In this document: positions 1 through 44,325 of the stretch, one piece after another
Numbering within the stretch: the first letter of the stretch is position 1
Layout: every line of letters starts with the position of its first letter
Assembly (NCBI GenBank): GCA_005778225.1
Contig: SXPC01000159.1
Coordinates: 1-44,325 of the forward strand
Direction: 5' to 3'
Length of the DNA: 44,325 nt
DNA from: Planctomyces sp.
Lineage (GTDB): Bacteria; Planctomycetota; Planctomycetia; Planctomycetales; Planctomycetaceae
The notes under the pieces: generated by a model
The model's input: the letters and a program-made list of their open reading frames with translations, nothing else
What the model was told of the DNA's origin: nothing
Database searches by the model: none
Position numbers and translations under genes: made by a program

Positions 1-1359
1 ATAGGATTGTTCTTCAGGCAGGGAAAGGCTGCCTATATTTCTGAGGCCAAGACGTTTGATCGTGAGACTCCCTTTCAGTCACAATTAAGAGCTGCCTACC
101 TGCTAGGTCTCGATCAAGCTCTGCCACTCCGTAAGCTAGAACTCCGCGAAGAGTGGGAGAGATTAGACTCAATAAGAGCGCAATTTAAAAAGGATTCATT
201 TTTGCGTGATTATTTTCAAGGTGATCGCGATGCAGCACTTGAATTGGCTGATCTCGAAGAAAAGATTGCAATCCTCCAGAAACAGGCAACGGATTTTAAA
301 GTTGCGGAGAATTATGATGAGTTGGCACTGCTAGCGGAGGAGACACGGCGTAAATGGCAGTTGGCAAAAAATAAACTTAACTCTTCCGAGAGTGCTCTTC
401 GCCAAATTGCTGCATCCTTATTGATTCAGCCTGACCTGACTGTCGACACTGTTAAACAAATGTACCACGTTGCTAAGATCGAACTTCCTCAAGCGGTAAT
501 TAGAAAGTTGAGTGAAGTAAGCGATTTTCACCGCAGTCTTATTGAATCCAGAACACGTAGATTAACTTCGGAAAAGCACGACATCGAACGTAGAATAGCT
601 GCATTAAAAGACGAACTTCGGGAGCTGGGGAGGACCAAAGATGAATACTATAAGTTCCTCGGCAATCACGGCGCATTACGTGAGTACGAAGCGCTACGCG
701 ACAGATTGGAAGAATTTAAACGACGTGCTGATCGCTTAAGCGAGTTTCAGAAATTACAGCAGGAATGCAACGAGCGATCTCAGAAGAATCGCCTTGAAAT
801 GAGCCACGAGAACATTCGTGCGACAGAGTACTTAAAAGCTGCTAAAGGTTTGGTAGATGAGATAAACGAACGGTTTCGATTGATGGCTCGTAGAATCTGG
901 CCCAGTCATACTTGTGGTCTTGTTATTCATAATAATGAAGGTGAGAATAAAGTTAGGTTTGACATCGATGCAAGAATTCAGGGCGACGCCTCGGACGGTA
1001 TTGGTGAATCTAAAGTGTTCTGTTTTGATATGACAGTGCTTTTGGGGCAACACAATCACAAAATGAAGGTGCTAATGCACGACAATCGGCTCTATCATGG
1101 CATCGATCCACGCCAATGCCTTGAACTATTCCGAATTGCAAATGAGGTTACTAGCCTATGCGGGATGCAGTACATTGCATCGATCAGTGAAGCCAACCTA
1201 TCAGCCATGCGCGAGAAGATAGAGCAACCTACAGAATTCGACATTCTATTTTCCCAAAACACTGTACTAGAGCTTACTGACGATTCGGACCAAGGAAAAC
1301 TACTAGGCATTACCGTGGACCTCGAGTACGATTCTTCTCGTAAGCGCGAAGTCCCGTAG
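1..1359 (+). CDS. C-terminal part of a coiled-coil ATPase, DUF2326 / ABC-3C-type (5' end outside window)
   Basis: Frame is open to the window edge (ata gga ttg...). Long coiled coil followed by a C-terminal ...KVFCFDMTVLLGQHNHKMKVLMHDNRLYHGIDPRQ... SMC-like domain typical of DUF2326 proteins. Stop TAG at 1357-1359. Confidence 0.7.
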   Translation: MGLFFRQGKAAYISEAKTFDRETPFQSQLRAAYLLGLDQALPLRKLELREEWERLDSIRAQFKKDSFLRDYFQGDRDAALELADLEEKIAILQKQATDFKVAENYDELALLAEETRRKWQLAKNKLNSSESALRQIAASLLIQPDLTVDTVKQMYHVAKIELPQAVIRKLSEVSDFHRSLIESRTRRLTSEKHDIERRIAALKDELRELGRTKDEYYKFLGNHGALREYEALRDRLEEFKRRADRLSEFQKLQQECNERSQKNRLEMSHENIRATEYLKAAKGLVDEINERFRLMARRIWPSHTCGLVIHNNEGENKVRFDIDARIQGDASDGIGESKVFCFDMTVLLGQHNHKMKVLMHDNRLYHGIDPRQCLELFRIANEVTSLCGMQYIASISEANLSAMREKIEQPTEFDILFSQNTVLELTDDSDQGKLLGITVDLEYDSSRKREVP

Positions 1360-1503
1360 GGTACGTCAAGGCTTTGCGGACGCACCTTCTTCGTCGCAAA
1401 TGTAACCTGCAATATGCTGTTGTTCTTGTTGATCCGATTTTTCGCTGATTGCTCGTCCCCCGCTATTCGTGGTGCGTCCGCAAAGCCTTGACGCACTCTA
1501 CGA
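1354..1503. repeat. REP family 1, copy A: 150-bp BIME-like unit of two inverted REPs
   Basis: CCGTAGGGTACGTCAAGGCTTTGCGGACGCACC ... GGTGCGTCCGCAAAGCCTTGACGCACTCTACGA. Each arm is GTAG + GGTRCGTC-loop-GACGCACC. Same length and similar centre as copy B. Confidence 0.9.
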
Positions 1504-1533
1504 CACCTAACCTTTTCCTTTCCAATAAACTCC

Positions 1534-2088
1534 ATGTCGTCGATCAACTACACTCAACTCGCCAAGCAGGTCCGTGATGCCCTCCGTGCCTCGTTTTCAG
1601 AACTGATCGCCGCGAATCCCGACCGCACGTTTTACGCGTTTGCGATTTGGACGGATGGCTCTCTGCAGTTCGCGTATCCGGCAGCCAGCACAGAAGAGGG
1701 ACTGTCAGCGACCGCAGAACGATACATGAAGCAGTATGGAAAAAACTACACAGTCCACGAGATGCGATGGTACGACGGAGACTGGGAATTCTTTCCCGCT
1801 GGAGGCGAAGACCATTTCGCCGAGATCAACCAACTTCTGAGAGAGAATTTCAGCGCAGATGAAACGATATTCGTATCAAAGCTAGAGCCTCTCTGGAAAG
1901 CTCTCCTCGAGGGATTCCAGATGTTGGAAAAAGAAGGCTTCTTCGGAACCGGCAAAGAGCGGGAAAAAATTACCCTGCTACTGGCCGGCAACCTCGAAGA
2001 AGAACTAATCCAACAATGGGCTACTGCCCTGAATCCTCTCTCAGTCGCTCAGCGGTATATCAATTGGTATGACGGCAACAATTCCTGA
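1534..2088 (+). CDS. DUF4303 domain-containing protein
   Basis: 184-aa ORF with ...FYAFAIWTDGSLQFAYPAASTEEGL...YGKNYTVHEMRWYDGDWEF..., characteristic of DUF4303. Confidence 0.7.
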   Translation: MSSINYTQLAKQVRDALRASFSELIAANPDRTFYAFAIWTDGSLQFAYPAASTEEGLSATAERYMKQYGKNYTVHEMRWYDGDWEFFPAGGEDHFAEINQLLRENFSADETIFVSKLEPLWKALLEGFQMLEKEGFFGTGKEREKITLLLAGNLEEELIQQWATALNPLSVAQRYINWYDGNNS

Positions 2089-2113
2089 CGAGCCGAGTAG
2101 GGTGGGTTAAGTC

Positions 2114-2263
2114 CCGTAGGGTGCGTCAAGGCTTTGCGGACGCACCTTCTTCTGTCGCCACTTAGCCTACAATATGCTGTTGTTCTTGTTGATCGGATTT
2201 TTTGATGATTGCTCGTGACCTGCTAACCGTGGTGCGTCCGCAAAGCCTTGACGCACCCTACGG
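2114..2263. repeat. REP family 1, copy B: 150-bp BIME-like unit immediately upstream of RAYT
   Basis: CCGTAGGGTGCGTCAAGGCTTTGCGGACGCACC ... GGTGCGTCCGCAAAGCCTTGACGCACCCTACGG, perfect 33-nt inverted arms; centre resembles copy A (AATATGCTGTTGTTCTTGTTGATC). Confidence 0.95.
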
Positions 2264-2305
2264 GAACTGTTGTTTCGCGGCGTGTCATTGGTCATATTGG
2301 GGGTC

Positions 2306-2854
2306 ATGCCGAACTATAAGCGGGTGCGTGAAGGGCGAACATTTTTCTTTACGGTGGTTACGTATCGTCGTCGCCCCATCCTGACGACTCCGCTGGGGCG
2401 TCGTTGTCTGCGGCGGGCGATTGAAATTGTTCGTCGTCGCCTGCCGTTTGACATGATCGCTATCGTACTACTGCCGGATCATCTGCATACGGTGTGGGAA
2501 CTGCCGGTTGGCGACGCGGATTACTCGACACGCTGGAGACTCATTAAGTTTCACTTCACAAAACATTGGCTGGCTGCGAAACCGCAAACGGACGCTCTGA
2601 CGGGAAGCCGGGAGAAACGACGAGAACAAGCGATCTGGCAACGTCGATTCTTTGAACATACCTGCCGTGACGAAATCGATCTGAAACGTTGTGTCGACTA
2701 CATTCACGTCAATCCACTCAAGCATCAACTGGTGGAACGAGTGCGAGATTGGCCGTGGTCGTCATTTCATCGTTTTGCCAAAGAGGGGGAGTATCCCGTG
2801 GAATGGGGGAATGCGAATGAGTGGTATGGGGATGAGTTTCGGGACTTTGAATGA
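2306..2854 (+). CDS. REP-associated tyrosine transposase (RAYT), IS200/Y1_Tnp-like
   Basis: [26 protein letters not shown]...[15 protein letters not shown]...[30 protein letters not shown] of HUH motif and catalytic Y in YIHxNPxKH. Start moved to the ATG at 2306. Confidence 0.93.
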
Positions 2855-2873
2855 CAATGTCACGATGTTTGAA

Positions 2874-2906
2874 GGTGCGTCCGCAAAGCCTTGACGCACC
2901 CTACGG
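2874..2906. repeat. REP family 1, single REP downstream of RAYT
   Basis: GGTGCGTCCGCAAAGCCTTGACGCACCCTACGG, identical to the right arm of copy B, with similar flank (GAACTG / AAACTG). Confidence 0.93.
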
Positions 2907-3144
2907 AAACTGGAATGGCGGACGGTTGGCATGGTGAATGGCGCACCGAAATGTGAGATTTTTTCGAGTCGGGAAGTTTTCTTGCAAGTCGTCTGATGGG
3001 TTATGGTTGCGTTGTGAGAGCTGCTTAATTGTGTTGATGTAAGTGCGGAAAATGGGGCAAAAAGCGCACCAAACTCGGTAAGGGTAGAGAGGGTTGTGTT
3101 TGCACATGTGTTGGTTTTGTGGTGATGGGTGTTGAGGCGAAGGG

Positions 3145-3747
3145 GTGACTGGGATGGACGGGGATTACTGGCAGACGAGGACGAGGCTGGATGGGGCGAG
3201 TGCTCAGTGGGGGGTGATTTCGGAAGTGATGAGGCGTGGATTTAATGTGGCGTTGCCTGTGGTGGATTCCGGGGATGATTTTTATGTGATGAGGGATCGG
3301 GGTGGGATTTATGCGCGGGTGCAGGTGAAGTCTCGCAAGGCGTCCTGGTCGGTGCCTCGGTCGAGTTTGCGGGCGGATTTTCGGGTGCCGGTGAGGCAGT
3401 TGAGGAGGCCTCATCATCCGGAGCTTTTGTACGTCTTCGCGCTGCGGGACGAGGAGGGGCGATCGATTGGAGCGTCGGTGCCGACGATGACGAATTTTGG
3501 GACGATGTCGATGTCGCTGGGAATCAGTGCGCCGGTGCATTACCTGTTGATGACGCGTCGTCAGTTGTTGCGTTATCTGGAGGGGAATCCGCATGTGAAA
3601 TGGCGCGGGGAGGAGGTGTCGATGGGGGTGAAGGTGACGGCGGATTCGGTGACGGGTGGCGGAAAAGATATGACGCGTCACTGGAATGCGTTTGGGCGAT
3701 ATTTCCGGAGGGGTCCGTTGTCTCGAGTGGAACGTATGGCGGCTTGA
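3145..3747 (+). CDS. PD-(D/E)XK-like endonuclease-fold protein
   Basis: GASAQWGVISEVMRRGFNVALPVVDSGDDFYVMRDRGGIYARVQVKSR resembles the core of group I intron-type PD-(D/E)XK proteins (acidic residues then xVQVKS). Confidence 0.55.
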   Translation: MTGMDGDYWQTRTRLDGASAQWGVISEVMRRGFNVALPVVDSGDDFYVMRDRGGIYARVQVKSRKASWSVPRSSLRADFRVPVRQLRRPHHPELLYVFALRDEEGRSIGASVPTMTNFGTMSMSLGISAPVHYLLMTRRQLLRYLEGNPHVKWRGEEVSMGVKVTADSVTGGGKDMTRHWNAFGRYFRRGPLSRVERMAA

Positions 3748-3862
3748 TGGCCGGGGGACGTGCTTTTCAAAGTAAGAGTATGGCACACGATCTTTCAGCC
3801 GATTGAAGATGCACGTAGATTCCCCTTAGAATGCGGGTGGTTCCTGTGCACTCTCCCGATTT

Positions 3863-4423
3863 GTGAAGCACGTCATGAAACATTGGGCCTTTCCTACTGC
3901 CTGCCTTCTCATCGCTGCCGTTGTTGGCTACGTCGTGGGGCGAAGCAATACGCCAACGCCATCGCCGGAGAGCATGAGTTTTTCGCCGATTGCTGATCTG
4001 ACTGCGTACGACGTCCTCTGGGGTGAGGATCGCAAATTCTGGAAGCTCGACCTTGCCGGTGCAGGGCCGTATTACTGGGTCAGTCTCGTCCATCTCGACG
4101 CCGACGGGAAAGAACATCAGATCGGTAAGTTCGGCGGGACTGGGCTGCAGGATCCCGGTCAACAGCCAATCACCCTCCTTGTCTCGCTCAAAAGAGATGG
4201 AAAGCTTCTCTCAGGTAAGTACGGCTATTACATGACTAGCCTGAGTTTTGCCGACAGGGAAGTTTTCCAATCCGACCGACAGAACTGGAACTTTCACCCC
4301 GTCCTCAACGGTGACCTTTACTACCTGGCCTCCGATTCCGACACATCCGGTGTTGGCAAGGAACCGTTCCCGGCAGACTCCAACCGCATCGCCCTCAAAC
4401 TACATCGCAACCCGGCCCCGTAG
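3863..4423 (+). CDS. membrane-anchored hypothetical protein
   Basis: 186-aa ORF with N-terminal TM (WAFPTACLLIAAVVGYVVG). Confidence 0.55.
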   Translation: MKHVMKHWAFPTACLLIAAVVGYVVGRSNTPTPSPESMSFSPIADLTAYDVLWGEDRKFWKLDLAGAGPYYWVSLVHLDADGKEHQIGKFGGTGLQDPGQQPITLLVSLKRDGKLLSGKYGYYMTSLSFADREVFQSDRQNWNFHPVLNGDLYYLASDSDTSGVGKEPFPADSNRIALKLHRNPAP

Positions 4424-4534
4424 TCTTGTCGGGTGTATGAAAACCTTGTTGCCATCCACGTCGATCGCCCGTTAACCTCAGCAGAGTCTCGTGTCATGGT
4501 AGCGAGCTTCGTCGCAGAGATCTGGAGGTCATCA

Positions 4535-5260
4535 ATGTCCGAGGATGCCGATAACGCCGCGTTCGAATCGTCGGGAAGGAGCCCGGAGTCAAACCGGCGT
4601 GGGTTTCTGGCCGATGCCATTGTCGTGGGTGGACTGGCGGCCGGGTTGGGGGTTCCGAGCTCTCTCATCGCATCAGAGCCGGCTCAGGGAGGTCGACCTG
4701 TGAATCCACGTTTGTTTACTTTCGTCGGGGGGCGGTCCGGTGGGTGGTCCGTGGTCTCGGCTGAGACGATCATTGGCGACCCCTTGCCGGTTGTCGAGCG
4801 GGTGGAGGTCGTCGCGGGGGCTGTGAGCACGCCGACTGCGGGGGAGGGATGGATTCTCCGCGGGGTCACCAGCAACGGGCGGTATGTCACGCGCGAGGAG
4901 AAAGTCGCATTGGAACAAAAGCAGGCAGCCGTGGGCCGGCCGACATCTGACCACGCTGCGTTGATCCCCATTCGCAAGAGCGCCGCGTGGTGGGCTTTGA
5001 CGCAGGACGAGCGTCGGGAGCTGTTCGAGGAGAAGTCTCGTCACATCGCCATTGGACTGAAGTACCTCCCCGCGATCGCCCGACGGTTACATCACTGCCG
5101 CGACCTGAACGAGTCCGAGCCGTTCGACTTCCTCACCCTGTTCGACTATTCCCAGGAGTACGCCGCCGCGTTCGACGACTTGGTCGCTGCCCTGCGAGAG
5201 ACAGAGGAGTGGAAGTTTGTTGACAGGGAAGTCGATCTTCGTCTCGTAAAAGTCACTTGA
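4535..5260 (+). CDS. chlorite dismutase family protein with Tat-like signal
   Basis: GGAGG at 4524-4528 then ATG at 4535. N-terminal NRRGFLADAIVVGGLAAGLG. C-terminal IPIRKSAAWWALTQDERRELFEEKSRHIAIGLKYLPAIARRLHHCRDL..PFDFLTLFDYS..AALRETEEWKFVDREVDLRL matches the Cld/HemQ fold. Confidence 0.75.
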   Translation: MSEDADNAAFESSGRSPESNRRGFLADAIVVGGLAAGLGVPSSLIASEPAQGGRPVNPRLFTFVGGRSGGWSVVSAETIIGDPLPVVERVEVVAGAVSTPTAGEGWILRGVTSNGRYVTREEKVALEQKQAAVGRPTSDHAALIPIRKSAAWWALTQDERRELFEEKSRHIAIGLKYLPAIARRLHHCRDLNESEPFDFLTLFDYSQEYAAAFDDLVAALRETEEWKFVDREVDLRLVKVT

Positions 5261-5311
5261 TCGTCAGCTCTCCGCCATCACAGCCATGTTTCTAACGAAT
5301 CACGTCTGGCT

Positions 5312-5773
5312 GTGATCACGCGGGGCGGCAAATCGAAAAACGCCGGGGTGAAAGCAATGCTCGAAGAGTTCAGAATCGCCAGCACCACCGGGGGCGGTTA
5401 CCTGCAGTTTGCTGATCGCGTGCCTCTCGATCCTGATCTCCCCATCGAGTCCTTCCGGGTGCAAGTCTCGGACGACCACTTATCAGCGTCAGGCAAAGTC
5501 GACGCTGGTTATGTCCCATCCCATCCCGCCAAGCTGTTTGCCGACATGGCCGCGAAGTGGTCTGGTTGGCCAGGGGAATTGGTGTGGGAGTCGCTGGAAG
5601 GTGAGTTTCAGTTGCGATGCACCCACGACGGGCTCGGGCACATTGCGATCCGAGTCGAACTGCGGTCAGGGCCGATGCTCGACGACTGGCAAGTCATGGC
5701 CACGGTCATGACTGAGGCGGGGCAACTGGAGACGATCGCCCAGCAGGCAGCTTCATTTTTCGGTCACGCGTGA
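5312..5773 (+). CDS. DUF6228 family protein
   Basis: 153-aa ORF; ...LFADMAAKWSGWPGELVWESLEGEFQLRCTHDGLGHIAIRVEL pattern. Confidence 0.6.
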   Translation: MITRGGKSKNAGVKAMLEEFRIASTTGGGYLQFADRVPLDPDLPIESFRVQVSDDHLSASGKVDAGYVPSHPAKLFADMAAKWSGWPGELVWESLEGEFQLRCTHDGLGHIAIRVELRSGPMLDDWQVMATVMTEAGQLETIAQQAASFFGHA

Positions 5774-5919
5774 TGCTGCAAAAAGCTGACGCTCAACACC
5801 GGAGACCTGAAGTTCATGACGATGGAGCACCGCCGCAGGAGACCCTGCCTATCGATTACGCCAAGGCTTTCATCACGATCAGCATGATCGCTGGTCCGTC
5901 CCATCGGCAGATGCCGGAA

Positions 5920-6894
5920 TCACGTCTCTTCTGTTGTCGTCAGGAAGAGGTGTTTCTCGACTCGTTTGATGAGTGGGAAGTGGTTGGTCATGGCGGGGCA
6001 CATCGTCTGGAATTTTTCCTGGACGCTGGTGGCGACTTGAAGAAGGTCGAAGCCGGGGATTCTGTCAGCGAGGGCGATGAGTTTTTCGAGGCCGTCGGGA
6101 CGTTGTTTCATCGCGTCGGGCAGCAGGGAAGCACACGCGACGGCGGGAACGGCGGTTGATTTGAGTTCGGCAGATTCGAGAAGCTTCTCGACGTCATGGT
6201 GCAGGTAGACCGCACAGACGACATCGTCCGGGAAATACCAGCCATGCAGGACGTGAGCTCCGGCACAGGCGTGGTCCCACTTGAACAGCTTGCGTTCGAA
6301 GGTGCAGATCGATTGAGGGTCGGCGTCCTGATTTTTGACGAACTGGAAGTACGGCTCGTAGGCTTCGTTCGTCAGGATCGGCAGGAGAAGGTCGGAGAGC
6401 ATCGCGGAGGAGAAGGCGACTTCTTGATCGGCTTTGAGCAGTCGGGCGACTTCTTTGGCGAAGAGGGCTTTTTCGAGGTTCTCGACCCAGAAGGTCGGCA
6501 GGTGAATCAGCTTCGACTGGCGGTTGCTGATCATGTTCTTGGCGGCTGAGGTCAACAGCATCAGTTTGACGGTACGGATGCCGAGGATCGAGATGGCCTG
6601 TTTGACGGTCGAGACGCTGTGGCGCAATCCCATGGCTGCGGAGTTGACGTGTTTGAGAAGTTCACATGACAGGCCGGCATCGGTCTCGATGATCTCGGCG
6701 AGCTTCTTGGGAGTTGCTGCGGGATCGTCGGCGTACTTGGTGAATTCCATAACGGCCGCTGGCATCATCGGCAGTTTGACGGCGGGGGGGAGAACAAACG
6801 CACCTTGAGCACCGAGGAGTTTCGCTCGCAGTTCGGACCAGTTCATCATCACATCCTGTTGGGGCGGAATGGGGAGATCATCTTCGACGGACAA
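5920..6894 (-). CDS. HDOD domain-containing protein
   Basis: LPMMPAAVMEFTKYADDPAATPKKLAEIIETDAGLSCELLKHVNSAAMGLRHSVSTVKQAISILGIRTVKLMLL is HDOD-typical. Confidence 0.85.
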   Translation of the reverse strand: MSVEDDLPIPPQQDVMMNWSELRAKLLGAQGAFVLPPAVKLPMMPAAVMEFTKYADDPAATPKKLAEIIETDAGLSCELLKHVNSAAMGLRHSVSTVKQAISILGIRTVKLMLLTSAAKNMISNRQSKLIHLPTFWVENLEKALFAKEVARLLKADQEVAFSSAMLSDLLLPILTNEAYEPYFQFVKNQDADPQSICTFERKLFKWDHACAGAHVLHGWYFPDDVVCAVYLHHDVEKLLESAELKSTAVPAVACASLLPDAMKQRPDGLEKLIALADRIPGFDLLQVATSVQEKFQTMCPAMTNHFPLIKRVEKHLFLTTTEET

Positions 6895-7167
6895 CTCTAG
6901 AACGCGATTTCAGGTCACGACGTTGACTAAATGCAACATGTCGAACCGCTGAACGGGACATGCTTCAATCTGCGGATGGTAGTGATTCTGATGATTGTGA
7001 GTCGTGCGCGAGACCTTTGCTGAGGGTTTTGACGAGGCGTTTCAAGCAATCTGGAGGATGAACTTTAGCCGCTTGCGTGGAATTCGCAGCAGACGCTGAT
7101 TTGTGGACTAGCTTTGAGTCAGGAAAGATTCCGATTCGCGCTGACGTTCTGTTCGAGAAGATCCGCC

Positions 7168-7335
7168 ATGAATATTCTGCACTCGTTCTTTGACTTTCTG
7201 GTCTATTACACAAATTTCTACGTCGCCTTTCTGGGACGCTTGTGGCGAGACATTACGCCCTCGCAGTATGGCATTCTGCTGATCATGATTGCGCTCGGCG
7301 GGTATCTGATGATGCGCGGTGCAGCGAGGAAGTAA
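7168..7335 (+). CDS. small membrane protein (~55 aa)
   Basis: MNILHSFFDFLVYYTNFYVAFLGRLWRDITPSQYGILLIMIALGGYLMMRGAARK; hydrophobic helix. Confidence 0.45.
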   Translation: MNILHSFFDFLVYYTNFYVAFLGRLWRDITPSQYGILLIMIALGGYLMMRGAARK

Positions 7336-7490
7336 CGAAGCGTCGGGTGTGAGGGAAAGCAAAGATTCTGGGCGGATGTGGTCAAGTCTTCGGCAGCTTT
7401 GAAAAGTCAAAAAAAGAACGTCGCGAAAATGCAAAAAAAGAACGCAGCCGGGCAGGTTTGACAACCGATGATATTCCGGTCGAAGAGGTC

Positions 7491-7518
7491 TTGCCGTAAC
7501 TTCGCGGTTCGCTAAGAT
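7491..7518 (+). promoter_or_regulatory. sigma70-like promoter candidate for the downstream ncRNA
   Basis: TTGCCG (7491-7496), 16 nt, TAAGAT (7513-7518). Confidence 0.4.
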
Positions 7519-7524
7519 TCGTCG

Positions 7525-7709
7525 ACGAGATCAAGCCTCTTTTCTTTGATTCCGCCGGAGGTGCCAAACCCATACCATGGGCCGTCAACACCAAAGGGTG
7601 AGCCTTGTGCTACCCGTCGACCGCCCTTCTTAAAGCGACTCCACCGGTCGCAATCATCGAGAGGTTTGATCTTAGCCCTTGAAGAACTTCGGTTCTTCAG
7701 GGGTTTTTT
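7525..7709 (+). ncRNA. putative structured non-coding RNA, unclassified
   Basis: Closing stem GATCAAGCCTC (7529-7539) / GAGGTTTGATC (7661-7671); internal hairpins CCCAT-ACC-ATGGG (7569-7581) and GGGTgAGC-cttgt-GCTACCC (7596-7615); terminator at its 3' end; promoter-like boxes upstream. Confidence 0.5.
7676..7709 (+). terminator. rho-independent terminator with UUCG tetraloop
   Basis: CCCTTGAAGAAC-TTCG-GTTCTTCAGGGG-TTTTTT. Confidence 0.9.
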
Positions 7710-7730
7710 GTTGCGCGCTGTGGAAAGAAG

Positions 7731-7976
7731 AGACTGGAACGCAGAGCACGCGGAGGGGAGCAGAGGTCGCAGAGAAGAGAAGGCCAGAGTTAACGCAAAG
7801 TCGCCAGGACGCGAAGGAAGACTTTTCAATAGGAAACCATTTGTGTTTCGAAATCGATCTTTGGCTGATCGACTTTCCTGGCTTTTCCTCGTTGCGTCTT
7901 CGCGGCTTGGCGTTGAATCTGGGCTGTTCTTCTCTGCTGCACTCTTCTCGACTCTGTTATATCTGCGTTCCAGTCT
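7731..7976. repeat. inverted-repeat intergenic element, family 5, copy 1
   Basis: AGACTGGAACGCAGAG ... ATCTGCGTTCCAGTCT termini, same termini as 13756-13906. Confidence 0.75.
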
Positions 7977-8144
7977 ATTTCTCCCGGCGAATCACTTTCA
8001 AAAGCCTGCGGTGGTTTTGCGTCAATTTGTTCGTAAGTTCGCCAGCTTAAATGTTACCGATTGCATCAACGAAGCAAGCTGCGTTATAAAGTCTTCTCTC
8101 AATTGGTTTACCGCTGAGTCGTTGGTTTTTGGGATCGATTTCTC

Positions 8145-9902
8145 ATGATGTTCTGGCTTATGGCCTTTTCGGCGACCGTGCTGATTGTGGCTTATCGTGT
8201 TTATGGCAACCTGCTGGCGCGACTGCTTCGTCTGGATAAAGACGTTGTCACGCCGGCTCATACGCTACGTGATGACATCGATTACGCACCGCTGAGTCCC
8301 GGTCCTCTTCTGAATCAGCACTTCTCTGCGATCGCAGCAGCTGGGCCGATCGTCGGGCCGATTCTGGCGGGGGCGGCATTCGGGTGGCTGCCGGCGATGA
8401 TCTGGATCCTGGTGGGATCGATCTTCATTGGCGGCGTGCATGACTTTACGGCACTGGTCGCCTCGGTCCGTCACCAGGGCAAGTCGATTGCGGAAGTGGT
8501 CCGCGAGCATATCAGTCCGCGCGCGTTTCTGTTGTTTCTGATCTTCATCTGGCTGGCGCTGGTGTACATCATTGTCGCCTTTACCGACATCACGGCGTCT
8601 TCATTTACCGGGATGCAGGTTCTCGAAAATGGGCAGTCGGTCAGTGGAGCAGGGATCGCGTCGGCGTCGCTGATGTATCTGGTGCTGCCGGTGATGATGG
8701 GGCTTGTCATTCGGTACACGGGGATGTCGAGCACGCTGGCGAGTTGCATCTTCCTTCCGCTGGTCGGTGTGGCGATTTATGCAGGGCAGGTCTTTCCGTT
8801 TGACGTGACGGCGATCATTCATTCGTTCTGGCCTAGCCTGACGACTACTCAAGCGGAAGGTTACGCTCACGTCAGCTGGGACGTCGCGTTGTTGTTGTAC
8901 TGCGCGGTGGCGTCGGTTGTGCCGCTGTGGTTGTTGCTACAGCCTCGAGGGGAACTGGGGGGGTACTTCCTGTTTCTTGCACTGGGAGCAGGTGCACTGG
9001 GGCTGGTCATGGGAGGCAAGCCGATTGAGTTGCCGATGTTCTCCGGCTGGACCAGTCTCAAGGGGGACGCGATGGTCCCGATGCTTTTCATCACGATTGC
9101 CTGCGGGGCCTGCTCGGGGTTTCACTCGCTGATTGCCTCCGGGACAACTTCGAAGCAGCTGCGTGTCGAAACGGATGCCAAGCCGATTGGCTATGGGAGT
9201 ATGCTTCTGGAAGCCATGGTCGCGATGGTCTCTTTGTGTTGTGTGATGTCACTGGCTGGGGATCATGCTCTCGTGAAGAACCCGCAGCCGAACTTTATTT
9301 ATGCACTGGGAATTGGCGGGTTTCTGGAGAAGGTCGGGCTGCCGGCTGCGGTCGGTGTTTCGTTTGCGCTGATGGCGTTTTCGACCTTCGTTTACGACAC
9401 GCTCGATGTCTGCACGCGTCTCGGGCGATTCATTATTCAGGAACTGACGGGACTCAAAGGAGTCGCTGGTCGCTGGCTGGGGACGATCATCACGACAGGC
9501 GTGCCGATGTACTTTGTCTTCCAGACATCCGTCGATGCGGCGGGGAAACCGGTGCCCATCTGGCGGACCTTCTGGGAGCTGTTTGGTGCCAGTAATCAGT
9601 TGCTCGCGGCGATGACGTTGTTGGGGGTCACGGTCTGGCTGTGGCGGACACGTCGAGCCATGTGGGTCTGGGCGGTGACAGGGATCCCGATGGCGCTGAT
9701 GACGGTGATGAGTGTCTGGGCGCTGGTCAACATCATTCGGAAACACTTTGCGGGTGGAGTGACGGCCAATCCTGTTCCGTGGATCGCAAGCTGTCTGGTC
9801 GGGCTGGCGATACTGATGATCATTGAAGGCGTGGTGATCATCGTCCGTGGAAACTCGCAGGATCAACCGAAATCACCGGTACCAATCCCCGAGGCTGCGT
9901 AA
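8145..9902 (+). CDS. cstA: carbon starvation protein CstA family (peptide/pyruvate transporter)
   Basis: 585-aa polytopic protein; YRVYGNLLARLLRLD, DIDYAPLSPGPLLNQHFSAIAAAGPIVGPILAGAAFGWLPAMIWILVGSIFIGGVHDF, ACGACSGFHSLIASGTTSKQL. Confidence 0.93.
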   Translation: MMFWLMAFSATVLIVAYRVYGNLLARLLRLDKDVVTPAHTLRDDIDYAPLSPGPLLNQHFSAIAAAGPIVGPILAGAAFGWLPAMIWILVGSIFIGGVHDFTALVASVRHQGKSIAEVVREHISPRAFLLFLIFIWLALVYIIVAFTDITASSFTGMQVLENGQSVSGAGIASASLMYLVLPVMMGLVIRYTGMSSTLASCIFLPLVGVAIYAGQVFPFDVTAIIHSFWPSLTTTQAEGYAHVSWDVALLLYCAVASVVPLWLLLQPRGELGGYFLFLALGAGALGLVMGGKPIELPMFSGWTSLKGDAMVPMLFITIACGACSGFHSLIASGTTSKQLRVETDAKPIGYGSMLLEAMVAMVSLCCVMSLAGDHALVKNPQPNFIYALGIGGFLEKVGLPAAVGVSFALMAFSTFVYDTLDVCTRLGRFIIQELTGLKGVAGRWLGTIITTGVPMYFVFQTSVDAAGKPVPIWRTFWELFGASNQLLAAMTLLGVTVWLWRTRRAMWVWAVTGIPMALMTVMSVWALVNIIRKHFAGGVTANPVPWIASCLVGLAILMIIEGVVIIVRGNSQDQPKSPVPIPEAA

Positions 9903-10227
9903 TTTTCGCATCCCGATGTGGATCTCAGTTCACATAAAGCCAGATAATCCGCCGACGCATCAATTTGCACTGATTTGGATTTGGCAAACCCCGCAAACTT
10001 GCGTGTTTTTGAAAAATCGTTATCGATTTTCAGAGACTTCGCTGGTACGCTTGCAGCTTAATGGATTGCCTTGCGCAACGGCTTTTGCCGTCATTCTTGC
10101 GCGCTCATGCCAAATTATTTGGCGTTTCTGTCTGATGAAACGCATTCGCCACGCCGACACGATTTCGTCGGCCACGGACACACATCCACCTCCTAATTGA
10201 ACGTCTGCCAAGACAGTGAGTTGAGAC

Positions 10228-10791
10228 ATGATCACAGCCAACGGCGCTCTGACCGTCAATCGAATGATGCCCTCGGTTGACCTGCCTGATTACACCTTTA
10301 CCCCAGGATCGGGCACGCCACACCCGATCCGTGACCCGCAAGGCCACAGCTACGGCCAGAAACGCGTCAGCCCCAAGCCTCTCAACGATGAAACCTGGAA
10401 CGACAACCGCGCGTTCCTGATGGGCATCGACTACTTCAACATGGGCTACTATTGGGAAGCTCAAGATGAGTGGGAACGCCTCATCAAAGCCTCTGGCACA
10501 GACAGCATGATCGGCCGCTTCCTCAAGGGGCTGGTCAAGATGGCAGCGGCCGGCGTCAAAGTCCGCGAAGGCAGTATCCACGGCGTTCGACGTCATGCCG
10601 CCTCTGCGGGTGAAGTCTTTGCAGACGTCGCTGCCGAAGTCGATCGCGATTACTACTGCGGCCTGGAATTCACCTCGCTGCAGTTCGCCGCAGACCGCGC
10701 GGCTCAACTGGCTTACAAGCATGACCTTGAGCAAGGCGCCCCGGTCCGCGTCTTTCCGTTCGTCTTCCAACCGGTTCTGCAACGTTCGTAA
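10228..10791 (+). CDS. DUF309 domain-containing protein
   Basis: [28 protein letters not shown]...[19 protein letters not shown]. Confidence 0.8.
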
Positions 10792-10824
10792 GCAATTCTT
10801 CGCATAGAACTTCCGTCAATTTAC

Positions 10825-10870
10825 GCCTCATCAGGATAGGATCAAACGTCCTTCTCGATGAGGCTTTTTC
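10825..10870 (+). terminator. rho-independent terminator after DUF309 gene
   Basis: GCCTCATC ... GATGAGGC TTTTTCTTT. Confidence 0.65.
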
Positions 10871-10939
10871 TTTGACGAACAAGAAATTTTCCCTGGGCTG
10901 TAAGGTTCTTTTCCACTCAGCGACCTCCTTCATCGTTCC

Positions 10940-12406
10940 GTGATCATGTCCCCTTTGTCATTTCTTTGGAGTTCGCTGATGCTCCGGTCGTCTGTTGCCG
11001 CGTGCGCGGTTCTATTCGTTTCTGCTATGGCTCATGCTGATGAGCCAGCCTGGCCTTCCTTTCGAGGGCTCAACTGCATGGGGATTTCGAGTTCCTCGAA
11101 GCCTCCTGTTGAGTTTGGAAAAGACTCGAACGTTGTCTGGAAAATCGCTGTCCCGAGTGGATTCAGCAGTCCGATCGTCTGGGGGCAGCGTCTCTTTCTG
11201 ACCGCGTTTGATAACGGCTCGCTCGAAACACTTTGTTATTCCACTACCGATGGCAAACTGCTCTGGAAACAGAAAGCACCGACGGATCAGATCGAGGCTT
11301 ATCATGTGACCCTTGGTAGCCCGGCGGCTTCCTCCGTCGCGACGGATGGAGTTCACGTTGTCAGCTACTTCGGAAGCTATGGACTGACCTGCTTCGATCT
11401 CGACGGGAACATTCTCTGGAAGAAACCGATGCCCAAAGCCGAAACCCACGGCGACTTCGGCAGCGGGACTTCGCCCGTGATCGTTGACGGGAAGGTCATC
11501 CTCGTACGAGATATCATCAACGAACCAGCGATGTATGCCTTCGATCTTGAAAAAGGTGATGAACTCTGGCGTGTCGATCGAAGTGATTTTCTTTCGGGCT
11601 ATACGAGTCCGATTGTCTGGAAAAACAGTCATCGCAAAGAGATCGTGGTTGCTGGCTCGTATTGTCTCAAGGGTTACGATCCTGCGAATGGCAAAGAACT
11701 CTGGAAGGTGAACGGGCTCCCTTCGGTCGTCTGCACGGTCCCTGTCGTTGAAGGGGATGTCCTCTGCTTTGCAGGCTGGGCACCTCCCGCTCAGGGGGAA
11801 GGGGCACTGCCGGGCTTCGAGCAGCTCCTCGGCATGATGGATAAGAACAAAGATGGTCATTACACCAAAGACGAATCGGTCGGCACGCCTTTCGAAACAT
11901 TCTTCGGCGGGCAGGATCTGAATAAGGACGGCGAGATCGTTGTCGCCGAGTGGGACGTGCTGACAGCGATGATTGCGAAGGGCGTCAATCGGGTCTTTGC
12001 ACTCAAAGCAGGTGGCTCTGGCGATATCAGCCAGTCACACGTTCTCTGGTCACAAGAGAAATCAGTGACTTTGCCCTATGTTCCCAGCCCGATCATTTAT
12101 GAGGGCGAGCTGTTTCTGATCAAAGATGGTGGACAGGTCTCTGTCTTGAATCCTGAGACAGGCGCAGGGATCGTGCAGCGAAAGCGACTGGGAGATGCCA
12201 GCCAGTACTTCGCGTCACCCGTGGCAGCTGATGGCCACCTCTATGTGACGTCGCTGAATGGAAAAATCTCCGTTCTGACCCTCAAGCCGACGCTGGAGGA
12301 GATTCAGACGATCGATCTTGGCGAGATGACGCCCGCGACTCCCGCCCTGGCTGGAGATCGCATCTATGTTCGGACCGCGACGACATTGTATGCGTTTGGC
12401 AAGTAA
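10940..12406 (+). CDS. secreted PQQ-binding-like beta-propeller protein with EF-hand pair
   Basis: PSFRGLNCMGIS...VVWKIAVPSGFSSPIVWG...; PQQ-like propeller blades; EF-hand loops DKNKDGHYTKDE and DLNKDGEIVVAE. Confidence 0.85.
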   Translation: MIMSPLSFLWSSLMLRSSVAACAVLFVSAMAHADEPAWPSFRGLNCMGISSSSKPPVEFGKDSNVVWKIAVPSGFSSPIVWGQRLFLTAFDNGSLETLCYSTTDGKLLWKQKAPTDQIEAYHVTLGSPAASSVATDGVHVVSYFGSYGLTCFDLDGNILWKKPMPKAETHGDFGSGTSPVIVDGKVILVRDIINEPAMYAFDLEKGDELWRVDRSDFLSGYTSPIVWKNSHRKEIVVAGSYCLKGYDPANGKELWKVNGLPSVVCTVPVVEGDVLCFAGWAPPAQGEGALPGFEQLLGMMDKNKDGHYTKDESVGTPFETFFGGQDLNKDGEIVVAEWDVLTAMIAKGVNRVFALKAGGSGDISQSHVLWSQEKSVTLPYVPSPIIYEGELFLIKDGGQVSVLNPETGAGIVQRKRLGDASQYFASPVAADGHLYVTSLNGKISVLTLKPTLEEIQTIDLGEMTPATPALAGDRIYVRTATTLYAFGK

Positions 12407-12439
12407 GCCTGCACAATGGCGTGGCTTGATGTAAATGAG

Positions 12440-12471
12440 AAAAGGAGTGAGTGTTCCTCACTCCTTTTTTT
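12440..12471 (+). terminator. rho-independent terminator
   Basis: AAAGGAGTGAG-TGTTC-CTCACTCC-TTTTTTT. Confidence 0.85.
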
Positions 12472-12499
12472 GTGATGAGAGCAGTTGAAGCTTCGCAGA

Positions 12500-12551
12500 G
12501 ATCCCTCATCCGTCAGCGAAGCGCTGCCACCTTCTCCCCGAGGGAGAAGGA
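12500..12551. repeat. two-hairpin intergenic element (CCCTCATCC...CCTTCTCCC-CGA-GGGAGAAGG)
   Basis: CAGCG-AAG-CGCTG followed by perfect 9-bp hairpin CCTTCTCCC-CGA-GGGAGAAGG (12530-12550). Confidence 0.55.
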
Positions 12552-12574
12552 ACAAGTCACTGTCGCTCATCGCT

Positions 12575-13711
12575 TTATTCGGGACGAAACCGTGAGCAGC
12601 CGACGCCGTTGAGGTCGAGGGTTTCGCCGGTGTCTGTGAGGCTGCCGTCTTTGTCGCTGATGGTTTTGACGACGATCGGTCCGCCGTTCTGATTGGCGAC
12701 GAGCATGAACTTGCGGGTCGGGTCGAACTGGAAGTGACGGCAGTGATCGCCGCCGGTTGGTTCGCGTTCCACGAAGGTGAGTTCGCCAGTTTCCGAGTCG
12801 ACACTGTAAACAGCGATCGAGTTGTGCCCACGGTTGGTGGCGTAGACGAACTTGCCGTTGGGGTGGACGCGGACTTCGGCAGCGGTGTTCTGCTTCTTGT
12901 AGTCCGCAGGGAGCATGGGGACGGTCTTACCGACTTCGATATTGCCATCGCGGAGATGATAAGTCGTCAGTGTGCTGGCCAGTTCGTTGAGGCCGTAGCA
13001 GACAATGTGTGACTTGAGTTTGAGGAAGTCGATGTGACGAGGGCCGTCACCTGGCTTGGTGCTGACGTATGGCGTCTTGCCAGGGGTGATCGATTTGGCT
13101 TTGCGGTCGAGGTGATAGATCATGATCTTGTCCGTGCCAAGGTCATTGACGATGAGGGTGTCGGTTCCTGGGATTTCACGGAACTGGTGAGCGTGAGCTT
13201 TTTCCTGACGCTTTGGGTCAGCTTTGCTAGCGCCTTCGTATTGCTCGAAGAAGATCTGCTTTTCAAGTGAGCCATCGTCAGCGATGGAGTAGGCGATCGC
13301 GCTCCCGCCAGAGTAGTTGGCGACGAGGGCAAACTTGCCGTCTGCCGTCGTCTCGATGTAGCAGGGGCCGGCGCCGCCGGTCGTGAGTTCGTTGAGGAGT
13401 TCGAGGGTGCCGTCGTCCTGGATACGGTAAGCACATGCGGAACTGCCCTTCTCGATTTTGATATTCGACGTGCCGCAGGTGTAGATGTATTTTCCATCCG
13501 GCGAAAACGCGATCGAGGCAGAGGCTTGAGTTTTTCTTGCGAGTTCAAGTTTGCCGAACTTGCCCGTCTCGGGATCAAATTCGGCTCGATAGATGCCCGA
13601 GTCTTCTGGACCTTTTCCGGTCACGAAATACAACATGTTCGATTCACCCGCAGACAACGGGGCGTTGCATAACACTGCGAAGGCGACAGTCAGGATGAGG
13701 CGCACGATCAT
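12575..13711 (-). CDS. secreted lactonase family protein (6-phosphogluconolactonase-type beta-propeller)
   Basis: Signal MIVRLILTVAFAVLCNAPLSA; ...GDGPRHIDF..., HPNGKFVYATNRGHNSIAVYSVD, GGDHCRHFQFDPTRKFMLVANQNGGPIVV. Start moved to 13711. Confidence 0.85.
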   Translation of the reverse strand: MIVRLILTVAFAVLCNAPLSAGESNMLYFVTGKGPEDSGIYRAEFDPETGKFGKLELARKTQASASIAFSPDGKYIYTCGTSNIKIEKGSSACAYRIQDDGTLELLNELTTGGAGPCYIETTADGKFALVANYSGGSAIAYSIADDGSLEKQIFFEQYEGASKADPKRQEKAHAHQFREIPGTDTLIVNDLGTDKIMIYHLDRKAKSITPGKTPYVSTKPGDGPRHIDFLKLKSHIVCYGLNELASTLTTYHLRDGNIEVGKTVPMLPADYKKQNTAAEVRVHPNGKFVYATNRGHNSIAVYSVDSETGELTFVEREPTGGDHCRHFQFDPTRKFMLVANQNGGPIVVKTISDKDGSLTDTGETLDLNGVGCSRFRPE

Positions 13712-13755
13712 GAACTGCTCCGGTTGAGGATTCAAAGGGGAGGAGAACGAGAAGG

Positions 13756-13906
13756 AGACTGGAACGCAGAGGGAACGGAGGTGAGCAGAGATCGCAGAGA
13801 AGAGATCTAGATTCAACGCCACGTCGCGAAGTCGCAAAGGGGATCAATGTACTTGGCTTTGAACTCTGCGCCCTCTGCTCGACTCTGATTCCTCTGCGTT
13901 CCAGTC
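13756..13906. repeat. inverted-repeat intergenic element, family 5, copy 2
   Basis: AGACTGGAACGCAGAG ... CTCTGCGTTCCAGTCT (16-bp perfect termini), interior GCAGAGATCGCAGAGAAGAG shared with copy 1. Confidence 0.8.
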
Positions 13907-13965
13907 TTATTCATAAAGTCACAGCAGTTCAGTGTAGCGGCAACCAGATTCATATCACAGGCAAT

Positions 13966-14928
13966 TTATGTGTTTGCGAGCTTGTCGCCGGGGGAGATTG
14001 TGGTCCCGAGCAGAAAATCTGCCGCAGTCATCCCCCTTTTGCCGGCTGGTTGCAGGGTGATGATCTTCGCCAGTCCGTCGCCGGTGCGGACGAGGAGTTC
14101 GCGTTCGGATGTCGAGAGCAGATCGCCGGGGGACAGATGCTCGAAGGGAAGATCGCGGTGATAGGGTTGCAGCTTCGTGATGATGACCCGCTGAGGCGGT
14201 TTGCCAGCGAGATGCAGAAACGTAAACGGATTCGGCCACGGCTGCATGGCTCGGAGATGCCAGCCGAGTTCTTCGGTCGATTTGCTCCAGTCGATGAGCC
14301 CTTCTTCCTTCTCAATACGGGGCGAGAAAGTGACCTGCGAAGGATCCTGCGGGACCGAGATCGCGATCCCCTGATCGAGCTGGTTGACGACATCGAGCGT
14401 GATGCCGACGGAGAATTCTGCCAGACGGTCATGCAGCTGGCCGTAGGTTTCGTCGCTTTGAATGGGGGTCGTCGCGATGCCAAAGACAGGCCCGGCATCG
14501 AGTTCGCGGACAATCTGAAAAATGCTCACGCCGCTTTCTTTTTCGCCTTTCCAGATGGCGTACTGAATGGGAGCCGCCCCACGGTACTTGGGAAGGATCG
14601 AGCCATGGACGTTGATCGCCCCCAGGCGAGGAATCGCGAGCAGTTTGTTTGTCAGGATCTGCCCATACGCAGCGACGACATAAAGATCTGCGTTAAGAGC
14701 CCTGAGGGCATCGAGCGATTCTTCTGTCCGCACCTTCTCTGGCTGCAAAACGGGAATGCCGCGTTCAATAGCGAATTCCTTAAGCGGATTGACATGCTGA
14801 TGATGCCCGCGTCCGACGCGATCTGGTTGCGTCACGAGTCCGACGACTTCATGCTCCGACTCGACCAGCGCCTTGAACACCGGCAACGCGAACGCCCCTG
14901 TTCCCATCATCAGAATTCGCAGTGGCAA
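13966..14928 (-). CDS. fmt: methionyl-tRNA formyltransferase
   Basis: MRILMMGTGAFALPVF..., NVHGSILPKYRGAAPIQYAIWKGEKESGVSIFQI. Confidence 0.93.
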   Translation of the reverse strand: MPLRILMMGTGAFALPVFKALVESEHEVVGLVTQPDRVGRGHHQHVNPLKEFAIERGIPVLQPEKVRTEESLDALRALNADLYVVAAYGQILTNKLLAIPRLGAINVHGSILPKYRGAAPIQYAIWKGEKESGVSIFQIVRELDAGPVFGIATTPIQSDETYGQLHDRLAEFSVGITLDVVNQLDQGIAISVPQDPSQVTFSPRIEKEEGLIDWSKSTEELGWHLRAMQPWPNPFTFLHLAGKPPQRVIITKLQPYHRDLPFEHLSPGDLLSTSERELLVRTGDGLAKIITLQPAGKRGMTAADFLLGTTISPGDKLANT

Positions 14929-15035
14929 GGTGAAGGCCTTTCATGTCGAGAGAAGAGTTCATCGTCCGTCGTTGCCAGTTCCTACTCACTTAGAGTAATG
15001 ACTCAAACGAACGAAGGAAGCCAACCGACTAGTTT

Positions 15036-16199
15036 TCAAGAGTCCCGAGGAGATCGTTCGCCTAAAGCATGAGAGAGGATTTTCAATGCGTCTGTGATGT
15101 CATCACTGGTCGTCATGCGGGACAGAGAGAAGCGAAGGGAGTTGTTGGCGAGGTGTTCGGGGATGTGCATCGCGAGGAGGACGGGGGAAGGTTCGCTGGA
15201 GCCGCTCGCGCAGGCGGAGCCTTGGGAGCAGGCCAGCCCTAACAGGTCGAGGGTGACCAGAAGGGCTTCGCCGTCGTTGACGGGGAAGGCAATGTTGGAG
15301 GTGTTGGGGAGGCGGGGAGACTGCTCGCCGTGGATGATGATGTTGGGATGAGCTTCTTTGAGTTCGTCTTCGAAGCGGTCTCTCAGCGTGCGGATGTGTG
15401 TCGTGTTGGTGTCGATGTTGTCGGTTGCGAGTTGGAGGGCCGTCGCCATGCCGGCGGCGAGGGTGACGAGTTCGGTCCCCGGGCGGATGCCTTGTTCCTG
15501 AAAGCCGCCGAAGAGGGTGGGTGAGAAGGGGGTGCCTTCTTTGAGGAGCAGGCCGCCGATGCCTCGGGGGCCGTGAAATTTATGGGCGGCGAAGCTGAGA
15601 GCGCTGACGCCGAGGGTGGTGAAGTCGACAGGGAGTTTGCCGACGGCCTGGACGGCGTCGAGGTGAAGCGGGACGTTGTGTTGCTGGCAGAGATTGGAAA
15701 GTGAGGAGAGATTCTGAATGACGCCGGTTTCGTTGTTGGCCCAGAGGGTGGTGACGAAGGAGAGGTCGTTCCAAGGGAGTTGCGTGAGGGAGTCTTCGAC
15801 GATCAGGCCGTTGTCGTCGAGCGGGATGAGGTGGCGTGTCCAGCCTTGTCGGACGAGGATGTCTGAGGGGCGCGATGCAGCGGGGTGGTCGCCTTCGGTG
15901 ATGGCGAAGTGTCTCTTTTCGGGGCGTGCGTGGGCGAGACCGAAGAGGGCCAGGTTGATGGCTTCGGTGCCGCCGCTGGTGAAGGTCAGGGATTTCGGGT
16001 GAGCGTTCAAGCAACCTGCGATCGAGTCGCGGGCGTCTTCATAGACCTGACGGGCTTTGCGACCGAGTTGGTGTCGGCTGCCGGGGTTGGCCCAGGCGGT
16101 CTGGGAGACGCGCGTCATGACGTCCCAGACGAGCGGGTCGAGCGGGGTGGTGGAGTTGTTGTCGAGGTAGATCATGGGAGAAGCGGGAAAGGTCGCCAC
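15036..16199 (-). CDS. cysteine desulfurase family aminotransferase (NifS/IscS-like)
   Basis: MIYLDNNSTTPLDP, FTSGGTEAINLAL, HLDAVQAVGKLPVDF, SFAAHKFHGPRGIGGL, GSACASGSSEPS. Start may be 16175. Confidence 0.93.
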   Translation of the reverse strand: MATFPASPMIYLDNNSTTPLDPLVWDVMTRVSQTAWANPGSRHQLGRKARQVYEDARDSIAGCLNAHPKSLTFTSGGTEAINLALFGLAHARPEKRHFAITEGDHPAASRPSDILVRQGWTRHLIPLDDNGLIVEDSLTQLPWNDLSFVTTLWANNETGVIQNLSSLSNLCQQHNVPLHLDAVQAVGKLPVDFTTLGVSALSFAAHKFHGPRGIGGLLLKEGTPFSPTLFGGFQEQGIRPGTELVTLAAGMATALQLATDNIDTNTTHIRTLRDRFEDELKEAHPNIIIHGEQSPRLPNTSNIAFPVNDGEALLVTLDLLGLACSQGSACASGSSEPSPVLLAMHIPEHLANNSLRFSLSRMTTSDDITDALKILSHALGERSPRDS

Positions 16200-16319
16200 G
16201 GAGACATGAAGTGGAAAAGAAGAGTATAGCGGGAATGAGAAGCAGAAGAAGGTTTACCACAGATGCACGGAGGGCACGGAGTGGAAGGCAAGAAGGTTGG
16301 AGAGAAAGATGGTTCAATA

Positions 16320-16356
16320 GAAAAGGACACAGACTGTTGGGTCTGTGTCCTTTTTC
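16320..16356 (-). terminator. bidirectional-looking rho-independent terminator downstream of sialate esterase
   Basis: AAAAGGACACAGAC-TGTTG-GGTCTGTGTCCTTTTT. Confidence 0.8.
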
Positions 16357-16370
16357 TTGCGCTGCGTCAT

Positions 16371-16393
16371 GTCGGCTGCGGCAGCCGACCTAC
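16371..16393 (-). repeat. REP family 4, single REP
   Basis: Minus strand reads GTAG-GTCGGCTGC-C-GCAGCCGAC: GTAG head plus perfect 9-bp palindrome. Confidence 0.65.
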
Positions 16394-16407
16394 GGGGAGT
16401 TCAGAAA

Positions 16408-17958
16408 TTATGGTCCGAGGCTTTTGGCGGTGATGCCTTCCCAGTCGTCGGTGCGGAAGGGGGTCATCGGGAGGTTGACGGCGGAGTAGACATTGCAGAT
16501 CGGGTTGTCTGCCCAGGCGTAACGGACGGCTTTGGGGGCCTTCACGTCGGGACTGGAGACGACGATCGTGTCTTTGCCGGTGATGACGGCCTCAGCTTTG
16601 TAGAACTTCTTGTCTTCACCCGCGATGGTGAAGCCGAGGACTTCCTTGAAGTCCATGGCTTTGAGGCCTTTTCCGCCGCCATCGTGATTGAAGACGAGCG
16701 TGACTTTGCCGTCTTCGCCGATGGTGTGTGACTTCAGTGTCGGAGACGAAGCCACGACGTTGAGGCCGTAGTCTTTGGCGAGGGCGTGTCGCAGCAGGCG
16801 AGAGGCGACGTCTTCTTTATTGGGTGGGTGGATGTCGCTGCCAGTGCCGAGATCAATGATGACGGCCTCACCTGTCTTGGGGAGTTTGGCAGTCATCGTT
16901 TGAGCTTCGCGGACTTCGGCCCAGGCGGAGTCAGAAGGCTGATCTTTGACGCCCATGTAATCGGCGAGCTGGACCCAGTAGAAGGAGATGTCCTGGTCTT
17001 TCCAGTCGTTACGCCATTCGCTGATCATCATCGGGAAAAGGTCACGGTACTGGTAGGCGCGGCCGGCGTTCGACTCGCCCTGGTACCAGATAACGCCACG
17101 GATCGGGTAGCCGATGACCGGCGAGAGGCAGCCGTTATACAGGTTGGCTGGACGATGGTTGCCTTGAAGGCCTCGACCAACGATGTTGCTCAGTTGTTGC
17201 TTTTCTTCTTTCGTGAGTTCTTTCTTGGCTTCGAGTTCGGCCTTCTGTGCTTCGTACTGGGTGACGCGGTCTTTCCAGCCCTTGACGATGCCTTCGGTCG
17301 ATGGAGCAGAGAGAAGAGTCTTCTCTGTCGTCCAGGCTTCAGCGGCAGAACCGCCCCAGGCGTTGTTGATCAGGCCAACGGGGACGTCGATGGTTTCGAA
17401 CAGCTTCTTGCCGAAGAAGTAACCGACGGCTGAGAAGCCGGGGATTGTTTGTGGGCTGGCGGATTTCCATGAGCCTTCGAAGGTGTACTTCGGCTCCTGG
17501 GCGGCTTTGTTGGGAACGGTGATCAGGCGGATGTGTGGATTGTCCGCCGCGAGCGTCGCGAGGTCCCCGTCAACGGAACTATTGATGGACCACTGCATGT
17601 TGGACTGACCCGAGCAAAGCCAGACTTCGCCGACGAGAATGTCTTTGAGAGTCTTGGTTTCGCTGCCTGCGGTGATCTTGATTTCGATGGGCTCGAAGGA
17701 AGCAGAGAGTTTATCGCCGGTGATGCTCCATTTGCCGCTGTCGTCGGCTTTGGCAGTGTAGGTCTTGCCCTTGAGTTCGACTTTGACGTCCTGACCAGCG
17801 TCGGCCCAGCCCCAGAGATGGACGGGCTTATCACGTTGGATAACCATGCTGTCGCCGATGATGGCGGGGAGTTTGATCTCGGCTTTGAGAGTACTGGCAG
17901 ACATCAGCATCACGCTCACGGCACAGAGCAGCTGGGTCCATCGGGGAGACTGTTTCAT
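16408..17958 (-). CDS. sialate O-acetylesterase
   Basis: IKLPAIIGDSMVIQRDKPVHLWGWADAGQDVKVELKGKT..., GEVWLCSGQSNMQWSI, RGVIWYQGESNAGRAYQYRDLFP. Start moved to MKQSPRW (17958). Confidence 0.93.
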   Translation of the reverse strand: MKQSPRWTQLLCAVSVMLMSASTLKAEIKLPAIIGDSMVIQRDKPVHLWGWADAGQDVKVELKGKTYTAKADDSGKWSITGDKLSASFEPIEIKITAGSETKTLKDILVGEVWLCSGQSNMQWSINSSVDGDLATLAADNPHIRLITVPNKAAQEPKYTFEGSWKSASPQTIPGFSAVGYFFGKKLFETIDVPVGLINNAWGGSAAEAWTTEKTLLSAPSTEGIVKGWKDRVTQYEAQKAELEAKKELTKEEKQQLSNIVGRGLQGNHRPANLYNGCLSPVIGYPIRGVIWYQGESNAGRAYQYRDLFPMMISEWRNDWKDQDISFYWVQLADYMGVKDQPSDSAWAEVREAQTMTAKLPKTGEAVIIDLGTGSDIHPPNKEDVASRLLRHALAKDYGLNVVASSPTLKSHTIGEDGKVTLVFNHDGGGKGLKAMDFKEVLGFTIAGEDKKFYKAEAVITGKDTIVVSSPDVKAPKAVRYAWADNPICNVYSAVNLPMTPFRTDDWEGITAKSLGP

Positions 17959-18220
17959 ACAATCGGCTCCTGGGTGGGATTTTTGGTGCTCGCGGTTGGG
18001 TCGGGTTAGAAGGTGACTCTGTGTGCCCGCGAGGCAGGATGTTTCTTTCGATGACGCGAATGGCATCAATTGCTGTTTATTTGAGACATTTTGTTCGTGT
18101 GTCGCTAGTCATTTGAGGGCGCGGTTGGCGATTTTCGCAGGATTTCATTATCGTGACGATGGCTCGGCGTTTGTTTGCTCTCTTTAATCCTGCCACGGTT
18201 CCCACGAAGAAGCCGCTGAT

Positions 18221-19441
18221 ATGAAATACGCCCTGATCATTCCCGATGGTGCTGCGGACGAACCTCAACATACATTAGATGGGAAGACGCCGTTCGACTT
18301 CGCGAAGACTCCTCATATGGACGAGGTCGCCCGGCTGGGGGTCGTCGGGCAGGCGGATAATGTGCCGGGGGATATGCCCTCCGGGAGTGATGTCGGGACG
18401 ATGAGCCTGTTTGGGTACAGCCCGCTGAAATTCCATACGGGACGAGCACCACTGGAAGCAGCGGCTCAGGGGATCACGCTCGGGCCGCATGACTGGGCGA
18501 TTCGCTGCAATCTCATCACCAGCCTTGAGGGAATGATGACGAGTTTCACGGCCGGTCAGATCCCCAACGACCTCGCAGCAGAGCTGATCACGGCGATGCA
18601 GACGCTGGTCAAGGATGATCCGCGCTGGACATTTTATACGGGCGTCAGTTACCGCAATCTGCTGATTTACCGCGGCAAAGAAGGGGAGCAAAGCCCTTTT
18701 GACGAGACGACGAAGACCGAGCCGCCGCACGATGTGACGGATAAGGCGGTGCAGCCCTACTTGCCTAAGGGGAAAGGGGCCGAGTTACTGCTGGATCTGA
18801 TGGAGCGGAGCAAAACGCTGTTTGCATCGCATGCAGGGAATCAGGCTCGCAAGGCAAACAACGAGCAGCCAGCCACGCAGGTCTGGCTGTGGGGACAAGG
18901 GAGCAAGCCGGCGTTTCAGCCGTTTGAAGAGCGGTTTGGAGTGACCTCTGCGGTCATCACGGCGGTTGACCTGCTGCGAGGGATCGGGCGATTGCTCGGC
19001 TGGGAGGTCGTCAATGTGCCCGGAGCCACGGGGTATCTGGATACGGACTACGCCGCCAAAGGGCGATATGCGATCGAGACCCTTAAGAGTGGAAAAGACT
19101 TTGTCGTGGTGCATGTCGAAGCCTCGGATGAAGCCTCGCATGAAGGGGATGTGGAGGCGAAGGTGCATGCCCTGGAGCAGATCGATGCGAAAATCGTCGG
19201 GCCGGTGCACGAGTACCTGAAGTCACAGGGAGAGTATCGCATCCTGATTTCGCCCGATCACCCGACGTTTCTACGAACAAAAACGCACAGCCACGGGTAC
19301 GTGCCGTTTGCCATGGCTGGGACCGGAATCGAAGCGGACGAAGCAACTCATTATCACGAAGGAGCCGCGGCTGGGACGGGGCTGACGTTCGATGCGGGGT
19401 GGGAGTTGATGCCGACGTTTTTCGGCAAGCCGGGAGCGTGA
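18221..19441 (+). CDS. apgM: cofactor-independent phosphoglycerate mutase
   Basis: MKYALIIPDGAADEPQHTLDGKTPFDFAKTPHMDEVARLGVVGQADNVPGDMPSGSDVGTMSLFGYSP. Confidence 0.92.
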   Translation: MKYALIIPDGAADEPQHTLDGKTPFDFAKTPHMDEVARLGVVGQADNVPGDMPSGSDVGTMSLFGYSPLKFHTGRAPLEAAAQGITLGPHDWAIRCNLITSLEGMMTSFTAGQIPNDLAAELITAMQTLVKDDPRWTFYTGVSYRNLLIYRGKEGEQSPFDETTKTEPPHDVTDKAVQPYLPKGKGAELLLDLMERSKTLFASHAGNQARKANNEQPATQVWLWGQGSKPAFQPFEERFGVTSAVITAVDLLRGIGRLLGWEVVNVPGATGYLDTDYAAKGRYAIETLKSGKDFVVVHVEASDEASHEGDVEAKVHALEQIDAKIVGPVHEYLKSQGEYRILISPDHPTFLRTKTHSHGYVPFAMAGTGIEADEATHYHEGAAAGTGLTFDAGWELMPTFFGKPGA

Positions 19442-19445
19442 GCCC

Positions 19446-19541
19446 GTAGGGTCCGCTGTGCGTACCATGAATTCGCGTCCAGGAACGAGGGCGCCCCAAA
19501 CAAATTGCAAGTTGATTGATGGTCCGCACAGCGGACCCTAC
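19446..19541. repeat. REP family 3, BIME-like unit
   Basis: GTAGGGTCCGCTGTGCGTACCAT ... ATGGTCCGCACAGCGGACCCTAC (22/23 inverted); each arm GTAG + GGTCCGC-tgt-GCGKACC. Confidence 0.88.
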
Positions 19542-19548
19542 AGGCATG

Positions 19549-19585
19549 AAAAAAGCGTTCCAAACATCTGTTGGGAACGCTTTTT
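19549..19585. terminator. bidirectional terminator hairpin
   Basis: AAAAAGCGTTCC ... GGAACGCTTTTT between convergent apgM and the small zinc-ribbon ORF. Confidence 0.8.
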
Positions 19586-19639
19586 GGAGGTTTTGTCAGC
19601 GCGCAGGCGCCTAAAGCTTTTCGACGTCAGCAGTTAAGA

Positions 19640-19771
19640 CTACGGACGGATTGGCGGCTGTGCTTTGTGGCAGCGTTTACAGCGGACTTTTTTGCGGACA
19701 ATCGCGCCACATTTGGTGCAACGGTTGTTCTTCAGGGCGATTTTATATTTGGTACGTGGACGGAAGACCAT
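19640..19771 (-). CDS. 43-aa basic zinc-ribbon-like mini-protein
   Basis: Minus-strand ATG-to-TAG: MVFRPRTKYKIALKNNRCTKCGAIVRKKVRCKRCHKAQPPIRP; CxxC-9-CxxC and 15 K/R of 43. Absent from the ORF track (all listed ORFs are 60 aa or longer); followed by a terminator. Confidence 0.75.
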   Translation of the reverse strand: MVFRPRTKYKIALKNNRCTKCGAIVRKKVRCKRCHKAQPPIRP

Positions 19772-20028
19772 GGAAACTCAGATCCTGGAAATCGGGTGCC
19801 CCCGGAACGGGACGTAGTCGGAGGACCGTGGGCCGGGAAAAATGGAAGCTTCGCAGGATAGCCGGTCGAGGGCGGATTTGCAAGCGAGTGGGGCTGTGAG
19901 GTGAAATGCCATGAATTCCCTGATCAAACTTCAACATAAGTCTTTCGGATTGTGGTTCGATCCAGAATGAAACCTGCTTACACTATTCTTGCTCAATCTC
20001 ATTCCATGAATTTAGGTGCTGGTGATAT

Positions 20029-21172
20029 GCGTCTGCTATTTGTGATTGGCTTTCTGCTGATTTGTGATTCATGTTTTGCTCAGGTTCGAGCGTCGGAAAA
20101 AGCTGGCGAACAACGGAGTGAACCGATCGGTGTTGCCAATGTTTCTTCTGAGCGGCTAGCTGCAAAGTCAGAACCGGCAACTGGACAGCCTCAGCTCAAA
20201 TCTGGACTGATTGACTTGATGTTGAAACGACTCGGTGAGCCGGACAAGCAATTCGGCGGAGGAGGCATCGAGTTCATTGAATATCAACTAACAGATCACC
20301 AGACGTTCATAATGAAATTCAAGAACACAAAGTTGTTCTGGGCAGGCATGAAACTGGATTTGTCGTCGCATGTCGATAAGGAAATCAATACACGAGTGAT
20401 CTTTGAAGGTTTGGGGAAATTTGGCCAGCTCCTGAGTACGCTGGATGGACAGCTTCTTTACTTCAATATGGGAATGGAGAGAGATGCTGTGATGCCAGAA
20501 GGGATGAAACCCGGCGACGAGGCTGTCGTGAAAGGAATTCTGCGGTATCGTCCAGAGTTCATTCCGGACGATACCTTAATGGTGAGCTCTCCCGAGATCT
20601 ATCATTTGGACAAACCGGTGTTTCAATTTGCTGTGACGTCAGTTCCTGTGCCGACGAAATTGAATCTGCCGACAGAGAAACTACCAACGAAGAAGGAAGC
20701 TAACGCAATGACGCCTAAAGAACTATTCAACAAGATGACCGGGTCGTGGGAAGGGAATTGTAAGACTTGGTTTGAGCCGGGGAAGTTGGAGGATGAGTCG
20801 ACGGTGAAGGGGACGATTGAGCCGGCGCTGGGTGGGCGGTTTTTGCGTCATACTTATGAGGGGTCTATGAAAGGGAAGCCGCGGCATGGGGAGGAGATGA
20901 TGGCATATAATCATATTGATAAGCGGTTTGAGACGTCGTGGGTAGATGATTTTCATATGAGCTATGCAATCATGTTTTCGCATGGGAAAGCGAAGGAGCG
21001 AGGGTTCGAAGTTTTGGGGACTTATGACAGCGGCGAGAATACGCCGGCCTGGGGTTGGCGGACGGAGTTTGAACTGGCCAGCGATGATGAGCTGATAATT
21101 CGAGCGTACAACAAGCCGCCGGAGGAAGCGGAGGGGTTGGCGGTGGAAACGATTTATCGACGGGTGAAGTAG
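20029..21172 (+). CDS. secreted protein with C-terminal DUF1579 domain
   Basis: Signal MRLLFVIGFLLICDSCFAQ; C-terminal MTPKELFNKMTGSWEGNCKTWFEPGK...VKGTIEPALGGRFLRHTYEGSMKGKPRHGEEMMAYNHIDKRFETSWVD is DUF1579-like. ORF open from 19952. Confidence 0.75.
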
Positions 21173-21211
21173 GGCAGGTGGAACTCGTTCGAATACGGAC
21201 CGATTGGAACA

Positions 21212-22852
21212 TTGAGAATGAAACCGAGTTTGTGGCTATGTCTGATTTGGATTGGTCTGAATTGCTCACTCGTCGTGGATGGGCAGGAGGTGGAGAAGGC
21301 GAGTCGCTGGGTTGATCCGGAGACGGGGCGTCAGCAGGTCATCAGGATTGCGCCGGAGACGACTGTTGTCCTCGATCCGATTGATGTACAGGGGTTTCCT
21401 GATTACATCGCTACGTTTAACGCCCGCGGGAAAACAATCAAGCCGGAGGAGAATGCGGCGGTTGATCTGGCGTTGATCTTCGGCGTCTTTAGAGATGGTG
21501 TGTATGGAGTCAATGACGAGGATAATCTCGCAGACTTTCGTCGCAGTGTCTCAGAACAAATGGGCATTCATGAGGACTCAGAGATCTTGCTCACAGAAAC
21601 CTACCCTGAGTATGTCGAAAGAATTCTGGAGGGGACCAGGTTGTCGCAGAAAGCTGTTGAGAAGAAGCGTCTCAGGTTGCTCACTCCTTACGATAAAGCG
21701 ATCGTCTGGAAACGCAAAGACTATCCCGAGATGTTCGCATGGCTGAACAAAGAATCGACTGTTCAAGCAATTGAATCGCTTGAGAGGATGTCTAACAAAA
21801 GCAACTTCTTCTGGCCTTGCAGATTATCTGTACCCGACGCCGAGTTACCGACTTTCGATGCCATTCAGCTCGGCTATTTGATTAGTTCGCTTCAGGCAGG
21901 AAGACTTCTGGCTGTCAGTGCCATGCTGGATGCTGGCGAAGCAAGACATGCGGATGCGATTCGAAAACTGACAGCTGCTCATCGATTCGCAGAATTGCAT
22001 AGGCAACAACCCCATCTGTCTGATCGCCTGTATGCAGCCGTCATTCATTTACATCTTTACTCCCGTGATCTTGCTCTGGCGCAGGATCCAGAGTTGCCAC
22101 TCGAATCACTTGTTGCCTATCAGGATCGAATAAGACAACTAGATGTGTCCGTCAATGTGACTGAGGCAGTTGACAATTACAGCCGACTTACGTTTCTACA
22201 GACAGTTTGCGTGATCGCAAATCGTCGGATCTACAATAATGCCTCTGTATTGGACACTATTCGACTGATCAATGCGAAAGAAGAAAAGGTCCCGTTCATC
22301 TTAAAAATTCTGACTCTGATGGAGTTCGATTTTAATGAAACGCTTATCGGCTTGAATGAGCGATTCGACGAAATCAAATCTTGGTCGATCTTGCCCAAAG
22401 TAGAACGCTTTCGGAAATACACCGAACTGGCAAAACATCGTGATAAGGAGTCGGTTCATTTGGAAACATTCGATTCGCTGATAGGGTACTTTCTTGGAGG
22501 GCCGAAGGTCCGTGGGCAACTTTTGGCCCGCGCATTAGCCGGAGGCGATCTGCAGAACCTGGAAGGCCCTATTTGGATTGATGACAAGCTCCGCATGAGA
22601 AAAGAGCTGGTTGATATCGGCTTTTCTCTGGAGCGATACCATCGTGCTCATGGGAAGTATCCAGAACAGCTCGATAAGTTAACACCGGACTATCTGGCAT
22701 CGGTTCCTGAAGACTGGTTCAACGGTGAAGAACTAAACTACGAAGTGGTGAATGGTGAGTATCGACTTTACAGCGTCGGAGTGAATACCCAGCAGAGGGG
22801 CAAACTGTCGAGTGGTTTGTGTGTGAGTTCCAAAGGTTGGGAATGGGAATAA
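21212..22852 (+). CDS. secreted hypothetical protein
   Basis: 546-aa ORF, start MRMKPSLWLCLIWIGLNCSLVVDG; no confident family. Confidence 0.7.
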   Translation: MRMKPSLWLCLIWIGLNCSLVVDGQEVEKASRWVDPETGRQQVIRIAPETTVVLDPIDVQGFPDYIATFNARGKTIKPEENAAVDLALIFGVFRDGVYGVNDEDNLADFRRSVSEQMGIHEDSEILLTETYPEYVERILEGTRLSQKAVEKKRLRLLTPYDKAIVWKRKDYPEMFAWLNKESTVQAIESLERMSNKSNFFWPCRLSVPDAELPTFDAIQLGYLISSLQAGRLLAVSAMLDAGEARHADAIRKLTAAHRFAELHRQQPHLSDRLYAAVIHLHLYSRDLALAQDPELPLESLVAYQDRIRQLDVSVNVTEAVDNYSRLTFLQTVCVIANRRIYNNASVLDTIRLINAKEEKVPFILKILTLMEFDFNETLIGLNERFDEIKSWSILPKVERFRKYTELAKHRDKESVHLETFDSLIGYFLGGPKVRGQLLARALAGGDLQNLEGPIWIDDKLRMRKELVDIGFSLERYHRAHGKYPEQLDKLTPDYLASVPEDWFNGEELNYEVVNGEYRLYSVGVNTQQRGKLSSGLCVSSKGWEWE

Positions 22853-23057
22853 GGCCTTGTCGTTTCGCAATCAATGCCTGATTTGCGAGGCACCCATTGA
22901 CAAGCATTGATGAACGTGCCGGCTCATGTTGACACATGGTTGGGACCGGGTAAGGTTACGGTTCAGTACGCACCGGTTTGAGTTTTTTTGGACATCGGTG
23001 CACATGTCCCTGTCAGTTGATGGGGGCGTTTATCGGATTTCTTTTGGGTGGATCGTT

Positions 23058-24836
23058 ATGTCGGTGTTGTTGCAGTTGTCGGAAGCGACGAAGTCGTATG
23101 GGCCGCAGACTCTTCTGGATCATGCGGAGTGTGTGATTTCGGACAATCAGAAGATCGGGTTCATCGGGCGGAACGGGGCCGGGAAGTCGACGTTGTGTCG
23201 CGTGCTGCTCGGGCAGGAGGAACTTGATTCCGGTGAAGTGATTCGTTCGCCGAATCTTCGGGTTGGGTATCTGCAGCAGCATGATCCGTTTGTCCCGGGG
23301 GAATCGGCGCTCGATTTTCTGATGCGCGATAGCAATCAGCCGGACTGGAAGTGTGGGGAAGTTGCGGCTCGGTTTGAACTCAAGGGGCGTTATCTCGAAG
23401 GTCCGGTCAAAGAACTTTCGGGCGGATGGCAGACTCGCGTGAAGCTGGCGAGCCTGCTGCTGCATGAGCCGAATCTGCTGGTTCTGGATGAGCCGACGAA
23501 CTTTCTGGACTTGAGAACGCAGATTCTCCTCGAGCACTTCCTGCTCGACTTCGATGCCTCAGTCCTGGTGGTCTCGCACGACCGGTCGTTCTTGCAGGCG
23601 ACCTGCAATTACACGCTGGAACTCTCGCGTGGCAAGCTGACACTCTATCCAGCCAAGGTCGAGCAGTACTTGGTTGTGCAAGAAGAGCAGAAGGAAACCG
23701 TTCGACGCTACAACGCGACTGTCCAGGCCAAGCAGAAGCAGCTTCAGACCTTCATTGATAAAAACCGCGCGAGCGCCGCGACGGCATCTCAGGCACGCAG
23801 TAAAGCCAAGCAGCTGGAACGACTGCAGACGGTTGATGTCGAGGCGAAGGAAGCCTCGGTCAAGATCCGTGTCCCTGCGGTGAACCAGCGCCAGGGGACG
23901 GCGCTGCGTTGTGAGGACCTAGCGATTGGGTATCCGGATCGCGAGATTGCCAAAGACATTCGCATTGAGATCGAGCATAAGTCGCGCGTTGCGATCGTCG
24001 GAGACAACGGTCAGGGGAAGACCACGTTTTTGCGCACGATCGTCGGTTCACTGGAGCCGAAGGCAGGCGTGATGAAGTGGGGGCATAACTGCGAATTTGG
24101 CACGTATGCTCAGCACGTCTATACGACCCTGCCTCAGACCTGGACCGTGCATCAGTACCTGGAAAGCGAAGCAGCAAAGGACGTCACGACCCAGCAGATC
24201 CTGGATGTCGCGGGGAGTTTCCTCTTCAAGGGAGATGCGATCCAGAAGCCGATCAAGGTTCTCTCCGGGGGAGAGCGGGCGCGGTTGTGTCTGGCGGGAC
24301 TGCTGCTCAGTTCCTGCAACATTCTGATTCTCGATGAGCCAGGTAACCACTTGGATGTCGAGACCGTCGAAGCGCTCGCGGCAGCGCTCCGCGAGTACCA
24401 GGGGACTGTCATCTTCACGAGCCACGATCGCCACTTCATGAAGCTCGTCGCGACCGACGTGATTGAAGTGAAGGATGGGAATGTCGCGGTCTACGCAGGG
24501 GATTACGACACTTACGTCTATCGCATCAATAAGGAAATCGAAGAGGGCGAGCGCGCGATGGGCGTCGTCCACAAGAAGGCCGGGACGAAGGAATCGGTCT
24601 CGCTGAATAAAGACGATAAGAAGGCAGAAAAACAGCAGCGCAAGAAACTGCAGACGATCGAGAAGAAACTGGCGGAGCTGGATACCAGGAAGAAGGAACT
24701 CTCTGCCGAATTCGCGAAGACCGCAGCCGTCGCCGCGGCCCAGAAAATCCATGAAGAGCTGACGTCGATCGGAACGGAGATCAGCAAGCTGGAAGAAGAG
24801 TGGGCGTCGATCCAGGAAGAGCTCGGGTGGGATTAA
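23058..24836 (+). CDS. ABC-F family ATP-binding protein (Uup/EttA-like)
   Basis: Two ABC cassettes: GFIGRNGAGKST/LSGGWQTRVKLASLLLHEPNLLVLDEPTNFLD and IVGDNGQGKTT/LSGGERARLCLAGLLLSSCNILILDEPGNHLD, C-terminal coiled coil. Start moved to ATG 23058. Confidence 0.9.
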   Translation: MSVLLQLSEATKSYGPQTLLDHAECVISDNQKIGFIGRNGAGKSTLCRVLLGQEELDSGEVIRSPNLRVGYLQQHDPFVPGESALDFLMRDSNQPDWKCGEVAARFELKGRYLEGPVKELSGGWQTRVKLASLLLHEPNLLVLDEPTNFLDLRTQILLEHFLLDFDASVLVVSHDRSFLQATCNYTLELSRGKLTLYPAKVEQYLVVQEEQKETVRRYNATVQAKQKQLQTFIDKNRASAATASQARSKAKQLERLQTVDVEAKEASVKIRVPAVNQRQGTALRCEDLAIGYPDREIAKDIRIEIEHKSRVAIVGDNGQGKTTFLRTIVGSLEPKAGVMKWGHNCEFGTYAQHVYTTLPQTWTVHQYLESEAAKDVTTQQILDVAGSFLFKGDAIQKPIKVLSGGERARLCLAGLLLSSCNILILDEPGNHLDVETVEALAAALREYQGTVIFTSHDRHFMKLVATDVIEVKDGNVAVYAGDYDTYVYRINKEIEEGERAMGVVHKKAGTKESVSLNKDDKKAEKQQRKKLQTIEKKLAELDTRKKELSAEFAKTAAVAAAQKIHEELTSIGTEISKLEEEWASIQEELGWD

Positions 24837-24898
24837 GAGAGAGGGCTTAAGGATTGGGGCTTAGGACTTAGCCGGAAGGGGTGCGTCTGTTTCGAAAT

Positions 24899-25004
24899 GT
24901 AGGGTGCTGGTGAGTCTTTCAACCGCACCAAATACGTTTTCAAAGTCGATTCAACTTTCGTCACCACATTTGGTGCGGTTCGCGGAGCCTCACCAGCACC
25001 CTAC
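24899..25004. repeat. REP family 2, copy 1 (106 bp)
   Basis: GTAGGGTGCTGGTGAGTCTTTCAACCGCACCAAAT ... ATTTGGTGCGGTTCGCGGAGCCTCACCAGCACCCTAC. Confidence 0.88.
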
Positions 25005-25046
25005 TAATCGATGGTTCAAACTTCCTTCGCTGCGTAGAATAAACGC

Positions 25047-25721
25047 ATGGTGCAGATACAGACGAGGTCGGGGACGCAGGCGGAGCGGCGGGTCGTTGAG
25101 GGCTGGCTGAAAGTGGATTACGTCAGCTGGGTGTTTGTCGGGATGTTGTTTGCCATCATCCCATTTCTGCTCTTCGGCCAGCTGGGCTGGAGTCTTGGAA
25201 TCGCGTTCTGGCCTCACTGGGCAGGACTCTGGCAGTTCATCGGGTGGAGCATTGCGGCGTTGGTGTTTTACGTCCCGATGCGAAAGTTTGTGCTGCGTCA
25301 GCAGAAGACGAAGTCAGATTTGTCTGCGGACCTGGAGGAGTTTATCGTTCAGGAGATCGTGGTCGCCTACTGCGATTCGTCGAAGGTGCGGGTGCAGGGG
25401 AGCGATGAGGCAGCGTTACTCGTTGACCTGGGACAAGGCCGTGGGCTGCTCTTGCATGGGGAATATTTGACGCAGCATGTCACCTATGGCGCATCAACAG
25501 CGTCGGACACAATGCCGGAGTTTTTCAATGGACTTCAGGCGCCGTGGTCATTTCCTTCCGACCGGTTTGTTTTGACGCGGCTGCCGAAGTCAGGCCGCGT
25601 GCTGGGAATCACGGTGCATGGGGATTATGTCGAGCCGGTGGAGTCAGAACTGGTGCTGCCGGCGATGGAGAAGGAGTCGGCAATTGTGGAGCGGGAGATG
25701 ACGCGTTTGGGGGAGTCTTAA
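25047..25721 (+). CDS. hypothetical membrane protein
   Basis: 224-aa ORF with two hydrophobic segments (VFVGMLFAIIPFLLFGQLGW, FIGWSIAALVFYVPM). Confidence 0.65.
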   Translation: MVQIQTRSGTQAERRVVEGWLKVDYVSWVFVGMLFAIIPFLLFGQLGWSLGIAFWPHWAGLWQFIGWSIAALVFYVPMRKFVLRQQKTKSDLSADLEEFIVQEIVVAYCDSSKVRVQGSDEAALLVDLGQGRGLLLHGEYLTQHVTYGASTASDTMPEFFNGLQAPWSFPSDRFVLTRLPKSGRVLGITVHGDYVEPVESELVLPAMEKESAIVEREMTRLGES

Positions 25722-26044
25722 GTCACTTCGTCCTTGCTTAATGGTGGTTGGCCGGGGCCTCTGACGCGAAGAACTTGCACGACATTATTCTCGATTATGA
25801 AGATGACACGGTAGCGTTTGCCCTGGCGGGTTTTGAAACTGATCTGTTGAATGCCCAGGTCTTGAAGCTCATGCTCGCTCACGACCGAGTGAATCTCAGG
25901 ATTTACCTGCACTCGGCGAACTGCTTCGCGAAAAGCAAGTGACCATGTGGTCGCGCCATCAGGGCTCTGTCGGGTGACTCGGATCCATCTCGTGATTGAA
26001 GAGACATCTGCTCGGGCACGAGGGGTAACGAAAGCTTGCAGCAT
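25718..26044 (-). CDS. RelE/ParE-type toxin
   Basis: VTPRARADVSSITRWI...FREAVRRVQVNPEIHSVVSEHELQDLGIQQISFKTRQGKRYRVIFIIENNVVQVLRVRGPGQPPL. Confidence 0.8.
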   Translation of the reverse strand: MLQAFVTPRARADVSSITRWIRVTRQSPDGATTWSLAFREAVRRVQVNPEIHSVVSEHELQDLGIQQISFKTRQGKRYRVIFIIENNVVQVLRVRGPGQPPLSKDEVT

Positions 26045-26047
26045 CCA

Positions 26048-26299
26048 CTAGTCTCGCAAATCGTTGTCACTCGCCAGTTCGTTCATGAACTTATCAATCT
26101 CTGTTCCAACCACGCCATTTTTCACGTCTCGATAACTCGCAAGGATCGCCTGCACATCGTCTTCCGAGTAGGGCTCGGGGGCTGTGTCGTCGTGCCAGAG
26201 TTCGAAGAGGTCTTCGATGGAATACATGTCTTGGCTGGTCTGGATTTTCTCCATCGCGAAGTTGTAAAAGCGTTGAATATCGTCCTGGACGCGCGACAT
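26048..26299 (-). CDS. putative cognate antitoxin
   Basis: 83-aa ORF 3 bp upstream of the ParE-like toxin, acidic, ...EDDVQAILASYRDVKNGVVGTEIDKFMNELASDND. Confidence 0.65.
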   Translation of the reverse strand: MSRVQDDIQRFYNFAMEKIQTSQDMYSIEDLFELWHDDTAPEPYSEDDVQAILASYRDVKNGVVGTEIDKFMNELASDNDLRD

Positions 26300-26392
26300 G
26301 GGAAATCTCCGTGTGAATTGTGCGACGTATGAATTATAATCGTCGGGAAACGCCCGTCTCCAGTCTGGTTTATTGACAGGAATGAGAAAACG

Positions 26393-26779
26393 ATGAAGGG
26401 TCCGGGGTTACGTAGCAATTTTGCAGGGTCGCGGTTGTGGCGCTGTCCGCAAACGGGGCATGAGCTGCATACAAAGCCAAACGTGACGTCGATGGCGTCG
26501 CCGTTTGCAGCGGGGAAGTGGATGATTGCCGTTGACCCGCCACGGAATTACCGCGCGGTGGTGCCGATTGAGGATTTCGTCTCGATTGTGGAAGCAGAGC
26601 CAGCGGTGGAAGTTGTTGCCGTTGTGGTGGAACAAGTCGTAGTGACGGAGGAGACCGTCGTGATCGAAGAAACCGTGGTGACGGAATCGCTCGAAGAGAT
26701 AGCCGGAAGTCACCACGTCGAAGCAGACGAAAATGAGACCCAAGACGACGATGAGGGTTTCGGCGAAGGGCTGACCTGA
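26393..26779 (+). CDS. hypothetical protein with V/E-rich low-complexity tail
   Basis: RLWRCPQTGHE... then VEVVAVVVEQVVVTEETVVIEETVVTE. Confidence 0.5.
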   Translation: MKGPGLRSNFAGSRLWRCPQTGHELHTKPNVTSMASPFAAGKWMIAVDPPRNYRAVVPIEDFVSIVEAEPAVEVVAVVVEQVVVTEETVVIEETVVTESLEEIAGSHHVEADENETQDDDEGFGEGLT

Positions 26780-26799
26780 CCCTCTGATATCTCAGGAAG

Positions 26800-28131
26800 T
26801 TACTTGCGAATGCAGTACAGGCTCTTCACGCCACGTAGATAGAGCGAATTTTGAGCAACGGCAGGAGTCGCCCAGAAGAGATCGTTGATTTTGCCTCCCC
26901 CCACGATCTCGAACTCCGGCCCCACTTTCACCAGCGCGGATTGGCCGGCTTCATCAAGGACGAACAGCTGGTCGCCGATGATCAACGGGCAGGCGGCGAC
27001 GAGTTTCATGTCGGGCAGGCGTTGCTGGTAGAGTAATGATCCAGTCTTTGCGTCGTAGCAGCGGAGGATATTTTCGGCAGCGACGTATACAAAGTCACCA
27101 TTCGAGACGGGCGAAGCCATGCCAGGTCCCGCGCGTTCGACCAGCCAGTCGCAGGTGTTGAACTGTCCGTTCTTTTTTGACGGCGAAAGATCTCCTGCCC
27201 CGCCCGCACGGACGGCGAACAGCGGGCCCTTGGAGAAGGGATCGGAACCGCCAAAGTAAATGTGATTTGCATCGGCTGCGATGGAGCAGGCAGTCGGGGC
27301 TTTGATGTTCCCAACACGCCACAATTCGGACCCGGTCGACGGATCGTAGCTGACGATCAAGTCATCGCCTGAACTGAGCAGTTCGGTGCGCAGTCCGTTT
27401 TTCCAGAGAATCGGCGAACTCCAAGATGTTTCTGTTTTTGTTCGTTGTGCGGACCAGACAGGCTTGCCAGTTTTCATTTGATAAGCAGCGATCAGACCAC
27501 TCTTCTGAGTGAAGTGCTGAACGAACACCAGCCCGTCGTGAATGGCGAGCGAGCTGCCTGTCCCAAAGCCGTTGCTGGTCGGGAAGGCACCGAGTTCAAC
27601 CTGCCATCGAATTTCGCCCGCGTGGGAGAGCCCAACGAGAGTTCCGGTGGCTCCGAAAAAGGCAGCGACTCCCGTGTCATCAGCGACCGGGGATTCGGTG
27701 GCGTAGGTGTTGGAGGGATGAATGGGGAATTTCGGCTCGCCGACAACAATGCTTTTCGCCCACAGCGGCAGCCCTGTCAGCGCGTTGTACGCGTGGACCT
27801 GCCAGTCGATCGTGGCGTTGGGAGCGGAGGTAAGACCTCCCAGACCCATGCTTTGAGGAAGTCGCACGCCGCCAGCGAAGTCTTTGGGGGTGAGATCTTT
27901 CTCCGAGACAGCGGTCGTGAGAAACAGGGTTTCGCCGATGATGACAGGCTGCGACCAGCCCGTGCCCGGGACATCGATCTTCCAGGCGAGGTTCTCCTGT
28001 TCGGACCACTGTCTCGGGAGCGTTGCATCCGCGACCTGTCCATTTCCCATGATGCCTCGAAATTGAGGAAAATCGGCCGCGAAGAGACTCGAACAGCTGA
28101 ATGTAATAAACAGGCCAAGACTGCGAAGCAT
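26800..28131 (-). CDS. secreted PQQ-binding-like beta-propeller protein
   Basis: MLRSLGLFITFSCSSLFAADFPQFRGIMGNGQVADATLPRQWSEQENLAWKIDVPGTGWSQPVI. Start moved to 28131. Confidence 0.85.
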   Translation of the reverse strand: MLRSLGLFITFSCSSLFAADFPQFRGIMGNGQVADATLPRQWSEQENLAWKIDVPGTGWSQPVIIGETLFLTTAVSEKDLTPKDFAGGVRLPQSMGLGGLTSAPNATIDWQVHAYNALTGLPLWAKSIVVGEPKFPIHPSNTYATESPVADDTGVAAFFGATGTLVGLSHAGEIRWQVELGAFPTSNGFGTGSSLAIHDGLVFVQHFTQKSGLIAAYQMKTGKPVWSAQRTKTETSWSSPILWKNGLRTELLSSGDDLIVSYDPSTGSELWRVGNIKAPTACSIAADANHIYFGGSDPFSKGPLFAVRAGGAGDLSPSKKNGQFNTCDWLVERAGPGMASPVSNGDFVYVAAENILRCYDAKTGSLLYQQRLPDMKLVAACPLIIGDQLFVLDEAGQSALVKVGPEFEIVGGGKINDLFWATPAVAQNSLYLRGVKSLYCIRK

Positions 28132-28204
28132 AGGAGTCCCTTTCGAGGCACACACGAGAATGCGGAGCGTCTCAGGGATTATAGCCACAATGCAAGCAGC
28201 AGTC

Positions 28205-28706
28205 TCAAGGAGCAGCAGGGAATGAGGTGACGAGGTCATTGAGGAGCTTGCAGAGCACCTCGACCGTCAAGTGCATCTCAATCGGATCGCGGCCAGGCTG
28301 GCCTTTGACATAACGATAGCGCTTCATGGAGAACATCGTGCCGGTTTGCAGTTCGAGCATGACCTCGAAGTAGGCAGTTCCATCAGGAAGAGTGTCCGGC
28401 TTGATGGAACGAACCAGAACCTGACCGGCTTGCGGGTCGAATTCGAGCGGGCCAAGTTCTTCCAGCAGATACGTGATCTTGCGACTGAAGTTCCGGGCCC
28501 AGTCCTGCAGCTGGTTGTAAGTGGCATTCGCGAGGAACGGCCCACCCAGACGGATCTCGGCGATCGAACAGCTGAGGCGATCGATCGCGGTGACGTCGAC
28601 CTCGCAGTCCACAGCAGCATCGCGGGCAGAAATCGTCAGCGGGACTGTACCAGCCCAGCCTGTCTGCGCTTGCAGCGATTGTGTGAGGGACGTCAGGAAC
28701 GACATA
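28205..28706 (-). CDS. hypothetical protein
   Basis: 166-aa from MSFLTSLTQSLQAQTGWAGTV; ORF open from 28798. Confidence 0.6.
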
Positions 28707-28856
28707 AAGGCATCCTTCCGGTCTCCCCCGTTGAGCACAGGGAAGACACGTAGCCGATAAGTTTCATCGACATTTACCCGACGATGAAATAAGGCCAACT
28801 AATAAATTGTGGTCTGCAACAGGAGTGTTGGGAAGGGGTGATTCTGCGAAAGTGGG

Positions 28857-30383
<1,527 letters not shown>

Positions 30384-30430
30384 GACGAGGCTCGTAATAG
30401 GTAGTTAGGAATTCGATGGAAGGCAATAAA

Positions 30431-30826
30431 TCAACGATCTGATTCTGTCTGATTCTTGGCAGGGAAATGACTGCTTATAAGCTGGAAAAGCGTTTGGGCA
30501 GGCTGAGATTGGGAGTTAAATTCATAAGACCACTGTTCGTGATGTAGTTGCCCAAAGATATTGTTGCACTTCCAGCAAATGGAGGCCTCGAAATAGATAT
30601 CTCCATCCTTATTCAAATACCGCATTCCAAACGGCGGGATGTGGCATCGTGACTGCATGCCCTCAGGCAACTCGTCAAATGCTTGATAGATGACGTCAAC
30701 TAAATCGGGTGCGACGACAACGCCGGATTGCTCTTCAACCACCTGCATGTAAGCGTCAACCCGTGGAGGATGAACTGATCTCAGATCAAACAATTGGATT
30801 CGATCTGGGTGAGGTAACGACGACAT
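30431..30826 (-). CDS. hypothetical protein with CWKCN motif
   Basis: 131-aa ORF; ...RCHIPPFGMRYLNKDGDIYFEASICWKCNNIFG. Confidence 0.6.
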   Translation of the reverse strand: MSSLPHPDRIQLFDLRSVHPPRVDAYMQVVEEQSGVVVAPDLVDVIYQAFDELPEGMQSRCHIPPFGMRYLNKDGDIYFEASICWKCNNIFGQLHHEQWSYEFNSQSQPAQTLFQLISSHFPAKNQTESDR

Positions 30827-30899
30827 GGCTTAGTTCTTATTTTTGAGCTCACCGCGGCAACGAAGATAATTAATAACAAACCAGTTCGCACGACCGCTT

Positions 30900-32006
30900 C
30901 TACTTTCCTTTTCCAAGGAAGGTCTTAATCGAATCGTAGATTCCGTCTTTCGAGGCGATCTCTGAAAGAATGAGTGAATCAAACTTCGATTCAACCTTCT
31001 TCAACTCCCTCAGATAATCCCCCGAGCCATACGGGCTGTCGACCTGGCCGTAGCAGAAGAGGTTGCACTTCGGCAGCAGGTCGGTAGTCAGCATCTTGAG
31101 GCATTCGATGTTGTCTTCGCCCCAGTTGTCGCCGTCGGAGAACTGGAAGCAGTAGAGGTTCCAGTCGTCCAGCGGGAAGTCACGCTCGATGACCTTGAGG
31201 GCACCGCGATACGCTGAGGAGATTCTCGTTCCCCCCGATTCTTTGACGCGGAAGAAGGTGTCTTCATCCACTTCATGCGCAACGACATCGTGGACGATGT
31301 AGCGGCGCTGAATGCCGCGGTATTGGCTTTTCAGCCAGGTATCAATCCAGAAGGCTTCGATGCGAACAATCTCTTTCTGGTCATCGGTCATCGACCCGGA
31401 GACGTCCATCATGTAAACGATCGCCGCGTTCGCTTCCGGCTGGGTGACGGTCTTCCACGATTTGAATCGCTCATCATCCTTGGTTGGGAGGATTCTTGGT
31501 TCAACCGAGTTGTACTCGCCGGTCGCAATCTGGCGTTTGAGGGCCTGTTTGTAAGTCCGCTTGAAGTGACGAAGTGCATCGGGGCCCGTGCGGTTGATCG
31601 AGGTGTATTTGTCCTTGCTGGTCTTAATCGCTTCCTGTCCTTTGGGAACGATATTCGGAAGTTGAAGCTCATTGGCGAGCATCGCGGCGAGCTCTTCAAA
31701 CGTCAGCTCGACTTCGCGAACATGCTGCCCGGGCTTATCACCCACCTGCCCTTGTCCGTCCGCCGGGTCATCTCCCTGCCCCACTGGCTGCCCGACTTCT
31801 CCTTCCCCCTGCCCGGTCCCGCCAGAACCTTTCTTGCCATGACGAAAATGGGGGATATCGATATTGGAGACCGGAATACTGACGGTCTCTTTCCCCTTAC
31901 GTCCCATCATATCGCCGTGATTGATGTACTTACGAAGGTTCTGCCGCACCTTGCCCCGGACAATGTGCTTGAAACGCTGGAGATCGATATCGATGTTACG
32001 GGACAT
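30900..32006 (-). CDS. DUF444 family protein (YeaH/YhbH)
   Basis: IDLQRFKHIVRGKVRQNLRKYI, MMDVSGSMTDDQKEIVRIEAFWIDTWLKSQYRGIQRRYIVHDVVAHEVDEDTFFRVKESGGTRISSAYR. Confidence 0.95.
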   Translation of the reverse strand: MSRNIDIDLQRFKHIVRGKVRQNLRKYINHGDMMGRKGKETVSIPVSNIDIPHFRHGKKGSGGTGQGEGEVGQPVGQGDDPADGQGQVGDKPGQHVREVELTFEELAAMLANELQLPNIVPKGQEAIKTSKDKYTSINRTGPDALRHFKRTYKQALKRQIATGEYNSVEPRILPTKDDERFKSWKTVTQPEANAAIVYMMDVSGSMTDDQKEIVRIEAFWIDTWLKSQYRGIQRRYIVHDVVAHEVDEDTFFRVKESGGTRISSAYRGALKVIERDFPLDDWNLYCFQFSDGDNWGEDNIECLKMLTTDLLPKCNLFCYGQVDSPYGSGDYLRELKKVESKFDSLILSEIASKDGIYDSIKTFLGKGK

Positions 32007-32013
32007 GGAGGGC

Positions 32014-32646
32014 TCAATCGTTTAACACGTCGAAGAGCAAAGTGACATCCAAAGACAACTCTGGATACTTTGCAGAGACTGCTGAATTACCAACGGAGTA
32101 AATCATGGTCGTGTATTGGCTACCAGTTTCTAATGACAAAACATGGACCTTCTTCTTTTCTGGATCGATGATCCAATACTCGGGAATACCTGCCTGCTGA
32201 TAGTTCGCAACCTTTGTTTCAAAGTCTCGTTTTCGGTCCTGTGACGACGAACTGACAACTTCGACGACAAGCTGCGCAAAATCTGGATAATCTTTTGACG
32301 TCCGAAAATCCTCTGGCCTGACGACAAGCAAATCCGGTTCGCGTAAAGTTCCAGGCCAAAGTCGCAATGGGAGCGGTGCAAACAAAACTTCGGCACCACG
32401 AGAGTCAAAGTACGCCTCGAGTGTCTTCAGGAGCATTTTCATCAAGCGTTGGTGGGTGAGTGGGGGCACAGGAAGAAGCTCCAGAAATCCTTCATTCAGT
32501 TCAGCGAAAACCTTTCTTTCACGGTCAAGCCACAGAAACTCCAACTCTGTCCAATCTCCTTGACGGGGATAGTACATGGCCAGTTCCCAGACCGGGGTGC
32601 CGGGCTTTGTTTCTGGATGATCTGAGTGAGTGGATGGGGTAATCAA
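32014..32646 (-). CDS. Uma2 family endonuclease-fold protein (DUF820)
   Basis: ERKVFAELNEGFLELLPVPPLTHQRL...PLPLRLWPGTLREPDLLVV...YPDFAQLVVEVVSSSSQDRKRDFETKVANYQQAGIPEYWIIDPEKKKVHVL. Confidence 0.88.
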   Translation of the reverse strand: MITPSTHSDHPETKPGTPVWELAMYYPRQGDWTELEFLWLDRERKVFAELNEGFLELLPVPPLTHQRLMKMLLKTLEAYFDSRGAEVLFAPLPLRLWPGTLREPDLLVVRPEDFRTSKDYPDFAQLVVEVVSSSSQDRKRDFETKVANYQQAGIPEYWIIDPEKKKVHVLSLETGSQYTTMIYSVGNSAVSAKYPELSLDVTLLFDVLND

Positions 32647-32792
32647 TTTCCTGTTCCGTAATTTCCGTAGGAATGTGCGACTTAAGGCTTCAAGAAATCT
32701 GAAATCATCGCATAGGTAGGTTCCTCATGCTACCTTCGAACGTCGAGCCTTTGTGAAGACAGGGGGTTGACACCCCCCGCTCGCCTTTAAGA

Positions 32793-34832
32793 TCAGTGTT
32801 TCACATCCCCTCGGGCGAAGATGCTGGCGACGTACTGCAGGACATCCGTCGCGGATTCGTCGTTATACCCGTAGTTCTTGATCAGCCGGCCTTTGACGAT
32901 GTCGATTTTTTCCTGCGTGTCGGCGTCGATGACATTCGAGATCAGGCTGGTGAGTTTGATCGTGTCTTTCTGATCTTCAAACAGTTTCATCTCGAGCGCC
33001 TTCTGGAGACGTTCGTTGGTGCGGTAATCGAATTTCTTGCCGTCCAGCGACAACGCTCCGATGTAGTTCATGATCTCTCTGCGGAAGTCATCCTTGCGGG
33101 TCTCCGGAATGTCAATCCGCTCTTCGATCGAACGCATGAGGCGTTCATCCGGTTCCTCATCCTGGCCGGTGTATTTATTCTTCACCTTCTCCTTGAGCGT
33201 GTAGGCTTTGACATTATCAATATAGTTAGCACACAGACGATTGAGCCCTTCTTCATCGGACGCGATCGCACGCTGCACCTCATTTTTGACGATATCGGTG
33301 TACTCCTCTTTTATCACGGACACCAGCTGGCGGTACTGCTCGCGCGTATCTTCGTTAGGGATCAGCGAGTGATGCTTTAAGCCCTCTTCGAGTTCGTTCA
33401 TCACCATGAACGGGTTGAGACTGGTCGAGTCAGAATTCGCAACCAGCGCGTTCGAGATCTTGTCCTGCACGAAGCGTGGCGAAATGCCGTGCAAACCTTC
33501 CGAGCGGGCTTCTCGACGCAACTGCTTGACGTTATCGGCTGTGAAGTTCGGCAGCGTCTTGCCGTTATACAGCTTCATCTTCTGTAGCAGCGTCAAGCCA
33601 TGGTGTTTGGGTTGCTCCAGACGTGTGAGGACGGCCCACATCGCGGCAATCTCGAGTGTATGTGGGGCAATGTGCTTGCCGCGGACTCGTCGCGTGTTGT
33701 AGTCCTTCTGGTAGATCTTGATCTCTTCGGACAGCTTGGTGACGTAGGGAATATCGATCTTGATTGTCCGGTCACGCAACGCTTCCATGAACTCATTGGA
33801 CTGCAGCTTGCGATACTCTGGCTCGTTGGTGTGACCAATGATGACGGTATCGATATCCGTCTGCGCGAACTTCTTCGGCTTAATCTTGTGTTCCTGCGAC
33901 GCCCCCAGAAGGTCGTACAGAAACGCGACATCAAGCTTCAAAACTTCGATGAACTCAATCAACCCGCGATTGGCGATGTTGAATTCGCCATCGAAGTTGA
34001 ACGCGCGAGGATCGGATTCGCTGCCGTATTCTGCGATCTTCCGGTAGTTGATGTCCCCCGTCAGTTCCGTGGAGTCCTGGTTCTTTTCATCTTTCGGCTG
34101 GAACGTACCAATCCCGACCCGGTCCTGTTCGGACAGGATGACGCGACGAATGACGACCGACTCGACGACTTTCGTCCAGTCGCCGTCCGCTTCTTTCAAG
34201 CGTTCCTGGTAGTAGTAACGAGACAGCGGGCAGATATCGCCATGAATCTCGACTTTCCGTGGGTCGTGTTCCCCTTTGCCTTCATTGAAGTAATCGCAGA
34301 TCTCGGCTCGATACTTCTGCGGCACGAGTTGCAAAGGCTCACCGTTCATGGGATCCCAGACAACGGTTCCGTCATCCTGCTTCCAGCCGAAGGAGTAAAG
34401 CGCGCCCTGGTCAGTGCGCGAATAACGCTGCAGCCCCTGCTTGAGAAGTCGCGCAATGGTCGACTTCGACGATCCGACCGGGCCATGAAGCAGCAGCACA
34501 CGTCGTTCCGTGCCATACTTCAAAGCCGCCGATTTGAATACATTGACCAGTTCCATCAGCTGGGTCGTGAGTCCGAAGATCGCATCTTCCCCATCGTTGT
34601 GGGGATCGTCAAAGAACTTGTAACGGATCTGCCCGTCCTTGTTCCCTTCAACCGGGTAGGTCCCGTCTTCCATGATCATGTCGTACAGACGCTGATAAGC
34701 CGTCCGCGTGATCTGGGGTTTTTCTTTCACGAGGTCGAGATACTGCGAAAACGAACCTTCCCAGTGCTCCTGACGGAACGAGTCTTTCGACATCTTGGAG
34801 GAAATCTGAGAGAGCAATGATGAGCTTGCCAT
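32793..34832 (-). CDS. prkA: PrkA family serine protein kinase
   Basis: [105 protein letters not shown]. Start MASSSLLSQ at 34832. Confidence 0.95.
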
Positions 34833-35912
34833 AGTCGAATCTCCAGACTGCTTGCATGCAGCCATTCAAAACCCGCCACAATCAGTGTGGAGGTGTTCGT
34901 CGCAAATTGGATAGTGAAATTTGCCCTCCCTGCCTTGTTATTATGCAGGGGCGCACGCGAACGCGGGCGGGGCAGTAACGGAGTCTCGAACGCAGCAGTT
35001 GACGAGATCGTCAACCGGTCACAGACGCGTGATCACGCTGAGTCGAAAACGGCTGGTCGTTTGAAAAAGAGAGCGCCAAATTGAGCGAAAGAATGCTTAC
35101 CGGCGATCAGCACTGCGGCAGAAGGACATTCTGCCGGAAGACTGTCGAAAGCAAGCCCGTACTCATGGTGTCGTGCATGGAGAGAAAGTGACCGCGCAAA
35201 AAAATGCCGTCAGTTCTTTTCTCTGTGATGAGCCGTGTGGATGAAACACGGCCCGATCCTAGAATGCGAAAGAACGACGGATTATGAACTCGACCGTGAC
35301 TAGAGCGAAGAAGATTCGACAGAAAAAAACCAGCTATCCCAGATTCGAGATGACTGGCCATGACTCTGTTATACAGGCGGCCCAGGCATGGCAGAGATAT
35401 CTTCATGCTGATCACAACGTCCTGTTGGTGAATGTCAGCGACCGGGAAAGGTCCGGTCGGCGGACATCGTCTCTGTCAGGCGTGATCGTGAATGGTCATC
35501 GTCTGACAGCGAAATCCATCTCGAGGTTCGGCCAGCGCGTCTCGCGGAGAGCAGACAGTCGACCAAACCACACGACATTATCCGGAAACTTATACGACAA
35601 GGCAATAGCATTTTCCTTTCTGATGTTTCGGGAGTCGTGTTGAGTTGCGAATGTCATGAGAGAATCGACTGGTTCAATTTGCCAGATCATGGTCTCGCAA
35701 GAGTTCGCTAAATCTATGTCAGCAAAAGTGTCGTCACAGCGAGAACACACTGTCGCGAAATGAACTCCGTGTTCAGCCAGAATCCTGTGAATTTCTCGGC
35801 GTTTCGCCAATAAATGCTCATGGCACGCCGTATGCAACTTTATTCATCCATGGCTCAAGGGAAAGGCCATCAACTGTCGAATGCACCAACGACAATTCTA
35901 AGGAGATCAGTC

Positions 35913-36215
35913 ATGTTTCGCTTCATCAAGTACGCTGCACTTTCACTGGTGATCGTCGCAGCTTCTGTCGGCGTTAGCCATGCAGGTGGATATCACGGTC
36001 ACGGCCATCATCATCATGGTGGCTATGGTGGAGGTTACTACGGAGGCGGAGGTTACGGGTACGGATACAACGGCGGTGGCTGGGGTTATGGCTACGGCTA
36101 TCAACCGCGCGGACACTTTGACTACTATCCAACAAGCATTTACCGTCACGGCAATCACTTCCACATTCAGCCAGGACACTACCACTATCACCGCGGCGGT
36201 CACGGCCGCTGGTAG
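35913..36215 (+). CDS. secreted Gly/Tyr/His-rich small protein
   Basis: MFRFIKYAALSLVIVAASVGVSHAGGYHGHGHHHHGGYGGGYYGGGGYGYGYNGGGWGYGYGYQPRGHFDYYPTSIYRHGNHFHIQPGHYHYHRGGHGRW; SD-like AAGGAG upstream. Confidence 0.75.
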   Translation: MFRFIKYAALSLVIVAASVGVSHAGGYHGHGHHHHGGYGGGYYGGGGYGYGYNGGGWGYGYGYQPRGHFDYYPTSIYRHGNHFHIQPGHYHYHRGGHGRW

Positions 36216-36239
36216 CAGTTGTGTGGTTGTGTTCGAAAT

Positions 36240-36344
36240 GTAGGGTGCTGGTGAGGCTTTGCGAACCGCACCGAATGCGGACCCAGAGTCAGTTCAAGTT
36301 TGAATCCCCATTTGGTGCGGTTCGAAGACTCACCAGCACCCTAC
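36240..36344. repeat. REP family 2, copy 2 (105 bp)
   Basis: GTAGGGTGCTGGTGAGGCTTTGCGAACCGCACC ... GGTGCGGTTCGAAGACTCACCAGCACCCTAC. Confidence 0.92.
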
Positions 36345-36523
36345 TTTCATGAAACGGGTCTTACCCCCAACTCACAAATTTTTCACCCAACCAACGTCAA
36401 TACTCATACGCCTGACAGCCGATGATTTCTGTATTCACCTGGTGTTTCTAACGGAGCAGGACCATGAAGATTTCCATCATTCCGATGCAGTGACCCTCGG
36501 CTCAGAGTTCACTCGGCGCAAAT

Positions 36524-36572
36524 AAAAAAACACCCCCGGCTGTCGTCATGGACGACCGGGGGTGTACGTTTT
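36524..36572 (-). terminator. rho-independent terminator downstream of doxX
   Basis: AAAAAAACACCCCCGG..GTCGTC-ATG-GACGAC-CGGGGGTGTACGTTTTTT. Confidence 0.85.
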
Positions 36573-36591
36573 TTGGCTGCAGCAGGCCTGC

Positions 36592-37014
36592 TTACGTTTG
36601 CGTCACTGCTTTGGGTTTCGAGAGAATTTGATCCAGGCTGCCCGCTCCAGAACCGTTGGCGATGATGAAGAGCATCGCACCGCCCAGGCCGAGGTTTTTC
36701 ATGAATTGAATGATCTGATCTTGTTGCTGTTCAACAGGGAATGTCCAGAAGTCATGGAAGTAGTACGTTGCCAGCACCAGGAAGACGAATAACAATCCCG
36801 CGCCGAATTTTGCTTTGAAGCCCAGGAGAACGCTGACTCCTCCGACGATCAGGAAGGCGATGGCACCGGCGAGGAGAATCTGAGGCTGTGGGACGCCTTC
36901 GGATCCCATGTACGTCGCGATGTTGCTGTAATTGGGAATCTTATTTCCAAACGCAGAGAGCAGAAAGATTGTGACCAGAAACAAACGTCCGAGAACGCTG
37001 ATGGCGGCTTGCAT
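36592..37014 (-). CDS. DoxX family membrane protein
   Basis: LGRLFLVTIFLLSAFGNKIPNYSNIATYMGSEGVPQPQILLAGAIAFLIVGGVSVLLGFKAKFGAGLLFVFLVLATYYFHDFW. Confidence 0.88.
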   Translation of the reverse strand: MQAAISVLGRLFLVTIFLLSAFGNKIPNYSNIATYMGSEGVPQPQILLAGAIAFLIVGGVSVLLGFKAKFGAGLLFVFLVLATYYFHDFWTFPVEQQQDQIIQFMKNLGLGGAMLFIIANGSGAGSLDQILSKPKAVTQT

Positions 37015-37038
37015 GGGAGTAATCCTTGATTGTCATGA

Positions 37039-37144
37039 GTAGGGTGCTGGTGAGGCTTTGCGAACCGCACCAAAAGTGCGCTCGAAACTGTTTTGAACTT
37101 TGAATGTGTATTTGGTGCGGTTCGAAGACTCACCAGCACCCTAC
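37039..37144. repeat. REP family 2, copy 3 (106 bp)
   Basis: GTAGGGTGCTGGTGAGGCTTTGCGAACCGCACC ... GGTGCGGTTCGAAGACTCACCAGCACCCTAC. Confidence 0.92.
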
Positions 37145-37212
37145 AATTCGATTTGAAGAAGGCCTTAAGCGAAACGCGAGAGACCAATTGGCCTCTCGCG
37201 TGGATGATCAGG

Positions 37213-37911
37213 TCATGTCATGTCGAACAGCAGAACTTGTGAGTTGGCTTTCGAAGTGACTTTCAATGCTGTCTCTTCGGTTAGACCAACGCCGTCGCCA
37301 GCGTGCAACTGGTGGCCGCCGACGGTGACATCACCTTCGAGGACTTGCAACCAGACGTGATTCGTCGGGTCGAGCGTGACGTCGAGGGACTTGTCTGCGT
37401 CCAGACGAGACAGGTAGACCTTCGCATCCTGCTGGATACTCAATGAGCCTTCTGCTCCATCCGGAGATGCGACCAGAACAAGTTGATTCCGTCGGCTTTC
37501 CAAGTCGATCGCTTTTTGTTCGTAACCGGGCTGGAGACCGCGGGCACGAGGGAATAGCCAGATCTGATACAGGTGCACTGGCTGGTCGACAGACGGATTG
37601 AACTCGCTGTGACGGATTCCCGTTCCGGCGGACATACGTTGGAATTCACCTGGACGCAGGACTTCGCCATGGCCCAGGCTGTCTTTGTGTTCGAGTGCGC
37701 CCGAAAGGACGTACGTCAGGATTTCCATGTCACGGTGACCGTGCGTTCCGAAGCCCTGCCCCGGCGCGACCACGTCTTCGTTCATCACGCGGAGCGTTCC
37801 AAAGGATTCCCAGTTCGGGTCATAATAATCGCCAAACGAGAAGGTGTGATAAGTATCAAGCCAGCCATGATTGAGGTGGCCGCGGTCAGATGATTTACGG
37901 ACTGTGAGCAT
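37213..37911 (-). CDS. pirin family protein
   Basis: MLTVRKSSDRGHLNHGWLDTYHTFSFGDYYDPNWESFGTLRVMNEDVVAPGQGFGTHGHRDMEILTYVLSGALEHKDSLGHGEVLRPGEFQRMSAGTGIRHSE. Confidence 0.95.
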   Translation of the reverse strand: MLTVRKSSDRGHLNHGWLDTYHTFSFGDYYDPNWESFGTLRVMNEDVVAPGQGFGTHGHRDMEILTYVLSGALEHKDSLGHGEVLRPGEFQRMSAGTGIRHSEFNPSVDQPVHLYQIWLFPRARGLQPGYEQKAIDLESRRNQLVLVASPDGAEGSLSIQQDAKVYLSRLDADKSLDVTLDPTNHVWLQVLEGDVTVGGHQLHAGDGVGLTEETALKVTSKANSQVLLFDMT

Positions 37912-37959
37912 GACAGACCTCCCGATCTGTTGGTGAATAGTTTTTTTGCGAAGAAATAA

Positions 37960-38712
37960 TCAGCGAGCCAGAATTCCGCCATCGACAGGAATGGAGATCC
38001 CCGTCACAAAGGAAGCCGCATCGCTCGCCAGGAACATGACAGCCCCAGCGATATCCATCGGAGTCGCAACGCGTCCCATGGGGTGCATCGCAGTCATCGC
38101 CGCGATGTTGTCTGCGTTTCCGCCACTGACGCGGTCAAACATTTCTGTTTGTGTCACCGCCGGCGCGACCGTATTGACGCGAATCCCGGCAGCGGCATAT
38201 TCGAGGGCGGTCACCTTGGTGATTCCTTCGACGGCAAACTTGGACCCTGTATAGACGCTGACATTGGGCATTCCGACATGCCCCAGGACGCTCGTTGTGT
38301 TGATGATTACGCCGCCACCCTGTTTGAGCATGACTGGAATCTCATACTTTTGTGACAGCAGAACACCCAGGACGTTGATGCCGAAGACATGTTCATAGTC
38401 CTTGACCTGAAACTCAGTGACTGGTCCTGCGGACTCGACTCCAGCGTTGTTGAAGGCAATATCGAGGCGACCGAATTTTTCGACCGTCTTCTCGATCAGG
38501 TTTTTGACGTCGCCTTCTTGAGAGACATCTGTTTTGACAAAGAGCCCCTTTTGTCCGGTCTTCTCGATCTCAGCGACGACGGCATGGCCTTCCGCTTCGC
38601 GTCGACCCGCGACAACAACATTCGCTCCCTGCTTGGCGAATGCGATGGCGGTGTCTTTGCCAATGCCTGACGTGCCGCCGGTGACGAGGACGACTTTTCC
38701 TGAGAAATTCAT
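37960..38712 (-). CDS. SDR family oxidoreductase
   Basis: VVLVTGGTSGIGKDTAIAFAKQGANVVVAGRR, FNNAGVE, YTGSKFAVEGITKVTALEYAAAGIRVN. Confidence 0.94.
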   Translation of the reverse strand: MNFSGKVVLVTGGTSGIGKDTAIAFAKQGANVVVAGRREAEGHAVVAEIEKTGQKGLFVKTDVSQEGDVKNLIEKTVEKFGRLDIAFNNAGVESAGPVTEFQVKDYEHVFGINVLGVLLSQKYEIPVMLKQGGGVIINTTSVLGHVGMPNVSVYTGSKFAVEGITKVTALEYAAAGIRVNTVAPAVTQTEMFDRVSGGNADNIAAMTAMHPMGRVATPMDIAGAVMFLASDAASFVTGISIPVDGGILAR

Positions 38713-38758
38713 GGCTCTGCTCCAAAAGGTTTAGACTTGAAATGTCTTCAACTCAACA

Positions 38759-38772
38759 GTTGATATGTAAAC
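38759..38772. promoter_or_regulatory. candidate MarR operator upstream of SDR gene
   Basis: GTTGATATGTAAAC, 47 bp upstream of the SDR start; also TCAACT-CAAC-AGTTGA at 38748-38763. Confidence 0.45.
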
Positions 38773-38798
38773 CTTAAGTCGAAAAATTTTTCTTTCCC

Positions 38799-39269
38799 TT
38801 ACACGCCCTCGCTCCGAATTTTTTCCAGCAGCCGACTGAGCGTGCGCATTTCGTCCTCGGAAAGCATCGAGAGGACCTGTTTATGGGCCTCGTAGAGTGG
38901 TTGATCGATCTTGGCGAGCAGTTCGAGTCCTGCAGGGGTGATGTCGATGAAGACAACCCGTCGGTCTTCGTTGCAGCGCTTCCTGACAACGAGATTCTGG
39001 GCTTCCAGGCGATCGACCAGCCCCGTAATCGCGGGCACGACCTGGATCATCCGGGATGCGATTTCCAGGCTCGGAAGGGGCTTTCCTTCACCTCGCAGAA
39101 TGCGCAAGATGTTGTATTGCGAAGGAGTTAAACCAAACTCCCGCATGAATTTCCCCATCCGATTCTGAAGCAGGTCCGAGGTGCGGAAGAGGTTCAGGCA
39201 GGCTTCCTGTTCGAGTAACTCGAATGGTTGCCTTTTCTTGATTTCTTGTTGCAAGCGGCCGGTCGACAT
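38799..39269 (-). CDS. MarR family transcriptional regulator
   Basis: GLTPSQYNILRILRGEGKPLPSLEIASRMIQVVPAITGLVDRLEAQNLVVRKRCNEDRRVVFIDITPAGLELL. Confidence 0.93.
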   Translation of the reverse strand: MSTGRLQQEIKKRQPFELLEQEACLNLFRTSDLLQNRMGKFMREFGLTPSQYNILRILRGEGKPLPSLEIASRMIQVVPAITGLVDRLEAQNLVVRKRCNEDRRVVFIDITPAGLELLAKIDQPLYEAHKQVLSMLSEDEMRTLSRLLEKIRSEGV

Positions 39270-39305
39270 GATGATTACCCTCCTAATGAAACGTATGTGT
39301 GGATA

Positions 39306-39319
39306 ATTGATATGTCAAT
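39306..39319. promoter_or_regulatory. candidate MarR operator upstream of marR
   Basis: ATTGATATGTCAAT, 37 bp upstream of the MarR start; 11/14 identical to 38759-38772. Confidence 0.5.
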
Positions 39320-39557
39320 AGATGGCAGTCAATTCAATACACATGCAGCAATGTTGATGCCATCCACGTCGAAACATTCATCGTTCGACGGGGTTTATTC
39401 AGATATGTGTCGTTTTCGTTAAGAATCGACTTGAACTGACCCTTCGGATCGAGAATACTGGATGGCTCGAACTTTTGCTTGAGTTTTGAACACCATCTCT
39501 TTCGGGGTTCCCCCGACTCAATTCACTCGGCCACTTCGGCAAGAAGATTGAATCCTC

Positions 39558-40172
39558 ATGCGTCCTGCGATGTTACTGACTGCACTCTGCTCGTTGCTCC
39601 TGGGGGTCTTTGTCTATCGACAGGCGACATTCACTCCCGATCCTTATGCCTGCTCACCGGTGAAAGGTGTCGTCACTCTCGATGGCGAACCACTTGCCAA
39701 CGCCTTCGTGACGTTCCATCCGCAGTCAAAAAATCGTCCATCTCTGGCGATCACCGATATCGATGGCCATTACGAATTGAGCTATTCCTCATCCAAAGAA
39801 GGTGCGCTTATTGGTGTCCATGATGTCACGATCATGACTTCGAGTGCTGAAGACGTCGTCAATTACAATAAAGAAGTTGTCCCGTCACGCTTTCGTAAAA
39901 TTCCATCGACGCTGCGATTCGTTGTCGAGAAGAAAGAGAATATCTTCAACATTCAGCTGACAACGACAGCAGAAGATGTTGCAGAACTCGAACACTACAA
40001 CAAGATCCATCCGATCTTCTACGGCGACGAATATCTGGATGGCGATGAACCCGATATCTTTTCCGTCATCGATAACAGTCAGCTTCCCAAAGACCTGTCA
40101 GCGTTGTCGGTCTATACCCCGCCGACAGAAAGCGTGATTGAAAACAAGGCATCCGAGAAGAAGATTCAATAG
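39558..40172 (+). CDS. secreted carboxypeptidase-regulatory-like (transthyretin-like) domain protein
   Basis: VKGVVTLDGEPLANAFVTFHPQSKNRPSLAITDIDGHYELSYSSSKEGALIGVHDVTIMT. Confidence 0.8.
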   Translation: MRPAMLLTALCSLLLGVFVYRQATFTPDPYACSPVKGVVTLDGEPLANAFVTFHPQSKNRPSLAITDIDGHYELSYSSSKEGALIGVHDVTIMTSSAEDVVNYNKEVVPSRFRKIPSTLRFVVEKKENIFNIQLTTTAEDVAELEHYNKIHPIFYGDEYLDGDEPDIFSVIDNSQLPKDLSALSVYTPPTESVIENKASEKKIQ

Positions 40173-40174
40173 CC

Positions 40175-41059
40175 TTACGCCGCTTTCCTGCGTGACGAAT
40201 CTCTTGTGCTGGCTGCTCCGATGGACCATCGTGCCATCGCCTGCTGGCGTTCCTGTTCTGTATAGAAATGCCGGGCGTATCGACTGTTCAACAACTCTTC
40301 GCAAAGATCATCGTTGAGTCTGATGCGACTTGCGAATCGCTTGTAAACGTCCTTGTAGACTTTCAGCTCAGCGACGTTGGCTTGAAGGACTTCAGGTGTC
40401 TCTTCCATTCCCAGAAAAAGCGAGATCGCTGCGATCTTCCGGAAGTCTGGTAAGTCGGTCCGCAGGACCAGGACATCGCAATGGGGATGCGACATCACGG
40501 CGTAACGATTCTCTTTCTGAAACGATGCCGTGTAGAGATCAACTCCCAGCGCGCGATAGAAGTCATCATCGAACCAGTTCACGATGGCGTGATGATCAAA
40601 CTTGTTCTGAAAGACATCGTCAAGCTGTTGATCCGACACATCGAGTGGCGAACGTCCCGGGAAGAATTCGGAAAACCGCTCAAAGTAAGCCGAGACATTG
40701 CGCGCGATCGGTTCGCGGACGAGAGTAATTACGCGAAACGGCGCGCGTTTGTGAATGAGGAGTTCTTCGCGGATCACCTCCCCCTGCATGAGGCATTTTG
40801 TCGGTTTCATGCCTGCTGATAGCTGCGTCTTGACCAGACGGTGAATCATGTCAGGAATCAGCGAATGAAGCTGCCAGATCGAGAACTGGGGGTACTGGCT
40901 GAGTGTCTGCGCAATCGTCGATGACGCGACTTTTCCAGGCTGGTAGATCAGAATGATCGACCGTTCCCTGCGAATGTCTCGATGGAGAGCGCGGCGCGCA
41001 CGCCGACGAATCCGGTGTTGTCGGAGAAAGTGCATGTGATGTGTTCCCTGGGAAGGCAA
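40175..41059 (-). CDS. sulfotransferase-like / putative capsular polysaccharide synthesis family protein
   Basis: IILIYQPGKVASSTIAQTLSQYP (PAPS-loop-like), FRVITLVREPIARNVSAYFERF. Start may be 41035. Confidence 0.7.
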   Translation of the reverse strand: MPSQGTHHMHFLRQHRIRRRARRALHRDIRRERSIILIYQPGKVASSTIAQTLSQYPQFSIWQLHSLIPDMIHRLVKTQLSAGMKPTKCLMQGEVIREELLIHKRAPFRVITLVREPIARNVSAYFERFSEFFPGRSPLDVSDQQLDDVFQNKFDHHAIVNWFDDDFYRALGVDLYTASFQKENRYAVMSHPHCDVLVLRTDLPDFRKIAAISLFLGMEETPEVLQANVAELKVYKDVYKRFASRIRLNDDLCEELLNSRYARHFYTEQERQQAMARWSIGAASTRDSSRRKAA

Positions 41060-41318
41060 GTCACCTTAAGCCAGTCCCGCCGTCCGAGACGATAACGTCG
41101 AATCGAGGGCGGGGATCATCACCTGAAACGAAGGAATTCTGCTGAGTCAGCCGATCGCGCGGGGAGCGCGGGCTCAATCAGAGGAGGTGGGATAAAGTCA
41201 GAATTCCCAGACAGGATGCCCGGACGTTACGACCAGTCCCGATGCCGGTCAAGCAGTTTTGAGCACTGCAGGCGGGTTTGTAAATTATGTCGTGAAATTG
41301 GTAACTGTTGCTGGTGAA

Positions 41319-42125
41319 CTACACAGGTAAACGCCGGTACTGCAGCGGGCTAAGCCCGGTGGTGACTTTAAACTGCTTACAGAAAGAGGGCTGGTCGCTG
41401 AACCCGCATTTCATCGCGACGTCCGCAACGGAATCGTTTGTCTGTCGTAACAGCACAGCAGCAGCTTCGACACGCTGGCGAATCAAATACTGCTTGGGGG
41501 TGATCTGAATCATGGCCTGCATGAGGCGTTCAAACTGGCTGATCGACAGCCCCGACTCCTTCGCCAGGTCACTAATACGCAATGGCTGTCGAAAGTCATT
41601 GCGCATCCGCTGCAGGGCGACGGAGAGTTTGCTGAAGCGAGGATCTTTCGAGGTCGGTGCATGGAGTTCTCGTGAGACGCCCATGATGCCGCGGATGATT
41701 CCGAGGTGATTGCGGATGAGGACTTTATTCGTGGTGTACCAGCCGACGGAGCCATCGCTGTTGGAGATCATCTCGAGCTGATCCTGCAGGCTCTTCCCCT
41801 TGGCGAGCAGAAATTCATCCTGCTTGTGATACGTCGTCGCAAGCATTTCGGGATAGATTTCAAACGCGGTCTTCCCGATCACATCATCACGTCGCCATTG
41901 AGGGCAGCTTTTCAGAAAGCCTTCGTTGACCCACAGGTAATGCCCTTTGACGTCCTTGATGCAGATGTTGACTTCTTCGAGCTTTGAGAAAACATCTTCA
42001 AACAGCGCCAGCGCCGGGATCTCGTCGTACAGTGCGGCGAGGCGGTCTTTGAAATCGTTTTTGTAATTTTTCAGCAGCGTCATAGTGGAATCGATTATTG
42101 AGTTGCCCATTCTCCGGGTCAACAA
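41319..42125 (-). CDS. PAS domain-containing AraC family transcriptional regulator
   Basis: PAS: ICIKDVKGHYLWVNEGFLKSCPQWRRDDVIGKTAFEIYP; AraC HTH: LRISDLAKESGLSISQFERLMQAMIQITPKQYLIRQRVEAAAVLLRQTNDSVADVAMKCGFSDQPSFCKQFKVTTGLSPLQYRRL. Confidence 0.9.
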   Translation of the reverse strand: MLTRRMGNSIIDSTMTLLKNYKNDFKDRLAALYDEIPALALFEDVFSKLEEVNICIKDVKGHYLWVNEGFLKSCPQWRRDDVIGKTAFEIYPEMLATTYHKQDEFLLAKGKSLQDQLEMISNSDGSVGWYTTNKVLIRNHLGIIRGIMGVSRELHAPTSKDPRFSKLSVALQRMRNDFRQPLRISDLAKESGLSISQFERLMQAMIQITPKQYLIRQRVEAAAVLLRQTNDSVADVAMKCGFSDQPSFCKQFKVTTGLSPLQYRRLPV

Positions 42126-42168
42126 TCGGTTCTTAAATGTTACAAAGACTGCGATTTCTTAAGGTGAA

Positions 42169-43968
42169 GTGATGAAAAATCTCCTCCCTCTGCTGCTCGT
42201 TGCCCTCACCTGCAACATCACCACCGCTCAATCAGTCCACGATGAACGCCTCCAGTCAGCTGCGGCTCAGAAGATTCTGACCAAGTGGCAGGCCGATGCC
42301 GACCGCTCGCAAAAACGCTACCTGCACGTCTTCGCCTGGACGCCAGCTGACAGGCCTCTCCCGGAAAACCACGAAGAACGCTTGAACCGTATCCTCAAAC
42401 ACATCCAGGCCTTTTACGCCAACGAAATGAATCGTCACGGCTTCGGTCACCTGACGATCAACATGCAGCGGACTGGCGAAGGCAAAGTCCTGATCCATTC
42501 CATCAAAGGACAAAAGCCCTACGCGGATTATGGCAAGCCCTCTGGCAATGAGATTCGTAAAGAGTGTATGGGGGTTCTGACTGCTCAGGGACTCGATCCC
42601 GATCAAGAGACCATGATTATCTTCTGCAATCTCGCCGAATGGGATCCCAAGGCGTTAATGTTTTCTCACAAGTCGCCTTATTACGGAGGCGGGAGCGCAG
42701 CCAGTGGGGTCTGTTGGCAGCTCGATTCTCCTGAACTGGATATCCCGAATCTGAAGCTCAAACAGCCAATGATCCGCGATGGTGAGTACGGACGGATTTC
42801 TCTTGGACGTCACAACTCGATTTTCATCGGCGGTATGGCTCACGAACTCGGTCACGGCCTGGGATTGCCTCACTGTTCGCCACGTCCTGATGAAGAAGTC
42901 CGCGGCCAGCCAATCATGGGAACTGGCAATCGAACCTACGGGGAAGAGCTTCGTGGAGAAGGGCAAGGTGCCTTCCTCTCGTTTGCACATGCTCTGCGCC
43001 TTGCAACGCACCCCCAGTTCTCCGGTGTGGCCAAGCAGCTTGATGTGCGTCCCAGTGTCGAGTCGTCTTTGAAAGCGATCGAAGTCGATGGCAAAGCAAT
43101 CCGTGTCAAAGGAACGGTGAAGGGCGAGCCGCCTGTTTATGGAGTGGTGGCTTACTTCGACCCCGAAGGAAATTCAGATTATAACGCGACAACGATGACT
43201 GCGATTCCTGATGCCGAGGGCAACTTCGAACTCGCCAGCGATGCTCTTGAGAAAGGTAAACTCGGACTCCTTCGCATCGTTCCGCTTCACTGCAATGGAC
43301 GGGTCAGCGAGCCAGCGAATCTCCAGATTCCTTATCGTGTCCAAGCCAATGGGACGCCTGATCTCTCCTCAGCTCAGGCACGCCTCGAACTGGCTCCTTT
43401 TCTGGAGGCTTATTCCGGACGCGATCAGGAGAAGAAAAAGCGACTGGCCGGGGGGATCAAATCTCCCGAAGGGAAAGCAATTGCCGATCATCTCTTGAAT
43501 CTCACTGCACCCACACAATCCCCAGCAGAGTTTAAAGGAAGTAATCCAGTCGTTGCGTTGACAACCTTCAAGCCAACCAGCACCGAAGTCGGCTGGATGC
43601 GAGGTACATTTGACCGCGTTCCCGATAACAGCATTCTGCTGTCAGCTGGTGGGCAGATCTTTCAGCGCGGCCTCTATGCCCACGCACCTGCCAGGCACGT
43701 CTACAACCTCGGCGGTAAGTGGAAGCAGTTCACGGGCAAGGTGGGCATGGCGGACGGCCATGGAGGTACCGTTCAATTCGTCATCAAAGCAGATGGAACA
43801 ACATTATGGCAATCGGCAGTCATCAAGGAAGGTGGAATCGCTGACTTTCAAGTCGATGTCTCTGGAGTTCAGGAACTCGAACTCACCGTTGACCCGACCT
43901 CCGATGGAACCGGTAGCGACTGGGGTCTGTGGCTGAATCCTGAGTTGCATGTGGAAGCAGCCCGATAA
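42169..43968 (+). CDS. secreted metzincin-like protease with C-terminal NPCBM domain
   Basis: HELGHGLGLPH zinc motif; C-terminal STEVGWMRGTFDRVPDNSILLSAGGQIFQRGLYAHAPARHVYNLGGKWKQFTGKVGMADGHGGTVQFVI. Confidence 0.8.
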   Translation: MMKNLLPLLLVALTCNITTAQSVHDERLQSAAAQKILTKWQADADRSQKRYLHVFAWTPADRPLPENHEERLNRILKHIQAFYANEMNRHGFGHLTINMQRTGEGKVLIHSIKGQKPYADYGKPSGNEIRKECMGVLTAQGLDPDQETMIIFCNLAEWDPKALMFSHKSPYYGGGSAASGVCWQLDSPELDIPNLKLKQPMIRDGEYGRISLGRHNSIFIGGMAHELGHGLGLPHCSPRPDEEVRGQPIMGTGNRTYGEELRGEGQGAFLSFAHALRLATHPQFSGVAKQLDVRPSVESSLKAIEVDGKAIRVKGTVKGEPPVYGVVAYFDPEGNSDYNATTMTAIPDAEGNFELASDALEKGKLGLLRIVPLHCNGRVSEPANLQIPYRVQANGTPDLSSAQARLELAPFLEAYSGRDQEKKKRLAGGIKSPEGKAIADHLLNLTAPTQSPAEFKGSNPVVALTTFKPTSTEVGWMRGTFDRVPDNSILLSAGGQIFQRGLYAHAPARHVYNLGGKWKQFTGKVGMADGHGGTVQFVIKADGTTLWQSAVIKEGGIADFQVDVSGVQELELTVDPTSDGTGSDWGLWLNPELHVEAAR

Positions 43969-44005
43969 AAAATGCCACCGCCGGTTTTCCGGTGATGGCA
44001 TTTTC
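43967..44005. terminator. bidirectional terminator between convergent genes
   Basis: AAAAAATGCCACCGCCGG-TTTT-CCGGTGATGGCATTTT. Confidence 0.8.
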
Positions 44006-44022
44006 GAAATCGACTCGAGGTG

Positions 44023-44325
44023 TTACTTCGAACGAGGTTCAACGCCGTGCAGGTGTCGAACATAGAAGTCTCGCCACTTCCGCCAAGCAGCTGGATTGGA
44101 CGTGCCGGACCCGTGCCCGCCGCCGGGGACGACGAGCATGTCGAAGTCCTTATTGGCTTTGAGCAAGGCATCGACGACCTGCATGGTCGAAGCCGGATCG
44201 ACATTCTCATCCTTCTCGCCCACGATCAGGAAGAGTTTGCCTTCCATTTTCTTGGCGCCGGTCACGTTGGACTGTTCGTCGTAGTGAGGGCCGATCGGCC
44301 AGCCCATCCACTGCTCGTTCCACCA
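44023..44325 (-). CDS. C-terminal fragment of S9/DPP-IV-like prolyl oligopeptidase (runs off window)
   Basis: ...[45 protein letters not shown]...[14 protein letters not shown], with catalytic D and H region; frame open to window end ([10 protein letters not shown]). Confidence 0.8.

What the first reader, a model, noticed from the sequence alone, without database searches (positions are those of the whole stretch)
7491..7709. Unannotated structured RNA gene with promoter, closed multi-hairpin fold and UUCG terminator
TTGCCG-16-TAAGAT precedes a ~150-nt region closed by an 11-bp stem (GATCAAGCCTC/GAGGTTTGATC, one wobble). A second interior stem (TGATT..CCGG/CCGG..AATCA) encloses two hairpins. 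A 12-bp UUCG terminator with T6 follows. No ORF explains it (the overlapping 200-aa frame runs through the terminator and a repeat). I do not recognise SRP, tmRNA, RNase P or a common riboswitch. It could be a 6S-like or lineage-specific sRNA, or an interrupted leader of cstA.
Basis: partly seen in the sequence, partly recalled or inferred. Interest (0 to 1): 0.65.

Follow-up and report, generated by a model that had tools for sequence, protein, structure and literature searches.

The report
New structured RNA gene in Planctomycetia
The window holds a real, previously uncatalogued RNA gene: a single-copy, stand-alone, folded RNA of about 185 bases that recurs across two of the main lineages of planctomycete bacteria, whose job is still unknown but which looks more like a protein-binding or regulatory RNA than a gene leader.

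Summary
At 7527-7709 there is a stand-alone structured RNA gene: a 147-nt core (7527-7673) closed by an 11-13 bp stem, then an intrinsic terminator (7674-7709). Rfam 15 has no match, in the window or in 18 relatives.

Covariance models built here find it in 215 of 398 genomes of the class (102 of 186 genera), one copy each. They find none outside the class, and none in several families within it. Compensatory changes support the fold: 38 of 43 pairs change on both sides, and every pair that beats a phylogeny-aware null lies in the structure. A terminator follows in most members. No neighbour gene is conserved.

The host has separate 6S and SRP RNAs, and 40 genomes searched have no Hfq. So this is not 6S, SRP, a cstA leader or a classical Hfq sRNA. 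A sense-strand motif, TGCCGAT, upstream of many copies suggests dedicated regulation; it is absent at SRP and flagellin promoters.

Best reading: a new Planctomycetia RNA family acting in trans, probably as the core of an RNP or a regulatory RNA. Existence is near certain. Mechanism is inferred and no transcript was seen.

The parts
7462..7473 (+). CAACCGATGATA: probable degenerate copy of the family's upstream element TGCCGAT(R/W)A; an A-rich patch (7431-7445) lies about 20-25 nt upstream of it, as in relatives
   Evidence: for the motif in the family; for this copy. This copy lacks the TG, so its assignment is inferred.
7491..7518 (+). Putative promoter TTGCCG-16-TAAGAT; expected start near 7525
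   Evidence: Sequence. Weak sigma-70 match, 8 of 12 by my count, not called by the scan. No transcript data.
7527..7673 (+). Core of the RNA as matched by models R1 and R2 (142 and 116 bits)
7529..7541 (+). P1, 5' strand of the closing stem (pairs with 7659-7671)
   Evidence: two-sided changes in all relatives' P1 pairs
7659..7671 (+). P1, 3' strand
   Evidence: As above
7547..7551 (+). P1b, 5' strand UGAUU (AUU/AAU conserved)
7652..7656 (+). P1b, 3' strand AAUCA
7557..7561 (+). GGAGG, probable pseudoknot strand (pairs with CCACC 7641-7645 in the P6 loop)
   Evidence: 91% of cells paired, 74% or less when slid; G-C to A-U change in 29 of 169 members, but E 0.75 against a phylogeny-aware null
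7579..7626 (+). Long apical hairpin: P3 (7579-7582/7623-7626), P4 (7584-7589/7616-7621), P5 (7596-7603/7609-7615). P2 (GCG/CGC in the family) is not paired in this copy
   Evidence: P2-P4 hold the pairs that beat the phylogeny-aware null; coordinates
7635..7651 (+). P6 hairpin GCGAC-UCCACCG-GUCGC, the most conserved part of the RNA
   Evidence: 97% of cells paired; A-U to G-C in 3 sequences
7674..7709 (+). Intrinsic terminator with UUCG loop and T6
   Evidence: a terminator at this place in 55 of 63 and 84 of 105 relatives, controls 1 of 63 and 7 of 103

Best explanation
This is the window's copy of a new family of stand-alone noncoding RNA of the class Planctomycetia (Pirellulales and the window's own family). 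SHOWN by comparison: the gene exists, is single-copy, has a defined 3' end, keeps a folded core of about 147 nt under purifying and compensatory selection, and does not travel with any gene. PROBABLE: the transcript runs from about 7525 to 7709, and the P6 loop (UCCACC) pairs with GGAGG to close a pseudoknot. INFERRED: it acts in trans as the RNA core of a ribonucleoprotein, or as a protein-binding regulatory RNA of the 6S/SRP style of action. Its conserved core (UUCCG-N-CGGAGG, the UCU bulge and the AGCGAC..GUCGCA hairpin) would be the binding platform. Its expression would be set by a dedicated regulator or sigma factor reading TGCCGAT. No binding partner is known.
For: Homologues: DNA search 5 of 59 genomes including its own; models R1 and R2 find 204 and 215 of 398 class genomes, one copy each with R2. 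A 23-24-base pattern run over 84,980 species finds 40 contigs, all titled as planctomycete-type organisms except one titled only 'bacterium', and all full-length members at 99 bits or more. Covariation: 85.7% of cells paired against about 37-44% when slid, 38 of 43 pairs with two-sided changes; 6 of 6 pairs significant under a tree-based null lie in the structure, in two data sets. Terminators. No shared neighbour in more than 4 of 41 loci. Not coding. Hfq absent from 40 of 40 genomes. TGCCGAT upstream in 31 of 63 loci against 8 of 241 gene starts; held-out loci 44 of 103 against 4 of 102 downstream and 1 of 103 antisense; 0 of 27 SRP genes.
Against: No transcript, partner or phenotype was seen. 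Covariation that beats phylogeny is concentrated in P2-P4; P6 is nearly invariant and the pseudoknot is below significance, so the tertiary model is not proven. The window copy has lost P2 pairing, and its minimum-energy fold prefers an alternative long-range pairing. The family is absent from whole families of the class and from some closed genomes of the window's own family, so it is not universally essential. Trans action through an RNP rather than base pairing rests on the lack of Hfq and on conserved structure, which is indirect.
Confidence: 0.6

Rival explanations
1. Hfq-independent antisense regulator: the RNA represses or activates mRNAs by pairing through exposed conserved stretches (CCAACC, UUCU, or the anti-Shine-Dalgarno-like UCCACC loop), and structure only presents the seed.
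For: Stand-alone gene with a terminator and possibly regulated expression. GGAGG and UCCACC resemble Shine-Dalgarno and anti-Shine-Dalgarno sequences.
Against: No Hfq in 40 genomes. GGAGG and the P6 loop appear to pair with each other. Conservation is highest in paired or structured segments.
Confidence: 0.25
2. A 6S-type RNA polymerase regulator that diverged beyond recognition, standing in for 6S where 6S has been reported missing.
For: Similar topology at low resolution (closing stem, unpaired flank, apical hairpin) and similar length. It is present in a genome matching Thermogutta terrifontis R1 by length, for which Infernal found no 6S, and absence was reported for Pirellula staleyi and Rhodopirellula baltica (PMC5673643).
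Against: No RF00013 match in the window or 18 relatives. The window's genome has a separate 6S over cut-off. The P6 hairpin and probable pseudoknot fill what would be the open bubble.
Confidence: 0.07
3. Cis-acting leader or riboswitch-terminator of the downstream gene (cstA here).
For: It sits upstream of cstA on the same strand in the window and ends in a terminator.
Against: Downstream genes are unrelated between loci and on the same strand in only 21 of 41. Several hundred bases and an inverted-repeat element separate it from cstA. No alternative anti-terminator was seen.
Confidence: 0.03
4. Repeat-derived or chance structure without function.
For: A repeat-like inverted element lies just downstream.
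Against: Single copy, compensatory changes across 102 genera, conserved terminator.
Confidence: 0.01

Closest known systems
6S RNA (RF00013)
   Same: Single-copy stand-alone RNA of about 180 nt with a closing stem and an apical hairpin; trans-acting.
   Different: No CM match; separate 6S in the same genome; P6 hairpin and probable pseudoknot where 6S has an open bubble.
Bacterial small SRP RNA (RF00169)
   Same: Stand-alone structured RNA gene with its own promoter.
   Different: Separate SRP RNA in the window's genome (36.3 bits, below cut-off but with the conserved GGUCAGG..AGCAG core) and in 34 of 35 carriers. SRP genes use a TTTGAC/TACAAT-type promoter, not TGCCGAT.
Rhodopirellula-1 motif (Weinberg et al. 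2010, PMC2864571)
   Same: A candidate motif whose listed taxa include Planctomycetes; no Rfam accession given.
   Different: Listed there as ambiguous as an RNA, probably cis-regulatory, and in Proteobacteria too. The present family shows no cis linkage, and the genome-wide pattern hits were planctomycete. Its alignment was not available, so identity is not formally excluded.
raiA/ModT-type conserved structured ncRNAs of unknown mechanism
   Same: Broadly conserved, highly structured, stand-alone RNAs found by comparative genomics.
   Different: No sequence or CM relation (Rfam negative); a different, Planctomycetia-only distribution. Resemblance of kind only, from memory.

Membership tests
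6S RNA | Match to the RF00013 covariance model | tested here: not met
   No match at E up to 10 in the window stretch, nor at E up to 1 in 18 relatives
6S RNA | Is the genome's only 6S candidate | tested here: not met
   A separate 6S at G000:C23:9085-9267, 49.1 bits against a cut-off of 46.4
6S RNA | Binds RNA polymerase and templates product RNA | not testable with these tools
   Needs biochemistry
Bacterial small SRP RNA | RF00169 match and GGUCAGG..AGCAG core | tested here: not met
   Absent here; found at G000:C14:7879-7974 and in 34 of 35 carriers
RNase P RNA | RF00010 match | tested here: not met
   No Rfam match at this locus. The assembly gave no RNase P RNA elsewhere either; it is 87% complete
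tmRNA | ARAGORN tmRNA call | tested here: not met
   None in the window or in eight carrier loci
Riboswitch / cis leader | Constant position upstream of related genes on the same strand | tested here: not met
   No shared neighbours; 21 of 41 on the same strand
Hfq-dependent sRNA | Host encodes Hfq | tested here: not met
   0 of 40 genomes; the control search found Hfq in E. coli, B. subtilis and others
Any Rfam 15 family | Match at gathering score | tested here: not met
   No gathering-score match in the window; permissive scans of the window stretch and of 18 relatives gave only one weak hit, NsiR1 at 17.7 bits, which covers just the terminator
Rhodopirellula-1 motif | Same consensus as the 2010 alignment | not testable with these tools
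   The alignment is in a supplement that is not held; the main-text annotation differs

The most novel reading that the evidence does not exclude
The RNA is the core of a previously unknown ribonucleoprotein or global regulator specific to Planctomycetia, controlled through TGCCGAT. It may switch between a P6/pseudoknot form and a long-range CGNCGG/CCGUCG form, in bacteria that lack detectable Hfq.
Probability: 0.25. Interest if true: 0.85.

Novelty: categorically new. Interest (0 to 1): 0.64.

Why it matters
Few noncoding RNAs are catalogued outside Proteobacteria and Terrabacteria: a 2022 review counts 8 annotated sRNAs for the whole PVC group (PMC9029176). This one is conserved over about 100 genera with a strong compensatory record, in bacteria without detectable Hfq and with unusual cell biology. 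It occurs in cultured species (Blastopirellula marina DSM 3645; a genome matching Thermogutta terrifontis R1; probably Planctopirus limnophila), so a direct test is possible. 'Categorically new' here refers to the RNA family; whether its mechanism is new is unknown.

Tried and rejected
6S, SRP, RNase P and tmRNA identity (see membership tests). Cis-leader of cstA. Protein-coding explanation. Sigma-28/FliA promoter: TGCCGATRWA resembles the sigma-28 -10 box GCCGATAA, but flagellin genes of the same genomes do not carry it at promoter positions, some carriers lack flagellin, and flagellin presence does not track the RNA, so this was dropped. TGCCGAT as a general stable-RNA promoter: 0 of 27 SRP genes. 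Weak CM hits in families lacking the RNA (27 bits or less; L141-L144) look like chance matches, probably in coding sequence. Long-range CGNCGG/CCGUCG as the main fold: the middle pair is U-U in 26 of 63, and insertions at the loop edge would bulge it; kept only as an alternative conformer. Phage and plasmid carriage: none found. Literature: no Planctomycetes sRNA study found that covers it.

Full report
WHAT IS THERE. The window is contig 140 of a 5.1-Mb, 87%-complete assembly. The region folds far better than shuffled sequence (z -4.4 with the terminator; z -3.9 for the core alone). Rfam 15 gives nothing at gathering scores in the window. At E up to 10 the only hit is a weak one on the terminator hairpin.

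HOMOLOGUES. Plain DNA search found four relatives. A covariance model from five sequences (R1) found 204 of 398 genomes of the class. A second model from 63 sequences (R2) found 215 of 398, in 102 of 186 genera, one match per genome. In a phylum-wide draw all 36 hits fell in the class. A laxer re-search of 39 genomes without a hit gave nothing credible, so absence from some families, and from some closed genomes of the window's own family, looks real at this sensitivity. A 23-24-base pattern scanned over 84,980 bacterial and archaeal species returned 40 contigs. All are titled as planctomycetes except one titled only 'bacterium', and all 40 are full-length members. They include Blastopirellula marina DSM 3645. 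Genome G045 equals the published length of Thermogutta terrifontis R1 (4,810,751 bp), and both species are Pirellulales, class Planctomycetia. From memory, the 5,423,075-bp contig of G109 is Planctopirus limnophila.

STRUCTURE. On a MAFFT alignment not fitted to structure, 85.7% of cells pair, against 37-44% when the partners are slid. 38 of 43 pairs change on both sides, and no shuffle of 500 reaches any of the observed values. I also used a tree-based null (substitutions re-dealt over the tree, column by column). With 63 sequences, six pairs reach E<0.05 and ten reach E<1, all inside the structure. With 169 sequences, six reach E<0.05, again all inside. The significant pairs lie in P2, P3 and P4. 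P1 pairs range from E 0.13 upwards, the best being 0.13-0.16. P6 is almost invariant but shows A-U to G-C changes. The pseudoknot GGAGG/CCACC is paired in 91% of cells (74% or less when slid), and its best pair reaches E 0.75: probable, not proven. The same strands can form a long-range helix CGNCGG/CCGUCG that excludes P6. The window copy and L037 prefer it in single-sequence folding, while four other members fold with P6. Insertions at the 3' edge of the P6 loop fit the pseudoknot better than a continuous helix. A switch between the two forms is possible but untested.

GENE ANATOMY. A terminator follows P1 in 55 of 63 loci (1 of 63 in control windows) and in 84 of 105 further loci (7 of 103 controls). 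No neighbour gene is shared by more than 4 of 41 loci, and the next gene is on the same strand in 21 of 41. Core lengths of 141-154 nt vary out of frame, and no frame is open throughout.

UPSTREAM ELEMENT. TGCCGAT occurs in the sense strand within 140 nt upstream in 31 of 63 loci, against 8 of 241 other gene starts (P 9e-18). On held-out loci it is 44 of 103, against 4 of 102 downstream and 1 of 103 antisense. Its distance to P1 varies widely (about 15-135 nt), so a regulator site or a second promoter is as likely as the core promoter. SRP RNA genes in the same genomes lack it (0 of 27) and show TTTGAC/TACAAT-type promoters instead. The sigma-28 idea was tested on flagellin genes and dropped. 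In the window the best candidate, CAACCGATGATA, is a degenerate copy. The site found by the motif model in 50 of 63 loci comes from a fit to the same loci and is not counted as evidence.

WHAT IT IS NOT. The same genome carries its own 6S (49.1 bits, over cut-off) and SRP RNA (below cut-off at 36.3 bits but with the conserved core). 34 of 35 carriers have a separate SRP RNA. Hfq was not found in 40 genomes while the controls rang. A paper reports no 6S in Thermogutta terrifontis, and cites its absence from Pirellula staleyi and Rhodopirellula baltica (PMC5673643). Since the window's genome has both RNAs, replacement of 6S is unlikely but not excluded for Pirellulales.

HOW IT PROBABLY WORKS. 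Shown by comparison: a single-copy, stand-alone, terminated, selected RNA fold. Inferred: action in trans through a protein partner or as a regulatory RNA, with expression set by whatever reads TGCCGAT. The conserved core suggests a binding platform. Antisense action without Hfq remains the main rival. No transcript has been seen, and this is the first thing to check.

NOVELTY. Nothing in Rfam 15 or in the papers searched describes it. One caution is the 2010 candidate 'Rhodopirellula-1' (PMC2864571). It was listed as ambiguous, probably cis-regulatory, and in Proteobacteria as well as Planctomycetes. Its features differ, but its alignment could not be read.

Noticed in passing
window 7728-7979: Imperfect nested inverted repeat (44-nt arms 80% complementary, 38-nt arms 74% complementary) between the RNA gene and cstA, rich in GCAGAG/CGCAGAG; looks like a planctomycete intergenic repeat element.
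   Followed up: no
window 7168-7335: Possible small membrane protein of 55 aa just upstream of the RNA gene, no Pfam match.
   Followed up: no
RNA upstream regions of L001-L287, about 15-135 nt before P1: TGCCGAT element with an A/T-rich patch about 25-30 nt upstream and CAA near -19; some copies form an inverted repeat (e.g. AAATCGGC / GCCGATTT in L068). The regulator is unknown.
   Followed up: partly
L178-L207: Planctomycetia SRP RNA genes share a strong TTTGAC(G)-N-TACAAT-like promoter, useful as a sigma-70 reference for the class.
   Followed up: no
whole genomes: Hfq (PF17209) not found in any of 40 Planctomycetia genomes.
   Followed up: no
window 2270-2854: IS200-like (Y1) transposase family protein.
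   Followed up: no
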